DNA of 64,000 nucleotides from NCBI RefSeq assembly GCF_003337555.1, contig NZ_QPJK01000001.1:186001-250000 (forward strand), read 5' to 3'. The notes under the pieces were generated by a model that was given only the letters and a program-made list of their open reading frames with translations, searched no databases and was not told the DNA's origin. The translations under genes were made by a program, and so were the position numbers. Shown here in pieces: positions 1-64,000 of the stretch. The stretch is from Pseudorhodoferax soli (GTDB lineage Bacteria; Pseudomonadota; Gammaproteobacteria; Burkholderiales; Burkholderiaceae_C). Numbering within the stretch: the first letter of the stretch is position 1; each line of letters starts with the position of its first letter.

Positions 1-58
1 AGACCGCCTGCGTGAGGTCGAAGAAGAGATCGTGCGCCAAGCAGGCACGGCCGCGTGA
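1..58 (+). CDS. C-terminal end of an unidentified protein (partial)
   Basis: Reading from base 2, 18 codons run in frame to a TGA at 56-58. The peptide is charged and helix-like (it contains EVEEEIVRQAG). The next gene starts 48 bases downstream on the same strand with its own ribosome binding site, so the two may be in one operon. Too little is present to assign a family. That it is coding is inferred from the codon composition and the placement of the stop just before the next gene's leader. Confidence 0.5.
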   Translation, partial: DRLREVEEEIVRQAGTAA

Positions 59-106
59 ACACCATACACCCGATTCTTGCCATTGCAGTTCAGAAAGGAA
101 ACCAAC

Positions 107-850
107 ATGTCTGAAAACCAACCCAAGAAGGTCTGTCTCGTCATCGGCGTCGGCGACGGTGTCGGCGCCGCCATCGCCAAGGCGTTTGCATTGGACGGCT
201 TCGAGATCGTGATCACGCGCCGCGCGCGCAACCTGCCCGATCTCGAAGTCATTGCCCAGAACATCCGCGACCAAGGGGGCGTGGTGCACGCCCGGGGTGT
301 CGACGCACGGTCCGAGGAAGAAACGGTCGCGCTGTTCCAGGAGATCGAACGCGACATCGGGCCACTGGAGGTGGTGGTGTTCAACATCGGCGCCAACGTG
401 CGCTTCAGCATCGAGGAGACCACCGCGCGCGTGTTCACCAAGGTCTGGGAGATGGCCTGCTTCGCCGGCTTCCTGGCGGGACGCGAGGCGGCCAAGGCCA
501 TGGTCCCGCGCGGGCGCGGCACCATCATCTTCACGGGCGCCACCGCCAGCCTGCGTGGCCGTGAAACGTTCTCTGCCTTCGCTTCCGCCAAGGCGGGCCT
601 GCGGGCGGTGGCGCAGAGCATGGCGCGTGAACTGGGCAAGAAGAACATCCATGTGGCCCATGTCGTCTGCGACGGTTCGATCGAGGGCGTGTTCGCCCGA
701 GAAAACATCGCCGATCTCGAACAGCGCCTGGCCGAAGACCGGATCCTGAAACCCGACGACATCGCACTGAACTACGTGAACCTGCACCACCAGAAGCGCT
801 CGGCCTGGACCCATGAGCTGGACCTGCGGCCCTGGAGCGAGAACTGGTAG
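107..850 (+). CDS. Short-chain dehydrogenase/reductase-like protein with Phe in place of the catalytic Tyr
   Basis: A 247-residue Rossmann-fold protein of the SDR family. The N-terminal dinucleotide motif reads VIGVGDGVGAA (a G-x-G-x-x-G variant). The central strand carries the family's NIGAN motif (usually NNAG), and the TGATAS stretch supplies the usual catalytic Ser. The position of the YxxxK catalytic Tyr reads FASAK, so Tyr is Phe while Lys is kept. Loss of the Tyr argues against a standard carbonyl reductase reaction, although some SDR subgroups share this change. The ATG at 107 is preferred over an in-frame ATG at 77 because AGAAAGGA lies just upstream of it and the fold starts there. 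It lies immediately upstream of the TRAP transporter genes, so it may act on the imported compound. The substrate is unknown. Confidence 0.85.
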   Translation: MSENQPKKVCLVIGVGDGVGAAIAKAFALDGFEIVITRRARNLPDLEVIAQNIRDQGGVVHARGVDARSEEETVALFQEIERDIGPLEVVVFNIGANVRFSIEETTARVFTKVWEMACFAGFLAGREAAKAMVPRGRGTIIFTGATASLRGRETFSAFASAKAGLRAVAQSMARELGKKNIHVAHVVCDGSIEGVFARENIADLEQRLAEDRILKPDDIALNYVNLHHQKRSAWTHELDLRPWSENW

Positions 851-923
851 CCAGAACTCGCGATACCCCTGCACGCCTCGCGCAAGCAGGCGTGCGCCCA
901 AGACAACAAGCAGGAGACAACAC

Positions 924-1928
924 ATGAAGTTCGGAACATGGATGAAGCTGGCCGCCACGCTCGGCCTGATGGCGTCGTGCGCCCTGGCCGCTGCGCAGTC
1001 GAGCTGGCGCATCGCCACCCTGTCGCAGCCGGGCTCGCTGTCGGCCAACACCGTCGACGACATGGCTGACAAGATCACCAAGGGATCGGGCGGCGCGATC
1101 AAGGCCGAGCGGCTGTACATGACCAACGAGCAGGAGATGGTGGCGCAGCTGATGCGGGGCCGGCTGGAGCTGGGCGCGCTGTCGAACATCGCCACGACGG
1201 TGGTCATTCCCGAGATGGCGCTGCTGGGCATGCCGTACCTGTGGCAGAGCGAAGCCGAGCGCGACTTCGTCACCGACAACTACGCGCTGCCCGTGATGGC
1301 GCGGTTGTTCGAGGCCAAGGGCCTGGTGATCGTCGGCCTGGGCGACGTGGGCTGGACCAACGTGTTCTGCAAGAAGGCGTGCCTCACGCCTGCCGACGTC
1401 AAGGGCATGAAGGTGCGTGTGTCGCCATCGGCCGCCTCCAAGGTGTTCTGGGGCTCGCTCAACACGAACGGCGTGCAACTGCCCTTCTCTGAATTGATCC
1501 CCGGGCTCGAGAACGGGCTGGTCGAGGCTGGCGAGCTTCCTTTCACCATCTATGGCAGCACGCCTGCGACGCAGAGCGCTCCGCACTACGTGATGACGCG
1601 GCATGCGCACCTGGGCTCGACCACGGTGATCAACAAGGCCCTGTGGAACAAGCTCACGCCCGAGCAGCAGAAGCTGGTGGTCGATGCCCGGACACCCGTC
1701 GCGCGCGTGCGCAAGCTCGTTGCCGAAGACGAGGTTCCGCGGATGGAAGCCTTCAAGGCCAAGGGCGGCTTCGTGCACGAGCTCAGCGCGGAGCAGCGCG
1801 CGGCGTGGGCCAAGCTGGTGGAGCCGAACCAGGCGAAGTTCGTGGCCGAGGTCAGCGGGCCAACCTCGGAACTGTGGGCCGCGCTGCAAAAGGGCAAGCG
1901 CGACTTCGCTGCGCGGAGCGGCAAGTAG
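924..1928 (+). CDS. dctP: TRAP transporter substrate-binding protein, DctP family
   Basis: A periplasmic receptor of 334 residues. A signal peptide (about residues 1-24, hydrophobic core ending in LAAAQS) precedes the mature start SSWRIATL. The body carries DctP-family features, including the KGMKVRV segment whose Arg normally contacts the substrate carboxylate, and the conserved LPFSELIPGLENGLVEAGE region. The start at 924 has AGGAGA upstream. A longer in-frame extension back to 813 overlaps the SDR gene and lacks a signal peptide at its N-terminus, so it is rejected. The two permease genes follow. The ligand is probably a carboxylate or similar small anion (inferred from the family) and cannot be named from sequence. 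Confidence 0.92.
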   Translation: MKFGTWMKLAATLGLMASCALAAAQSSWRIATLSQPGSLSANTVDDMADKITKGSGGAIKAERLYMTNEQEMVAQLMRGRLELGALSNIATTVVIPEMALLGMPYLWQSEAERDFVTDNYALPVMARLFEAKGLVIVGLGDVGWTNVFCKKACLTPADVKGMKVRVSPSAASKVFWGSLNTNGVQLPFSELIPGLENGLVEAGELPFTIYGSTPATQSAPHYVMTRHAHLGSTTVINKALWNKLTPEQQKLVVDARTPVARVRKLVAEDEVPRMEAFKAKGGFVHELSAEQRAAWAKLVEPNQAKFVAEVSGPTSELWAALQKGKRDFAARSGK

Positions 1929-2037
1929 CAGCGCTGCCAGACGGCGCTCACACATCGGTGCGTGATCGCTTGCGCCGCCGGCCAACGCGGGCGGTGCGGG
2001 GCGGGCCACGCCTGTCGAACTTGAATCTGGAGATGCA

Positions 2038-2535
2038 GTGGAAACGACAAAACTGGTCTTGAAAGGCCTGCGGTACCTGGAGGCCTTCATCTGCGTGGTG
2101 GCGTTCTCCATCGTCGTGATCGCTCTGATGAGCGACGTGATCGGCCGGGAGGTGTTCGGCCACGGTGTGTTTGGTGCGCAGCGCGTCGCGGTGTGGGCGA
2201 CGGCTGTGGTGGGCCTGGTGGGCTTCGCGCTGGTGACGTCCGAGGCCGGGCACCTGCGGCCGCAGTTCGCCGACCGCTGGTTGCCGCGTGCGGCCGAGCC
2301 GGGGCTGAACCGCGTGGCGGATGTGGCCTCCGCGCTCATCTGCGTCTTTCTGGGCTACTACGCCGTGCTGTTCGTGCGCAGCTCGTTCGAGTTGGGCGAG
2401 CGCGGCGTTGGCATCCCCATCGAACTGTGGCCGCTGCAGATCATCTTGCCGTGGATGTTCCTGTCCTCGGCAGTTCGTCACCTGAGCTTCGCCGTCTTCC
2501 CGGCCTTGAAGCCTCTGCCCAAGACGGAGCACTGA
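2038..2535 (+). CDS. dctQ: TRAP transporter small permease, DctQ family
   Basis: A 165-residue inner-membrane protein with four hydrophobic segments, the usual DctQ topology. The first runs through the LEAFICVVAFSIVVIALM region and the last around LQIILPWMFLSSAVRHL. The start is a GTG at 2038 with CTGGAG upstream. The gene ends one base before the large permease start. DctQ forms the membrane complex with DctM and couples substrate delivered by DctP to sodium or proton flux (family knowledge). About 110 bases separate it from dctP with no obvious terminator, so all three are probably co-transcribed. Confidence 0.9.
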   Translation: METTKLVLKGLRYLEAFICVVAFSIVVIALMSDVIGREVFGHGVFGAQRVAVWATAVVGLVGFALVTSEAGHLRPQFADRWLPRAAEPGLNRVADVASALICVFLGYYAVLFVRSSFELGERGVGIPIELWPLQIILPWMFLSSAVRHLSFAVFPALKPLPKTEH

Positions 2536-2536
2536 C

Positions 2537-3868
2537 ATGGTCTGGCTCGGAATGCTGGCGCTTGCGCTGGGAATGTTGGTGCTGCGCCAGAGCTTGGTGC
2601 TGGTGCTGGCGATGGTGACGGTCTACATCCACGTCTTCGTGGCAGACGGCAAGGTCGAGTACCTGATCCAGGACTTCTGGTTCGCAGCCGACCGCGAGGT
2701 GCTGCTGTCGATTCCGCTGTTCATGTTGGCCGGCAACGTGATGTCGCGCGGCTCGATCGCGCGCCGGCTGGTGAACTTCATGCACGCCTTCACCTCGCCG
2801 ATCCCCGGCGGGCTGGCCGTGGCCGCGGTGCTGTCGTGCGCGGCCTTCGCGGCGATCAACGGCTCGTCGATCGTGACCATGCTCGCGATCGGTTCAATCA
2901 TGTACCCGGCATTGACCGCCAGCGGCTATTCGGAAAGGTTCGCGGTGGGCGCGATCGCGTCTGCAGGCACGCTCGGAATCATCATTCCGCCGTCGATCCC
3001 GCTGATCCTCTACGGCATCATGACCGACGTCAACATCGCGCACCTGTTCCTGGCCGGCGTCGGCCCCGGGCTGCTGCTGATGGCGATGTTTGCGGGCTAC
3101 TCCTTCTGGGTCAACCGCAAGATGCCGCGCGAGCCCTTCAGCGCGGCCGGCGCATGGCGCGCCACGCTCGGCGGCATCCTGGCCATCGCGCTGCCAGTGA
3201 TCATGATGGGGGGCATCTACACCGGGCGGTTCAGCCCGACAGAGGCCGGCGCCGTCGCACTGGCCTATGCGCTCGTCATCGAGTTCTTCGTGCATGCGCG
3301 CGCCGAGACCCTGCCGGCGCCTGCTGGCACGGGCCCGGTGGGGCGCCTGAAGCACCACCTGGCCACGCGCGAGATGGATCTGCGCCTGCTCGGCACCGTG
3401 GTCCTGGAGACGAGCCGGCTGCTGGCCATTTTGCTGCCGCTGCTGTGCATTGCGAGCAGCCTCAACACCATCCTGGACCACTCGGGCGCACCCAAGCAGA
3501 TGGTGCAGCATCTGATCGGCAACATCGACAGCCCATGGGTGATCATGGTGGGCATCAACCTGCTGCTGTTGGTCGCAGGCTGCGTGATGGACGTCGGCTC
3601 GGCGATCCTGATCTTCGCGCCGTTGCTCAAGCCTCTGGCGCAATCCATCGGGGTGGATCCGGTGCACTTCGGCATCATCATGATTTCCAACCTGGAAATC
3701 GGCTATCTGACCCCACCGGTCGGCCTCAACCTGATCGTTGCCATGGCTGCTTTCAAGGTGTCCTTTGGCACGGTGATCCGCTCCGTGCAACCCTTCATCG
3801 CCATCATGGCTGCATGGCTGGTGCTCGTGATCGTCTACCCAGCGATCTCGCTGTTCTTGCTGCGGTGA
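2537..3868 (+). CDS. dctM: TRAP transporter large permease, DctM family
   Basis: A 443-residue, very hydrophobic protein with about 11-12 predicted membrane segments, matching DctM. Recognisable family motifs are FMLAGNVMSRG near the N-terminus, the GIIIPPSIPLI loop, and the C-terminal EIGYLTPPVGLNL motif. There is a slightly long hydrophilic loop (about residues 250-280) between membrane halves. It starts one base after the dctQ stop, so translation is coupled. It completes the DctPQM secondary transporter; the substrate is unknown but may relate to the upstream SDR-like protein. Confidence 0.94.
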   Translation: MVWLGMLALALGMLVLRQSLVLVLAMVTVYIHVFVADGKVEYLIQDFWFAADREVLLSIPLFMLAGNVMSRGSIARRLVNFMHAFTSPIPGGLAVAAVLSCAAFAAINGSSIVTMLAIGSIMYPALTASGYSERFAVGAIASAGTLGIIIPPSIPLILYGIMTDVNIAHLFLAGVGPGLLLMAMFAGYSFWVNRKMPREPFSAAGAWRATLGGILAIALPVIMMGGIYTGRFSPTEAGAVALAYALVIEFFVHARAETLPAPAGTGPVGRLKHHLATREMDLRLLGTVVLETSRLLAILLPLLCIASSLNTILDHSGAPKQMVQHLIGNIDSPWVIMVGINLLLLVAGCVMDVGSAILIFAPLLKPLAQSIGVDPVHFGIIMISNLEIGYLTPPVGLNLIVAMAAFKVSFGTVIRSVQPFIAIMAAWLVLVIVYPAISLFLLR

Positions 3869-4121
3869 TGGCCTGCGGGCCGATCCGACAACCGCTTTCT
3901 TGATCGCGCTGCACGCGATCGGTGGATGGACATGGCGTGTTGGAGGACGCCGTCCGTCCTCGGTAGGCTTGGCCCCAGCCGATCGCCCGGGATGCCAAGG
4001 CTTTCAACGCCCCGATGTCTCGAGCCTGCGTGCAAGCGTCACCGGCAGGATCGAACCAGGCAAAGGCGGTTCACGACATTGCGAAGCGGTCTACGCCCGG
4101 TTCTTCAAGTCGGTCCAGCAA
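3869..4121. other. Intergenic stretch with no supported gene
   Basis: About 250 bases between the TRAP operon and the terminator behind the tRNA gene. Short open frames exist but none has a convincing start, family motif or codon pattern. A 7-bp perfect hairpin (GATCGCG/CGCGATC near 3903-3921) has no U-tract on either strand, so it is not called a terminator. I see no other structure here. Confidence 0.5.
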
Positions 4122-4156
4122 ACAAAAAAGGCACTTAGCGAACCCGCTAAGTGCCT
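4122..4156 (-). terminator. Rho-independent terminator of tRNA-Val
   Basis: A perfect 12-bp inverted repeat (4129-4140 with 4145-4156, loop of four) reads AGGCACTTAGCG on the minus strand and is followed there by a run of six T. It sits 17 bases past the 3' end of the tRNA gene. The orientation fits termination of minus-strand transcription of the tRNA. Confidence 0.93.
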
Positions 4157-4173
4157 GTTTCGTCTACCAAATT

Positions 4174-4250
4174 TGGTAGGCGCGATTGGAATCGAACCAA
4201 CGACCCCCACCATGTCAAGGTGGTGCTCTAACCAGCTGAGCTACGCGCCT
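4174..4250 (-). tRNA. tRNA-Val (anticodon GAC)
   Basis: A 77-base cloverleaf on the minus strand. The acceptor stem AGGCGCG pairs with CGCGCCT, followed by discriminator A and an encoded CCA. The D-arm begins TAGCTCAG. The anticodon stem CCACC/GGTGG carries the loop TTGACAT with anticodon GAC (4214-4216 on the plus strand), which reads GUC/GUU valine codons. The T-arm has the invariant GGTTCGATTCC. It has its own promoter on the 5' side and a strong terminator on the 3' side, so it is a single-gene unit. Confidence 0.97.
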
Positions 4251-4264
4251 GTCGTAAGCCCACG

Positions 4265-4294
4265 ATTATAGCCACGGTTTTGGGGCTCTGTCAC
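4265..4294 (-). promoter_or_regulatory. Sigma70-type promoter of tRNA-Val
   Basis: On the minus strand a perfect -10 box TATAAT (4265-4270) is preceded at 18 bases by GTGACA (4289-4294), one base off the TTGACA consensus. Predicted initiation falls a few bases before the tRNA 5' end at 4250, as is usual for stable RNA genes. Confidence 0.8.
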
Positions 4295-4309
4295 CTTCGG
4301 TTCAAAAAA

Positions 4310-6556
4310 TTATCGGCGGCGCGCGGAGCGCACACCCTGCACATCGGCCACCACGCCCAGCACACGCGCCAGGCGGGCGGCATCGGCGACCTCGACCGTG
4401 AAGGTCATCCAGGCCGTGCCCTTGACGGACTGCGTCTGCACACCGATCACGTTCATGCGCTCCTTGGTGAAGACATCGGAGATGTCGCGCAACAGGCCTT
4501 GCCGGTCGGCCGCTTCCACGGCGACGTCGACCGGGTACACGGCCTTGGTCTCCTGGCGCTGCAGGCCCCATTCGACCTCGATCACGCGCTCGGCATTGCG
4601 CGCGGCCATCTCGCGCAGGTTGCTGCAGTCGGCGCGGTGGATGCTGACGCCCTTGCCGCGCGTGACGAAGCCGACGATGGCGTCCGGCGGCGCCGGCTTG
4701 CAGCACTTGGCCAGCTGGGTCATCAGCGAATCGATGCCCACCACGAGCACGCCGCCCTTGTGCGCGCCGCGCGCCTTCTTGAGCAGCGGCGCCTCGTCCT
4801 GCGGCGGCGCAGCGGGGCGCAGCAGCAGTTCGATGTTGCGCAGCGAATACTCGTCCTTGCCGACGACCTCGAACAGCCCGTCGGCCGACTTGAAGCCCAG
4901 CTGCGTGGCGATGTCGTCCAGCTTGAACGCGGTCTTGCCTTCGCGCTGCAGCAGTTTCTCGACGGCCTCGCGCCCGCGGGCCACCGTGGAGTGCAGCGCG
5001 GCGGCGTTGAACCAGGCCCGTGCCTTGGCGCGTGCGCGGTGGCTGGCCAGGTAGCCCAGCTCGGCATTGAGCCAGTCGCGCGAGGGGCCGCCTTCCTTGG
5101 CCGCCGTGATCTCCACGGTCTGGCCGTTCTGCAGCGGCGTGTTGAGCGGCACCATCACGCCGTCAACGCGCGCGCCGCGGCAGCGGTGGCCGAGGTTGGT
5201 GTGCAACGAGTAGGCGAAGTCCAAGGGCGTGGCGCCGGCCGGCAGTTCCACCACGGCCGCATCCGGGGTCAGCACGTAGATGCGGTCGCTCAGCAGGTCG
5301 ACGGCGCCGCTGGACGGCAGGCCCTCGGGCCGCATGGCGCCCGAGAGGTCGCGCTCCCAGGCCAGCAGCTGGCGCAACACGGCGATCTTGGCGTCGTAGG
5401 CACCGCCGGCCGAGACCCCGGCATAGCCCTTGGCACCGGCCTCCTTGTAGGCCCAGTGCGCGGCGACGCCGTGCTCGGCGTGGTCGTGCATGGCCTGGGT
5501 GCGGATCTGGATCTCGATCGGCCGGCCCGCCTCGTCGCCCTGCAGCTGCGGCCGCACCACCGTGTGCAGCGACTGGTAGCCGTTGCCCTTGGGCTTGGCG
5601 ATGTAGTCGTCGAACTCGCCCGACACCGGCTGGAAGTGCGCGTGCACCCAGGCCAGCACGGCGTAGCAATCGGCCACGGCCGGCACGATCACGCGCAGCG
5701 CGCGCACGTCGAAGACCTGGGCGAAATCCAGCGACTTGCCGCGCATCTTCTTGACGATGCTGTAGATGTGCTTGGGCCGGCCCTGCACGGTGGCGGCCAG
5801 GCCCTGGGCCCGCAGCTCGGCCTCGACCGAGGCGCGCAGCTGGGCCATGCCGGCCTCGCGCTCGACGCGCTTTTCGTCCAGCAGCCGTGCCACCTCCTTG
5901 TAGGTCACTGGCTCCAGGAAGCGGAAGGCCAGGTCCTCCATCTCCCACTTGATCTGCCAGATGCCCAGGCGATTGGCCAGCGGCGCGAACACCTGCAGCG
6001 ACTCGCGCGCCATGGCCTCGGCCACTGGCGTCTTGCTCGCGGCGTGCCAGCGCAGCGTCTGCAGCCGCGAGGCGAGGCGCAGCATGACCACACGCAGGTC
6101 GCGCGAGAAGGCCAGCAGCATCTTGCGCACGGTCTCGGTCTGCACGCCGGCGTCGTCGACCAGGTGCCCGGACGACAGCGCGCCGCGCGACAGCCGCTGC
6201 ACCCGCATGAGCTGGGTGGTTTCCACGGCCAGCGTGGCGAAGTTCTCGCCGAAGGCCTTGGCGATCACCTCGTGCGGCCGGTTCAGGTGCACGCAGGCGT
6301 GCACCAAGTAGCTGGCGGCCTGCATGGCCTCGGAGCCGCCGACGTCGCGCAGGATGGCGGCCACGGCGTCAGCATGGGCCAGCGTGTTCTCGCCCGAATC
6401 CAGCGTCTCCTCGGCGATCAGCGGTTCGGCGAAGGCGCGCGCGCGCGCCAGCGCATGCACCTGGTCTGCCAGCGTGCGTTCGCTGGCCGCAATCAGGTCG
6501 TTGACGGGGACGGGCGTGGTCAGCGGCCCTGTGGGCTGCGCAATGGAAGCCTTCAC
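4310..6556 (-). CDS. relA: RelA-type GTP pyrophosphokinase ((p)ppGpp synthetase)
   Basis: A 748-residue stringent-response enzyme. Order: degenerate HD hydrolase domain (about 40-190), synthetase domain (about 240-370), TGS domain (about 405-465), helical and zinc-finger-like region (CCKPAPPD), and a C-terminal ACT domain. In the N-terminal domain the HD pair expected of SpoT-type hydrolases is replaced (SYLVHACVHLNRP), so hydrolase activity is probably lost. In the synthetase domain the diagnostic motif reads EFDD (residues 314-317), the EXDD form of monofunctional RelA, not the RXKD form of bifunctional enzymes. It makes ppGpp from GTP/GDP and ATP on starved ribosomes (family knowledge). 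The hydrolase gene next to it (6567-7484) is on the same strand, ten bases upstream. Confidence 0.95.
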   Translation of the reverse strand: MKASIAQPTGPLTTPVPVNDLIAASERTLADQVHALARARAFAEPLIAEETLDSGENTLAHADAVAAILRDVGGSEAMQAASYLVHACVHLNRPHEVIAKAFGENFATLAVETTQLMRVQRLSRGALSSGHLVDDAGVQTETVRKMLLAFSRDLRVVMLRLASRLQTLRWHAASKTPVAEAMARESLQVFAPLANRLGIWQIKWEMEDLAFRFLEPVTYKEVARLLDEKRVEREAGMAQLRASVEAELRAQGLAATVQGRPKHIYSIVKKMRGKSLDFAQVFDVRALRVIVPAVADCYAVLAWVHAHFQPVSGEFDDYIAKPKGNGYQSLHTVVRPQLQGDEAGRPIEIQIRTQAMHDHAEHGVAAHWAYKEAGAKGYAGVSAGGAYDAKIAVLRQLLAWERDLSGAMRPEGLPSSGAVDLLSDRIYVLTPDAAVVELPAGATPLDFAYSLHTNLGHRCRGARVDGVMVPLNTPLQNGQTVEITAAKEGGPSRDWLNAELGYLASHRARAKARAWFNAAALHSTVARGREAVEKLLQREGKTAFKLDDIATQLGFKSADGLFEVVGKDEYSLRNIELLLRPAAPPQDEAPLLKKARGAHKGGVLVVGIDSLMTQLAKCCKPAPPDAIVGFVTRGKGVSIHRADCSNLREMAARNAERVIEVEWGLQRQETKAVYPVDVAVEAADRQGLLRDISDVFTKERMNVIGVQTQSVKGTAWMTFTVEVADAARLARVLGVVADVQGVRSARRR

Positions 6557-6566
6557 ATCCAGCTCT

Positions 6567-7484
6567 TCACTTCAGGAATTCGGCGACCGCCTGGCGCTGG
6601 TCATCAGCCACAAGCGTAGGCGCATGGCCAACGCCTGGGAACTCCAGCAGCCGCGCGCGCGGGCCGCGCTCGGTCATCTGCTCGGCCGTCGCGCGCGTGA
6701 GCAGGTCGGAATCGGCCCCGCGCAACAGCAGCGTGGCGGCCTCGATCCGGTCGTACAGCTGCCACAGCACGGCTTCGCCCTGCCCGGCCGCCTGCTGCGT
6801 CAGCGCGCCGAGCGGCTCGGCGATGCGGGGGTCGTAGTGCAGCACGAGCGGGCCCTCCGGCTCGCCCGTCACAGCCGGCCGCACCATGTGGCGCGACAGG
6901 TCGAGCCACTGCTGCGGGCTGTGCGGGCCGAACCCGGTGGAAACGGCCCACATGGCCGACGCCGCCTGCTCGAGCGAGGCGAAGGTCCCGCTCTTGCCCA
7001 GGTAGGTGCCGATGCGCTGCAGCGCATCCCACTGCACCACCGGGCCAACATCGTTGAGCACCAGCCTGCGCACGGGAGCCGGCAGCGGCAACCCGGCCTG
7101 CCCGGCCACCACCAGTCCGATCAGGCCGCCCATGCTGGTGCCGACCCAATCGAGCCGCGAGATGGGCGACTGCGCCTGGAGTTGCGCCAGCATGGCCAGC
7201 ATGTCGGCCGCGTAGACCGGGATCTGGTAGTGCGCCGGATCCGCCAGCCAGTCGCTGCGGCCACGGCCCACCACGTCGGGACAGACGACGCGCATGTGCG
7301 GCGCCAGCATGCGTGCCAGCGCGTCGAAGTCGCGGCCCTGCCGCGACAGCCCGTGCACGCACACCACGACATGCGGATTGCCGGTGTCGCCCCACTGCCA
7401 ATAGGCCATGCGGTGGCCGTCCGTGCCGCCTGGTGCGGCAGCAGGACCGGGACAGACGACATGGTGCAGAACAGGAGCGGTCAT
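6567..7484 (-). CDS. Alpha/beta-fold hydrolase
   Basis: A 305-residue alpha/beta hydrolase. The oxyanion-hole motif VCVHGLSRQGRDF is followed by the nucleophile elbow GTSMGG (Ser in G-x-S-x-G), and the C-terminal catalytic His is in FPGVGHAP. The acid residue is probably Asp in the GADSDLL segment. No signal peptide is seen, so it is probably cytoplasmic. It lies just upstream of relA in the same direction with a ten-base gap and may share its transcript. The substrate cannot be assigned; esterase or C-C hydrolase activity is possible. Confidence 0.85.
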   Translation of the reverse strand: MTAPVLHHVVCPGPAAAPGGTDGHRMAYWQWGDTGNPHVVVCVHGLSRQGRDFDALARMLAPHMRVVCPDVVGRGRSDWLADPAHYQIPVYAADMLAMLAQLQAQSPISRLDWVGTSMGGLIGLVVAGQAGLPLPAPVRRLVLNDVGPVVQWDALQRIGTYLGKSGTFASLEQAASAMWAVSTGFGPHSPQQWLDLSRHMVRPAVTGEPEGPLVLHYDPRIAEPLGALTQQAAGQGEAVLWQLYDRIEAATLLLRGADSDLLTRATAEQMTERGPRARLLEFPGVGHAPTLVADDQRQAVAEFLK

Positions 7485-7602
7485 GGTGCGGGATTCGTTG
7501 AATATGCGGCCAGCTGGCCCATCGTAAAGGATAGGCGCTGCCGCTGCAGTGCGGGCCGCTCCGCAGGTCCGCCGAATGGCGTACGCGGGCGGCCGGTCGG
7601 AC

Positions 7603-8319
7603 TCAGCGCAGTTGCACGCCGCCCGAAACCGTCACCGTCACCATGCTCTTGCCGGCCTCGACCGGCACCGGGGCCGAGTCGGCGTAGGAGGCCTTGGCCT
7701 GCATGGGCATCATGCGCGGACGCGGCATGCCGCCCTCGTCGGCCATCACGGACACCTCGCGCAGGCCGTAGTCGGCAAAGCCGAAGCTCTTGGCGATGTC
7801 GGCCGCCTTGGCCTTGAACTGCGCGATGGCCTGGGCCTGGGCCTGGCCTTCCACCCGCGCCCGCTCCTCGCGGCTCAGGCTGAACGCGACCGAGCCGACC
7901 GTGAGCCCCTGCACGCGCCCGGCGGCGCTGCTGATGCGGCCGAAGTCGCGGCCTTCCAGCACGATCTCGGCCGTGCCCTGCCACGTGCTAATGCGGCCTT
8001 CCTTGGTGTAGCGCGGAGACAGGCTGAAGGCGCCGCTGCGCACGTCCATCTGGCCAGTCTGGGCGGACTTGCGCGCCTCGGCCAGCGCCGCGTCGATGGC
8101 GGTCTTGAGCTGGCTCTGCACGGCAGCGGCATCGGCCGCCTCGCGCGTGGTGCTGAGCGTCATGGTGAGGAAATCCTGCGGCACCTCCACCACGCCCGAG
8201 GCGGACAGCTGCACGACGTTTTGCGGCACCGGCTGCACGCCCTGGGCGTGCGCGGGCAGAAGGACAGCGGCACCCAGACAGGCGGCCAGCAACGAAGAAT
8301 GCAGACGGGAAACGGACAT
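7603..8319 (-). CDS. Periplasmic SIMPL-domain protein (DUF541)
   Basis: A secreted protein of about 238 residues with a clear signal peptide (LLAACLGAAVLLPAHAQG) followed by a SIMPL/DUF541 domain covering most of the mature chain. Family features are the VEVPQDFLTMTLS strand, the ALSLSPRY-like segment (FSLSPRYTKEGRI), and the C-terminal MVTVTVSGGVQL strand. The family includes E. coli YggE; some members are linked to oxidative-stress tolerance, but the biochemical role is unclear. The start at 8319 is preferred (AAAGG upstream); an ATG at 8337 is an alternative, and a longer frame back to 8505 lacks a plausible leader. It is divergent from ompR. Confidence 0.85.
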   Translation of the reverse strand: MSVSRLHSSLLAACLGAAVLLPAHAQGVQPVPQNVVQLSASGVVEVPQDFLTMTLSTTREAADAAAVQSQLKTAIDAALAEARKSAQTGQMDVRSGAFSLSPRYTKEGRISTWQGTAEIVLEGRDFGRISSAAGRVQGLTVGSVAFSLSREERARVEGQAQAQAIAQFKAKAADIAKSFGFADYGLREVSVMADEGGMPRPRMMPMQAKASYADSAPVPVEAGKSMVTVTVSGGVQLR

Positions 8320-8429
8320 GGAGGATGGGCCTTTCATTCGAAAAAACAGACCGTAGCACAGCGCATGCTTGGCCACGCGTCCATGGTCTACGCGAATCGC
8401 ATACACCTCGTGAAGCCCATGCGCGCACT

Positions 8430-8502
8430 TGTAACAGTGTGTGCCGGACGGGGCTTTTTGGCGGAATCGCCAGCGGACCGTTGCAGAATTGCCGCTGTTA
8501 CA
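8430..8502. promoter_or_regulatory. Inverted TGTAACAG repeat upstream of ompR
   Basis: TGTAACAG at 8430-8437 is matched exactly by its reverse complement CTGTTACA at 8495-8502, 57 bases apart, with the second arm ending 17 bases before the ompR start codon. The region also separates two divergent genes. The spacing suits two operator half-sites of a dimeric regulator, possibly OmpR itself (inference). A third TGTAACA occurs at 60466-60472 upstream of the SH3-domain gene. Confidence 0.45.
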
Positions 8503-8519
8503 CATTTCTCAGCCCGCCC

Positions 8520-9251
8520 ATGTCCCAGACTTCTTCCCGGCCCGACAAGATTTTGGTAGTGGATGACGATTCGCGCATCCGCGATCTGCTGCGCCGCTAC
8601 CTCGTGCAGGAAGGCTTCGAAGTGATCCTCGCCGAAGACGGCAAGGCACTGAGCCGTCTGATGCTGCGTGAAACCGCCGACCTGATCGTGCTCGACCTCA
8701 TGATGCCCGGCGAGGACGGTCTGTCGATCTGCCGGCGTCTGCGCGCCGCCAACGACCGCACGCCCATCATCATGCTGACCGCCAAGGGCGAGGACATCGA
8801 CCGCATCGTCGGCCTGGAAGTCGGCGCCGACGACTACCTTGGCAAACCCTTCAATCCGCGCGAGCTGCTGGCCCGCATCCACGCCGTGCTGCGCCGCCGC
8901 CCGGTCAAGGAGGCGCCCGGCGCACCGTCCACCGACAACGAGGTGACGAGCTTCGGCCCCTTCGCGTTCGACCTGGGCGCGCGCACGCTGCGCAAGAACG
9001 GCGACGAGTTGCCGCTGACGACCGGTGAGTTCGCCATGCTCAAGGCCCTGGTGCGCCATCCGCGCCAGCCGCTGTCGCGCGAGAAGCTGGCCCTGCTGGC
9101 ACGCGGCCGTGAGTTCGAGCCCTTCGACCGCAGCCTGGACGTGCAGGTCTCCCGCCTGCGCAAGCTCGTGGAGCAGGACGCCGCCGCGCCGCGCTACATC
9201 CAGACCGTCTGGGGCGTGGGCTACGTGTTCGTGCCGGACGGCGCCAACTGA
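8520..9251 (+). CDS. ompR: OmpR-family DNA-binding response regulator (RisA/OmpR type)
   Basis: A 243-residue two-domain regulator. The receiver domain (about 10-125) has the acidic pair VVDDDSR, phospho-acceptor Asp in LIVLDLMMPGEDG and the Lys in LGKPFNP. The C-terminal winged-helix domain (about 145-240) has the LTTGEFAMLKAL and TVWGVGYVF motifs of OmpR/PhoB proteins. The ATG at 8520 is chosen because the receiver domain begins eight residues later; the in-frame extension back to 8325 has no family similarity. The partner kinase follows 17 bases downstream. In Bordetella the closest counterparts are named RisA/RisS. Likely role: envelope or osmotic stress control. Confidence 0.93.
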   Translation: MSQTSSRPDKILVVDDDSRIRDLLRRYLVQEGFEVILAEDGKALSRLMLRETADLIVLDLMMPGEDGLSICRRLRAANDRTPIIMLTAKGEDIDRIVGLEVGADDYLGKPFNPRELLARIHAVLRRRPVKEAPGAPSTDNEVTSFGPFAFDLGARTLRKNGDELPLTTGEFAMLKALVRHPRQPLSREKLALLARGREFEPFDRSLDVQVSRLRKLVEQDAAAPRYIQTVWGVGYVFVPDGAN

Positions 9252-9268
9252 GGCCTGCGCGCTCCCCT

Positions 9269-10693
9269 GTGGTGCCGTTCAGCCGCAGCACACAGCCCCC
9301 GGATTTCCCGGACGCCACCAGTCCGGCACCGCTGGAGCTGCTGCCCCCCAAGAAGAGCATGGTCCGGTCGCTGCTGGCGATCAACATGTTCTGGCGCACC
9401 TTCATCCTGCTCGCAGTGCTGCTGCTGGGCAGCATGCTGGCCTGGCTCAAGACCATGCGCGAGCTCGAATTCGAGCCCCGCGCGCTGCAGACTGCCCAGC
9501 AGATCGCGGCCCTCGTCAACCTGTCGCGTGCTGCGCTGCAGTACGCCGACCCGATCGCGCGCGTGTCCCTGCTCAAGGCCATGGCCGAGCAGGAGCGCGT
9601 GCGCATCGCACCGCACGAGCCCAGCGACAGCTACGTGCTGCTGGACGACGACGCACTGGACAGGCGCATCGTCTCCGCGCTCGAATCGCGCCTGGGGGCC
9701 GGCACGGTGGTCGCCAGTGCGGTCAACGGCGAGCCCGGCCTGTGGGTCGGCTTCACGATCAACGGCGACCCGAACTGGCTGCATACCGACCGCGAGCGCT
9801 TCAACCCGGGCGGCGGCCGCACCTGGCTGGTCTGGCTGCTGACCACAGGCGGCGTCTCGCTGGCCGGGGCTGCGCTGATCGCCGGCCTCATCAACCGCCC
9901 GCTCAAGCGCCTGCTGGTGGCCACGAGCCGGGTGCGCGAGGGCGATTTCGACGCTGGCCAGCTCGACGAAGGCGGCGTGACGGGCGAGATCCGCGAGGTC
10001 AACATCGGCTTCAACCGCATGGCCCAGCGCCTGGCCAAGATCGAGCAGGACCGCGTCGTCATGCTGGCCGGCATCTCGCACGACCTGCGCACGCCGCTGG
10101 CGCGGCTGCGGCTGGAGACCGAGATGAGCGTGGCCGACGCCGATGCGCGCGCCCACATGGTGGCCGACATCGAGCAGCTGGACCGCATCATCGACAAGTT
10201 CCTCGACTACGCGCGGCCGGACCACATGGACCTCAAGCCCGTGTCGCTGAACAAGATCATCGACGCCTGCTGCTACGCCGTGCGCGACCACGGGGACATG
10301 CGCATCAATGTGCAGCTGCCCGAGCAGCTGATGGTGATGTCCGACGCCACCGAACTCGCGCGCGTGCTGTCCAACCTGCTGGAAAACGCGCGCCGCTACG
10401 GCAAGACGCCCGGCACGGATGTGGCCGACATCGACATCGTGGCCAAGGGCCGCGACGAATGGGTGCTGATCAAGGTGCGCGACCGCGGCCCCGGCGTCAG
10501 CGAGTCGCAGCTGGCCGACCTGTCCAAGCCCTTCTTCCGGGGCGACACGGCGCGCACGGCAGCCACCGGCGCCGGGCTGGGCCTGTCCATCGTCGACACG
10601 GCCGTCCTGCGCATGGGCGGCGTGTTCCAGCTGGCCAACACGCGCACGGGCGGCCTGGCCGCCCACATCAAGCTGCGCCGCGCGCTGCGCTGA
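9269..10693 (+). CDS. envZ: EnvZ-family sensor histidine kinase
   Basis: A 474-residue inner-membrane kinase if the GTG at 9269 is used; an ATG at 9359 would give about 444 residues. There are two membrane segments (INMFWRTFILLAVLLLG and LVWLLTTGGVSLAGAAL) around a periplasmic sensor of roughly 135 residues. A HAMP linker (NRPLKRL to MAQRL) follows, then a dimerisation/phosphorylation domain with H-box ISHDLRTPLARL and an ATPase domain with N-box LSNLLENARRYG, DRGPGV and GAGLGLSIV. It phosphorylates and dephosphorylates the neighbouring OmpR protein (family knowledge). It ends directly at the stop of the convergent ispF. Confidence 0.93.
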   Translation: MVPFSRSTQPPDFPDATSPAPLELLPPKKSMVRSLLAINMFWRTFILLAVLLLGSMLAWLKTMRELEFEPRALQTAQQIAALVNLSRAALQYADPIARVSLLKAMAEQERVRIAPHEPSDSYVLLDDDALDRRIVSALESRLGAGTVVASAVNGEPGLWVGFTINGDPNWLHTDRERFNPGGGRTWLVWLLTTGGVSLAGAALIAGLINRPLKRLLVATSRVREGDFDAGQLDEGGVTGEIREVNIGFNRMAQRLAKIEQDRVVMLAGISHDLRTPLARLRLETEMSVADADARAHMVADIEQLDRIIDKFLDYARPDHMDLKPVSLNKIIDACCYAVRDHGDMRINVQLPEQLMVMSDATELARVLSNLLENARRYGKTPGTDVADIDIVAKGRDEWVLIKVRDRGPGVSESQLADLSKPFFRGDTARTAATGAGLGLSIVDTAVLRMGGVFQLANTRTGGLAAHIKLRRALR

Positions 10694-11176
10694 TCAGGCC
10701 AAGCGCTCGAGCAGCACGGCGGCGCGCGCCTCCATGCTCTGGCCCTGGCCCACGGGGCCGAGCTTCTCGGCCGTCTTGGCCTTCACATTCACCTGGTCCA
10801 CCTGCAGCCCCAGCGCCTGCGCGATGCCGCGCCGCATGGCCGGGATGTGCGGCATGAGTTTGGGCGCCTGGGCAACGACGGTGCTGTCGATGTTGCCGAT
10901 GCGCCAGCCCTTGGCCGCCACGCGGCGCGCGGCCTCGACCAGCAGCTTCATCGAATCAGCGCCCGAGAACTGCGGGTCGGTGTCCGAAAAATGCGTGCCG
11001 ATGTCGCCCAGCGCCGCGGCGCCCAGCAGCGCGTCGGTGATGGCGTGCAGCAGCACGTCGGCATCCGAATGGCCGAGCAGGCCGAGGTGGTAGGGGACCG
11101 TGACCCCGCCGATGATGAGTTGGCGGCCGGGCACGAGCGCGTGCACGTCCCAGCCTTCGCCGATGCGGAAGTTCAT
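10694..11176 (-). CDS. ispF: 2-C-methyl-D-erythritol 2,4-cyclodiphosphate synthase
   Basis: A 160-residue IspF, the usual length. It converts CDP-methylerythritol 2-phosphate to the cyclic diphosphate with release of CMP in the MEP isoprenoid pathway. Zinc-binding residues are in DVHAL and in [12 protein letters not shown], and the family signature HFSDTDP is present. The ATG at 11176 overlaps the ispD stop as ATGA, so the two pathway genes are translationally coupled. A longer frame upstream is only the shifted reading of ispD. Confidence 0.97.
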
Positions 11177-11913
11177 GGCTTGTCCTGGTCCCGGCCGCGC
11201 AGCACTTGCTCGGCCAGGGCGAAATCCTCGGGATAGGTGACCTTGAAGTTGAGCGCGCTGCCGGGCACCAGGCGCGGCGCCAGGCCCAGGGCCTCGATGG
11301 CGCTGGCCTCGTCGGTCACGGCGTCGGGCTCGCTCGCCAGCGCCGCGTCGAGCGCGCGGCTCAACAGGCCGATGCGGAACATCTGCGGCGTCTGCGCCAG
11401 CCATTTGTCCGCCCGCGGCAAGGTCGCGGCCACGCGGCCGGCGCCATCTTCCTGCTTGAGCGTGTCGGGCAGCCGGTGCGCGAGCAGGCCGCCGACAGCG
11501 TCGTCCCGGCAGGCGGCGATCAGCGCCTCGATCTGCGCCGGCGTCACGAGGCAACGCGCCGCATCGTGCACGAGCACCCAGTCGTCGCCACGCGCGCCCT
11601 GCTCGAACAGGTCGTGCAAGCCGTTGCGCACGCTGCGCGCACGCGAATCGCCGCCGCAGTCGCGCACCACGCAGGGCGCGCTGTGGTGCTCGAAGAAGTC
11701 GTCGCCGGGCGCCACCACCACGAGCACGTCGCGCACTGCGGGCACGGCCGCGAAGGCCGCCAGCGTGTGCATCACCATGGGCTGGCCGGCCACGTTCTGG
11801 TATTGCTTGGCCACGGATTTTTCGGCCATGGCACCCGGCGCCAGCGCGCGGCTGCCGCTGCCCGCGCAGGGGATCAGCGCGTAATACCGCGCCGAGGCTT
11901 GGGAATCGGTCAT
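11173..11913 (-). CDS. ispD: 2-C-methyl-D-erythritol 4-phosphate cytidylyltransferase
   Basis: A 246-residue IspD, which joins CTP and methylerythritol phosphate in the MEP pathway. The nucleotide-binding motif reads [10 protein letters not shown], followed by [25 protein letters not shown] and a C-terminal DFALAE are also typical. The start at 11913 is chosen because the family begins a few residues before the CTP loop; the in-frame extension to 12219 runs antisense into mfd. It is followed by ispF in an ATGA overlap and is divergent from mfd. Confidence 0.96.
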
Positions 11914-11958
11914 CACCGCGATTCTAGGAAGCTCGAACCGTCCATCGCCCACCCTGCC

Positions 11959-12010
11959 TAAAATGGTGCCAACACCCCCCGCCCTCACCCGGCGGGGGGC
12001 TTTTGCGTTT
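11959..12010 (+). terminator. Terminator-like hairpin in the mfd leader, behind a possible -10 box
   Basis: A perfect 9-bp GC stem (11975-11983 with 11991-11999, loop of seven) is followed by CTTTTGCGTTTT on the plus strand. A TAAAAT -10-like box lies just before it (11959-11964), but I see no convincing -35. No plus-strand gene ends here, because the gene to the left (ispD) runs the other way. The hairpin therefore sits in the 5' leader of mfd, 33 bases before its start. Either it attenuates mfd or it terminates a stray antisense transcript of ispD. Confidence 0.6.
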
Positions 12011-12031
12011 TGCGTCACGTCTGTCGCCCCC

Positions 12032-15000
12032 ATGGATCTTCCCAAGCTCATCCCCGGCAAGCGCTTCACCTTGCCCCGTCCGCCCGGCTCGGCCGACGCG
12101 CTGCTGCTGGCCCGCCTGGCCGAACGCGAGAAGGCCGGCGGCAAGGTCGTCGCCATCGTCACCTCGGACGCCACCGACGCCCAGCGCCTGCTCGAGGAAC
12201 TGCCGTTCTTCGCACCCACGCTGCGCTGCGCGCTGTTCCCCGACTGGGAGACCCTGCCCTACGACACCTTCTCGCCGCACCAGGACCTGATCAGCGAACG
12301 CCTGGCCACGCTGTGGCGGCTCTACGCAGGCGCGGCCCAGGGCGATCCGCAGGCCGGGGTGGATGTGGTGCTGGTGCCCGCCACCACGGCGCTGTACCGC
12401 GTGGCGCCGCCCAGCTTCCTGGCGGGCACCACCTTCCAGTTCAAGGCCAAGCAGCGGCTGGACGAGGGGCGGCTCAAGTCGCAGCTCACGCTGGCCGGCT
12501 ACAACCACGTGACCCAGGTCGTGAGCCCGGGCGAGTACGCGGTGCGCGGCGGGCTGATCGACCTGTTCCCGATGGGCTCGCCCGTGCCCTTCCGCGTCGA
12601 CCTGTTCGACGACGAGATCGACTCGATCCGCACCTTCGATCCCGACAGCCAGCGCAGCCTGTACCCCGTGCCCGAGGTGCGGCTGCTGCCCGGCCGCGAG
12701 TTTCCGATGGACGACGCCGGCCGCGCGCGCTTTCGCAGCCGCTGGCGCGAACTGCTGGAAGGCGACCCCACGCGCAGCCGCATCTACAAGGACATGGGCA
12801 ACGGTGTGGCCACGGCCGGCATCGAGTACTACCTGCCGCTGTTCTTCGAGGAGACGGCCACCGTCTTCGACTACCTGGGCGCCGGCGCCACCGTGGTGCT
12901 GCACGGCGACCTGGAGGCCGCGTTCCAGCGCTTCTGGCAGGACACGCGCGAGCGCCACCGCGTGCTGGTCGGCGACCCGGACCGGCCGGTGCTGCCGCCC
13001 GAGGCGCTGTTCCTGTCCAGCGAGCAGTTCTACGGCCAGGCCAATGCCCACAGCCAGCTGGCGCTGCGCCCGGCGCAGGTGCAGACCAGCGACGCCACCC
13101 CCTACGCCGAGTTCGCGCCGCTGCCCCCGCTGTCCGTGGTGCGCGGGGCCGAGGAGCCGCTCGCGCGCCTGACCAGCCACCTGCGCAACACCCAGCAGCG
13201 CCTGTTGCTGCTGGCCGAATCCGACGGCCGGCGCGAGAGCCTGCTGGACTTCGTGCGCGCCAGCCAGCTGAGCCCCCCGGTGTTCGACAGCCTGGCCGAA
13301 TTCCAGGCCAGCGACGAACGCCTGGGCATGGCGACCGGCGCGCTGGGCGTCGGCTTCTCCTGGCTCGAGGGCGGCGTCGACCTGGTGACCGAGACCGAGC
13401 TCTTCGCGGCCGGCCCGACAGCACGGCGCCGCCGCAAGCAGGAGCAGGTCAGCGATGTCGAGGCGCTGATCAAGGACCTGGCCGAACTCAACGTGGGCGA
13501 CCCCGTGGTGCACGCCGCGCACGGCATCGGCCGCTACCTGGGCCTGGTGAATCTCGACCTCGGCCAGGGCAGCACCGAATTCCTGCACCTGGAGTACGCC
13601 GACAAGGCCGCGCTCTACGTGCCCGTGAGCCAGCTGCACCTGATCAGCCGGTACACCGGCGTGAGCGCGGCCGAGGCGCCGCTGCACAAGCTCGGCTCGG
13701 GCCAGTGGGACAAGGCCCGTCGCCGCGCCGCCGAGCAGGTGCGCGATGCCGCGGCCGAGCTGCTCAACATCTACGCCCGCCGGGCTGCGCGCGAAGGCCA
13801 TGCCTTCCGCTACTCGCCGCAGGACTACGAGGCCTTCGCCAACGACTTCGGCTTCGAGGAAACGGCCGACCAGAAGGCCGCCATCCACGCCGTCATCCAG
13901 GACATGATCTCGCCCCAGCCCATGGACCGCCTGGTCTGCGGCGACGTGGGCTTCGGCAAGACCGAGGTGGCGCTGCGCGCTGCCTTCGTCGCCGTGACGG
14001 GCGGCAAGCAGGTGGCCTTCCTCGCACCCACCACGCTGCTGGCCGAACAGCACTACCAGACGCTGGTCGACCGCTTCGCCAAGTGGCCCGTGAAGATCGT
14101 CGAGATGAGCCGCTTCCGCTCGGCCAAGGAGATCACGGCGGCGGCCAAGGGCCTGGCGGACGGCAGCGTGGACATCGTGGTCGGCACGCACAAGCTGCTC
14201 AGCGCCTCGGTCAAGTTCAAGCACCTCGGCCTGCTCATCATCGACGAGGAGCATCGCTTTGGTGTGCGCCACAAGGAGGCCATGAAGGCCATGCGCGCCG
14301 AGGTCGACGTCCTCACGCTGACGGCCACGCCGATCCCGCGCACGCTGGGCATGGCGCTGGAGGGCCTGCGCGACCTGTCGGTCATCGCCACGGCGCCGCA
14401 GCGCCGCCTGGCCATCAAGACCTTCGTGCGCAGCGAGAACAACGGTGTGATCCGCGAGGCCGTGCTGCGCGAGCTCAAACGCGGCGGCCAGGTCTACTTC
14501 CTGCACAACGAGGTCGAGACCATCGAGAACCGGCGCGCCAAGCTCGAGGAACTGCTGCCCGAGGCACGCATCGCGGTGGCCCACGGCCAGATGCCGGAGC
14601 GCCAGCTCGAAGCCGTGATGCGCGACTTCACGGCCCAACGCAGCAACCTGCTGCTGTGCTCCACCATCATCGAGACCGGCATCGACGTGCCGACCGCCAA
14701 CACCATCGTCATGAGCCGCGCCGACAAGTTCGGCCTGGCCCAGCTGCACCAGCTGCGGGGCCGCGTGGGCCGCAGCCACCACCAGGCCTATGCCTACCTC
14801 ATGGTCCCGGACATCGAGGGCCTGACCAAGCAGGCATCGCAGCGGCTCGAGGCCATCCAGCAGATGGAAGAACTGGGCAGCGGCTTCTACCTGGCCATGC
14901 ACGACCTGGAGATCCGCGGCGCCGGCGAGGTGCTTGGCGAGAACCAGAGCGGCAACATGCTGGAGGTGGGCTTCCAGCTGTACAACGAGATGCTGTCCGA

Positions 15001-15508
15001 GGCCGTGCGCAGCCTGAAGGAAGGCAAGGAGCCCGACCTGCTCTCCCCGCTGTCGGTCACCACCGAGATCAACCTGCACGCCCCGGCCCTGCTGCCCGAC
15101 GACTACTGCGGCGACGTGCACCTGCGGCTGTCGTTCTACAAGAAGCTGGCCACGGCCAAGACCGCCGACCAGGTCGACATCCTGCTCGAGGAGATCGTCG
15201 ACCGCTTCGGCAAGCTGCCGACGCAGGCGCAGACGCTGATCGACGTGCACCGGCTGCGCGTGCTGGCGCGGCCTTACGGCGTGGTCAAGGTCGATGCCGC
15301 GCCCGGCGTGATCCACATCACGTTCAAGCCCGACGCGCCGATCGAGCCCATGCGCATCATCGAGCTGATCCAGAAGAACAAGCACATCAAGCTCGTGGGC
15401 AACGAGAAGCTGCGCATCGAGCGCGAACTGCCCGAACCCAAGGACCGCGCCCAGATGGTGCGCGACGTGCTGCGCCACCTGGGCAAGCCCGTCACGCAAG
15501 CGGCCTGA
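12032..15508 (+). CDS. mfd: Transcription-repair coupling factor Mfd
   Basis: A 1158-residue DNA translocase that removes stalled RNA polymerase from lesions and recruits UvrA. The N-terminal UvrB-homology region (about 1-330) is followed by the RNA-polymerase-interaction domain (GDPVVHAAHGIGRY onward, about 490-560). The SF2 translocase has Walker A GDVGFGKTE, Walker B DEEH in LIIDEEHRFGV, and motif VI in QLRGRVGRS. The C-terminal TRCF domain is about 1000-1130. The ATG at 12032 fits the family N-terminus; an in-frame start at 11963 would begin inside the leader hairpin. No strong ribosome binding site is visible. serB follows after 23 bases. Confidence 0.97.
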   Translation: MDLPKLIPGKRFTLPRPPGSADALLLARLAEREKAGGKVVAIVTSDATDAQRLLEELPFFAPTLRCALFPDWETLPYDTFSPHQDLISERLATLWRLYAGAAQGDPQAGVDVVLVPATTALYRVAPPSFLAGTTFQFKAKQRLDEGRLKSQLTLAGYNHVTQVVSPGEYAVRGGLIDLFPMGSPVPFRVDLFDDEIDSIRTFDPDSQRSLYPVPEVRLLPGREFPMDDAGRARFRSRWRELLEGDPTRSRIYKDMGNGVATAGIEYYLPLFFEETATVFDYLGAGATVVLHGDLEAAFQRFWQDTRERHRVLVGDPDRPVLPPEALFLSSEQFYGQANAHSQLALRPAQVQTSDATPYAEFAPLPPLSVVRGAEEPLARLTSHLRNTQQRLLLLAESDGRRESLLDFVRASQLSPPVFDSLAEFQASDERLGMATGALGVGFSWLEGGVDLVTETELFAAGPTARRRRKQEQVSDVEALIKDLAELNVGDPVVHAAHGIGRYLGLVNLDLGQGSTEFLHLEYADKAALYVPVSQLHLISRYTGVSAAEAPLHKLGSGQWDKARRRAAEQVRDAAAELLNIYARRAAREGHAFRYSPQDYEAFANDFGFEETADQKAAIHAVIQDMISPQPMDRLVCGDVGFGKTEVALRAAFVAVTGGKQVAFLAPTTLLAEQHYQTLVDRFAKWPVKIVEMSRFRSAKEITAAAKGLADGSVDIVVGTHKLLSASVKFKHLGLLIIDEEHRFGVRHKEAMKAMRAEVDVLTLTATPIPRTLGMALEGLRDLSVIATAPQRRLAIKTFVRSENNGVIREAVLRELKRGGQVYFLHNEVETIENRRAKLEELLPEARIAVAHGQMPERQLEAVMRDFTAQRSNLLLCSTIIETGIDVPTANTIVMSRADKFGLAQLHQLRGRVGRSHHQAYAYLMVPDIEGLTKQASQRLEAIQQMEELGSGFYLAMHDLEIRGAGEVLGENQSGNMLEVGFQLYNEMLSEAVRSLKEGKEPDLLSPLSVTTEINLHAPALLPDDYCGDVHLRLSFYKKLATAKTADQVDILLEEIVDRFGKLPTQAQTLIDVHRLRVLARPYGVVKVDAAPGVIHITFKPDAPIEPMRIIELIQKNKHIKLVGNEKLRIERELPEPKDRAQMVRDVLRHLGKPVTQAA

Positions 15509-15531
15509 AACACCCCGAACCACACCTTTTC

Positions 15532-16245
15532 ATGACTGCATCCACCTTCGCACCCGGCCTCGTGGTCCGCGGCTTCACGCCCCCGCTCGCACTGGCCGAT
15601 TTCAAGCTCATCGCGTTCGACATGGATTCGACGCTGATCAACATCGAGTGCATCGACGAGATCGCCGACGCGGTGGGCAAGAAGGCCGAGGTCGCGGCCA
15701 TCACCGAGGCCACCATGCGCGGCGAGATCCGGGACTTCAAGGAAAGCCTCACGCGCCGCGTGGCACTGCTGCAAGGCGTGCCGGTGGCTGCTTTGCAGCA
15801 GGTCTACGACGAACGCCTGCGCCTGAATCCGGGCGCCAGCGAACTGGTGGCCGCCTGCAAGGCCGCGGGCCTCAAGGTGCTGCTGGTCTCGGGCGGTTTC
15901 ACCTTCTTCGCCAACCGCGTGCGCGACCGGCTGGGCATCGATTTCACGCGCTCCAACCTGCTGGACGAAGCCGATGGCGTGCTCACCGGCCGCGTGGTGC
16001 CGCAGGCCTGGGGCGACATCTGCGATGGCGCGGAGAAGCGCCGCACGCTGCTGGAAGTGGCCTCGTTGCTGGGCGCCGTGCCTGCGCAGTGCATCGCGGT
16101 CGGCGATGGTGCCAACGACCTGCCGATGATGGGCGAAGCGGGCCTCTCGGTGGCCTACCACGCCAAGCCGAAGGTGCGCGAACAGGCCATGGTTTCCATC
16201 GAAACCGGCGGCCTGGATCGGCTGCTCGAACTGCTGCGCCGCTGA
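15532..16245 (+). CDS. serB: Phosphoserine phosphatase
   Basis: A 237-residue HAD-superfamily phosphatase that makes L-serine from phosphoserine. Motif I is FDMDSTLINIE (nucleophile Asp in DxDST), motif II the VSGGFTFF serine, and motif IV GDGANDLPMM. It is shorter than E. coli SerB because it lacks the long N-terminal regulatory part; this short form is common in betaproteobacteria. It starts 23 bases after mfd on the same strand and is probably co-transcribed. Open frame continues upstream through mfd in the same phase, but that is a composition effect. Confidence 0.95.
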   Translation: MTASTFAPGLVVRGFTPPLALADFKLIAFDMDSTLINIECIDEIADAVGKKAEVAAITEATMRGEIRDFKESLTRRVALLQGVPVAALQQVYDERLRLNPGASELVAACKAAGLKVLLVSGGFTFFANRVRDRLGIDFTRSNLLDEADGVLTGRVVPQAWGDICDGAEKRRTLLEVASLLGAVPAQCIAVGDGANDLPMMGEAGLSVAYHAKPKVREQAMVSIETGGLDRLLELLRR

Positions 16246-16444
16246 GGCCGCAGCCCCCGCGGACGAACGCGGGACAGCCATTGTGGGGGCTCCGGCGACC
16301 GCCCGCCCGATGGCTTTTGGAAGCCCCGCAACACCTTGCACATTTGTGGCTTGTGCCTTTCGGGGAAGGACTATGATGGTTCGAACCTTCCCGCCAAACG
16401 CCACCCAAAGCGTTGACAGCTGATCCCAATTCACAGGAGAAACG
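16246..16444. promoter_or_regulatory. Leader region of the prkA operon, with a GC hairpin
   Basis: A 199-base gap. Near its left end a perfect 6-bp hairpin (CCCGCG at 16256-16261, CGCGGG at 16268-16273) lies within longer AGCCCC/GGGGCT arms, without a U-tract; it may help end the mfd-serB transcript. A TATGAT hexamer at 16372-16377, preceded at 15 bases by TTGTGC (16351-16356), is a possible but weak promoter for prkA. A good Shine-Dalgarno (CAGGAGA) precedes the prkA ATG. Confidence 0.35.
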
Positions 16445-18367
16445 ATGTCGATCTTTGCCCGTTACCAGGACCGATTCGAAGCCGCACAGGAAGAGGAAAT
16501 GTCGGTCCAGGAATACCTGGAACTGTGCAAGCGCGATCCGACCGCCTATGCCAGCGTTGCCGAGCGCATGCTGCTGGCGATCGGCGAATCGGAACTGGTG
16601 GACACGCGTACCGATCCACGCCTGTCGCGCATCTTCGCCAACAAGATGATCCGCGTGTACCCCGCCTTCCGCGACCTGTACGGCATGGAAGAGGTGATCG
16701 AGAGCATCGTGGCCTACTTCCGCCACGCGGCGCAGGGGCTGGAGGAGAAGAAGCAGGTGCTCTACCTGCTGGGGCCGGTGGGCGGCGGCAAGTCCTCGCT
16801 GGCCGAGCGGCTCAAGTACCTGATCGAGAAGGTGCCGTTCTACGCGATCAAGGGCTCGCCCGTGCACGAGTCGCCGCTGGGCCTGTTCGATGCGAACGAG
16901 GACGCCGGCATCCTCGAAGGCGATTACGGCATCCCGCGCCGCTACCTGTCCACCATCATGAGCCCCTGGGCCGTCAAGCGGCTGCAGGAGTTCGGTGGCG
17001 ACATCACCAAGTTCCGCGTGGTCAAGATCCGGCCCTCGGTGCTCAAGCAGATCGCCGTCTCCAAGACCGAGCCCGGCGACGAGAACAACCAGGACATCTC
17101 GGCCCTGGTCGGCAAGATCGACATCCGCAAGCTCGAGACCTATTCGCAGGACGACCCGGACGCCTATTCCTACTCGGGCGGCCTGTGCCTGTCCAACCGC
17201 GGCGTGCTCGAGTTCGTGGAAATGTTCAAGGCGCCGATCAAGGTGCTGCACCCGCTGCTGACCGCCACGCAGGAAGGCAACTACAAGGGCACGGAGGGCT
17301 TCGGCGCCATCCCCTTCGACGGCCTGATCCTGGCCCACTCGAACGAGGCGGAGTGGCAGGCCTTTCGCAACAACCGCAACAACGAGGCCTTCCTCGACCG
17401 GATCTACATCGTCAAGGTGCCCTACTGCCTGCGCGTGGCCGACGAGATCAAGATCTACGAGAAGCTGGTCGTCAATTCCTCGCTGGCGCAGGCGCCCTGC
17501 GCACCCGACACGCTGCGCATGCTGTCGCAGTTCTCGGTGCTCTCGCGCCTGAAGGAGCCCGAGAACTCGAGCATCTTCTCCAAGATGCGCGTGTACGACG
17601 GCGAGAACCTCAAGGACACCGACCCGCGCGCCAAGAGCTTCCAGGAGTACCGCGACTTCGCCGGAGTGGACGAAGGCATGACGGGCCTGTCGACACGCTT
17701 CGCGTTCAAGATCCTGTCGCGGGTGTTCAACTTCGACCACCGCGAGGTGGCGGCCAACCCGGTGCACCTCATGTACGTGCTGGAGCAGCAGATCGAGCAG
17801 GAGCAGTTCCCGCCCGAGGTCGGCGAGAAGTACCTGCGCTACATCAAGGAATTCCTGTCGCCGCGCTATGCCGAGTTCATCGGCAAGGAGATCCAGACCT
17901 CCTACCTCGAGAGCTACTCCGAGTACGGCCAGAACATCTTCGACCGCTACGTGGTGTACGCCGACTTCTGGATCCAGGACCAGGAGTACCGCGACCCGAA
18001 CACCGGCGAGATCCTGGACCGCGGCGCGCTCAACGACGAGCTCGAGAAGATCGAGAAGCCCGCCGGCATCTCCAACCCCAAGGACTTCCGCAACGAGGTG
18101 GTGAACTTCGTGCTGCGCGCGCGGGCCCGCCAGGACGGCAAGAACCCGGCCTGGACCTCCTACGAAAAGCTGCGCGCGGTGATCGAGAAGAAGATGTTCT
18201 CCAACACCGAGGAGCTGCTGCCCGTGATCTCGTTCAACGCCAAGGCCAGCGGCGAGGAGCAGAAGAAGCATGCGGACTTCGTGAACCGCATGATCACCAA
18301 GGGCTACACCGAAAAGCAGGTTCGCCTGCTCTGCGAGTGGTATCTGCGCGTACGCAAGTCCTCGTGA
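16445..18367 (+). CDS. prkA: PrkA-family serine protein kinase (YeaG-like)
   Basis: A 640-residue protein matching PrkA/YeaG. An AAA+-like N-terminal ATPase domain (Walker A LLGPVGGGKSSLAERL, about residues 108-124) is followed by the PrkA C-terminal kinase domain. The family is involved in starvation and nitrogen-stress adaptation in enterobacteria and in sporulation in Bacillus; both kinase and protease-like activities have been reported. The start has a strong ribosome binding site. It is followed after 12 bases by yeaH and then ycgB, the conserved three-gene arrangement seen across proteobacteria. Confidence 0.95.
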   Translation: MSIFARYQDRFEAAQEEEMSVQEYLELCKRDPTAYASVAERMLLAIGESELVDTRTDPRLSRIFANKMIRVYPAFRDLYGMEEVIESIVAYFRHAAQGLEEKKQVLYLLGPVGGGKSSLAERLKYLIEKVPFYAIKGSPVHESPLGLFDANEDAGILEGDYGIPRRYLSTIMSPWAVKRLQEFGGDITKFRVVKIRPSVLKQIAVSKTEPGDENNQDISALVGKIDIRKLETYSQDDPDAYSYSGGLCLSNRGVLEFVEMFKAPIKVLHPLLTATQEGNYKGTEGFGAIPFDGLILAHSNEAEWQAFRNNRNNEAFLDRIYIVKVPYCLRVADEIKIYEKLVVNSSLAQAPCAPDTLRMLSQFSVLSRLKEPENSSIFSKMRVYDGENLKDTDPRAKSFQEYRDFAGVDEGMTGLSTRFAFKILSRVFNFDHREVAANPVHLMYVLEQQIEQEQFPPEVGEKYLRYIKEFLSPRYAEFIGKEIQTSYLESYSEYGQNIFDRYVVYADFWIQDQEYRDPNTGEILDRGALNDELEKIEKPAGISNPKDFRNEVVNFVLRARARQDGKNPAWTSYEKLRAVIEKKMFSNTEELLPVISFNAKASGEEQKKHADFVNRMITKGYTEKQVRLLCEWYLRVRKSS

Positions 18368-18379
18368 GAAAGGCTTCCG

Positions 18380-19651
18380 ATGACCGTGCGCATCGTCGAC
18401 CGGCGTAACGACAGCAAGAACAAGAGTTCGGTCAACCGCAGCCGCTTCATCCGGCGCTTCAAGGGCCAGATCCGCAAGGCCGTCTCGGACGCGATCAACA
18501 AGCGTGGCCTCAAGGACCTGGACGAAGGCGAGAAGATCGGCATCCCCGGCAAGGACATCGACGAGCCGCAGTTCGAGCACGGCCGGGGTGGCGTGTGGGA
18601 CGCGGTGCGGCCCGGCAACGACCGCTTCAACGCGGGCGACCAGGTCGACCGGCCCAAGGGCGGCGGCGCTGGTGGTGGCGGCAAGGGCCAGGCCAGCAAC
18701 GAGGGCGAAGGCCTCGACGAGTTCGTCTTCACGCTGACCAAGGACGAGTTCCTGGACATCTTCTTCGACGAGATGGCCCTGCCCAACCTCGTCAAGCAGC
18801 AGCTGGCGCAGATCGAGCAGTACAAGCGCACGCGCGCAGGCTTCGTGCAGACGGGCGTGCCGACCAACGTCAACCTCACGCGCACCATGCGCGGCGCGGC
18901 GGGCCGGCGCATCGCCATCGGCGGACCCTATGCCACGCAGATGCGCGCGTTGGAAAAGGAACTCGCCGAGCTGCGCGAGACCCTGCCCGATGACCACCCC
19001 GAGGTCGAGCGCGTGCGCAAGGAGATCACCAAGCTCCGCGCCAAGATCGAGGCGATCCCCTTCGTCGACACCTTCGACCTGCGCTTCAACAACCGCGTGA
19101 AGACGCCCAAGCCGTCCACGCAGGCCGTGATGTTCTGCCTGCTCGACGTCTCGGGCTCCATGGACGAAGGCCGCAAGAACGTGGCCAAGCGCTTCTTCAT
19201 GCTGCTGTACCTGTTCCTGAACCGGAACTACGAGCACATCGAGGTGGTGTTCATCCGCCACCACACGGTGGCCAGCGAGGTGAGCGAGGAAGACTTCTTC
19301 ACCTCGCGCGAATCCGGCGGCACGGTGGTGTCCAGCGCGCTCACCTTGATGCACGAGATCGTCACGGCGCGCTATCCCAGCAGCCTGTGGAACATCTACG
19401 GCGCGCAGGCCTCGGACGGCGACAACTGGCATGACGATTCGCCGCGCTGCCGCGAGATCCTCGGCAACCAGATCCTGGAGCTCACGCAGTACTTCGCCTA
19501 CATCGAGATCACCGATGGCCCGCCGCAGAACCTTTGGGAGGAATACCTGAAGCTGCAGGAAGCCCATGCCGGACGCTTCGCGATGCAGCGCATCGCCAAC
19601 CTGGCCGACATCTACCCCGTGTTCCGCGAACTGTTCAAGCGCCGGGCCTGA
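18380..19651 (+). CDS. yeaH: YeaH/DUF444 protein with a von Willebrand factor A-like domain
   Basis: A 423-residue DUF444 protein. The N-terminus is basic (VNRSRFIRRFKGQIRK), with a Gly-rich linker around residues 95-110 (GGGAGGGGKG) and a C-terminal VWA-like domain with the MIDAS motif DVSGSMDEG (about residue 256). It is found with PrkA in nearly all genomes that carry it and is regarded as a partner in the same stress response, but its biochemical role is unknown. It lies 12 bases after prkA and 30 before ycgB, on one transcript by spacing. Confidence 0.93.
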   Translation: MTVRIVDRRNDSKNKSSVNRSRFIRRFKGQIRKAVSDAINKRGLKDLDEGEKIGIPGKDIDEPQFEHGRGGVWDAVRPGNDRFNAGDQVDRPKGGGAGGGGKGQASNEGEGLDEFVFTLTKDEFLDIFFDEMALPNLVKQQLAQIEQYKRTRAGFVQTGVPTNVNLTRTMRGAAGRRIAIGGPYATQMRALEKELAELRETLPDDHPEVERVRKEITKLRAKIEAIPFVDTFDLRFNNRVKTPKPSTQAVMFCLLDVSGSMDEGRKNVAKRFFMLLYLFLNRNYEHIEVVFIRHHTVASEVSEEDFFTSRESGGTVVSSALTLMHEIVTARYPSSLWNIYGAQASDGDNWHDDSPRCREILGNQILELTQYFAYIEITDGPPQNLWEEYLKLQEAHAGRFAMQRIANLADIYPVFRELFKRRA

Positions 19652-19681
19652 GCCCCTGCCCGGCCGCCACAAGGGAGACCC

Positions 19682-21217
<1,536 letters not shown>

Positions 21218-21234
21218 AGCCCCGCCTTTTTCCA

Positions 21235-21268
21235 AGCCCGGCCGGTTCGCAGGAACTTCGGCCGGGCT
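21235..21268. repeat. Strong inverted repeat after ycgB (terminator-like without U-tract)
   Basis: A 10-bp perfect stem AGCCCGGCCG/CGGCCGGGCT (21235-21244 with 21259-21268) is extended inward by a 4-bp GTTC/GAAC stem across a two-base bulge. It lies 17 bases after the ycgB stop and about 45 before the next operon. There is no T-run after it on either strand. It may protect the 3' end of the prkA operon mRNA or support factor-dependent termination. Confidence 0.55.
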
Positions 21269-21313
21269 GCCTCGTCTACCCGCAGTTCTCAGCCAACAGC
21301 CAGGAGCCTCCCG

Positions 21314-21814
21314 ATGCGACGATTGAACGTGAACGGTGTGCAACGCGAGGTCGATGTCGAGGACGACACCCCTCTCCTGTGGGTCCTGCGCGAGCAGCTC
21401 GGCCTGACCGGCACCAAGTACGGCTGCGGCATCGCAGCCTGCGGCGCCTGCACCGTGCACCTGGATGGCGTGCCCACGCGCAGCTGCGTGCGGCCCGTCT
21501 CCACGGTCGAGCCGACCGAGAAGATCGTGACCATCGAGGGCTTGTCGCCCGATGGCTCCCATCCGGTGCAGAAGGCCTGGGTGGCGCTGGACGTGCCGCA
21601 GTGCGGCTTCTGCCAATGCGGCATGGTCATGGCCGCCAGCGCCTTGCTCAAGACCAAGCCCAACCCCAGCGACCAGGACATCGACGAGGCCATCACGAAC
21701 ATCTGCCGCTGCGGCACCTACAACCGGGTGCGCGCGGCGATCAAGGCCGTCGCCCAGGGCAGCACCAAGTCGGCCGGACTGTCGATCCGCCATGTGGACG
21801 GGAGCGTGACATGA
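21314..21814 (+). CDS. (2Fe-2S) small subunit of a xanthine-dehydrogenase-family molybdenum hydroxylase (IorA-like)
   Basis: A 166-residue two-cluster iron-sulfur protein. The ferredoxin-type cluster is ligated by C38, C43, C46 and C58 (CGIAACGAC then C), and the second cluster by C97, C100, C131 and C133 (CGFC and CRC). This is the layout of the small subunit of isoquinoline 1-oxidoreductase, aldehyde dehydrogenase and related enzymes. It passes electrons from the Mo centre outward. It has no signal peptide and would be exported bound to its Tat-exported partner. It overlaps the large subunit by ATGA. It opens a six-gene block with sox-like genes. Confidence 0.92.
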
Positions 21815-24045
21815 GCGCCGCCCGGCCGCCCGAAGGCGCTCGCACCGCAGGCGAAGCCGCAGGTATCCCAGTGAGCATGGCCCTCGCCCCCACCCGCCGC
21901 CGCTTCATCGGCGGCACCGCGGCCACCGCCGGCGCGCTGGTCGTCGGCTTCCACGTCCCGCGCAAAGGCCTGGCGCAGACGCCACTGCCGGACGAGGTCA
22001 ACGCCTGGGTCGTCGTGAAGCCCGACGACACGGTGGTAGTGCGCATCGCACGCTCGGAGATGGGCCAGGGCACGCTGACCGGCCTGGCCCAACTGGTGGC
22101 CGACGAGCTCGACTGCGACTGGGCCAAGGTCACGACGGAATACCCGACACCCGGCCAGAACCTGGCGCGCCAGCGCGCCTGGGGCAACTTCTCCACGGGC
22201 GGCAGCCGCGGCATCCGCGAGTCGCACGACTACGTGCGCAAGGGCGGCGCCACGGCACGCGTGATGCTGGTGCAGGCCGCGGCCGACGGCTGGAAGGTGC
22301 CCGCCGCCGAATGCCGCGCGGCGAAAAGCGTCATCACGCACCAGCCGACAGGGCGCACCACGACCTACGGCAAGGTGGCCGCTGCAGCCGGCAAGCTCAA
22401 GCCGCCGGCGGACGTGCCGCTGAAGGACCCCAAGGACTGGCAACTCATCGGCAAGCGGCTGGCGCGGCTGGACACGGTGGAAAAGGTCACCGGCAAGCAG
22501 GTCTACGGCATGGACCTGCAGATGCCCGGCATGCTGAACGCCGCCGTCAAGGCCTGCCCGGTGTTCGGCGGCACGCTCAAGTCGTTCGACGCGGCCGCTG
22601 TGGAGAAGCGGCGCGGCGTCAAGAAGGTCGTGCGTGTGGGCGACAACGCGGTCGCCGTCGTGGCCGACACCTGGTGGCGCGCCAAGACGGCGCTGGACGC
22701 CCTGCCCGTGGAATGGGACTTCGGCCAGCACGCGCAAGCCTCCAGCGCCGGCTTCGCCGAGGTCATGAAGGCCGGCCTCACGGCCGAGCAGGCCGTGGTG
22801 GGCAACAGCAACGGCGATGCCAAGGCGGCCCTGGCCGGTGCGGCGCGCCGCATCGAGGCCGTCTACAGCTACCCGCACCAGAACCACGCGACCATGGAGA
22901 CCATGAACGCCACGGCGCGCTGGACGCCCGAGCGCTGCGAAGTCTGGACGCCCACGCAGAACGGCGAGGCAGCGCTTGCTGCCGCAGCCGAAGCCGCCGG
23001 CTTGCCCCCGGCGCAGTGCGAGGTCTACAAGATCCACCTGGGCGGAGGCTTCGGCCGCCGCGGCGCGGTGCACGACTGGGTTCGCCAGTCGGTGGCGATC
23101 GCCAAGCAGATGCCTGGCGTTCCTGTCAAGATGATCTGGTCGCGCGAAGAGGACATGCAGCATGGCCTGTACCACCCCATCACGCAGTGCAGGATGGTCG
23201 CCGGCCTGGACGCCCAGGGAGAACTGCAGGCGCTGCACATGCGCATCTCGGGCCAGTCCATCGTGGCCGGCATCTTTCCGCAGAACATCAAGGACGGGCG
23301 CGACCCCGTGGTGTTCCAAGGCCTCAACGCGCCGGGGCCGGAAGCCTCCATCGGCTACAGCGTGCCGCACCTGCTGGTCGACCATGCCATGCGCAACCCG
23401 CATGTGCCGCCCGGCTTCTGGCGCGGCGTGAACCTGAACCAGAACGCGATCTACCTGGAGTCCTTCATCGACGAGATCGCGCACGCCACGAAGCAGGACC
23501 CCCTGGCGCTGCGCCGCAAGCTCATGGCCCAGCATCCCAAGCACCTGGCGGTGCTCAACGCCGTGGCCGAGCGCGTGGGCTGGGGCAAGCCGGCACCGGC
23601 CGGCCGCTTCCGCGGCCTGGCGCAGACCATGGGCTTCGGCAGCTACGTGGCGGCCTGTGCCGAGGTCTCGGTCAGCGACGATGGCAAGCTCAAGGTGCAC
23701 CGCATCGTCGCGGCCACCGACCCGGGCTACGCCGTCAACCCGCAGCAGATCGAGGCCCAGGTCGAGGGCTCGTTCGCCTACGGCCTGTCGGCCGCGCTGT
23801 ACGGCGAGTGCACGGTGAAGGACGGGCGCATCGAGCAGGACAACTTCGCCACCTACCCGGTTCTGAAGATGGACGAGATGCCGGCGGTGGAGACCGTCAT
23901 CGTGCCCTCGGGCGGCTTCTGGGGCGGCGTCGGCGAGCCGACCATCGCAGTGGCCGCGCCGGCCGTGCTCAACGCCATCTTCGCCGCCACGGGCAAGCGC
24001 ATCCGCACGCTGCCGCTCAAGAACCACGACCTCAAGAAGGCCTGA
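21811..24045 (+). CDS. Molybdopterin-binding large subunit of a xanthine-dehydrogenase-family hydroxylase (IorB-like), Tat-exported
   Basis: A 744-residue catalytic subunit. A twin-arginine signal (TRRRFIGG, about residues 28-35, then an Ala/Gly-rich hydrophobic stretch) indicates periplasmic location. The mature part has the two Mo-binding domains: [18 protein letters not shown], the GGGFGRRGA loop, and the C-terminal GVGEPTIA with the presumed catalytic Glu (about 709). This is the single-chain IorB-type architecture, not cytoplasmic XdhB. The family hydroxylates N-heterocycles or oxidises aldehydes; the substrate here is unknown. Related enzymes usually have their own cytochrome c subunit; here the next gene is a SoxX-like cytochrome, overlapping by one base. 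Confidence 0.92.
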
Positions 24046-24473
24046 TGCGCGGCCTGCTGCCGCTGCTGCTGGCCGGCGCGGCGGTCGCCCAGCCGCTGGC
24101 GCCCTATGCCGTCGAGGGCGACGCCATCGCAGCGCCGCTCGCAGGCCTGGCCGGCGATGCAGCGCGTGGCCGCGCCATCGTCGCCAACCGCCAGCTCGGC
24201 CTGTGCCTGTTGTGCCATGGCGCGCCCATCCCCGAGGGGCGCTTCCAGGGCGATCTGGCGCCGAACCTGGCCGGCGCCGGCGCGCGCTGGAGCGCCGGCC
24301 AGTTGCGGCTGCGCCTGGTGGAGCCGCAGCGCCTGGTGCCCGGCACCATCATGCCGGCCTACCACCGCACCGCGGGCCTGCAGCAGGTGGGCACGGCCTG
24401 GCGCGGCAAGCCGCTGCTGGACGCGCAGCAGATCGAGGACGTGGTGGCCTACCTGTCCAGCCTCAAGGAGTGA
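24045..24473 (+). CDS. soxX: SoxX-like mono-haem cytochrome c
   Basis: A 142-residue secreted cytochrome. A short signal peptide ([16 protein letters not shown]) is followed by one haem site CLLCH (54-58) and a probable Met ligand in GTIMPAYHR. The segment PNLAGAGARWSAGQLRLR and the end IEDVVAYLSSLKE match SoxX. In thiosulfate oxidation SoxX pairs with SoxA to attach the sulfur substrate to SoxY. The ATG at 24045 overlaps the stop of the molybdoenzyme gene (TGATG), so it is tied to that enzyme. It may be the electron acceptor of the hydroxylase, of SoxA, or of both (inference). Confidence 0.88.
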   Translation: MRGLLPLLLAGAAVAQPLAPYAVEGDAIAAPLAGLAGDAARGRAIVANRQLGLCLLCHGAPIPEGRFQGDLAPNLAGAGARWSAGQLRLRLVEPQRLVPGTIMPAYHRTAGLQQVGTAWRGKPLLDAQQIEDVVAYLSSLKE

Positions 24474-24477
24474 CGTC

Positions 24478-24927
24478 TTGACCGTCTTCGACCCCCAACG
24501 CCGCCAAGCCCTGGCACTGGGCACGGGCCTCGCAGCCAGCCTGGTCGTGCGCCCGGGCGCGGCCGCCACGGGCGACCTGGCCGCCGCCATCGCCACGTTC
24601 ACGGGCGGCCGCACGCCAGAGCCGGGCCGCGTGCGGCTGGACATCTCCACGCTCGTGGAGAACGGCAACGCGGTGCCGGTCACGCTGTCGGTGGACGACG
24701 GCGTCGCACTGCCGCAGCTGCGCAGCCTGGCGCTGTTCAACGAACGCAACCCGCAGCGCGACGTGGCGCGCTTTCGCTTCGGCCCGGCCTCGGGCCGGGC
24801 CTGGGCCGCCACGCGCATCCGGCTCGCCACCTCGCAGAAGCTCGTGGCCGTGGCCCTGCTCGAAGACGGCTCGGCCTTCTCGCACACCGTGGACGTGGTG
24901 GTCACGCTGGCCGCCTGCATCGAATAG
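24478..24927 (+). CDS. SoxY-related carrier protein with AACIE C-terminal arm
   Basis: A 149-residue SoxY homologue. The N-terminus has RRQALALG followed by a hydrophobic Ala-rich signal, consistent with Tat export of SoxYZ. True SoxY ends in GGCGG, a flexible arm whose Cys carries the sulfur intermediate; here the end is TLAACIE, with the Cys third from the C-terminus (147). From memory, NCBI protein-family names include a SoxY-related AACIE arm protein, and this fits that group. The start is TTG at 24478, supported by a perfect AAGGAG seven bases upstream; no ATG fits. It is four bases after soxX and eight before soxZ. The cargo is unknown. Confidence 0.85.
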   Translation: MTVFDPQRRQALALGTGLAASLVVRPGAAATGDLAAAIATFTGGRTPEPGRVRLDISTLVENGNAVPVTLSVDDGVALPQLRSLALFNERNPQRDVARFRFGPASGRAWAATRIRLATSQKLVAVALLEDGSAFSHTVDVVVTLAACIE

Positions 24928-24935
24928 GAACCCGC

Positions 24936-25256
24936 ATGGCCCGTACCCTCATCCACGTGCCGCCCAGCGTGCGCCGCGGCGAGCCCTTCGAGGTGCGCAC
25001 CACGATCGCCCACCCGATGGAAACCGGCTACCGGCCGGACGAGAACGGCCGCGTGCTGCCGCGCGACATCGTCACGCGCCTGCAGTGCACGCTGGACGGC
25101 GCGCTCGTCTTCAGCGCCGACCTGTACCCGGCCATCGCGGCCAACCCCTATGTGGCCTTCCAGGTGCGCGCCGAGCGCAGCGGCGAGTTGCGCATCACCT
25201 GGGAGGGCGACAAGGGCTTCTCGCAGACCGAGACCATCGCCGTGCGCGTCGAATGA
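24936..25256 (+). CDS. soxZ: SoxZ-like carrier complex subunit
   Basis: A 106-residue immunoglobulin-like protein without a signal peptide, matching SoxZ in length and motifs: VRRGEPFEVRTTIAHPMETGYR, then ANPYVAFQVRA and the end GFSQTETIAVRVE. SoxZ forms a heterodimer with SoxY and is exported with it. Here its partner is the AACIE-type SoxY homologue. Its stop overlaps the soxA start (ATGA). Confidence 0.92.
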   Translation: MARTLIHVPPSVRRGEPFEVRTTIAHPMETGYRPDENGRVLPRDIVTRLQCTLDGALVFSADLYPAIAANPYVAFQVRAERSGELRITWEGDKGFSQTETIAVRVE

Positions 25257-26002
25257 GGGCTTGGCTCGTGTTGGCGCTGGTGTGTGCGCCTGCCGGCGCG
25301 CAGCAGGCACGCTCGGGCCTGGACTTCATGGGCCCGGCGACGCAAGCCATGCAGCGCGACGACAGCCAAAATCCGGCCATGCTCTGGCTGCACGAGGGCC
25401 AGGCGCTTTGGCAGAAGGCTGAAGGCCGCGATCAGCGCAGCTGCATGTCCTGCCATGGCGATGCGAGCCAGTCCATGCGCGGCGTGGCCACGCGCTACCC
25501 GGCTTTCGACACCGCCAGCCAAGGCCCGCTCAACCTGTCGCAGCGCATCGCGCAGTGCCGCGCACAACACCAGCAGGCCGCGCCCTGGGCGCCCGAGAGC
25601 GAGCCGGCGCTGAGCCTGGAGACCTATGTGGCCCAGCAGTCGCGCGGGCTGCCCATTGCGCCGCCCGACGACCCGCGGCTGGCACCGTTCATGGCGCGCG
25701 GCCAGGCCGCCTACGCGCGCCGAATCGGCCAGCTCGACATGTCCTGCGCCCAATGCCATGACGGTGCCTGGGACCGCAAGCTGGCGGGCAACCCCATCAC
25801 CCAGGGCCAGGCCACGGGCTACCCGATCTACCGGCTCGAATGGCAGGGCATGGGCTCCCTGCAACGCCGGCTGCGCAACTGCATGACGGGCGTGCGCGCC
25901 CAGGCTCCGCCCTTCGGCTCGGCCGAGCTGGTGGAGCTGGAGCTCTACCTGGCGCAGCGCGCGCGCGGCCTGCCGCTGGAGACGCCGGCCGTGCGGCCTT
26001 GA
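25253..26002 (+). CDS. soxA: SoxA-like di-haem cytochrome c
   Basis: A 249-residue secreted protein. A signal peptide of about 16 residues is followed by haem sites CMSCH (64-68) and CAQCH (165-169). C102 in LSQRIAQCR fits the Cys ligand of the first haem, and C210 in LRNCMTGVRA matches the active-site Cys (modified to a persulfide in studied SoxA), so the sulfur-transfer centre looks intact. In the Sox pathway SoxAX oxidatively couples thiosulfate to SoxY. It ends the coupled block; neither SoxB nor SoxCD is next to it. Confidence 0.92.
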   Translation: MRAWLVLALVCAPAGAQQARSGLDFMGPATQAMQRDDSQNPAMLWLHEGQALWQKAEGRDQRSCMSCHGDASQSMRGVATRYPAFDTASQGPLNLSQRIAQCRAQHQQAAPWAPESEPALSLETYVAQQSRGLPIAPPDDPRLAPFMARGQAAYARRIGQLDMSCAQCHDGAWDRKLAGNPITQGQATGYPIYRLEWQGMGSLQRRLRNCMTGVRAQAPPFGSAELVELELYLAQRARGLPLETPAVRP

Positions 26003-26101
26003 GCTTGAAGCCTCGCGCCGCATGGTGCTTTCGACGGCCTGCCGCTGGCCGCCCAGCACAATAGCCAGCCCGCCCACGCCGTTCTGCCGGCTCCGCCTGC
26101 C

Positions 26102-26650
26102 ATGCTCCTATCCCGTCGCCACTGCCTTCTCGCCCTCGCCACCTTGCCGGCCGTCGGCCATGCGGGCTTCAACTTCTTCACAGGGGAGTACACGGCCAGC
26201 CACACGGAATTGCAGGCGCTCGTGGAGCGGCAGTTTCCGCTGGAGCAGCGCTATGCCGAGATCTTCCGCGTGCGCCTGCAAGGGCCGCGGCTGGGCCTCA
26301 ACGCGAGCGCCCAGCGCACGGCCATCACGGCAGCGCTGTCCATTGCCAGCCCCTGGCTGCGTGGCGGCCAGGTGGACGGCACGGTGGCCATGGGCAGCGC
26401 GCTGCGCTGGGACGCTGGCGCCCGCGCGCTGCGGCTGGACCGCCCCAGCGTGGAAAGCCTGGATCTGCAGGGCCTGCAAGGTGGCGACGCCGAGCGGCTG
26501 CGCCGCATCGCCACCGTGGTGGCGCAGGAACTGCTGCACGGCCACGTGCTGCGCAGCTTCACGAAGGAAGAGATGACGGTGGGACTCAAGACCTACGAGG
26601 TCGGCGCGATCACCGTGCTGGACGACGGTATCAAGATCCAGCTGGAATGA
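26102..26650 (+). CDS. DUF1439 (YceB-like) exported protein
   Basis: A 182-residue protein with an N-terminal signal peptide (SRRHCLLALATLPAVGHA) and a body resembling the DUF1439 family, of which E. coli lipoprotein YceB is a member. I see no lipobox Cys at the cleavage site, so it is probably soluble periplasmic. It follows soxA after 99 bases on the same strand; whether it belongs to the sox-like operon is unclear. Its function is unknown. Confidence 0.75.
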   Translation: MLLSRRHCLLALATLPAVGHAGFNFFTGEYTASHTELQALVERQFPLEQRYAEIFRVRLQGPRLGLNASAQRTAITAALSIASPWLRGGQVDGTVAMGSALRWDAGARALRLDRPSVESLDLQGLQGGDAERLRRIATVVAQELLHGHVLRSFTKEEMTVGLKTYEVGAITVLDDGIKIQLE

Positions 26651-26656
26651 GCGCAT

Positions 26657-26683
26657 CGAAAAGGGCCGCACTCGGCGGCCCTT
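26657..26683 (-). terminator. Probable terminator of the aceE-aceF-bph-lpdA operon
   Basis: A 9-bp perfect stem AAGGGCCGC/GCGGCCCTT (26661-26669 with 26675-26683) with a five-base loop lies 20 bases past the lpdA stop. On the minus strand it continues into CCCTTTTCG, a short T-run. On the plus strand no T-run follows, although the end of the DUF1439 gene is close and the hairpin could serve both. Confidence 0.55.
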
Positions 26684-26703
26684 GCGAAGCGGCCTGAAAG
26701 GCC

Positions 26704-28533
26704 TTACTTCCTGGTGGGCGGCAAGTCAGTGCAGGTGCCGTGCGCCACCTCCGCCGCCATGCCGATGCTCTCGCCCAGCGTGGGGTGCGGGTGGATGGTC
26801 TTGCCGATGTCGATCTCGTCGGCGCCCATCTCGATGGCCAGTGCGATCTCGCCGACCATGTCGCCCGCATGCGTGCCGACGATGCCGCCGCCCAGGATGC
26901 GGTGCGTCTCGGCGTCGAACAGCAACTTGGTGAAGCCTTCATCGCGGCCGTTGGCGATCGCGCGGCCCGACGCGCTCCACGGGAAGTGGCCCTTCTTGAC
27001 CTTGATGCCTTCAGCCTTGGCCTGGTCTTCCGTGAGGCCGACCCAGGCCACCTCGGGGTCGGTGTAGGCCACGCTGGGGATCACGCGGGCGTTGAAGGCC
27101 GCGCTCAGCAGTTCCTTGTCGCCCTTTTGCTCACCGGCGATGACCTCGGCCGCCACATGGGCCTCGTGCACGGCCTTGTGCGCCAGCATGGGCTGGCCCA
27201 CGATGTCGCCGATCGCGAAAATGTGCGGCACGTTGGTCCGCATCTGGATGTCGACCGGGATGAAGCCGCGATCGGTCACCGCGACGCCGGCCTTCTCGGC
27301 GCCGATCTTCTTGCCATTGGGCGTGCGGCCCACGGCCTGCAGCACGAGGTCGTAGACCTGCGGTTCCTTGGGGGCGTTGGCGCCTTCGAACATGACCTTG
27401 ATGCCGTCCTTGGTGGCTTCCGCCCCCACGGTCTTGGTGCTGGTCATGATGTTGTCGAAGCGCGGCGCGTTCATCTTCTGCCAGACCTTGACGAGGTCGC
27501 GGTCGGCGCCCTGCATCAGGCCGTCCAGCATCTCCACCACATCGAGCCGCGCGCCCAGCGTGGAGTAGACCGTGCCCATCTCCAGGCCGATGATGCCGCC
27601 GCCCAGGATCAGCATGCGCTTGGGGTCGGTCGCCATGTCCAGCGCGCCGGTGGAGTCGACCACACGCGGATCGCCCTTGGGCATGAAGGGCAGGTGCACG
27701 GCCTGCGAGCCGGCCGCGATGATGCAGTGGCGGAACTTGATGACCTGCTTCTTGCCGGAGAGCTCCTGCCCGCTGCCCGAGGTTTCCTGCACTTCCAGGT
27801 GGTGCGGGTCGATGAAGCTGCCGACGCCGCGCACGGTGGTCACCTTGCGCATCTTGGCCATGGCCGTCAGGCCGCCCGTCAGCTTGCCAACCACCTTGTT
27901 CTTGTGCGCGAGCAGCTTGGCGCGGTCGACCTTGGGCGCACCGTAGTCGATGCCCAGGTCCGCGAAGTGCTTGACCTCGTCCATCACGGCGGCCACGTGC
28001 AGCAGCGCCTTCGAGGGAATGCAGCCCACGTTCAGGCAAACGCCGCCCAGCGTGGCGTAGCGCTCCACGAGCACCGTCTTCAGGCCCAGGTCGGCACTGC
28101 GGAAGGCGGCCGAGTAGCCGCCGGGACCGGCGCCCAGCACCAGCGTGTCGCACTCCAGGTCGACGCCACCGCCGTAGCTGCCGGCCGCCTGTGCGGCGGG
28201 CGTCGGTGCCGCTGCCGGAGCCGAGGCCGGGGCAGCAGCGGCCGGTGCCGGTGCCGGAGCTGCTGACGGTGCGGGTGCAGGTGCAGCGGCCTCGCCTTCG
28301 GCTTCCAGCGCCAGCACGACCGAGCCTTCGGCGACCTTGTCGCCCACGGCCACCTTGAGCGCAGTGACCTTGCCGCCATGGCTGGACGGAATCTCCATCG
28401 AAGCCTTGTCGCTCTCCACCGTGATCAGCGACTGCTCGGGCTTGATGGTGTCGCCCACCTTGACCAGCAGTTCGATGACGGTGACTTCGCTGAAATCGCC
28501 GATGTCCGGAACCTTGATGTCGATGCTTGCCAT
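26704..28533 (-). CDS. lpdA: Dihydrolipoyl dehydrogenase (E3) with N-terminal lipoyl domain
   Basis: A 609-residue E3 of the pyruvate dehydrogenase complex. An N-terminal lipoyl domain (about 1-80, lipoylated Lys in [11 protein letters not shown]) is joined by an Ala/Pro linker (about 85-120) to the flavoprotein. The latter has the FAD motif [12 protein letters not shown], the redox-active disulfide [15 protein letters not shown], an NAD site [10 protein letters not shown], and the C-terminal His-Glu pair in HAHPTLGE-like [10 protein letters not shown]. It reoxidises the lipoamide on E2. The lipoyl-E3 fusion is typical of betaproteobacterial PDH operons. It lies after bph on the same strand. 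Confidence 0.96.
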
Positions 28534-28570
28534 GAATCTCTCTCCAATGCCGTGCGCTTTGCGCCGCGGC

Positions 28571-29155
28571 TTATTTCTTCAACTTGACCGTGAAGACCTC
28601 GACCGGGGCGGCCGAGTTCTTGTCGAATTCGCAGCCGGTCTGCACGCCGATCAGCGCGAGTTCACGCGCCGTCTTGGTGTGGCCGGAGGCCGCGTGCATG
28701 GCCCCGAGCGCAAAGCTGCGGCCCGAGCCGATGCCCCAGAACTCCTTGAACTCGAACACCTCGCGGTAGCTGTACAGCCCGTAGATGCCGCTGGCATTGG
28801 CCAGCAGCACGCTGAACTGGCTGGACTCGTAGGGGTCGCCGTCGTCTTCCTTGGTCTGCAGGAAGAACTTCTCCTTGAGGACCGGGTGCAGCCGCGTGAA
28901 GGTCTCGAACACCTCGTCCTTGCTCGACAGGCGCAGCTCCTCGGGCGGCAGGCCCGCCAGGGCCTTGCGCAGCACGGGGAAGTGGGCCACGGTGCCGGCC
29001 ATGCCCACATACGTGGGACCGGCCGGCGTGTCGAGGCGGAAGATCTTGCTGTTGGCCTCGAAGCGGTGCGTCAGGCGCGTGTCGCCGAAAGTGACCAGCG
29101 TGTCGGCTGCGATCGCGACCTGACCGGCCTTCCTCACGACAACGACGGTCGTCAT
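28571..29155 (-). CDS. bph: Proteasome-type Ntn hydrolase, probable BPH (betaproteobacterial proteasome homologue)
   Basis: A 194-residue protein with a proteasome beta-subunit fold. After removal of Met the chain begins TTVVVVRK, giving an N-terminal Thr nucleophile. The next strands read [15 protein letters not shown], where the Asp (of ADT) matches the catalytic Asp of HslV (GGDGQVT), and EANSKIFRL carries the Lys expected near position 33. The [15 protein letters not shown] segment is the usual proteasome helix. HslV would have an HslU gene beside it; none is here. The lineage and sequence fit BPH, a peptidase described from betaproteobacteria as a stacked-ring complex. Its position between aceF and lpdA is unusual and conserved-looking. 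Substrates are unknown. Confidence 0.8.
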
Positions 29156-29168
29156 GCGTGCCCGGACC

Positions 29169-30842
29169 TCAGAGGATCACGCGGCGGAAGTCCGCCAGCA
29201 CCTGGCCGAGGTACGCATTGAAGCGTGCGGCCGCCGCGCCGTCGATCACACGGTGGTCGTAGGACAGCGACAGCGGCAGCGTCAGGCGCGGCACGAACTG
29301 CTTGCCATCCCACACCGGCTTCATGGCGCTCTTGGACAGGCCCAGGATCGCCACCTCGGGCGCGTTCACGATGGGCGTGAAGTGCGTGCCGCCGATGCCG
29401 CCCAGCGAGCTGATCGAGAAGCAGCCGCCGGTCATGTCGGCCGGGCCCATCTTGCCGTCGCGCGCCTTCTTGGCCAGCTCGCCCATCTCGGCGCTGATCT
29501 GCATGACGCCCTTCTTGTCGGCATCGCGCAGCACCGGCACGACCAGGCCGTTCGGCGTGTCGGCCGCGAAACCGATGTGGAAGTACTTCTTGTAGACGAG
29601 CGCGTCGCCATCCAGGCTGGCGTTGAATTCGGGGAACTTCTTGAGCGCCGCGACCACCGCCTTGATCACGAAGGCCAGCATCGTCACCTTGACGCCGGAC
29701 TTCTCGTTCTCCTTGTTGGTGGAGACGCGGAAGGCTTCCAGCTCGGTGATGTCGGCATCGTCGTTGTTCGTGACGTGCGGGATCATGACCCAGTTGCGGT
29801 GCAGGTTCGCGCCCGAGATCTTCTTGATGCGCGACAGGTCCTTGCGCTCGACCGGGCCGAACTTGGCGAAGTCGACCTTGGGCCAGGGCAGCAGGTCCAG
29901 GCCCGCGCCACCGCCGCCACCGGCCGGGGCCTTGGCAGCCTGGGCCTTGGTCTGCACGGCGCCACTCATCACCGACTTGGTGAAGCCTTGCACGTCGTCC
30001 TGCGTGATGCGGCCCTTGGGGCCGGAGCCCTTGACCTCGGCCAGCGGCACGCCCAGTTCGCGCGCGAACTTGCGCACCGAGGGCGAGGCGTGCGGCAGCG
30101 CACCCGTGGGCGCGACGGTCGGGTTGTGGGCGGCAGCAGGCGCCGCAGCCGCCGCGGGTGCTGCGGCGGGAGCGGGCGCAGCCGACTCGCTGCTGGCAGC
30201 GGCGGGCGCAGCAGCAGCAGCTGGCGCTGGGCTGGCCGCAGCCGGGGCACCAGCGGATTCCACCGTGCCCAGCAGGTCGCCGATGTTCACGGTGTCGCCG
30301 ACCTTGACCTTGAGTTCCTTGAGCACGCCGGCCGCGGACGACGGGATCTCCATCGAGGCCTTGTCGCTCTCCACGGTGATCAGCGACTGCTCCAGCTTGA
30401 TGCTGTCGCCGGGCTTGACCATGATCTCGATGACGGCCACGTCCTTGAAGTCGCCGATGTCGGGCACGCGGATCTCGACCGTGCCGCCTTGCGCAGGAGC
30501 CTGCGCTGCGGGAGCCGGCGCTGCGGCAGCGGGTGCAGGTGCAGGTGCGGCAGCCGCCGGGGCCGGCGCAGCAGCGGGGGCAGGAGCGGGAGCAGCCGCC
30601 TCGCCGGCGCCTTCCAGCACCAGCACCAGCGAGCCCTGCTTGACCTTGTCGCCCACCGCGACCTTGATCTCCTTGACCACGCCGGCGGCGCTGGACGGGA
30701 TCTCCATCGAGGCCTTGTCCGATTCCACGGTGATCAGCGACTGCTCGGCCTTGACCGTGTCGCCTGGCTTGACCATGACCTCGATCACGCTCACTTCATC
30801 GAAATCCCCGATGTCGGGGACTTGCACTTCCACCAATGCCAT
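29169..30842 (-). CDS. aceF: Dihydrolipoyllysine-residue acetyltransferase (E2 of pyruvate dehydrogenase)
   Basis: A 557-residue E2. Two lipoyl domains (about 1-80 and 120-200), each with [11 protein letters not shown] around the lipoyl Lys, are separated and followed by Ala/Pro-rich flexible linkers. A peripheral subunit-binding domain follows ([13 protein letters not shown] to ITQDDVQGF). The catalytic domain ends with the active-site motif [11 protein letters not shown]. It transfers the acetyl group from lipoamide to CoA. It sits 29 bases after aceE and 13 before bph. The two near-identical lipoyl segments are an internal repeat. Confidence 0.96.
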
Positions 30843-30871
30843 GTTGTTCGTCTCGCTCGTGTGTTGTGGGG

Positions 30872-33592
30872 TCAGGCGTACAGCGGGTTGACCTTGTCGG
30901 TCTTGATGCCGTACTTCTGGATCGCCTCGGCCACCTTCGCGACCGGCACGGTGCCATCTTCGCTCAAGGCCTTCAGCGCGGCCACGACGATGTAGTGGCG
31001 GTTGATCTCGAAGTGCTCGCGCAGCTTGCTGCGGAAGTCGCTGCGGCCAAAGCCGTCGGTGCCCAGCACCTTGTAGTTGCGGCCGGCCGGCATGAACGGG
31101 CGGATCTGCTCGGCGTAGGACTTCATGTAGTCGGTCGAGGCGACCACCGGACCGGCCGAGCCCGACAGTTGCTGCGCCACGAAGCTCTGGCGCGGCGTTT
31201 CGGTCGGGTGCAGCAGGTTCCAGCGCTCGGCGTCCTGGCCGTCGCGGCCCAGCTCGTTGAAGCTCGGGCAGCTCCAGACACCGGCGGCAACGCCCCAGTC
31301 CTTTTCCAGCAGTTCCTGGGCGAAGAACGATTCGCGCAGGATGGTGCCGCTGCCCAGCAGTTGCACCGTGGGCGCACCGGCGGCCAGCGCGGGCGCCTGC
31401 TTGGCCAGGTACATGCCCTTGATGATCTGCTCCTCCGTGCCGGGCTGCAGGCCGGGCATGGGGTAGTTCTCGTTGAGCAGCGTGATGTAGTAGTAGACGT
31501 TGTCCTGGCGCTCGACCATGCGCTTCAGGCCATGGTGCAGGATCACGCCGACTTCATGTGCGAAGGTCGGGTCGTAGCTCACGCAGTTGGGGATGGTGCC
31601 GGCCAGGATGTGGCTATGGCCATCTTCGTGCTGCAGGCCTTCGCCGTTCAGCGTGGTGCGGCCCGAGGTGCCGCCCAACAGGAAACCGCGCGCCTGCATG
31701 TCGCCGGCCGCCCAGGCCAGGTCGCCGATGCGCTGGAAGCCGAACATCGAGTAGTACACGTAGAACGGCACCATGATGCGGTTGCTGGTGCTGTAGCTCG
31801 TGGCCGCGGCGACCCAGCTGGCCATGCCGCCGGCTTCGTTGATGCCTTCCTGCAGGATCTGGCCAGCCTTGTCTTCCTTGTAGTACATGACCTGGTCCTT
31901 GTCGACCGGGGTGTACTGCTGACCGTGCGGGTTGTAGATGCCGACTTGGCGGAACAGGCCTTCCATGCCGAAGGTGCGGGCTTCGTCCACGAGGATGGGC
32001 ACCACGCGCGGGCCCAGGGCCTGGTCGCGCAGCAGCTGCGTCAGGAAGCGGACGTAGGCCTGCGTGGTCGAGATCTCGCGGCCCTCGGCCGTGGGTTCGA
32101 TGACCGACTTGAACGTCTCCAGCGCCGGCACGGTGAAGCTCTCGTCGGCCTTGGTGCGGCGGTGCGGCAGGTAGCCGCCCAGGGCCTTGCGGCGCTCGTG
32201 CAGGTACTTCATCTCCGGCGTGTCGTCGGCCGGCTTGTAGAACGGCAGCTCGGCGATCTGGCTGTCGGGAATGGGGATGTTGAAGCGGTCGCGGAAGGAC
32301 TTGATGTCCTCGTCGCTGAGCTTCTTGGTCTGGTGGACGGTGTTCTTGCCTTCGCCGATCTTGCCCATGCCGAAGCCCTTGACGGTCTTGACGAGCAGCA
32401 CGGTGGGCTGGCCGGTGTGGTTCTGCGCGGCGTGGAACGCAGCGTAGACCTTCTGCGAGTCGTGGCCACCGCGCTGCAGGTTCCAGATCTCGTCGTCGGT
32501 CATGTTCTCGACCATCTTGGCCGTGCGCGGGTCGCGGCCGAAGAAGTGCTTGCGCACGTAGGCACCGTCGTTGGCCTTCATGGCCTGGTAGTCGCCGTCG
32601 TTGGTCTTCATCATGAGCTCGCGCAGCGCGCCGTCATGGTCCTTGGCCAGCAAGGCGTCCCAGCCCTTGCCCCAGATCAGCTTGACGACGTTCCAGCCCG
32701 AGCCACGGAACTCGCCCTCCAGCTCCTGGATGATCTTGCCGTTGCCGCGCACCGGGCCGTCCAGCCGCTGCAGGTTGCAGTTGATGACGAAGATCAGGTT
32801 GTCCAGGTTCTCGCGTGCGGCCAGGCCGATCGCACCCAGCGACTCGACCTCGTCCATCTCGCCGTCGCCGCAGAACACCCAGACCTTGCGGTTCGCGGTG
32901 TCGGCGATCCCGCGCGCGTGCAAGTACTTGAGGAAACGCGCCTGGTAGATCGCCATCAGCGGGCCCAGGCCCATGGAGACGGTGGGGAACTGCCAGAACT
33001 CGGGCATCAGCTTGGGGTGCGGGTAGCTCGACAGGCCCTTGCCATCGACTTCCTGGCGGAAGTTGAGCAGTTGCTCTTCGGTCAGCCGGCCTTCCAGATA
33101 GGCGCGCGCGTAGACGCCGGGCGAGACATGGCCCTGGATGTAGATGCAATCGCCGCCGTGCTTCTCGCTCTCGGCGTGCCAGAAATGGTTGAAGCCGGCG
33201 CCGAACATGCTGGCCAGCGATGCGAAGGAGCCGATGTGGCCACCGAGGTCACCGCCTTCAGGCGGGTGGTGGCGGTTGGCCTTGACCACCATGGCCATGG
33301 CGTTCCAGCGCATGTAGGCGCGCAGGCGCTGCTCGATCTCCAGGTTGCCGGGACTGCGGGCTTCCTCGCTGGGTTCGATGGTGTTCACGTAGCCGGTGTT
33401 GGCCGAGAACGGCATGTCCACCGTGTTCTGGCGCGCATGTTCCAGCAGTTGCTCCAGCAGGTAATGGGCCCGCCCTGGACCGTCGCTGGCGATGACGGCG
33501 GACAGCGCATCCATCCACTCGCGGGTCTCCTGGCTGTCGGTGTCCTTGGCGTCGTTGGCTGCGCCAGGCAGGTTCTGGGGTTGGGCTGACAT
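30872..33592 (-). CDS. aceE: Pyruvate dehydrogenase E1 component (homodimeric type)
   Basis: A 906-residue thiamine-diphosphate enzyme of the single-chain AceE type. The ThDP/Mg motif begins [10 protein letters not shown] and extends to the [16 protein letters not shown] segment. It decarboxylates pyruvate and acetylates the lipoyl group of AceF. The ATG at 33592 has GAGGAGA upstream on the minus strand; an in-frame start at 33661 adds a non-homologous tail. It is the first gene of the PDH operon and is divergent from a sensor kinase gene. Confidence 0.97.
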
Positions 33593-33792
33593 GCGGTCTC
33601 CTCGAAATAGATGGGCGGTATCTGGGGGCCGACTCTCGGCCGCGCGGCGAGTGTCGCACACGCCTCTCAGTTTTCAAATAGCAATTTACAATTCTGCATT
33701 ATGAAAAATCGCGATGTTTGAGGGCCCAGCCATTCGACACACCAAGCCCGTCGACGGGCAACTGCTGCAAACCCTCACATACACTGCCGCCC
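33593..33792. promoter_or_regulatory. Divergent control region between aceE and the PAS kinase
   Basis: A 200-base region. Its centre (about 33669-33715) is clearly more AT-rich than its surroundings and contains AATTTACAATT (33683-33693), an 11-base near-palindrome, and a TTCTGCATTATGAA stretch beside it. These lie about 90 bases upstream of the aceE start and are good candidates for a promoter and operator. A TACACT hexamer at 33780-33785 is a weak -10 candidate for the kinase, but it lies only seven bases before the start codon. The match to the E. coli PdhR site is not convincing. Confidence 0.4.
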
Positions 33793-36354
33793 ATGCGCGT
33801 TTCACCCCCTGACCAGACGCCGGAGACCAGGCCTGCCGCAGCCCCTCTGCGCAAGCCATGGCGCGCCTGGTGGGTGCGCCAGGCACCCCATCGTCAGGAC
33901 CGATTCGCGGCACTCGCGCCGCTGGTCGCCGTGGTGCTGTTCCTGGCAGCGATCGCGTCCTCCTTTCTCTATCTGCGGCTGGAAGAGATCGACCGCGAAC
34001 AGGAGGCCGTCAAGCGCGACGTCGAATATGCGCAGCAGCAGATCCGCCTGCGCTTGCTCGAGCGCCAGGAGCAGCTCATGCGCGTGGCCCGCGATGTGGC
34101 CAATGAAGAGATCGACGTCGAGGAATTCGTCAGCCGCGCGCAGTCGCTGATTTCGCAGTACCCCGAGTTGCAGGCCGTCAGCTGGATCGACGAGCGCCGC
34201 CGCATCAAGACCAGCTACTCCGCGCCCAGCCTGCACACGCCCCTCATGCGCATGGTGGACGACGTGCTGCGCCCGGGCGAGACCGAGACCAACTTCAGCC
34301 TGGCGCGCGACCTGCACCAGCCGGTGTACGGCCAGCCGCTGGGCACCACCGGCGACCCGACGCCGCTGCTGCAACTGCACATCCCGCTGACCGACCGAGG
34401 CCGCTTCGCTGGCGTGGTCCTGGCCGAATACGGAACCGACGCGCTGCTGCGCCATGGCGTGCCGGCCGAGGTGCTCAACAAGTACGCCGTGGCGCTGGTG
34501 GCCAGCGATGGACGCATGCTGGCCGGCACGGTGATGCCGCAGCCCAGCTCGGGATCGCGCCTGCTGCCCTGGTCCAGCCAGGCCGAGCCCTATGAGATCC
34601 CGGTCTCGCCGGTCGGCAACGGCCTGGTGCTGCGCGCGCAGGCCTACCGCACCTCGCAAGGCGTGGTCGGCAGCGGCTTGTTCTGGCTGGTCGGCGCGCT
34701 GTCGGTGCTGACGGCCTGGATGCTGATCGGCAGCTGGAGCCACACGCGCCGGCGCCAGCAGGCCCAGCAGGCGCTGATGGCCGAGACCAACTTCCGCCGC
34801 GCCATGGAGAACTCCATGCTGACCGGCATGCGTGCCATGGACCTGCAGGGCCGCATCACCTATGTGAACGCGGCCTTCTGCCAGATGACGGGCTGGAGCG
34901 AGGGCGAGCTGGTCGGCCGCACGGCGCCCTTCCCCTACTGGCCCGAGGAAGACCTGGAGTACCTGATCGCGCGGCTGGAGGACGAACTCAACGGCCGCAG
35001 CACGCCCTCGGGCTTTCAGCTGCGCATCAAGCGGCGCGACAACTCCATCTTCGACGCGCGCCTGTACATCTCGCCGCTGATCGACGCCGTGGGCAAGCAG
35101 ACCGGCTGGATGGCTTCGATCACCGACATCACCGAGCCCAACCGCATCCGCGAGCAGCTGTCGGCCTCGTACGAGCGCTTCACCACGGTGCTGGAGGCGC
35201 TGGACGCCGCGGTGTCGGTGGCGCCGCTGGGCAGCCCCGAACTGCTGTTCGCCAACAAGCTGTACCGGCAATGGTTCGGCTCGCAGACCCATGGCCATGA
35301 GAGCCTGGTGGTGCGCGCCGGCATGCCGACCACGCCGCCCAACGACGAGCACCTGGACGATGTGGACGCCTTCGCCGGCCTGCCCACCGATTCGCTGACC
35401 ACCAGCGATGCCGAGAGCGCCGAGATCCACGTGCCCGAACTGGGCAAGTGGCTGGAAGTGCGGGCGCGCTACCTGAGCTGGGTCGACGGCCGCCTCGTGC
35501 AGATGGTGATCGCCACCGACATCACGCCGCGCCGCCTGGCCGAGGAGCAGGCCGCGCACCATGCCGAGCGCGCCCAGACCTCCAGCAGGCTCATCACCAT
35601 GGGCGAGATGGCATCCAGCGTCGCGCACGAGTTGAACCAGCCGCTGGCGGCCATCACCAACTACTGCAACGGCATGGTGTCGCGCATCAAGGGCAACGGC
35701 ATTGCGCACGAGGATCTGCTGGCGGCGCTGGAGAAGACTTCGCGCCAGGCCCAGCGTGCGGGCCAGATCATCCACCGCATCCAGTCCTTCGTGAAGCGCA
35801 GCGAGCCCCAGCGCAGCCTGAGCAATGTGCAGGACATCGTGCAGGAATCCGTCGAGCTGGCCGGCATCGAGCTGCGCCGGCGCAACGTGCGGCTGAGCCA
35901 CTATGTCGCGGCGCGGCTGCCCCCGCTGATGGTCGATCCCATCCTGATCGAGCAGGTGCTGGTGAACCTGCTGCGCAACGCCGCCGAGGCCATCGACTCG
36001 GCCGAGCGGCCGCCGCAACGCCGCAACATCGAACTGCGCGTGCTGCCGCGCCAGGAGTCCGATGTGCCTGGCATCGAGTTCGTCGTCACCGACACCGGCA
36101 CGGGCCTGGCGCCCGAAGTCATGGAACACCTGTTCGAGGCCTTCTTCTCGACCAAGGCGCATGGCATGGGCATCGGCCTCAATCTGTGCCGCTCCATCGT
36201 TGAATCGCACCTGGGCAGGATGCAGGCCGAGAATATCTACAATGGCCCCGAGTGCATGGGGTGCCGGTTTTCCTTCTGGATCCCGTTGGCAAAAGCTGCC
36301 AACGCCCTGCCAAATCCAGCCAATACAGCCAAGAACCCCGGAGTACCCGCATGA
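33793..36354 (+). CDS. PAS-domain sensor histidine kinase
   Basis: An 853-residue membrane kinase. Two membrane segments (about 38-60 and 292-312) flank a periplasmic domain of about 230 residues. A PAS domain follows (AMENSMLTGMRAMDL to MTGWSEGELVGR, about 335-440), then a second weaker PAS-like region. The transmitter has an H-box EMASSVAHELNQPLAAITNY (His near 611), N-box LVNLLRNAAEAID, and GIGLNLCRSIVESH. The HELNQPL form is typical of FixL/DctB-type kinases. The start at 33793 is preferred to a TTG at 33718. It overlaps the regulator gene by ATGA and is divergent from the PDH operon, which it may control. The signal is unknown. Confidence 0.9.
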   Translation: MRVSPPDQTPETRPAAAPLRKPWRAWWVRQAPHRQDRFAALAPLVAVVLFLAAIASSFLYLRLEEIDREQEAVKRDVEYAQQQIRLRLLERQEQLMRVARDVANEEIDVEEFVSRAQSLISQYPELQAVSWIDERRRIKTSYSAPSLHTPLMRMVDDVLRPGETETNFSLARDLHQPVYGQPLGTTGDPTPLLQLHIPLTDRGRFAGVVLAEYGTDALLRHGVPAEVLNKYAVALVASDGRMLAGTVMPQPSSGSRLLPWSSQAEPYEIPVSPVGNGLVLRAQAYRTSQGVVGSGLFWLVGALSVLTAWMLIGSWSHTRRRQQAQQALMAETNFRRAMENSMLTGMRAMDLQGRITYVNAAFCQMTGWSEGELVGRTAPFPYWPEEDLEYLIARLEDELNGRSTPSGFQLRIKRRDNSIFDARLYISPLIDAVGKQTGWMASITDITEPNRIREQLSASYERFTTVLEALDAAVSVAPLGSPELLFANKLYRQWFGSQTHGHESLVVRAGMPTTPPNDEHLDDVDAFAGLPTDSLTTSDAESAEIHVPELGKWLEVRARYLSWVDGRLVQMVIATDITPRRLAEEQAAHHAERAQTSSRLITMGEMASSVAHELNQPLAAITNYCNGMVSRIKGNGIAHEDLLAALEKTSRQAQRAGQIIHRIQSFVKRSEPQRSLSNVQDIVQESVELAGIELRRRNVRLSHYVAARLPPLMVDPILIEQVLVNLLRNAAEAIDSAERPPQRRNIELRVLPRQESDVPGIEFVVTDTGTGLAPEVMEHLFEAFFSTKAHGMGIGLNLCRSIVESHLGRMQAENIYNGPECMGCRFSFWIPLAKAANALPNPANTAKNPGVPA

Positions 36355-36974
36355 GCCTGATCCCCAAGAAAGGCACGGTCTATGTTGTCGATGACGACGA
36401 AGCCGTGCGCGATTCGCTCCAATGGCTGCTGGAAGGCAAGGACTACCGCGTCCGCTGCTTCGAATCGGCCGAGGCCTTCCTGTCGCGCTACGACGCACGT
36501 GAAGTGGCCTGCCTGCTGGTCGACATCCGCATGGGCGGCATGACGGGCCTGGAGCTCCAGGACAAGCTGCTCGAACGCAAGTCGCCGCTGCCCATCGTCT
36601 TCATCACCGGCCACGGCGACGTGCCCATGGCGGTGGACACCATGAAGAAGGGCGCTATGGATTTCATCCAGAAGCCCTTCAAGGAAGAGGAACTCGTGGC
36701 CCTGGTCGAGCGCATGCTGGACCATGCCAAGGACGCCTTCACCGACCACCAGCAGGCCGCGAGCCGCGGTGCGCTGCTGTCCAAGCTGACCTCGCGCGAA
36801 TCGCAGGTGCTCGAGCGCATCGTGGCCGGCCGGCTCAACAAGCAGATCGCCGATGACCTGGGCATCAGCATCAAGACCGTGGAGGCGCACCGCGCCAACA
36901 TCATGGAAAAGCTGAACGCCAACACGGTGGCCGACCTGCTCAAGATCGCACTGGGCCAGACCGCCAAAGCCTGA
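36351..36974 (+). CDS. FixJ-family response regulator (receiver plus LuxR-type HTH)
   Basis: A 207-residue regulator. The receiver domain has [12 protein letters not shown], phospho-acceptor Asp in [12 protein letters not shown], the Thr in FITGHGD, and Lys in FIQKPF. The C-terminal LuxR-type helix-turn-helix reads [27 protein letters not shown] and TVEAHR. It is coupled to the upstream kinase (ATGA overlap) and is its evident partner. Based on divergent placement, the PDH operon is a candidate target. A terminator-like hairpin follows. Confidence 0.93.
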
Positions 36975-36990
36975 CCCGCCCCACCCCGCA

Positions 36991-37027
36991 GCGCCCGTCC
37001 ACCGTCCGGTTGGCGGGCGTTGTTCTT
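36991..37027 (+). terminator. Probable rho-independent terminator after the FixJ-type regulator
   Basis: An imperfect stem, GCGCCCG(T)CCA with TGGCGGGCGT (36991-37001 with 37011-37020, one bulged T), has a nine-base loop and is followed by TGTTCTT. It lies 17 bases past the regulator stop and ends 12 bases before folD, whose ribosome binding site (TTGGAGA) overlaps its edge. It would separate the regulator from folD. Confidence 0.5.
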
Positions 37028-37038
37028 GGAGATTCCCC

Positions 37039-37890
37039 ATGACAGCCCAACTGATCGACGGCAACGCCCTCGCCCGCCAGATCCGCAACGACGTGGCCGG
37101 CCGCACTGCGGCCCTGAAGGCCCGCGGTGTCCAGCCGCATCTGGCCATCGTGCTGGTCGGCGACGACCCTGCCAGCCAGGTGTACGTCAAGCACAAGGTC
37201 AACGACAGCAGCGAGACGGGCCTGCAGGCCACGCTGGAGCGCCACCCGGCCGACCTGGCCGAGGCCGACTTGCTGGCGCGCATCCACGCGCTCAACGAAG
37301 ACCCGTCTGTGCACGGCATCCTGGTGCAGCTGCCCTTGCCCAAGCACATGGACGCCCACAAGGTCATCGAGGCGATCTCGCCAGCCAAGGACGTGGACGG
37401 CTTCCACGTCGCCAGCGCGGGCGCGCTGATGGTTGGCCAAGCCGGTTTCTGGCCCTGCACGCCGCATGGCTGCCTGCGCATGCTCGAGTCCATCGGCTAC
37501 TCCCTGCGCGGCAAGCACGCCGTGGTGATCGGCCGCAGCAACATCGTGGGCAAACCGATGGCCATGATGCTGCTGGCCCAGAGCGCCACCGTCACCATCT
37601 GCCACAGCGCCACGCCCGACCTGGGTGCCTTCACGCGGCAGGCCGACGTGATCGTCGCCGCGGTCGGCAAGCAGAACCTGCTCACCGCCGACATGGTCAA
37701 GCCCGGCGCGGTGGTCATCGATGTAGGCATGAACCGCAATGCCGAGGGCAAGCTCTGCGGCGATGTGGATTTCGACGGCGTGAAGGAAGTGGCCGGCTGG
37801 ATCACCCCCGTGCCGGGCGGCGTCGGCCCGATGACGCGCGCCATGCTCCTGGTCAACACGCTCGAAGCGGCCGAGCGCGCAGCAGGCTAA
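37039..37890 (+). CDS. folD: Bifunctional methylenetetrahydrofolate dehydrogenase/cyclohydrolase
   Basis: A 283-residue FolD of usual length. It interconverts 5,10-methylene-THF and 10-formyl-THF in one-carbon metabolism. Motifs: [14 protein letters not shown] (catalytic Lys), VQLPLPKH, the P-C-T-P-x-G motif PCTPHGC, the NADP site [14 protein letters not shown], and the C-terminal [15 protein letters not shown] signature. It stands alone with a good ribosome binding site. Confidence 0.97.
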
Positions 37891-37949
37891 TACGGCGATA
37901 GTCCCGTCGCCGGGTACGGGGGGCTTGTGATTGCCAGGGCTGGCGCAAA

Positions 37950-40013
37950 ATGCCCGTCATGCAGTCCAACCCCCTTCTCTCGTTCTCCGACCTCCCGCTG
38001 TTCGACCAGATCCGGCCCGAGCACGTGGCGCCCGCCATCGACCAGTTGCTGGCCGATGCCAGCCAGGCGCTGGAACAGACCACGGCGCCGGACTTCCCGG
38101 CCGACTGGAGCGCCATGTCGCGCGTGCTGGACACGGCAAACGAGCGCCTGGGCCGGGCCTGGGGTGCCGTGAGCCATTTGAACGCCGTGGCCGACACGCC
38201 CGAACTGCGCGCCGCTTACAACGAGGCGTTGCCGCGCGTGACCGAGTTCTGGACCCGCCTGGGCGCCGACGAGCGCCTGTACGCCAAGTACAAGGCCATC
38301 GACGCCACGAGCCTGACGCCAGCGCAGCAGCAAGCACTGCGCAACGCCATCCGCAACTTCGTGCTGAGCGGGGCCGAGCTGACGGGCGCGGCGAAGGAAC
38401 GCTTCGCCGCGATCCAGGAACGCCAGGCCGAGGTCGCGCAGAAGTTCAGCGAGAACGCGCTCGACGCGACCGATGCCTACGCCTACTTCGCCCAGGCCGA
38501 CGAACTGGACGGCGTACCCGAGGATGTGCGCCAGGCCGCGCGCGCCGCGGCCCAGGCCGAGGACAAGGCCGGCTTCAAGCTCACGCTCAAGCTGCCCTGC
38601 TACCTGCCCGTGATGCAGTTCGCCCGCAGCAGCGCGCTGCGCGAGCGCCTGTACCGCGCCTACGCCACGCGCGCCTCCGACCAGGCCGAGGGCGATGCGA
38701 CCAAGTTCGACAACACTGCGCTCATCCGCGAGATCCTGGCGCTGCGCCAGGAAGAGGCGCAGCTGCTGGGCTACGCCAACTTCGGCGAGGTCTCCGTCGT
38801 GGCCAAGATGGCCGACTCGCCGGCCCAGGTGGTGGGCTTCCTGCGCGACCTGACCCGTCGCGCCCGCCCCTATGCCGAGAAGGACGTGGCCGACCTGCGC
38901 GCCTTCGCCGCCGAGAAGCTGGCCCTGGCCGACCCGCAGCCCTGGGACTGGAGCTACATCGGCGAGCAGCTGAAAGAAGCGCGCTACGCCTTCAGCGAGC
39001 AGGAGGTCAAGCAGTACTTCACGGCGCCCAAGGTGCTGGCGGGCCTGTTCAAGATCGTCGAGACGCTGTTCGAGGTCAGCATCCGGCGTGACGACGCGGC
39101 GGTCTGGCACCCCACGGTGGAGTTCTACCGCATCGAGCGCCCGGCAGCCCAGGCCGGCGGTGCGCCACAGCTGGTCGGACAGTTCTATCTCGACCCCTCC
39201 GCGCGCAATGGCAAGCGTGGTGGCGCCTGGATGGACGACGTGCGCGCACGCTGGCTGCGGCCCGACGACGGCCGCCTGCAGACCCCGGTCGCGCAGTTGG
39301 TCTGCAACTTCGCCGCCGGTGTGGACGGCAAGCCGCCGCTGCTCACGCACGACGACGTGACCACGCTGTTCCACGAGTTCGGCCACGGCCTGCACCACAT
39401 GCTGACCCGGGTCGACGAGCGCGACGTGTCCGGCATCAGCGGCGTGGAATGGGACGCCGTCGAACTGCCCAGCCAGTTCATGGAGAACTTCTGCTGGGAG
39501 TGGGACGTGCTGCGCCACATGACGGCCCACGTCGACACCGGCGAGCCGCTGCCGCGCGCGCTGTACGACAAGATGCTGGCCGCCAAGAACTACCAGAGCG
39601 GCATGCAGACGCTGCGCCAGATCGAGTTCGCGCTGTTCGACATGCTGCTGCACACCGAACATGCGCCCGACGCCGACTTCATGGCGCTGCTGGCCCGGGT
39701 GCGCGCCGAAGTGGCCGTGCTGCCTTCGCCCCCGTTCAGCCGCACGCCCAACACCTTCAGCCACATCTTCGCGGGCGGCTATGCGGCCGGCTACTACAGC
39801 TACAAGTGGGCCGAGGTGCTGAGCGCCGATGCCTACGCGGCCTTCGAGGAAACCGCCGGGGCGGACGGCCTGCCCAGCATCGAGACCGGCCGGCGCTACC
39901 GCGAGGCCATCCTGGAAGCCGGCGGCAGCCGGCCGGCGATGGAATCGTTCAAGGCCTTCCGCGGCCGCGAACCCACGCTGGACGCACTGCTGCGCCACCA
40001 GGGCATGGCCTGA
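37950..40013 (+). CDS. prlC: Oligopeptidase A (M3 family metallopeptidase)
   Basis: A 687-residue cytoplasmic zinc peptidase. The active-site HEFGHGLHH (HExxH) is near residue 475, with the third ligand Glu about 25 residues later in the GVEWDAVELPSQFMENF region. The length and the C-terminal GYYSYKWAEVLSADA motif fit PrlC/OpdA. It degrades oligopeptides, including cleaved signal peptides. The next gene starts on its stop (TGATG), indicating coupling. Confidence 0.95.
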   Translation: MPVMQSNPLLSFSDLPLFDQIRPEHVAPAIDQLLADASQALEQTTAPDFPADWSAMSRVLDTANERLGRAWGAVSHLNAVADTPELRAAYNEALPRVTEFWTRLGADERLYAKYKAIDATSLTPAQQQALRNAIRNFVLSGAELTGAAKERFAAIQERQAEVAQKFSENALDATDAYAYFAQADELDGVPEDVRQAARAAAQAEDKAGFKLTLKLPCYLPVMQFARSSALRERLYRAYATRASDQAEGDATKFDNTALIREILALRQEEAQLLGYANFGEVSVVAKMADSPAQVVGFLRDLTRRARPYAEKDVADLRAFAAEKLALADPQPWDWSYIGEQLKEARYAFSEQEVKQYFTAPKVLAGLFKIVETLFEVSIRRDDAAVWHPTVEFYRIERPAAQAGGAPQLVGQFYLDPSARNGKRGGAWMDDVRARWLRPDDGRLQTPVAQLVCNFAAGVDGKPPLLTHDDVTTLFHEFGHGLHHMLTRVDERDVSGISGVEWDAVELPSQFMENFCWEWDVLRHMTAHVDTGEPLPRALYDKMLAAKNYQSGMQTLRQIEFALFDMLLHTEHAPDADFMALLARVRAEVAVLPSPPFSRTPNTFSHIFAGGYAAGYYSYKWAEVLSADAYAAFEETAGADGLPSIETGRRYREAILEAGGSRPAMESFKAFRGREPTLDALLRHQGMA

Positions 40014-40648
40014 TGGCGGGCGCTGCGCGCGGCGGCAAACACGCCGTGGCCGCCGCGCTGCTGCTGGGCGCGGGCCTCTCTTCGGCCCAGGCCGTGTACC
40101 GCAGCGTGGGGCCCGACGGCCGCGTCACCTTCTCCGACCGGCCGGTCAGCTCGGACGCCCATGCCGCGACCACGGCCAGCCGCAGCGGCATTCCACCGGC
40201 TCCTTCCGTGCTGCCCTATGACTTGCGCCAGACCGCGGACCGCTTCCCCGTCACGCTGTACACGGGTGCAGACTGTTCGCCCTGCGACAGCGCCCGCCAG
40301 CTGCTGACGGCGCGCGGCGTGCCCTTCAGCGAACGCACGGTCCAGGCCAACGAGGACATCGAGGCGCTGCGCCGCCTGTCCGGCGACAACAGCCTGCCGG
40401 TGGTCACCATCGGCGGCCAGCGCCTCAAGGGCTTCGCGCCCGGCGAATGGACGCAGTATCTGGACAGCGCGGGCTACCCGCGCACTTCGCAGCTGCCGCC
40501 CAGCTACCGTGCGCCGCCTGCACAACCGCTGGTGGCCGTGCGCGCGGCCGAGCCCCGTGAACCGGTGTCGCCCCGCGCCGCCGCGGCGCCATCACCGTCA
40601 CCGGCCCCTGCACAGGCCCCGGCCAACCCGGCTGGCATCGTCTTCTAG
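40013..40648 (+). CDS. Exported DUF4124 and glutaredoxin-like fusion protein
   Basis: A 211-residue protein. A signal peptide (about 1-24) is followed by a DUF4124-like segment ([19 protein letters not shown]), then a glutaredoxin-like thioredoxin fold with [15 protein letters not shown] (CxxC) and cis-Pro in [16 protein letters not shown]. The C-terminal about 50 residues are Ala/Pro-rich and disordered. It is probably a periplasmic thiol-disulfide protein (inference). It is coupled to prlC by a one-base overlap, and its stop overlaps the end of convergent rpiA. Confidence 0.82.
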
Positions 40649-41340
40649 AACGTCAGCGTCTGCACGCCCTCGGGCGTGCCGAGCAGGCAGACCTGGGCGC
40701 GCTGGTGCGCGAACACGCCCACCGTGACCACACCGGGCCACTGGCTCACCTGGGTCTCGAAGCCCAGCGGATCGGCGATGGCCAGGCCGGCCACGTCCAG
40801 GATGTGCTGGCCGTTGTCGGTGACCAGCGCACCGCTGCCGCCCTTGGCCTGGCGCAGCGTGGCCTGGCCGCCCATGGCCGCGAAGCGGCGCACGAGTTGC
40901 TGCGCCGACATGGGCACCACCTCCACCGGGATGGGGAAGCGGCCCAGTACCGGCACCTTCTTGGAGGCATCGGCGATGCAGACGAAGCGGCGCGACTGCG
41001 CCGCCACGATCTTCTCGCGCGTGAGCGCCGCGCCGCCGCCCTTGACCATGTGGCCCTGGCCGTCGATCTCGTCGGCACCGTCCACGTAGACGGCGAGTTC
41101 GCCGACGGCGTTGGCGTCGAACACCGGGATGCCCAGCGCCTTGAGCCGCGCCGTGCTGGCCTCCGAGCTCGACACCGCGCCCGGGATCTTGTCCTTGAGC
41201 TCGGCCAGCGCGTCGATGAAGCAATTGACGGTGGAGCCCGTGCCCACCCCGAGGATCTCGCCCGGCACCACGTAAGCAAGGGCGGCGCGGCCCACCAGGG
41301 CCTTGAGTTGGTCTTGGGTCAGCGGAGCGGAGGAAGTCAT
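40645..41340 (-). CDS. rpiA: Ribose-5-phosphate isomerase A
   Basis: A 231-residue RpiA, which interconverts ribose 5-phosphate and ribulose 5-phosphate. Motifs: [22 protein letters not shown], the catalytic DGADEID, and [14 protein letters not shown]. The ATG at 41340 gives the family N-terminus; an open frame continues upstream opposite pyrD but is not supported. It is divergent from pyrD with a 45-base gap and converges on the DUF4124 gene with stops overlapping. Confidence 0.96.
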
Positions 41341-41385
41341 CTGGGAGAATCCGGCGTTTGTTGAGAACTGGCCGAGAATTATCCG

Positions 41386-42507
41386 ATGCCCTTGCTGCCG
41401 ACCCGGCTCTCCTACGCCCTGGCCCGGCCCCTGCTGTTCGGCCTGGACGCCGAAGCCGCCCACGATGCCACCATGTCCGCCCTGGCCCGCGCCCACGGCA
41501 CCCCGCTGGCCTGGGCCTGGTGCGACCGCCGCGTCGATGACCCTGTCACCGTCGCCGGCCTGCAGTTTCCCAACCGCGTGGGGCTGGCCGCCGGCCTGGA
41601 CAAGAACGCCCGCTGCATCGATGCGCTGGGCGGCCTGGGCTTCGGCTTCGTCGAAGTCGGCACGGTCACGCCGCTGGGCCAGCCCGGCAACCCCAAGCCG
41701 CGCATGTTCCGGCTGCCGCAGGCGCAGGCGCTGATCAACCGGCTGGGCTTCAACAACGATGGCCTGGATGCCTTCATCGCCAACGTGCAGCGCGCCAAGT
41801 TCCGCCAGCAGACCGGCAAGCCCATGCTGCTGGGGCTGAACATCGGCAAGAACGCCGCCACGCCCACCGAACGTGCCACCGACGACTACCTCGCGGGCCT
41901 GACCGGGGTCTACCCCCACGCCGACTACGTCACGATCAACATCTCCAGCCCGAACACGCAGAACCTGCGCACGCTGCAGGCCGATGCCGCGCTCGACGCC
42001 CTGCTCGGCGCGCTGGCCGAACGCCGCGCCATGCTGGCGCGCGAGCACGCGAGCACCAGCGCCGATGGCCGCACCCAGCTGCGCCGCGTGCCGCTGTTCG
42101 TGAAGATCGCCCCCGACCTGGACGAAGCCCAGGTCGCCGTGATCGCCGCCACGCTCAAGCGCTACGCCGATGCCGACAACGCGGCCGACCAGTTGGGCTG
42201 GGGCCTGATCGCCACCAACACCACGCTGGCGCGCGACCGTGTGCAAGGCCTGCCGCATGCCGAGGAAACCGGCGGCCTGTCCGGCGCGCCGCTGCTGGCC
42301 GCCAGCAACCGCGTGATCGCCCAGCTGCGCCAGGCGCTGGGCCCGGCCTTCCCCATCATCGGCGTGGGCGGCGTGCTGACGGCGCGCGATGCGCTGACGA
42401 AGATCGAAGCCGGCGCCGATCTCGTGCAGATCTACACCGGCCTGATCTACCAGGGCCCGGCACTGGTGCGCGAGGCCGCGCAGGCGATCCGCGACCGCAA
42501 GGCCTGA
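41386..42507 (+). CDS. pyrD: Dihydroorotate dehydrogenase (quinone), class 2
   Basis: A 373-residue class 2 enzyme. The N-terminal amphipathic extension used for membrane and quinone binding ([21 protein letters not shown]) is present. The barrel has [12 protein letters not shown], the substrate motif NRLGFNNDG, the catalytic Ser in [11 protein letters not shown] and the FMN-phosphate motif [12 protein letters not shown]. It oxidises dihydroorotate to orotate in pyrimidine synthesis. The downstream MFS gene begins on its last base. Confidence 0.96.
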
Positions 42508-43904
42508 TGTCGTCGCCCGCAGCGGAGCCGGCGGACGGCCTGCCGACGCCGGCCCGCCACTGGTCGATGGCCGTCATCCTGCTCGGCATCGGCATCTCGG
42601 TGCTGGACGCGACCATCGTCAACCTGGCGCTGCCCGGCATTGCGCGCGACCTGAACCGCCCGGCCTCGGACGCGATCTGGATCGTCAACGCCTACCAGCT
42701 CGGCGTGCTGGTGCTGCTGCTGCCCTGCGCCAAGCTGGGCGACCTGCTGGGCTACCGCCGCGTCTACCTGGCCGGCGTGGCGGTGCTGCTGCTGGGCTCG
42801 CTGGGCTGCGTGCTCGCGCGCGACCTGCCCATGCTGGTGGCCGCGCGGGCGCTGCAGGGCATGGGCGCGGCCGGCGTCATGGGGGTGAACTCGGCGCTGG
42901 TGCGCTTGACCTACCCACGCGCGTTGCTCGGCCGCGGCATCGCCATCAATTCCATGACCGTGGCCGTGGCCTCGGTGGCCGGCCCCAGCGTGGCCGCGGC
43001 CGTGCTGTCGGTCGCCAGCTGGCCCTGGCTGTTCGCGATCAACCTGCCGGTCGCCGCCGCCCTGCTGCTGCTGGGCCTGCGTGCGCTGCCGGCCAACCCG
43101 CTGCCGCTCGCCAAGGGCGGGCTGTCGCTGCTGGACGTGGGGCTCAACGCCGCCATGTTCGCGCTGGTGTTCCTGGGCGTGGACCAGCTCGGCACCCGCG
43201 CCGGCCAACCCGGCGTGGCGTTGCAGTCGGTGCTGCTCATCGCGGTCGGCCTGGCGGTGGGCGTGGTTTACGTGCGCCGCCAGCTCGGCCAGGCCGTGCC
43301 GCTGTTTCCAGTGGACCTGCTGCGCATCCGCGTGTTCGCGCTGTCCATGTGCAGCTCCGTCACGGCCTTCGCCGCGCAGATGCTGTCCAACATCGCGCTG
43401 CCCTTCCTGCTGCTGGACGGCTATGGCCGCTCGCACGTGGACACCGGCCTGCTGATCACGGCCTGGCCGCTCGGCAGCATCGTCACGGCGCCGATCGCCG
43501 GCCGGTTGATCGGCCGCGTACAGCCCGGCCTGCTGGGCTGCGCCGGCATGTGGACCATGGCCACCGGGCTGGCGCTGCTGGCCCTGCTGCCCGAGCAGCC
43601 GCACAACGCCGACATCGCCTGGCGCATGGCGCTGTGCGGCATCGGCTTCGCCTTGTTCCAGTCGCCCAACAACTACCTGATCGTGACCTCGGCCCCGCCG
43701 CACCGCGCCGGCGGCGCCAGCGGCATGCTGGGCACGGCGCGGCTCACGGGCCAGAGCATCGGCGCGGTGCTGCTGGCCGTGCTGTTCAGCCTGTCGGCTC
43801 CGCGGGCCGGCCACAGTGGCGGCGCCCAGCTGGCGCTGGGCCTGGCCGCAGCACTGGCCGCGGGGGCGGGACTGTTCAGTCTGCTGCGCACGCGGCGGGC
43901 GTAG
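42507..43904 (+). CDS. MFS drug-efflux-type transporter, DHA2 family
   Basis: A 465-residue membrane protein with about 14 predicted membrane segments. The first begins [27 protein letters not shown], with the D-x-T-I-V-N-L-A-L-P motif of the 14-segment DHA2 (EmrB/QacA) family. The loop [16 protein letters not shown] is the MFS signature A. The substrate is unknown. It overlaps pyrD by one base, so expression may be coupled, although no functional link is evident. Confidence 0.9.
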
Positions 43905-44014
43905 GCGGCGCGGTCGTCGCAGCCAGGCCGCCGTCCGTCAGCAGGGCACCGTCCCCTCGCACGGCAGGCCAGAAGCCGCCTAGACTGGCTGCCGCCTCCC
44001 TTCCATCGCCCGCC

Positions 44015-44404
44015 ATGCTGCACCCCGCCCGCTCCACCGTGCTGCCGCTCAAGGCCGTGGCCGTGCCGCGCTGGAAGCGCAGCCACCACGACACGCTGGA
44101 CGACTCCCTGCAGCGTCTCACGATGGCATGGATGAAGGCGCTGCCCGAATCGGTGCGGCCGCACCAGTGCGCGCGGCGCCACCCGCGGGTGCTCAACAAC
44201 ATCGCCGCGCTGTGGGGCCTGCCGTTGCGATGCCTGGACTACCTGGATGAACTGCAGGCCGACCAGCGCGGCCACCGCCAGGGCTTCGGCCACGAGATCG
44301 CGCTCGAACTGCGCCGGCTGCGCACGCGCCGCGTGGCCCTGGTGGCCGCGGCGCGGCAATCGCCGCCGCCCGACTTTCCCGTGACCCAGCCGATGGCGCT
44401 GTGA
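44015..44404 (+). CDS. Conserved-looking hypothetical protein
   Basis: A 129-residue, basic, mostly helical soluble protein with no signal peptide or membrane segment. Features that can be seen are a central LQRLTMAWMKALPESVRP segment, HQCARRHPRVLNNIA, and an Arg-rich ELRRLRTRR stretch. I do not recognise a named family, although the composition is that of a real gene. It has 110 bases of upstream spacing with a TAGACT hexamer at about 43981 that could be a -10 box. It converges with the FAD oxidoreductase gene. Confidence 0.6.
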   Translation: MLHPARSTVLPLKAVAVPRWKRSHHDTLDDSLQRLTMAWMKALPESVRPHQCARRHPRVLNNIAALWGLPLRCLDYLDELQADQRGHRQGFGHEIALELRRLRTRRVALVAAARQSPPPDFPVTQPMAL

Positions 44405-44416
44405 GCCCCGGCTGGC

Positions 44417-45535
44417 TCAGACCGGCTGCAACAGCCGCGCCACCTGCTCGCCGATGGCCAGCGAACTGGTGAGCCCCGGCGACTCGATGCCGAACAGGTT
44501 GACCAAACCGGGCACACCGTGCACCGCCGGGCCCTGCAGCACGAAGTCGCGCGCCGGCTCGTGCGGTGCCTGGATCTTGGGGCGCATGCCGGCATAGCCC
44601 GGCTGCAGCGCGCCATCGGGCAGGCCGGGCCAGTACTTGCGCACCTCGGCATAGAAGCCGTCGCCACGGCGCGGGTCGACCACCAGGTCCTCGGGGTCGT
44701 CCACCCACTGCACGTCGGGGCCAAATTTGGCCTGGCCACCCAGGTCAAGCGTCAGGTGCACGCCCAGGCCGGCGGCTTCGGGGGCCGGGTAGATCAGCCG
44801 CGTGAACGGCGCGCGGCCGGCCAGCGTGAAGTAGTTGCCCTTGGCGAAATGGCTGGGCGGTACATGCGCCGGATCCAGGCCCTGCAGGCGCAGCGCCAGC
44901 GCCTGCGCCGACAGGCCGGCCGCATTGACCACCGTGCCGGCCAGCAGCTCGGTGCCGTCGGCCATGGCCAGCACGATGCCGTCCGGCGTGCAGCGCGCCT
45001 GCGCGAGCGCCGTGTTCAGCGCCACGATGCCGCCCGCGTTCTCGAAATCGCCCTGCAGCGCGAGCATCAGCCCATGGCTGTCGACGATGCCGGTGGACGG
45101 CGAATGGATGGCCGCCGTGCACTGCAGCTGCGGCTCCATGGCGCGGGCTTCATCGGCCGAGAGCAGCACCAGATCGTCCACGCCATTGGCGGCGGCCTTG
45201 GCGACGATGCCCTGCAGCTGCGCCACCTGGGCTGCGTCGGTGGCCACGATGAGCTTGCCGCAGCGCCGGTGGGCGATGCCGCGCTCGGCACAGTAGGCAT
45301 ACAGCAGCGCCTTGCCGCGCACGCACAGCTGCGCCTTGAGCGAACCGGCCGCGTAGTAGATGCCGGCATGGATCACCTCGCTGTTGCGCGAGCTGGTGCC
45401 GGTGCCGATGGCATCCGCTGCCTCCAACACCATGAGTTCGCGCCCGGCGAAGGCCGGCGACAGCGCCAGCGCGCGGGCCACGGCCAGGCCCACGACCCCG
45501 GCGCCGATGACGACGCAATCGACGTGGTCCATCAC
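44417..45535 (-). CDS. FAD-dependent oxidoreductase related to L-2-hydroxyglutarate dehydrogenase
   Basis: A 372-residue flavoprotein of the DAO superfamily. The FAD-binding Rossmann motif [17 protein letters not shown] opens the chain, followed by [16 protein letters not shown], a segment characteristic of L2HGDH/LhgO-like enzymes, and the C-terminal [18 protein letters not shown]. It would oxidise a 2-hydroxy acid and pass electrons to a quinone or oxygen; the substrate is not certain. Its ATG overlaps the stop of the N-formylglutamate amidohydrolase gene (ATGA), suggesting a shared role in glutamate-family acid catabolism (inference). Confidence 0.85.
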
Positions 45536-46380
45536 AGGCTCCGCGGATCGGTGGCCAACAGCAGCGCGACCAGGGAGCGCAGATGGGCCTTCAGGCCGTC
45601 GGCGCCCGCGTGCAGGGCCAGTGTGTTCTCGTCCATGTAGAGCTTGCGGTTGATCTCCAGCTGCACGCTGTGGCGCTGCCGGGCGGGATCGCCATAGCGG
45701 CGCACCAGTTCGACACCCTTGTAGGGATGGTTGTAGGCCACGTCGTAGCCCAGGCTGCGCAGGTGCTCGACGATGCGGGCAGAGAACGCTGCGCTGGCCG
45801 TGCTGCCATCGCGGTCGCCGACCACGAAATCGGCATGGGCGAGGCCAGGGAAATCGGTCGCGAAGCGCGAGGCCACGGCCGGCATCGAATGGCAGTTCAG
45901 GTGCAGGCTATAGCCGTGCCGGGCGTGTGCGGCGGCGATGGCGGACGCCACGGCCGCGTGGTAGGGCTGCCAGCAGCGCGCGATGCGTGCCTGCACCTCG
46001 GCCACCGTGAGCTTGCGCGCATACAGCGGCGTGCCCTCGTCGGTGGTGCGCCAGATCAGCCCCTTGCCCAGGCGCACCTTGGACAGCACGCGCGCGTCGG
46101 TCGCCACCGGGCCGGGCCAGGGTGCGTCCAGCAGCGCCTGGTCGATTTCGGTCACGTCGCGGTTGGCGTCCAGGTAGCTGCGCGGGAACAGCGCCTCGAC
46201 CCAGGCCACGCCCAGGTCCGGCGCGAAGCTGTAGAGCTTCTCGACGTGTGTGTCTTCGGCGCGGCGCAGCACCAGGGGGTCACAGGCGTGGTCGAAATCG
46301 GCCGGATAGACCGTGCCGCTGTGCGGGGAATCGAGAACCAGCGGGGTGGTCCCCGCGGCAGTGAGGAGGGCTGCGGACAT
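45532..46380 (-). CDS. N-formylglutamate amidohydrolase family protein
   Basis: A 282-residue member of the FGase family. Family features are [38 protein letters not shown] and the metal-binding [10 protein letters not shown], then FVVGDRDGS and the C-terminal [12 protein letters not shown]. The enzyme frees formate and glutamate from N-formylglutamate, the last step of one histidine-degradation route. No hut genes are nearby, so the real substrate could be another N-acyl amino acid. The ATG at 46380 is chosen; the longer frame to 46497 overlaps the divergent promoter region. It is coupled to the downstream oxidoreductase. Confidence 0.88.
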
Positions 46381-46532
46381 GGCCCGGCATTGTGCAGCAG
46401 GCTGCCGCGTCGCCCGCCTCCCAACCGGCTCGGCCTGCCGTCCTACGGCCACGGAACCAAACATGGAATACTTGTATCCGTCCAGCGGGGCCCACACTCA
46501 GGTGTCCTGTCGTACACACTGATGAAGGTTCC

Positions 46533-47261
46533 ATGATCGAGCTGCACTACTGGCCCACACCCAACGGATGGACGTGTTCCATCATGTTGGAGGAGTGCGG
46601 GCTGCCCTACCGCATGGTGCCGGTCAACATCGGCCGCGGGGAACAGTTCACGCCCGAGTTCGTGGCCTTGATCAACCCGCACCACAAGATGCCGGCCATC
46701 ATCGATCCGCAGCCCCTGGGTGGCGGTGAGCCCATGCAGATCAGCGAGGCCGGCGCCATCCTCGTGTACCTGGCCGGCAAGACCGGGCGCTTTCTGCCCA
46801 CCGACAGCCTGGCCCGGCTGCAGGTGCTGCAATGGCTCATGTGGCAGGTCGGCGGGCTCGGCCCCATGACCGGACAGAACAGCCACTTCCTGCAGTACGC
46901 CAGCGAGAAGGTGCCTTACGCGATCACGCGCTACGGCAACGAGTTGCGCCGCCTGTACGGCGTGCTCGACCACCAACTCGGCCGGACCGGCAGCCACGTG
47001 GCCGGGCCGGACTTTTCCATTGCCGACATCGCCATCCTGCCCTGGATCCGCATGCACAACGCGCAGGGCATCGACCTGTCGGCTTTCGCGCACATCGGCC
47101 GCTGGTACGAGACGGTGCTGGCGCGCCCAGGCGTGCAGCGCGGCCTGGCGCTGGGCCGCGAACTGCGTGCGCCAGTGCTCAGCGAGGCCGCGCGCGAGGC
47201 GCTGTTCGGCAGCGGATCCGGTACGCAGGGCCTGGCGCGCCAGCGCTGGGCCGCCAACTAG
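46533..47261 (+). CDS. Glutathione S-transferase family protein (YfcG/Ure2-like, Nu class)
   Basis: A 242-residue GST. The thioredoxin-like N-terminal domain begins [21 protein letters not shown]; the TPNG motif replaces the usual catalytic Tyr/Ser/Cys region and marks the YfcG/YghU group, which binds two glutathiones and has disulfide-bond reductase activity. The cis-Pro is in HHKMPAI and the Glu-Ala pair in [12 protein letters not shown]. The C-terminal helical domain has the [11 protein letters not shown] motif. It is divergent from the amidohydrolase gene and its stop overlaps the end of convergent lolD. Confidence 0.9.
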
Positions 47262-47971
47262 GCGCCCTGGGCGCTCAGCACGCCGCGGTTCAGCCGCAAC
47301 AGCCGCCCGCAGCGCGCGGCCAGCGACTCGTCGTGCGTGACCACGATGAAGGCCGTGCCATGCTCGCGCGCCAGCCGCAGCATCATGCCGAACACAGCCT
47401 CGGCGGTGCCGCGGTCCAGGTTGCCCGTGGGTTCGTCGGCCAGCACGCAACGCGGCGCGCCGACCAGCGCCCGCGCGATCGCCACGCGCTGGCGCTCGCC
47501 GCCCGACAGCTCCGCCGGCCGGTGCGCCATGCGCTCGGCCAGGCCGACCTCGGTCAGCACGGCGGCCGCGGCCTGGGCGGCGGCCTCGCGCGTCTGGCGC
47601 CGGATCCACAGCGGCATGGCCACGTTGTCCTGGGCGCTGAACTCGGGCAGCAGGTGGTGGAACTGGTAGACGAACCCCAGCTCGCGGTTGCGCAGCGCGC
47701 CCTGCGCGGCCGGGCTCAACGTGGACAGGTCCTGGCCGGCCAGTTGCACGCTGCCGGTGGTGGGCGCATCCAGCCCGCCCAGAAGGTGCAGCAGCGTGCT
47801 CTTGCCCGAGCCCGACGCGCCGACGATGGCCACCGTCTCGCCGGCATGCACCGTGAGGTCCACGCCCTGCAGCACGGTCAGGTCGATGCGGCCTTCGTGG
47901 AAGCGCTTGGACAGGCCCTGGGCGTGCAGAACGGCCTGGCCAGCGGCGGCAGATTTGATCGCATCACTCAT
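47258..47971 (-). CDS. lolD: Lipoprotein-releasing ABC transporter ATPase LolD
   Basis: A 237-residue ATPase. Walker [11 protein letters not shown]-loop [11 protein letters not shown] (typical of LolD), signature [15 protein letters not shown], Walker [13 protein letters not shown] and H-loop VTHD are all present. With LolC/E it extracts lipoproteins from the inner membrane for transfer to LolA. Its start overlaps the end of the permease gene by eight bases. Confidence 0.96.
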
Positions 47972-49220
47972 AGCGCAGCGCCTCGGCGGGGTTCACGCGG
48001 CTGGCCCGCCAGCTCGGGTAGATGGTGGCTAGAAAGGCCAGGATCAGGGAGATGATGGCGATCGGCAGGATGTCGCCCTGTTGCGGGTCGCTGGGCATGC
48101 GGTTGATCAAATACACCTCGCGCGGCAGGAAGCTGGCGTGGAACAGCTTCTCCAGCGCCGGCACGATCACGTCGATGTTGTAGGCCACGGCCAGGCCCAG
48201 GGCCAGCCCGGCGAAGGTGCCGATGATGCCGACCATGGCGCCCTGCACCATGAAGATGCCCATGATGCTGCGCGGGCTGGCACCCAGCGTGCGCAGGATG
48301 GCGATGTCGGCACGCTTGTCGGTCACGGTCATCACCAGGGTGCTGACGAGGTTGAACGCGGCCACGGCCACGATCAGCGTCAGGATGATGAACATCATGC
48401 GTTTCTCGAGCTGCACGGCGGCGAACCAGGTCTGGTTCTGGCGCGTCCAGTCGCGGATCAGCAGGTCGCCCGAGAGGCTGCGGGCCAGCTCGAAGGCCAC
48501 CTCGCGCGCCTGGTGCAGGTCGCGCAGCTTGAGCCGCACACCGCTCGGCCCCTCCAGGCGGAACAGCCGGGCCGCATCCTCGATGTGCACCATGGCCAGC
48601 GCCGAGTCGTACTCGTAATGGCCGGAACTAAACAGGCCGACCACCGTCATCTGCTTGAGCCGCGGCACCACGCCGGCGGGCGTGACCTGGCCGGAGGGCG
48701 CCACCAGCGTGACGGGATCGCCCTCGCGCACGCCCAGGCTGCGCGCCAGGTCCGTGCCGAGCACGATGCCGAACTGGCCCGGCACCAGCCGCGCGATGGC
48801 CTGCGCGCCCGCGCCGCCCGCCACGTCGGTGACCTGGCTCTCGGTCGCGGGATCGATGCCGCGCACCAGCGCGCCCTTCATGTCCTCGCCGCGCGCGATG
48901 AGTGCCTGGCTGGCAATGAAGGGCGCCGCGCCGATCACCGCGGGATTGCGCTTGGCCTCCGCCATGGTCTTGTTCGGATCGGGGATGGCCTGGCCCTGCG
49001 GCGCGTAGATCTCGATGTGCGAGACGACGCCCAGCATGCGGTCGCGCACCTCTTTCTGGAAGCCGTTCATCACCGAGAGCACGATGATGAGCGCTGCCAC
49101 GCCGAGCGCGATGCCCAGCATGGAGACGCCCGAGATGAAGGAGATGAAGCCGTTGCGGCGCGTCGCGCGGCCGGCGCGGGTGTAGCGCCAGCCGACGGCC
49201 AGTTCGTAGGGGAGGTGCAT
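47964..49220 (-). CDS. lolC: Lipoprotein-releasing permease LolC/LolE
   Basis: A 418-residue permease with the LolC/E topology: N-terminal [12 protein letters not shown], a first membrane segment ([19 protein letters not shown]), a large periplasmic domain (about 50-270), and three C-terminal membrane segments before the closing PAEALRYE. Only one permease gene is present, so the complex may be a homodimer, as expected in many betaproteobacteria, or an equivalent gene may lie elsewhere. The start at 49220 is chosen by homology to the family N-terminus. It is divergent from the gene at 49291. Confidence 0.93.
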
Positions 49221-49290
49221 CGGGCGCGGCTTTTTGGGGCCTTTGCCCGCAAAAAGCGCGGATTGTGGCATCCCGGACAATCTCCCCCCA

Positions 49291-50235
49291 ATGTCTCCCA
49301 ACTCCCCAGCCCACCTGTTGATCCTCGACGCGGCCAGCGACGCGCCCGCTTGCCGCAGCGCGTTGGCCCAGCTGTCCCTGCCCTCCCTGGCCGCGCTGCT
49401 GGCCGAACTCACGCCCGCGCCACTGGAACGCCTGCCCGACGACGCCCTGGACACGCCCGCCGAACGCGCGCTGGCCAGGGCCCAGGGCTTGGCCGGCGAG
49501 GACGGCCGCCTGCCCTGGGCGGCCGCCGCAGCCGCGGCGGCCGGTCTGCCGCCCGCACAGGACTGGGCCATGCTCACGCCCTGCCATCTCGAAGCCGGCA
49601 TGAACCAGGTGCGCCTGAGCGACCCGGCCCTGCTGGCACTGCCGCCCGACCAGGCCGAGGCGCTGATGGCCAGCATGGCGCCCTACCTGGCCGAGGACGG
49701 CATCGTGGTGGAGTGCTGGCAGGACGGCCGCTGGCTCGCCCACGGCGAGCCGTTCCGCGGCCTCGCCACCGCCTCGCCCGAACGCGTGCTGGGCGAGGAC
49801 GACCTGAACGCCTGGATGCCCGCCAGCCCGCTGCTGCGCCGCCTGCAGAACGAGATGCAGATGCTGCTCTACACCCATCCCGTCAACGACGCACGCGAGG
49901 CCCAGCGCCTGGTGACCGTCAACGCGCTGTGGATCAGCGGCTGCGGCAGTTGGCCGGCCACGCCGCCCCGCCCGTCCGCCGTGCAGGTCGTGGACGCCCT
50001 GCGCAGCAGCGCCCGCCAGGGCGACTGGGCCAGCTGGTCCGCCGCCTGGCAAGAGATCGACAAGACCCACTGCGCGCCGCTGCTGCAGCGCCTGCGCGCC
50101 GGCGAGCCCGTGGCCCTGACGCTCAGCGGCCCGCAGGGGAGCCGCCGCTTCGACGGCCTGCCCCGCGGTGCACTGGCACGCTGGCTTGCCAGCTGGCGCA
50201 AGCCGCAGCTGGCCCAGCTGCTGGAGGGCCTGTGA
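49291..50235 (+). CDS. Uncharacterised protein coupled to recJ (phosphoglycerate-mutase-like in annotations of relatives)
   Basis: A 314-residue soluble protein, Ala/Leu-rich, without signal peptide. Visible conserved-looking segments are LTPCHLEAGMNQVRL, a predicted strand-helix near GIVVECWQDGRWLA, and VNALWISGCGSW. I recall relatives annotated as phosphoglycerate mutase, but I do not see the Asp/His/Ser metal-binding motifs of the cofactor-independent enzyme, so that name should be treated with doubt. Its stop overlaps the recJ GTG start (GTGA), and it is divergent from lolC. Function unknown. Confidence 0.8.
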   Translation: MSPNSPAHLLILDAASDAPACRSALAQLSLPSLAALLAELTPAPLERLPDDALDTPAERALARAQGLAGEDGRLPWAAAAAAAAGLPPAQDWAMLTPCHLEAGMNQVRLSDPALLALPPDQAEALMASMAPYLAEDGIVVECWQDGRWLAHGEPFRGLATASPERVLGEDDLNAWMPASPLLRRLQNEMQMLLYTHPVNDAREAQRLVTVNALWISGCGSWPATPPRPSAVQVVDALRSSARQGDWASWSAAWQEIDKTHCAPLLQRLRAGEPVALTLSGPQGSRRFDGLPRGALARWLASWRKPQLAQLLEGL

Positions 50236-51950
50236 AGATCCGCACCCGCGACGTGCCGCCGCGCGCGGCCTGGGCGCTCGAGCAGGCCGGCGTGCACCCG
50301 CTGCTGGCGCGGCTGTTCGCCGCGCGCGGGGTGCTCGCATTCGACGAACTCGACGATGGCCTGGCGCGGCTGCTGCCCCCCACCGGCCCGCAAGGCCTGC
50401 TCGGCGCCGACGCTGCGGCGCGCCTGCTGGCGGACGCCATCGCGCGCGACGCACGCATCTGCATCGTGGCCGACTACGACTGCGACGGCGCCACCGCCTG
50501 CGCCGTGGCCGTGCGCGGCCTGCGCCTGCTGGGTGCGCGGCACGTGGACTACCTGGTACCCGACCGCGTGGTCGACGGCTATGGCCTGACCGCACCGATC
50601 GCCGAGCGCGTGCACGCGCGCGGCGCCGACCTGCTGGTCACCGTGGACAACGGCATCGCGAGCATCGAAGGCGTGGCCCATGCGCGTGCGCTCGGCCTGG
50701 CCGTGCTGGTGACCGACCACCACCTGCCCGCGCCGGCGCTGCCTGCGGCCGACGTCATCGTCAACCCGAACCAGCCAGCCTGCGGCTTCACCAGCAAGTG
50801 CATGGCCGGCGTCGGCGTGATGTTCTACGTGCTGCTGGCGCTGCGGGCCGAGCTGCGCACGCGGGGTGCCTACGGCGAGCGGCCCCAGCCCAAGCTCGAC
50901 GCGCTGCTGCCGCTGGTCGCACTCGGCACCGTGGCCGACGTGGTCAAGCTCGACGCCAACAACCGCCGCCTCGTGGCGCAGGGCCTGCGCCGCATCCGCG
51001 CCGGCCAGATGCCGGCCGGCCTGGCCGCGCTGTTCGACGCCGCAGGCCGCAAGAGCAGCCAGGCCACCGGCTTCGACTTCGGCTTCGCGCTGGGCCCGCG
51101 CATCAACGCTGCGGGCCGGCTGGCCGACATGACGCTGGGCATCGAATGCCTGCTGACCGACGACGCCGCGCGCGCCAACGAGCTCGCGCGCACGCTGGAC
51201 GCGATCAACCGCGAGCGCCGCAGCATCGAGACGGACATGCGCGAGCAGGCCGAACTCGTCGCCGAATCCCTGTTCGCCGAAGGCGAGGAACCGCCGCCCG
51301 CCATCAGCGTCTACGACCCGGCCTTCCACGAGGGCGTGGTCGGCATCGTGGCCTCGCGCCTGAAGGACCGGCTGCACCGGCCCTGCTTCGTGTTCGCCGC
51401 TTCGCGCGCACCGGGCCACGAGGGCGAGATCAAGGGCTCGGGCCGCTCCATCGCGGGCTTCCACCTGCGCGATGCGCTGGACCTGCTGGCCAAGCGCCAC
51501 CCCGGCGTGCTGCTGCGCTTCGGCGGCCATGCCATGGCGGCCGGCTGCACGGTGGCGGCCGAGCGCTGGCCCGAGTTCGACGCCGGGCTGCGCACCATCG
51601 CACGCGAATGGCTGGACGAGGCCGCCCTGACACGCCGGCTCGACACCGACGGCCCGCTGGCGCCCGAGTACCGGCGCGCCGACATGGTCGACACGCTGCA
51701 CCGCGAGGTCTGGGGCCAGGGCTTTGCCGCACCGACCTTCAGCGAAGAGGTGGAGATCGTCTCGCAGCGCCTGGTCGGCGAACGCCACCTGGCGCTCAAG
51801 CTGCGCCACCAGGGCCAGCCCGTGGACGGCATCTGGTTCGGCCGGGTGGAGCCGCTGCCCAACCGCGCCGTGCTGGCGTTCCGGCTCGATGCGGACGAAT
51901 GGCAGGGTCAGCGGCGCGTGCGCTTCCTCGTGGAAGGCATGGCCGGCTGA
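50232..51950 (+). CDS. recJ: Single-stranded-DNA-specific exonuclease RecJ
   Basis: A 572-residue 5'-3' exonuclease of the DHH superfamily, used in recombination and mismatch repair. Catalytic motifs: DYDCDGATAC (motif I), VTVDNGI, the DHH in TDHHLPAPAL, LVALGTVADV, and GGHAMAAGCTV in the DHHA1 domain. The C-terminal OB-fold domain ends VRFLVEGMAG. The start is GTG at 50232, overlapping the upstream stop as GTGA. The length agrees with the family. Confidence 0.95.
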   Translation: MKIRTRDVPPRAAWALEQAGVHPLLARLFAARGVLAFDELDDGLARLLPPTGPQGLLGADAAARLLADAIARDARICIVADYDCDGATACAVAVRGLRLLGARHVDYLVPDRVVDGYGLTAPIAERVHARGADLLVTVDNGIASIEGVAHARALGLAVLVTDHHLPAPALPAADVIVNPNQPACGFTSKCMAGVGVMFYVLLALRAELRTRGAYGERPQPKLDALLPLVALGTVADVVKLDANNRRLVAQGLRRIRAGQMPAGLAALFDAAGRKSSQATGFDFGFALGPRINAAGRLADMTLGIECLLTDDAARANELARTLDAINRERRSIETDMREQAELVAESLFAEGEEPPPAISVYDPAFHEGVVGIVASRLKDRLHRPCFVFAASRAPGHEGEIKGSGRSIAGFHLRDALDLLAKRHPGVLLRFGGHAMAAGCTVAAERWPEFDAGLRTIAREWLDEAALTRRLDTDGPLAPEYRRADMVDTLHREVWGQGFAAPTFSEEVEIVSQRLVGERHLALKLRHQGQPVDGIWFGRVEPLPNRAVLAFRLDADEWQGQRRVRFLVEGMAG

Positions 51951-51969
51951 GGCCGGCCGGCCGCGCGGC

Positions 51970-53799
51970 TCAGAAGCTCTCCCACTCGCCTTCTTCGGCG
52001 GCGCCCGGCTTGGGCCTGGCGGCCGGTGCCGTGCGCGCCGGGGCGGCCAGGCTCTTGGGCGCCGGCGGCCGGGCGGGCGGCCTGGCCACTGCCTTGGGCA
52101 CCAGCTTGGGAGCGAGCTTGGGCGCTGTGGGCGCGGCTGCGCCCAGGCGCTTGGCGGCAGGCGCTGCCACCGCAGCTGCGGGCCGCTTGGCGAAGCTGGG
52201 CGCCGCGGGCGCTGCCACCACGGCTGCGCGCGGCGCCAGTGCCGGCGCCGGCGCCGCACCGCTGCCGACGTTGAACACGGCCACCACCTCGGACAGGCGC
52301 TGTGCCTGCTCCTTGAGGCCGGATGCCGCGGCCGCCGACTCTTCCACCAGGGCGGCGTTCTGCTGCGTCATCTGGTCCAGCTGCGTGACCGCCTGGTTGA
52401 CCTGCGCGATGCCGTCGCGCTGCTCGGTGGACGAAGCGCTGATCTCGCCGATCAGGTCGCTGACGCGGCGCACGCTGGCCACGATCTCCTGCATCGACGA
52501 GCCGGCATGCTCGACCTGGGCCGAGCCGGTCTCCACGGTCTGCACCGAGGCGTTGATCAGTGCCTTGATTTCCTTGGCCGCTTCGGCCGAGCGCCCGGCC
52601 AGCGCGCGCACCTCGGAGGCGACGACCGCGAAGCCGCGGCCCTGCTCGCCGGCGCGCGCCGCTTCCACTGCCGCGTTGAGCGCCAGGATATTGGTCTGGA
52701 AGGCGATGGCATCGATGGTGCCGATGATGTCGGCGATCTTGCGCGAGGCCTCGCTGATGTCCTGCATGCTGCGCACCACCTGGCCCACCACCTCGCCACC
52801 CTGGGTGGCGGCCTGGGCGGCTGTGCTGGCCAGCTGGTTGGCCTGGCGCGCGGTGTCGGCCGACTGCGTGACGGTGCTCGTCAACTCCTCCATGCTGGCC
52901 GCGGTCTGCTGCAGGTTGGAGGCGGTCTGTTCGGTGCGTGCCGACAGATCGTGGTTGCCGCTGGCGATCTCGGTGGAGGCGGTGGACACGGACTCCACGC
53001 CGCTGCGCACCTCGCCGACCAGGCCGCGCAGCCGCTCGGTCATGGACGACAGCGCACGCAGGAGTTGGCCGAACTCGTCGCGGCGCGCATCGTCCAGGCG
53101 CTGCGTGAGGTCGCCGCTGGCGATCGCATCGGCCGCTTGCAGTGCGCGCCCGAGCGGCCGCACGATGGAGCGCACGAGTGCCACGGTCAACCCGATGCCG
53201 ACCAGGAACACCAGGCCGATCACGGCCAACCCGGTGAACGAGCCGGTGCGGCGCGCGTCCTCAGCCGCCTCGCGCGCACGGTCGCGCAGGCCTTCCTGCA
53301 CGGTCACGAAATCGTCCAGGGCCTTGAGGTACGCGTCGATGGCGGGACGGTATTCACGCTCGACGAAACCCAGCACATCGCCACCCGCGTTCTTGAGCTC
53401 GGTAACGCGCGTCGTCATGGCGAGTACGCGCGCGCGCTGGTCGGCAATGGCCTGCAGAGCCGCCTTGCTCTCCTCGGTCGTGGTGGCCTTGGTGATGCGC
53501 TCCTGCACCGCCGAGATCTGCGTGATCATGGCCTTGACGCGGCCGTCGTACAGCTTGGCCAGCGGCGCATCGCTGGTGACGGCGGTGCCTTCGACCATGG
53601 TCGTGGCGTTCGCGGTCAGGCCGCGCCAGCGGATGGCGTCGGAGATCCGTCCCTCGTAGGCCTGCACCGTGCGCAAAGCCGTGTCCATGATGTTGGCGGA
53701 GTTCACCTGGGCCCAGACGGCAATCGCCAGCATGGCCGCCAGCAAACCCAGCACCACCAGCCACAGCCGGCGCCCCACCCCGATGTCGTTCCACTTCAT
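51970..53799 (-). CDS. Methyl-accepting chemotaxis protein with C-terminal EWESF tether
   Basis: A 609-residue chemoreceptor. Membrane segment 1 (about 10-30) and segment 2 (about 190-212) enclose a four-helix-bundle-type ligand domain of about 155 residues. HAMP domain ([11 protein letters not shown] onward), then methylation helices and the signalling tip [33 protein letters not shown]. After residue about 525 comes a disordered Ala/Pro/Lys-rich linker of about 80 residues ending in EWESF. This matches the xWxxF pentapeptide (NWETF in E. coli Tar/Tsr) that binds CheR. The ligand is unknown. Single gene between recJ and the AlgR-like gene. Confidence 0.93.
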
Positions 53800-53903
53800 G
53801 TGTCTTTCCTTGTCTGGACGCCGAACTGGCGCAACATCTGCGCAAATCCAGGCGCAGTTTAGGGGGACAAAGTGGCCGAAATCGCGCCTTCCATCGCATC
53901 CAA

Positions 53904-54644
53904 TCAGCCGGCCAGCACCTCGCGCACGGCCGCCAGCTGGCGGCGCGAGACGGCCAGCGGCTCGTCCAGGCCGTGCAGGCGCACCGCCCAGCCCTCGCCC
54001 TCTTCGGGGTCGTGGTGCTTCTCGAGCGCCCGCAGCGCCTTGCGCGCCACCAGTGCATTGCGGTGCACGCGCACGAAGTGCTGGCGGTGGCGCGTCTCCA
54101 GTTCGTTCAGCGCACCGTCCAGGATGTAGCTGCGCGCCAGCGTGCGCACCGTCACGTACTTGAGCTCGGCCTTGAGGTACAGGATCTGCGCCAGCGGCAC
54201 GCGTTCGGTGCGGCCGCGGTCCTGGATCAGGATGAAGGCCTCGGCATCCGCCTCCGCCGGTTGCCCCGCCAGGCCGCGCAGGCGGTCGACCTTCTGCAGC
54301 GCATGCTGCAGCCGCTGCAGGCGCACGGGCTTGGTCAGGTAGTCGATGGCCTCCACGTCGAAGGCCTGCAACGCATGCTGGGCATAGGCCGTCACGAAGA
54401 CCACGGCCGGCGGCGCCGGCAGCGCGCGCAGCGTGTTGGCCAGCACCAGGCCATCGCTGCCAGGCATGTGGATGTCCAGCAGCGCCAGGTCGAAGCGCTC
54501 GCGCTGCAGCAGGACCATGGCCTCGCTCGCATTGCCAGCCTCGCCGCAGACCATCGCCGCGGGCGCATGGCAGTCGCCCAGCAGGGTGCGCAGCCGGGTG
54601 CGCGCCAGGGGTTCGTCGTCGACGATCAACACACGCAAGGCCAT
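53904..54644 (-). CDS. algR: LytTR-family response regulator (AlgR-like)
   Basis: A 246-residue regulator. Receiver domain with [11 protein letters not shown], phospho-acceptor Asp in [13 protein letters not shown], and Lys in [11 protein letters not shown]. The C-terminal LytTR DNA-binding domain (about 140-245) has [21 protein letters not shown] and the [16 protein letters not shown] motif. The ATG at 54644 has a receiver start within five residues. The partner kinase lies 25 bases upstream. The arrangement with argH is the same as algR-algZ-argH in Pseudomonas. Targets here are unknown. Confidence 0.92.
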
Positions 54645-54669
54645 GGCTTGCTCCGTTCTTCGTTGTTGT

Positions 54670-55707
54670 TCATGCCGGCACCTCGATGCGGACGCGGAAC
54701 ACGCCGTAGCGCAGGCCGGCCCGGAAACTGCCCCGCACATCGTGCAACAGCCCGAGCCGGGTGCGCACATTGTCGAGCGCCACGCCGTGGCCGCCGGCGC
54801 CCTGTCCGGCCGGCACCGTGTTGACCACCGTGATGCGCACCGTCTCGCCGCGCCGCTCGCTCGCGATACGGATGTCCGCACCCTTGTCGCTGGGTTCCAC
54901 GCCATGCTTGACGGCGTTCTCCACCAGCGGTTGCAGCAAGAGCGGCGGCAGCCGCACCTGGTCGGCGGCAGGATCGAGCGACCACTGCACGCGCAGCCGG
55001 TTGCCGAAGCGCACCTGCTCGATGGCCAGGTAGCGCTCGGCCAGCGCAATCTCCTCGGCCAGCGTGACGGACTCGCCCGGGTTCTGGAGCACGTGGCGGA
55101 ACAGGTCCGACAGGTCTTCCAGCAACGCCTCGGCCTTGGCCGGTTCGGCGCGGACCAGCGCGATCGCGCTGTTGAGCGTGTTGAAGAGGAAATGCGGCCG
55201 GATGCGTGCCTGCAATTCAGCCAGCAGCGCCGTGGTGGCGGCCGGCGTGCGTGCCCGCGCGCGCAGCCCGAGGCCGGCCACCAGCAGCACCGACAACAAC
55301 AGGCCCGTGACTGCGCAGGCCAGCCAGGGCGGATTGGCGGTGACGCCGATGGCGGCCAGCACCGCGCAGGCCGCAAGGCCGGCCAGCGCGCCCAGCACCA
55401 CGCCCACCGGGTAGTGCGCCTGGCGGCCCAGGCGGCCCAGGCGGTGCTTGAAGCTGCAGGCGAGCAGCAGCCACAGCAGCGTGGCCGGCAAAGCGCCCGC
55501 GGTCAGCAAGGCCAGGCGCTCGGCCCATTGCAGGGGGGTGTCGCTGCCGAACATGGCGCCGACGGCCATGACGGCTTCCACGAACAGGATGGCGCGCAGC
55601 ACCACACCTGGCTGGCAGGCGTCGAAGACCAGGACCGAACTCGAACGGCCCCGCTGCGACGGGGTCCGGGGCTCCTGGAAGGTCGATAAAATTTGCGGGT
55701 CCTTCAT
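54670..55707 (-). CDS. algZ: LytS/AlgZ-type sensor histidine kinase
   Basis: A 345-residue kinase with about four N-terminal membrane segments (about 35-150) and a short His_kinase domain. The phospho-acceptor motif is [19 protein letters not shown], and the ATPase part has [17 protein letters not shown] and [13 protein letters not shown]. This unorthodox layout is that of AlgZ/FimS. It is followed by its regulator and is divergent from argH with a 100-base gap. Confidence 0.9.
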
Positions 55708-55807
55708 GCGCAGGCTGCGGGCGGCGTTCGATTATGGTTCACCGCTCCGCCAGGCGGCACCGCCCGCCTCCAGCCTGCTCCCTCTCCCCTTGAGCCGACG
55801 GCATTCC

Positions 55808-57205
55808 ATGTCCCACAACCAACTCGACCAGAAGTCCCAGGCCTGGTCCGCGCTGTTCTCCGAGCCCATGAGCGACCTGGTCAAGCGCTACACCTCCAGC
55901 GTGTTCTTCGACAAGCGCCTGTGGCAGGCCGACATCGCCGGCAGCCTGGCGCATGCCGAGATGCTGGCCGCGCAGAAGGTCATCGGTGCCGACGATCTGG
56001 CCTCCATCCAGAAGGGCATGGCGCAGATCACTGCCGAGATCGAGGCCGGCCAGTTCGAATGGAAACTCGACCTGGAGGATGTGCACCTGAACATCGAGGC
56101 GCGCCTGACGCAGCTGGTCGGCGACGCCGGCAAGCGCCTGCACACCGGGCGCAGCCGCAATGACCAGGTCGCCACCGACGTGCGCCTGTGGCTGCGCGGC
56201 GAGATCGACCTGATCGCCGGCCTGCTGACCGATCTGCAGAAGGCGCTGGTCGGCATCGCCGAGCAGAACGTGGACGTGATCCTGCCCGGTTTTACGCACC
56301 TGCAGGTGGCCCAGCCCGTGAGCTTTGGCCACCACATGCTGGCCTACGTGGAGATGTTCGCGCGCGATGCCGAGCGCATGGCCGATGTGCGCCGCCGCGT
56401 CAACCGCCTGCCGCTGGGCGCCGCCGCACTGGCAGGCACCAGCTACCCGCTGGACCGCGAGCGGGTGGCAAAGACGTTGGGCATGGATGAGGTTTGCCAG
56501 AACAGCCTGGACGCCGTGAGCGACCGCGACTTCGCCATCGAGTTCACCGCCGCCGCCAGCCTGGCCATGGTGCACATCAGCCGCTTCAGCGAGGAGCTGA
56601 TCCTGTGGATGAGCCAGAACTTCGGCTTCATCAAGATCGCCGACCGCTTCACCACCGGCTCGTCCATCATGCCGCAGAAGAAGAACCCCGACGTGCCCGA
56701 GCTGGCACGCGGCAAGACCGGCCGCGTGGTCGGCCACCTGATGGGCCTGATCACGCTCATGAAGGGCCAGCCGCTGGCCTACAACAAGGACAACCAGGAA
56801 GACAAGGAGCCGCTGTTCGACACGGTGGACACGCTGAAGGACACGCTGCGCATCTTCGCCGAGATGGTGGGCGGCATCACCGTCGTGCCCGCAGCGATGG
56901 AGCAGGCCGCCGCGCGCGGCTACGCCACGGCCACCGACCTGGCGGACTACCTGGTCAAGAAGGGCCTCCCGTTCCGCGACGCCCACGAGACCGTGGCGCA
57001 CGCGGTCAAGGCCGCGCAGTCGCATGCCTGCGACCTGTCGGAGCTGCCGCTCACGGTGCTGCAGGGCTTCCATCCAGCCATCGAAAAGGACGTGTTCGAC
57101 GTGATGAGCCTGCGCGGCTCGCTGGAGGCGCGCAGCACGCTGGGCGGCACGGCACCCAGCCAGGTCAAGGCGCAGATCGCCCGGCACCGCGCACGGTTGG
57201 GCTGA
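55808..57205 (+). CDS. argH: Argininosuccinate lyase
   Basis: A 465-residue ASL, which splits argininosuccinate to arginine and fumarate, the last arginine-synthesis step. Motifs: the [13 protein letters not shown] region, [27 protein letters not shown] with the catalytic His, and the fumarase-superfamily signature [12 protein letters not shown]. The ATG at 55808 fits the family start. It is divergent from algZ. Confidence 0.97.
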
Positions 57206-57323
57206 GACCGCCCACGGCCCGTGCGGGTTTCTGCCCGTGCGTGCGGCCGACAGCCCCTACACTGCGCGCCATTGATCACCCGTGGCGCATGTCGTCGTGC
57301 GCCCCCCCATGCGAGGTGCCGCC

Positions 57324-59252
57324 ATGTCCACGACTCCCGTTGCCCGCACCACGATTGCCCGGCGCGTCTCGATGCTGGCCAGCGCCGCCATCGCGGCCAT
57401 GCTGATCGCGATCTGCGGCGTGCTGTCCTGGGTGCTGACCCAGCAGGCCTACCAGCGCACGCTGGACTACATGGCCAGCGAGGCTGGTGCCGTGGCCCGC
57501 ATCGCCGATGCGTTGGACCGCACGGCGCGCGATTCGGCGCAGAAGCTGTACGAGGTGCTCGGCACCGAGTACCGCGGCAACTTCACGCTGCAGGGGCCGG
57601 GCCAGCTGCTGCTGGATGGCAAGCCACTGGCCGGTGACTTCGAGCGGGTCGACCGCTTCGCCCGCACCACCGGTGGCGTGGCCACCATCTTCGCGCGCCA
57701 GGGCGACGACTTCCTGCGCGTGGCCACCTCGCTGACCAAGCAGGACGGCACGCGCGCCATCGACACACTGCTGGGCACGCAGCACCCGGCCTACGCCCGC
57801 ATGGTGGCCGGCGAAAGCTACGTGGGCATGGCCGTGCTGTTCGGCGTGCCCTACATGTCGCGCTACCAGCCCGTGCGAGATGCCGCCGGCAAGGTGGTGG
57901 GCATCGTGTTCATCGGCTTCAACATGCAGGGCCTGCGCCAGGAACTGGTGTCTCTCACCGAAGAGAAGCGCTTCCTGGGCGGCGGTGGCATGTACCTGCT
58001 CGACCCTGGCCGCACGCCGGCCGATGCGCTGCTGCTGGCGCATCCCAGTGCCAAGGGCCGCAAGCTGTCCGAGCTGCTGGCCCCCGCCCAGGCGGAGGCC
58101 CTGCTGGCGGCCCTGGCCTCCGCGCCGGATGGGGTATTGCAGGGGCAGGCGGCCGTGCAGGATCCGGCGCGCAGCGATCCCATCGGGGTCGGCGCGCGCA
58201 GTCAGGCCACCGGCTGGTGGGTCGTGGCCGAGGCCTCGCGCGCGCAGGCCCTGGCCGCGCACAACGCCACGCTGGCCTGGCTCTGGGGCCTGATGCTGGC
58301 GGCCGTGGTGCTGATGGGCCTGGGCGTGACGCTGCTGCTGCGCCGCATGGTCGGCCAGCCGCTGCTGCAGCTCAACGCGCAGGTGGCCTCCATTGCGGAC
58401 GGCGACCTCTCCCACCCCATGTCCACCACACGGCGCGACGACCTCGGCCTGCTGGCCAACGGCGTGGACACCATGCGCCAGCAGCTGGCCCGCACCATCA
58501 CCGAGGTGCGCGCCGTCAGCGAGAGCGTGGGCACAGCCGCTGCCGAAGTCAGCTCGGGCAGCCGCGACCTGGCGCAGCGCACGGAACAGTCCGCCAGCCA
58601 GTTGCAGGAGACAGCCGGTGCGCTGGAAGAGCTCACGGCCTCGATGAACCAGAGCGCCGACGCCGCGGCCCAGGGCAGCCAGCTCGTGCAATCGTCGAAC
58701 CAGGCCGTGCAGCAAGGCCATGCCACGGTGCAGCAGGTCGTCGGCACGATGGCGCAGATCCGCGAGGCCAGCGGCGCCATCGGCGACATCACCAACACCA
58801 TCGACTCGATCGCGTTCCAGACCAACATCCTGGCGCTCAACGCCGCGGTCGAGGCGGCGCGCGCCGGCGAACAAGGCCGCGGCTTCGCCGTCGTTGCCAG
58901 CGAAGTGCGCCAGCTGGCGCAGCGCAGCGCCGACGCGGCCAAGCAGATCAAGGTGCTGATCACCGGCAGCCGCGAACAGGTGGAGAACGGCACGGCACGG
59001 GCCGAACAGGCCGGTCAGGCGATGGGCGAGATCCTGGGCAGCGTGGGACGCGTGTCCGGCCTGATCGGCGACATCGCCACCGCGGCGCGCGAGCAGGCCG
59101 AGGGCGTGCGGCAGATCAACAGCGCCGTCGCGCAGCTCGACCAGAACACACAGCAAAATGCGGCCCTCGTGGAGCAGAGTACCGCCGCGGCAGAGAGCCT
59201 GCGCGACCAGGCCGAGCGCCTGGTCCAGCAGGTCGCCAACTTCAGGCTGTGA
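57324..59252 (+). CDS. Methyl-accepting chemotaxis protein with a Cache-type sensor
   Basis: A 642-residue chemoreceptor. Membrane segment 1 (about 17-40) and segment 2 (about 318-342) enclose a periplasmic domain of about 275 residues that resembles the Cache3-Cache2 fusion ([17 protein letters not shown] then [12 protein letters not shown]). HAMP and signalling domains follow, with the tip [21 protein letters not shown]. The chain ends in [10 protein letters not shown] with no linker or CheR-binding pentapeptide. The start at 57324 has GAGGTG upstream; ATGs at 57309 and 57282 are alternatives. The ligand is probably a small metabolite such as a carboxylate (family inference). Confidence 0.92.
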
Positions 59253-59304
59253 ACGCAGGCGTGCCTGTGCTCCCGATCGATCAACCAGCACACAGGCCTG
59301 CCCC

Positions 59305-60438
59305 ATGACACGCATCGACGACCCCACCCACGACCAGGAAGCCGGCGCGCGCGACAGCACGCAGGACACCACGCGCATCGACGACGTGCGCATCTCCGCC
59401 GTGCGCCCGCTGATCTCGCCGGCGCTGCTGCTCGATGAACTGCCAGTGCCGCCGGCCGTGCAGACCCTGGTCGAGCAGAGCCGACTGGCGATCGCCGACA
59501 TCCTCCACGGGCGCGACGACCGGCTCGTCGTGGTCACCGGCCCCTGCTCCATCCACGACCACGGCCAGGCCATGGCCTATGCCCAGCACCTGAAGGCGCT
59601 GCAGCCCAAGGTCGAGAAGGAGTTGCTGCTGGTCATGCGCGTGTACTTCGAGAAGCCGCGCACCACGGTGGGCTGGAAGGGCTACATCAACGACCCGCGG
59701 CTGGACGGGAGCTTTCGCATCAACGAGGGCCTGCGCAAGGCGCGCGAGCTGCTGCTCGACATCGGCGCGCTGGGCCTGCCCACGGGCAACGAGTTCCTGG
59801 ACCTCTTGAGCCCGCAGTACATCGCCGACCTGATCGCCTGGGGCGCCATCGGCGCGCGCACCACCGAGAGCCAGAGCCACCGCCAGCTGGCCTCGGGTTC
59901 GAGCTGCCCGATCGGCTTCAAGAACGGCACCGACGGCGGCGTGCAGATCGCCGCCGATGCCATGGTTGCGGCACGCGCGCCGCATGCCTTCATGGGCATG
60001 ACCAAGATGGGCCAGGCCGCCATCTTCGAGACGCGCGGCAACCCCGACTGCCACGCAATCCTGCGCGGCGGCAACAAGGGGCCCAACTACGAGGCCGAGC
60101 ATGTGGACGCGGCCTGCGCCGTGCTCAAGAAGGCTGGGTTGCGCGAGCAGTTGATGGTCGATTGCTCGCACGCCAACTCGTCCAAGCAGCACGCGCGCCA
60201 GATCGTCGTGGCCGAGGACGTGGCACGCCGCATCGCGGCTGGCGAGCGCCGCATCACGGGCCTCATGATCGAGAGCCATCTGGAGGAAGGCCGGCAGGAC
60301 TTGAAGCCTGGCGAGCCACTGCGCTATGGCGTGTCGGTCACGGACGCCTGCATCGGCTGGGCGCAGACGGAGCCGGTGCTGCGCCAGCTCGCGGATGCGG
60401 TGCGGCAGCGGCGCGCGGGCAGCGCGCCGGCCGCTTGA
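59305..60438 (+). CDS. aroG: 3-deoxy-7-phosphoheptulonate synthase (class I, AroG/F/H type)
   Basis: A 377-residue DAHP synthase, which joins PEP and erythrose 4-phosphate at the entry to the shikimate pathway. Motifs: VVTGPCSIHDHGQAM (metal-binding Cys), MRVYFEKPRTTVGWKG, the GARTTESQSHRQLASG segment, FKNGTDGGVQIA, and DCSHANSSK. The N-terminus before residue about 40 is polar and longer than needed for the barrel, consistent with the feedback-regulation region of type I enzymes. Which amino acid inhibits it cannot be told. Confidence 0.95.
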   Translation: MTRIDDPTHDQEAGARDSTQDTTRIDDVRISAVRPLISPALLLDELPVPPAVQTLVEQSRLAIADILHGRDDRLVVVTGPCSIHDHGQAMAYAQHLKALQPKVEKELLLVMRVYFEKPRTTVGWKGYINDPRLDGSFRINEGLRKARELLLDIGALGLPTGNEFLDLLSPQYIADLIAWGAIGARTTESQSHRQLASGSSCPIGFKNGTDGGVQIAADAMVAARAPHAFMGMTKMGQAAIFETRGNPDCHAILRGGNKGPNYEAEHVDAACAVLKKAGLREQLMVDCSHANSSKQHARQIVVAEDVARRIAAGERRITGLMIESHLEEGRQDLKPGEPLRYGVSVTDACIGWAQTEPVLRQLADAVRQRRAGSAPAA

Positions 60439-60465
60439 GCGAGCGCACTTCGGCGGGGACCAAGG

Positions 60466-60472
60466 TGTAACA
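60466..60472. promoter_or_regulatory. TGTAACA site upstream of the SH3-domain gene
   Basis: TGTAACA occurs 41 bases before the start of the SH3-domain gene, in the 74-base gap after aroG. It matches seven bases of the TGTAACAG repeat that flanks ompR. A single 7-mer can occur by chance, so this is only a candidate operator. Confidence 0.25.
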
Positions 60473-60512
60473 AGCGGGAACTTTGGTGCAGGCGGAGCCC
60501 TCCCCCTGTGCC

Positions 60513-60965
60513 ATGTCCTTTGTATTTCCCACCGTTTTCCGCATCTTCGTCGCAGCCCTCGCGCTGCAGGCTTTCGGCGCTTGGGCGCAGCAGTACGTGA
60601 GTGTCACGGCCCGCGAAGCCAACATGCGCTCCGGCCCCGGCACCAGGCACGCCGTGCAATGGTCACTGAGCCGCGGCTACCCCTTGCAGGTGGTGGCACG
60701 CCGTGGCGACTGGCTGCAGGTGCGCGACTTCGAGCGCGACACGGGCTGGGTGCACCGCAGCCTCACGGGCAAGAGCACGCACAGGGTCGTGCGCGTCTCC
60801 GTGGCGAACCTGCGCGCGCGGCCGCGTGCCGGCGGCAAGCTGCTGGGCAAGGTCGAACGCGGCGAGATCGTGCAGCGCCTCGCGCGCCGGGGCGACTGGG
60901 TGCAGGTACGGCGCGAGAGCGGCCAGCGGGGCTGGGTCGCCAGCCGGCTGCTGTGGGGTGGGTAG
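60513..60965 (+). CDS. Exported protein with two bacterial SH3 domains
   Basis: A 150-residue protein. A signal peptide (about 1-26, FAALALQAFGAWAQQ-like hydrophobic core) is followed by two SH3_3 repeats: REANMRSGPGTRH to WVHRSLT (about 32-85), and VANLRARPRAGGK to WVASRLLWG (about 93-149). Such domains bind peptidoglycan or peptides in the envelope. It is located between aroG and the lipocalin-like gene on the same strand. The precise role is unknown. Confidence 0.85.
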   Translation: MSFVFPTVFRIFVAALALQAFGAWAQQYVSVTAREANMRSGPGTRHAVQWSLSRGYPLQVVARRGDWLQVRDFERDTGWVHRSLTGKSTHRVVRVSVANLRARPRAGGKLLGKVERGEIVQRLARRGDWVQVRRESGQRGWVASRLLWGG

Positions 60966-60996
60966 CGCGCGTCCAGCGCTTGTGTATCGTGCGGTG

Positions 60997-62070
60997 ATGC
61001 ACCGCCGCACCCTGTTGCTCGCCGCCCTGGCCGCCGCCCACCAGGCACACGCACTGCCGCCGCTGGCGCTGCAGTTTCCACGCGACCTGGGCAGCCATCC
61101 CGACCTGCGCACCGAGTGGTGGTACATCACAGGCCAGGCCGTGAGCAGTGGGCGCGTGTTCGGCTTTCAGCTGACCTTCTTCCGCTCGCGCGTGGACGCA
61201 GCGCAGCCGCTGCGTTCACGCTTCGCCGCCCGGCAGCTGCTGTTCGCGCACGCGGCCATCACCGACCTGGACGGCCGCAAGCTGTGGCACGACCAGCGCA
61301 TCGCACGTGCCGGCTTCGGCATCGCCGAGGCCAGCGAAGCCGACACCGGCGTGCGGCTGCAGGACTGGCAACTCCAGCGCGCACCCGATGGTGCCCTCAC
61401 CGCCGAGTTGCCGGCGCAGGACTTCGGCCTGCACCTGCGCCTGGCCGAGACCCAGCCGCTGCTGCTGCAAGGCCGGGACGGCCTGTCGCGCAAGGGGCCC
61501 GACCCGGCACAGGCCAGTTACTACTACAGCGCGCCGCAACTGGCGGTCACTGGCTCGCTCGTGTTGCAGGGCCGGCGCTTCGCCGTCGACGCGCAGCCGG
61601 CCGAGGCCAGCCTGCGCAGCCGCGCCTGGCTGGACCACGAATGGAGCGAGGCGCTCATGCACCCCGAGGCCGTGGGCTGGGACTGGATCGGCATGAACCT
61701 GTTCGACGGCGGCGCGCTGACGGCTTTCCACCTGCGCCGCGCCGACGGCTCGGGGCTGTGGGATGGCGGCTCGTTCCGTGCGGCAGGCGCGCCGACGCGC
61801 ATCTTCGGCCAGGGCGAGGTGCGGTTCACGCCGCGGCGCTGGTGGACCAGCGCGAGCAGCCAGGCGCGCTACCCCGTCGAGTGGCAGGTCGACACGCCGG
61901 GCGGCAGCTTCACCGTGCGCGCGCTGCTCGATGCGCAGGAACTCGACAGCCGCGGCTCCACGGGAGCGATCTACTGGGAAGGGTTGTCCGACCTGCTCGA
62001 TGCGCAGGGCCGGCTGGTGGGCCGGGGCTACCTGGAGATGACGGGCTACGCGCAGCGGCTGCGGCTGTAG
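60997..62070 (+). CDS. AttH/CrtC-like lipocalin-domain exported protein
   Basis: A 357-residue protein with a signal peptide (about 1-20). The mature chain has TEWWYITGQ near its start, the motif of the AttH/CrtC (hydroxyneurosporene synthase/carotenoid hydratase-like) family, with further DHEWSEALMHPEAVGWDWIGMNLFDGG and the C-terminal AIYWEGLSDLLDAQG-type segment. In many genomes this protein is encoded with an FtsX-type permease and an ATPase (AttEFG-like); neither is adjacent here. A GTG three bases upstream is an alternative start. Role unknown; substrate binding at the periplasmic side of the membrane is plausible. Confidence 0.83.
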   Translation: MHRRTLLLAALAAAHQAHALPPLALQFPRDLGSHPDLRTEWWYITGQAVSSGRVFGFQLTFFRSRVDAAQPLRSRFAARQLLFAHAAITDLDGRKLWHDQRIARAGFGIAEASEADTGVRLQDWQLQRAPDGALTAELPAQDFGLHLRLAETQPLLLQGRDGLSRKGPDPAQASYYYSAPQLAVTGSLVLQGRRFAVDAQPAEASLRSRAWLDHEWSEALMHPEAVGWDWIGMNLFDGGALTAFHLRRADGSGLWDGGSFRAAGAPTRIFGQGEVRFTPRRWWTSASSQARYPVEWQVDTPGGSFTVRALLDAQELDSRGSTGAIYWEGLSDLLDAQGRLVGRGYLEMTGYAQRLRL

Positions 62071-62079
62071 CCCGCTCCC

Positions 62080-63057
62080 TCAGGTCTTCTTCGCGCGCTG
62101 CAGCACCGCGATGATCTCGCCCATGATGCCGCGGCGGAAGGCCAGCACGCACACCACGAAGATGAGGCCGGTGACCATGGTCACCGATTCGCCCAGCGTG
62201 TTGAACCACTCGATGCCGGTCAGCCCAGCAAGACCGTGGCCCATCTCGCCGATCTTGTTCTCCAGCAGGATCACCACGGCCGCGCCGACCAGCGGGCCCG
62301 ACAGCGTGCCCAGGCCGCCCACCAGGGTCATGAGAATCACGCCCCCCGATGCCGTCCAATGCACGTCGGTCAGCGTGGCGAAGCCCAGCACCAGCGTCTT
62401 GAGCGAGCCCGCGAGACCGGCGAGCGCGGCCGACAGCACGAAGGCCAGCAGCTTGAAGCGGTGCGTGTCGTAGCCCAGCGAGATCGCGCGCGGCTCGTTC
62501 TCCTTGATGCCCTTGAGCACCTGGCCGAACGGCGAATGGATGGTGCGCACGATCAGCACGAAGGCGAGCACCACGATGGCCAGGGTCACGAAGTACATGG
62601 TCAGGTCGTCCGCGAGCGACAGGACGCCGAACAGGCTGCCGCGCGGCACGCCCTGCAGGCCGTCTTCGCCGCCCGTGAACTTGGCCTGCAGCGCGACGAA
62701 GAACACCATCTGCGCCAACGCCAGCGTGATCATCGCGAAGTAGATGCCCTGGCGGCGGATTGCCAGCAGGCCGAACAGCCAGCCCAGCAAGGCACCGGTG
62801 GCAGTGCCCATCACCAGGCCGACCTCGGGCGTGAAGCCCCAGACCTTCATGGCGTGGCCGGCGACATAAGCCGAACCGCCCAGGAAGGCTGCATGGCCGA
62901 ACGACAGCAGGCCTGTGTAGCCCAGCAGCAGGTTGAAGGCCGAGGCGAACAGCGCAAAGCACAGCAACTTCATCATGAAGACCGGATAGGCCCCCACGAA
63001 GGGCGCGGCGACCAGCGCCGCCAACAACAGGAGGTAGCCCCAGGAGCTCTTGCTCAT
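62080..63057 (-). CDS. livM: Branched-chain amino-acid-type ABC transporter permease LivM
   Basis: A 325-residue inner-membrane permease with about nine membrane segments. Characteristic parts are NLLLGYTGLLSFGHAAFLGGSAYVAG, IRRQGIYFAMITLALAQM and the coupling-loop stretch GIKENEPRAISLGYDT. It pairs with LivH to form the channel. Its ATG overlaps the livH stop (ATGA). The ATPase genes livG and livF are not visible in this window; the next gene leftward is convergent. Confidence 0.94.
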   Translation of the reverse strand: MSKSSWGYLLLLAALVAAPFVGAYPVFMMKLLCFALFASAFNLLLGYTGLLSFGHAAFLGGSAYVAGHAMKVWGFTPEVGLVMGTATGALLGWLFGLLAIRRQGIYFAMITLALAQMVFFVALQAKFTGGEDGLQGVPRGSLFGVLSLADDLTMYFVTLAIVVLAFVLIVRTIHSPFGQVLKGIKENEPRAISLGYDTHRFKLLAFVLSAALAGLAGSLKTLVLGFATLTDVHWTASGGVILMTLVGGLGTLSGPLVGAAVVILLENKIGEMGHGLAGLTGIEWFNTLGESVTMVTGLIFVVCVLAFRRGIMGEIIAVLQRAKKT

Positions 63058-63929
63058 TTCTCTTTCCCGAACAGGCCGGCGGGGCGGATCAGCAGCACGA
63101 CGGCCATGATGATGAAGACCACGGTCGACGAGGCCTCGGGATAGAACACCTTGGTCAGGCCCTCGATCACGCCCAGGCCCAGACCGGTGAGGATGGAGCC
63201 CATGATGGAGCCCATGCCGCCGATCACGACCACGGCGAACACCACGATGATGAGGTTCTGCCCCATCAGCGGCGAGACCTGGATCACGGGCGCGGCCAGC
63301 ACGCCGGCGAAGGCCGCCAGCGCCACGCCGAACCCGTAGGTCAGCGTGATCATCAGTGGCACGTTGACGCCGAACGCCTCGACCAGCCGCGGATTCTCGG
63401 TGCCTGCGCGCAGGTAGGCGCCGATGCGCGTCTTCTCGATCAGGAACCAGGTCGCAAAACACACCACCAGCGAGGCGACGACGACCCAGGCCCGGTAGTT
63501 GGGCAGCATCATGAAGCCCATGTCGGTCGCGCCGGTGAGCGCATCCGGCGTGTCGTAGGACAGGCCCGAGACACCGTAGGCCGAGCGGAAGGCGCCCTCG
63601 ATCAGGAGCGTGAGGCCCAGCGTGAGCAAGAGGCCGTACAAATGGTCGAGCTTGTAGATCCAGCGCAGCAGCAGCCGCTCGATCAGCACGCCGAACACGC
63701 CGACGATGAGCGGCGCGGCGATCAGCATGACCCAGTAGCTGATGTCGAAGTAGTTCATCGCCATCCAGGTCACGATGGCGCCCATCATGAACAGCGCGCC
63801 GTGCGCGAAGTTGATGACGTTCAGCAGGCCGAAGATGACCGCCAGGCCCAGGCTCAGGATCGCGTAGAACGAGCCGTTGACCAGGCCCAGCAGCAGCTGG
63901 CTCAGCAGGGCGGGCAGAGAGATCGTCAT
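63054..63929 (-). CDS. livH: Branched-chain amino-acid-type ABC transporter permease LivH
   Basis: A 291-residue permease with about eight membrane segments. Family motifs are LVNGSFYAILSLGLAVIFGLLNVINFAHG at the N-terminus and the coupling loop TRIGAYLRAGTENPRLVEAFGVN. It is coupled to livM and lies 12 bases after the end of a substrate-binding-protein gene. The substrate could be a branched-chain amino acid, another amino acid, an amide or an aromatic acid. Confidence 0.94.
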   Translation of the reverse strand: MTISLPALLSQLLLGLVNGSFYAILSLGLAVIFGLLNVINFAHGALFMMGAIVTWMAMNYFDISYWVMLIAAPLIVGVFGVLIERLLLRWIYKLDHLYGLLLTLGLTLLIEGAFRSAYGVSGLSYDTPDALTGATDMGFMMLPNYRAWVVVASLVVCFATWFLIEKTRIGAYLRAGTENPRLVEAFGVNVPLMITLTYGFGVALAAFAGVLAAPVIQVSPLMGQNLIIVVFAVVVIGGMGSIMGSILTGLGLGVIEGLTKVFYPEASSTVVFIIMAVVLLIRPAGLFGKEK

Positions 63930-63941
63930 GAAACGGTCAGG

Positions 63942-64000
63942 TCACTTCCAGAGTGCGCACTTGGACTCGGCCTTGGTCGTGAAGACCTCGTCGCCCTTGA
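63942..64000 (-). CDS. C-terminal end of an ABC transporter substrate-binding protein (partial)
   Basis: The minus strand reads 18 residues, KGDEVFTTKAESKCALWK, to a TGA at 63942-63944, then runs off the right edge. This tail resembles the C-termini of LivK-like periplasmic binding proteins of Burkholderiales, and its place just upstream of livH and livM fits that role. The rest of the gene is outside the window. Confidence 0.75.
   Translation of the reverse strand, partial: KGDEVFTTKAESKCALWK

Follow-up and report, generated by a model that had tools for sequence, protein, structure and literature searches.

A xanthine-dehydrogenase-family molybdenum hydroxylase and the proteins SoxX, SoxY, SoxZ and SoxA are encoded together by a conserved, co-inherited unit of six genes. 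The unit is found in many bacteria, and most of the named genomes carrying it lack the rest of the sulfur-oxidation pathway; therefore it probably forms an oxidation system in its own right, one not yet characterised. Half of the known pathway is joined here to a molybdenum enzyme of a kind that normally acts on carbon compounds. We found no description of this six-gene system in the literature, as the original prediction of an undescribed system had supposed, and NCBIfam names its SoxY variant only.

The six genes lie on the + strand at positions 21314-26002 of the window, a 64,000-nucleotide stretch of the Pseudorhodoferax soli genome, and they overlap or almost touch. The first (21314..21814) encodes the 166-residue (2Fe-2S) subunit of the hydroxylase (Pfam Fer2_2/Fer2), in which no signal peptide was apparent. 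Its reading frame shares an ATGA overlap with that of the Mo-binding subunit (21811..24045; 744 residues; MoCoBD_1/MoCoBD_2, TAT_signal_seq), which bears a twin-arginine signal and meets soxX at a TGATG junction. SoxX (24045..24473; TIGR04485, 69.5 bits for a cut-off of 61) is a monoheme cytochrome c with a CLLCH motif and Met103. Four bases further on, soxY (24478..24927) starts with a TTG codon; the protein has an RR motif near the N-terminus and an AACIE arm, and it scored over the Pfam SoxY cut-off, with TIGR04487 as its best NCBIfam match. After 8 bases follows its partner SoxZ (24936..25256; TIGR04490, 80.7 bits, cut-off 76), whose gene overlaps by ATGA with that of SoxA (25253..26002; TIGR04484, 223.5 bits, cut-off 110), a diheme cytochrome c with CMSCH and CAQCH motifs. 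The tight packing originally described was recovered for all six frames, each confirmed by HMM scans. A transcription stop between the hydroxylase and soxX had been named as a possible objection. The TGATG junction leaves no space for a terminator there, and the three terminator-like sites found between 21150 and 26150 are all on the - strand. No soxB-like or soxCD-like frame adjoins the cluster, as judged from translations read by eye.

SoxXA, SoxY and the Mo enzyme have all kept their catalytic residues. Conservation was counted in 119 loci (148 linked loci for the FeS subunit), which are not all independent. The hydroxylase has the features of the xanthine dehydrogenase (XDH) family, namely MoCoBD domains, an active-site Glu and two 2Fe-2S clusters. 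Cysteines 38, 43, 46, 58, 97, 100, 131 and 133 of the FeS subunit are kept in at least 146 of the 148 loci, and the Glu of the GVGEP motif (Glu709, codon 23935-23937) in 119/119. By both sequence and fold, the solved chain nearest to the Mo subunit is 8gy3_C (E 7e-70, TM 0.77), from the membrane-bound aldehyde dehydrogenase of Gluconobacter. The SoxX heme motif and Met ligand, both SoxA hemes and the SoxY carrier cysteine (Cys147, codon 24916-24918) are each present in all 119 loci. SoxA could be aligned to the solved SoxA structures 1h31 and 2c1d; its C-terminal Cys210 (codon 25880-25882), which we take to be the persulfide site, is kept in 118/119. Across these loci the SoxY arm is mostly [AS]AC[ILVT][ED]. 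The window SoxY scored 164.3 bits against TIGR04487 ("SoxY-related AACIE arm protein"), just under the cut-off of 172, and 83.2 bits against TIGR04488 (GGCGG arm), below its cut-off of 125.

The arrangement is widespread, not peculiar to one strain, and exceeds chance by far. Among the best 80 relatives of the Mo protein, recovered with that protein alone, a SoxY gene was present at 73 loci and all six genes at 69, which bears out the expected co-occurrence of the hydroxylase pair with SoxX, AACIE-type SoxY, SoxZ and SoxA; two loci truly lacked SoxY and five were cut by contig ends. Conversely, 66 of 74 loci of the SoxY variant had the Mo gene within the examined stretch; two of the other eight were cut or contained a Mo fragment. 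Each of the five other proteins gave distances that correlated with those between the Mo proteins (r 0.54-0.78 over 118 loci; permutation maximum 0.18), and the SoxYZ-linked Mo proteins form a clade of their own (162 rows, support 98). In a variant form, FeS-Mo-Y-Z, SoxYZ is kept and the adjacent SoxXA dropped. By gene content, the module needs SoxXA: SoxA was over cut-off in 65 of 67 bearers (genomes of the order with the SoxY family), including 24/24 whose Mo-linked loci are of the FeS-Mo-Y-Z form only. The two bearers lacking it (G210 and G330) both have contig-truncated loci. Nested within the SoxYZ-linked clade are seven Mo relatives without nearby sox genes: five from Rhizobiaceae, which are adjoined by a monoheme cytochrome c gene, and two others (L142 and L178). 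Thus, the Mo enzyme can exist without the carrier, at least after loss.

The canonical Sox system of Paracoccus and relatives consists of SoxXA, SoxYZ, SoxB and SoxCD. The cluster shares with it SoxX, SoxZ, a SoxA with heme and C-terminal cysteines, and a SoxY with a C-terminal carrier cysteine, but differs in the arm, GGCGG in canonical Sox, and in having a Mo hydroxylase in the operon and neither SoxB nor SoxCD. The original prediction that these two are missing is correct beside the cluster but not for the genome, which holds a complete canonical cluster on another contig (C2, ~903-910 kb) with soxB, X, A, Z, Y (GGCGG arm), D and C. That cluster has its own X, Y, Z and A, so the six-gene set is a paralogous module and not part of a conventional operon. 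Judged by gene content, SoxB and SoxCD are dispensable for it. Both SoxB and SoxC are absent from 21 of 30 named cluster-bearing genomes, whose completeness is not stated. One of the 21 is Pseudorhodoferax Leaf274, with a Mo protein 97% identical to that of the window. Among the 67 bearers, SoxB was not over cut-off in 19, one of which (G393) has a SoxB fragment, and SoxC was over cut-off in 38, the window genome included. The proposal that a Mo hydroxylase stands in place of SoxB and SoxCD holds, as a conserved module. In raw counts that ignore shared ancestry, however, SoxB is enriched rather than depleted in bearers (48/67, against 137/332 non-bearers of the same order), so that some tie to canonical Sox is possible.

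Flavocytochrome c sulfide dehydrogenase, a partner outside the earlier sequence-only reading, almost always accompanies the module in the genome, as does SoxXA. It was found in 60/67 bearers and 126/332 non-bearers without the SoxY family, again with shared ancestry ignored, and in 41/42 genomes of the six-gene form; none was found in 7/67 bearers. Among SoxB-less genomes, the counts were 17/19 for bearers and 39/195 for non-bearers. In several lineages, an FccB-like flavoprotein, recalling FccAB/SoxEF and usually with a small cytochrome, is encoded inside the cluster; the FccB gene of the window genome lies apart from it (contig C9).

Other known systems resemble parts of the module. IorAB and the membrane-bound aldehyde dehydrogenase (8gy3) likewise have a 2Fe-2S subunit, a Tat-signal Mo subunit, MoCoBD domains and the GVGEP Glu, and no FAD subunit; PaoABC is a more distant Mo hydroxylase. 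The multi-heme subunit of the IorAB type is lacking, SoxXA and SoxYZ standing there instead: neither a heme motif in the Mo protein nor a multi-heme cytochrome c gene in the operon was found, whereas two paralogues in the same genome (L123 and L126) have three heme motifs each. TIGR04487 denotes the same SoxY variant, is a protein family name only, to which the records examined attach neither a function nor a partner enzyme, and appears in two annotated cluster-bearing plasmids. The quinoprotein dehydrogenase-associated SoxYZ-like carrier (TIGR04557; ped cluster) also pairs a SoxYZ-type carrier with a non-Sox periplasmic dehydrogenase. That carrier is a SoxY-SoxZ fusion, and its partner enzyme is a PQQ alcohol dehydrogenase (PMC12997753), whereas the cluster has separate genes; the window SoxY and SoxZ each scored about 45 bits against that family, under the cut-off of 140.

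We tentatively favour, at somewhat less than even chance, a stand-alone periplasmic Sox-derived oxidation module in which the Mo hydroxylase oxidises a carried sulfur compound. This compound, probably an organic thiol or something like it, would be joined by SoxXA through a disulfide to the cysteine of SoxY, releasing two electrons. The AACIE arm would then offer the bound group to the Tat-exported hydroxylase, which would hydroxylate one of its carbons; two electrons would travel via the 2Fe-2S subunit to SoxX/SoxA or a different cytochrome c. Once the oxidised carbon moiety had left, flavocytochrome c sulfide dehydrogenase would oxidise the remaining carrier persulfide, or sulfide freed from it. 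With such a carbon release and flavocytochrome c step, neither the sulfonate hydrolysis of SoxB nor the sulfane oxidation of SoxCD would be called for. We infer the contact between hydroxylase and SoxYZ and the identity of the substrate. Electron exit through SoxX/SoxA, as originally predicted, is plausible; the substrate may ride on the SoxY arm, but the nested Sox-less Mo relatives count against an obligatory carrier.

Those relatives would be accounted for by a sulfur relay, in which the real substrate is an ordinary aldehyde or heterocycle and SoxXA, SoxYZ and flavocytochrome c generate a persulfide on SoxY that builds, restores or reactivates a periplasmic Mo=S centre. XDH-family enzymes require a terminal Mo=S ligand, and such a relay would explain why Sox is retained only in its persulfide-forming half, with SoxB and SoxCD dispensable, and why flavocytochrome c co-occurs. 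To our knowledge, molybdenum enzymes sulfurated in the periplasm have no precedent, and no role in Mo=S maturation has been assigned to Sox proteins. Moreover, further genes of the XDH family are numerous in the genome (22 matches to one domain), and the five paralogues examined (L123-L127) have no adjoining sox genes; we hold the relay to be rather unlikely. A precedent in its favour is offered by SoxYZ-like carriers that lie beside PQQ alcohol dehydrogenases together with rhodanese-domain and SoxH-like proteins (PMC12997753). An ordinary aldehyde or N-heterocycle oxidase, with SoxX/SoxA as acceptor in place of the multi-heme subunit and SoxYZ as a passenger or with a side job, is likewise unlikely. 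The closeness of the Gluconobacter enzyme, the two paralogues with a three-heme part and the monoheme cytochrome c of the Rhizobiaceae relatives speak for it. However, a mere wire is not expected to hold the carrier cysteine of SoxY and the C-terminal one of SoxA (nearly) invariant, the FeS-Mo-Y-Z form is the opposite of what it predicts, and the flavocytochrome c co-occurrence is left unexplained.

Distinctly improbable, in our estimate, is an inorganic variant of the module in which the hydroxylase replaces SoxCD and, without SoxB, oxidises carrier-bound sulfane (from sulfide or thiosulfate) to sulfur or another product. The retained SoxXA and SoxY residues, the frequent flavocytochrome c and the enrichment of SoxB genomes among bearers are consistent with it. 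Against it, XDH-family enzymes act mostly on carbon, the copper-cysteine motif of CO dehydrogenase is not seen at PPGFWRGV, its presumed position, and many named bearers lack SoxB and SoxCD. Of the soxY genes of Bradyrhizobium diazoefficiens, soxY1 at the canonical locus is the only one required to oxidise thiosulfate (PMC5748708); soxY2 may correspond to the present cluster.

Sox genes serve widely as markers of thiosulfate oxidation. The soxXYZA set occurs in this module without SoxB or SoxCD in Duganella, Massilia, Bosea, relatives of Roseomonas, Methylobacterium, Neorhizobium and others. Since the set can belong to another module, sulfur oxidation may be claimed wrongly where the claim rests solely on soxA, X, Y or Z. 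Should the proposed mechanism hold, the module would provide a route by which an organic sulfur compound is processed while bound to a carrier; alternatively, it could represent a new extracytoplasmic servicing of a Mo enzyme. The genus Pseudorhodoferax itself includes strains with and without canonical Sox, Leaf265 and Leaf274, respectively.

A head-to-tail run of six genes on the + strand of the window (21314-26002) encodes, in that order, a 2Fe-2S subunit (FeS), a Mo-binding subunit of the xanthine dehydrogenase (XDH) family, SoxX, SoxY, SoxZ and SoxA. Reading frames, junctions (in gene order, an ATGA overlap, TGATG, a 4-base gap, an 8-base gap and an ATGA overlap) and HMM scans, which gave clear domain assignments for all six proteins, confirmed the cluster as first observed; the interpretation attached to it was partly supported. 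The Mo protein starts with a twin-arginine signal and contains the glutamate of the XDH family; SoxY, which ends in LAACIE, bears an RR motif close to its N-terminus; and SoxX and SoxA contain one and two heme motifs, respectively. From these signals and motifs, all six parts are expected in the periplasm, which the 2Fe-2S subunit would reach by co-export with the Mo subunit. The three terminator-like sites found in a scan all lie on the opposite (-) strand. The genes upstream (16445-21217) resemble what we take to be a prkA-yeaH-spoVR set, and no link between them and the cluster was seen.

SoxB and SoxCD are missing next to the cluster, as first described, but not from the 8.16-Mb genome: both are encoded on another contig, where the canonical sox cluster is complete (soxB, X, A, Z, Y with a GGCGG arm, D and C). 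Since the canonical cluster comes with X, Y, Z and A genes of its own, the set in the window is a second, paralogous one, and the presence of a full, separate canonical set rules out a leftover of the canonical operon. The first SoxA heme motif was absent from all nine canonical-type SoxA loci compared; window-type SoxA kept both motifs at 119/119 loci. A second SoxC-like gene, possibly a sulfite dehydrogenase, lies with a monoheme cytochrome away from the canonical cluster (L128 3937-5737, contig C13).

The SoxY variant (TIGR04487, E up to 1e-30) was found in 67 of the 399 genomes of the order sample; 24 of these bearers passed the model's own cut-off, the window genome falling below it. All 74 SoxY loci outside the window genome were fetched as stretches, and 66 contained the Mo gene. 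Among these 66, all six genes were present in 37 and only FeS-Mo-Y-Z or Mo-Y-Z in 26, some of which end at contig ends. The eight Mo-less loci include one with a Mo fragment (L054) and one starting near a contig start (L091). In the reverse test, with the Mo protein as query and the best 80 relatives kept, 69 loci had all six genes and 73 had SoxY; five of the seven SoxY-less loci were cut by contig ends, and no sox genes occurred within 7 kb of the Mo gene in L142 and L178. Record titles of these 80 span Burkholderiales, Hyphomicrobiales (Bosea, Microvirga, Enterovirga) and Roseomonas relatives. The nearest named relatives at the locus are Pseudorhodoferax Leaf265 and Leaf274, with Mo proteins 97-98% identical to that of the window.

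Across the phylum, the SoxY family was matched in 29 of 398 genomes (E up to 1e-35). Twenty stretches were fetched from the 32 matches: eight had all six genes and 12 lacked the Mo gene. SoxB was nearby in 12/12 of the latter, which are therefore canonical clusters caught by the family model. Plasmid clusters of Methylobacterium, Neorhizobium galegae and Roseomonas marmotae share the gene order of the window and add an FAD-dependent oxidoreductase at the position expected for a flavocytochrome gene; the N. galegae Mo gene was missing from the annotation table and was recovered by HMM. The gene order is widespread in the order sample and among the best 80 Mo relatives, and the distributions of SoxY variant and Mo-relative loci rule out a one-strain oddity. 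When neighbouring genes were clustered, no further gene matched the six in frequency; the one recurrent pair followed consisted of a flavoprotein with its small cytochrome.

A FastTree analysis of 169 Mo proteins, with groups labelled by SoxA and SoxYZ only, gathered SoxYZ-linked proteins in a single clade (162 rows, local support 98). One SoxYZ-linked row, L102, fell outside, adjoining long-branch outgroup rows, and seven Sox-less rows (five Rhizobiaceae, L142 and L178) were nested within. Pairwise distances of the Mo protein correlated with those of FeS, X, Y, Z and A (r = 0.78, 0.60, 0.65, 0.63 and 0.54, respectively; 118 loci, permutation maximum 0.18). As judged from tree and distances, the cluster is one evolutionary unit.

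Residues were counted over the 119 loci, window included and not all independent, that hold Mo, SoxY and SoxA. The SoxY carrier cysteine was kept in 119/119, mostly within an arm of the form [AS]AC[ILVT][ED]; the SoxX heme motif and Met, as well as Glu709 of the Mo protein, were also kept in 119/119. SoxA retained Cys102 (117/119), Cys210 (118/119), Arg206 (118/119) and Arg236 (116/119). Cys210 of the window SoxA aligns with the conserved C-terminal cysteine of the solved SoxA chains 1h31 and 2c1d, which we take to be the persulfide cysteine. Given this conservation in SoxA, SoxX and SoxY, the carrier-loading machinery looks intact. The closest solved enzyme to the Mo protein by sequence was 8gy3_C, a membrane-bound aldehyde dehydrogenase (E 7e-70), also the closest fold (TM 0.77, for a model with mean pLDDT 76 from 16 sequences and with weak stretches, some near conserved motifs).

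Over curated cut-offs, the 67 bearers comprised 48 genomes with SoxB, 38 with SoxC and 65 with SoxA; in the two others (G210 and G330) the loci were cut by contig ends. In 24 genomes, every Mo-linked locus is of the FeS-Mo-Y-Z form, and all of these genomes have SoxA elsewhere. The unit thus seems to need SoxXA. Among 30 named genomes hand-picked from the best 80 Mo relatives, mostly isolates, nine had both SoxB and SoxC and neither was found in 21 (genome completeness not given). The two Pseudorhodoferax strains differ in this respect: Leaf265 has both, and neither was found in Leaf274. By gene content, SoxB and SoxCD are not needed by the unit, and an accessory strictly tied to them is ruled out by these 21 genomes. 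Within the order sample, SoxB was commoner in bearers than in the other genomes (137/332), which speaks against simple independence.

An FccB-like flavoprotein lay near the cluster in 22 of the best 80 Mo-relative loci and in 2 of the 74 order loci, mostly immediately downstream of SoxA or else separating the Mo gene from soxX; a small cytochrome c was beside it in 19 of the 22. It was also present at 7 of the 8 six-gene loci of the phylum sample, and Pfam identified the three scanned proteins as flavocytochrome c sulfide dehydrogenase. All 21 cluster genomes tested had flavocytochrome c, some being counted by the linked gene. The order sample gave 60/67 bearers versus 126/332 others and, among SoxB-less genomes, 17/19 versus 39/195, in tests that ignore shared ancestry; the association was still seen by genus (26/27 cluster genera versus 53/132 others). 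For the six-gene form the count was 41 of 42 genomes, namely the 37 complete ones and five with a locus cut or incomplete in the fetched stretch (G210, G242, G330, G357 and G382); the exception, G376, is among the 37. Flavocytochrome c also goes with SoxB (130 of 186 carriers in the order sample). In the window genome, the FccB-like gene (L265 7422-8762, contig C9) is not linked to the cluster and lies near a presumably rpoC-like gene, as in Leaf274 (L266).

Replacement of SoxB by flavocytochrome c was also considered. In the 30 named genomes, SoxB occurred in 1 of 19 with in-cluster flavocytochrome c and in 8 of 11 without. However, both in-cluster loci of the order sample (L040 and L041) are in SoxB genomes, and group g242, with in-cluster flavocytochrome c, has a member (G709) that also carries SoxB beside a second SoxY locus. 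Therefore, no conclusion was drawn on replacement.

The observations amount to a conserved unit with intact carrier and loading residues, almost always accompanied in the genome by SoxXA and flavocytochrome c. Excerpts of PMC5336275 describe the canonical pathway as conjugation by SoxAX, hydrolysis by SoxB and oxidation by SoxCD. As the best, still tentative, explanation for the present unit, SoxXA would load a sulfur compound onto the carrier, the Mo hydroxylase would oxidize the carbon part of the bound compound, and flavocytochrome c would take away the sulfane. A carbon substrate is favored because of the Mo protein's family and its closest solved enzyme, the aldehyde dehydrogenase. An inorganic variant of the pathway would agree with flavocytochrome c but disagrees with this enzyme family, and we consider it very unlikely.

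The Sox proteins might instead form a sulfur relay for the Mo enzyme, an unlikely arrangement with a precedent, in excerpts of PMC12997753, in SoxYZ-like carriers beside PQQ dehydrogenases. Equally doubtful is that SoxXA would only accept electrons from an ordinary Mo oxidase. The Sox-less Rhizobiaceae, where a cytochrome c gene occupies the place ahead of FeS and Mo, are in favor of such a wire, but a mere wire would not require the intact loading residues.

The original prediction of an undescribed system agrees with the open-licence literature, where our searches turned up no account of the Mo-SoxXYZA unit (one elsewhere is possible), nothing on SoxY with AACIE or on SoxYZ with 'xanthine dehydrogenase family', and nothing joining soxA, soxX, soxY and isoquinoline. 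The SoxY variant itself is already named in NCBIfam (TIGR04487). According to excerpts of a 2024 survey of SoxY diversity, sequences without the GGC motif were dropped (PMC11237559), and most of the AACIE variant would have gone with them. In a SAR324 study (PMC4782131), flavocytochrome c is proposed to work with an incomplete Sox system (SoxYZ only), and SoxYZ and isoquinoline 1-oxidoreductase appear in separate sections. Excerpts of a Polynucleobacter genome paper list Pnuc_1154-1157, probably the present cluster, as a third SOX cluster and term sulfur oxidation unconfirmed (PMC3308952). Of the two soxY genes in Bradyrhizobium diazoefficiens, soxY1 alone is reported to be essential for oxidizing thiosulfate (PMC5748708), a paper that cites work with a soxY2 mutant.

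Several loci depart from the six-gene form. On Sinorhizobium/Rhizobium plasmids (L255 8056-11178; L258, L259, L261 and L263), Mo proteins of the same subfamily (65-69% identical) are encoded with no sox genes beside them; FeS and Mo follow a monoheme cytochrome c gene, and some of these loci have a two-component system or a gene resembling sorbosone dehydrogenase nearby. L142, from a metagenome bin whose title, Bordetella parapertussis, is probably wrong, has a Sox-less Mo copy 80% identical to that of the window. The FeS-Mo-SoxY-SoxZ form without SoxXA (L052, L056, L057, L060, L064, L070 and others) falls mostly in a Mo clade of its own (19 rows, support 100). Its SoxY arm often ends in CG, nearer the canonical arm, although a few loci keep AACLE, and may be serviced by the canonical SoxXA. 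Genomes of genus g90 hold this form together with an XYZA locus that has an AACIE-like SoxY, no Mo hydroxylase and SoxCD-like genes a few kilobases away (L072 1041-2832, L084 13030-14446). L059 (7956-12880) has tandem Mo subunits, 51% and 49% identical to the window protein, beside SoxXYZA. The Mo/FeS pair lies on the strand opposite to SoxXYZA in L104, L105 and L108, so the linkage persists without co-transcription. Finally, about 4.7 kb of other genes separate the cluster's SoxX and SoxY in L151 (9581-14301).
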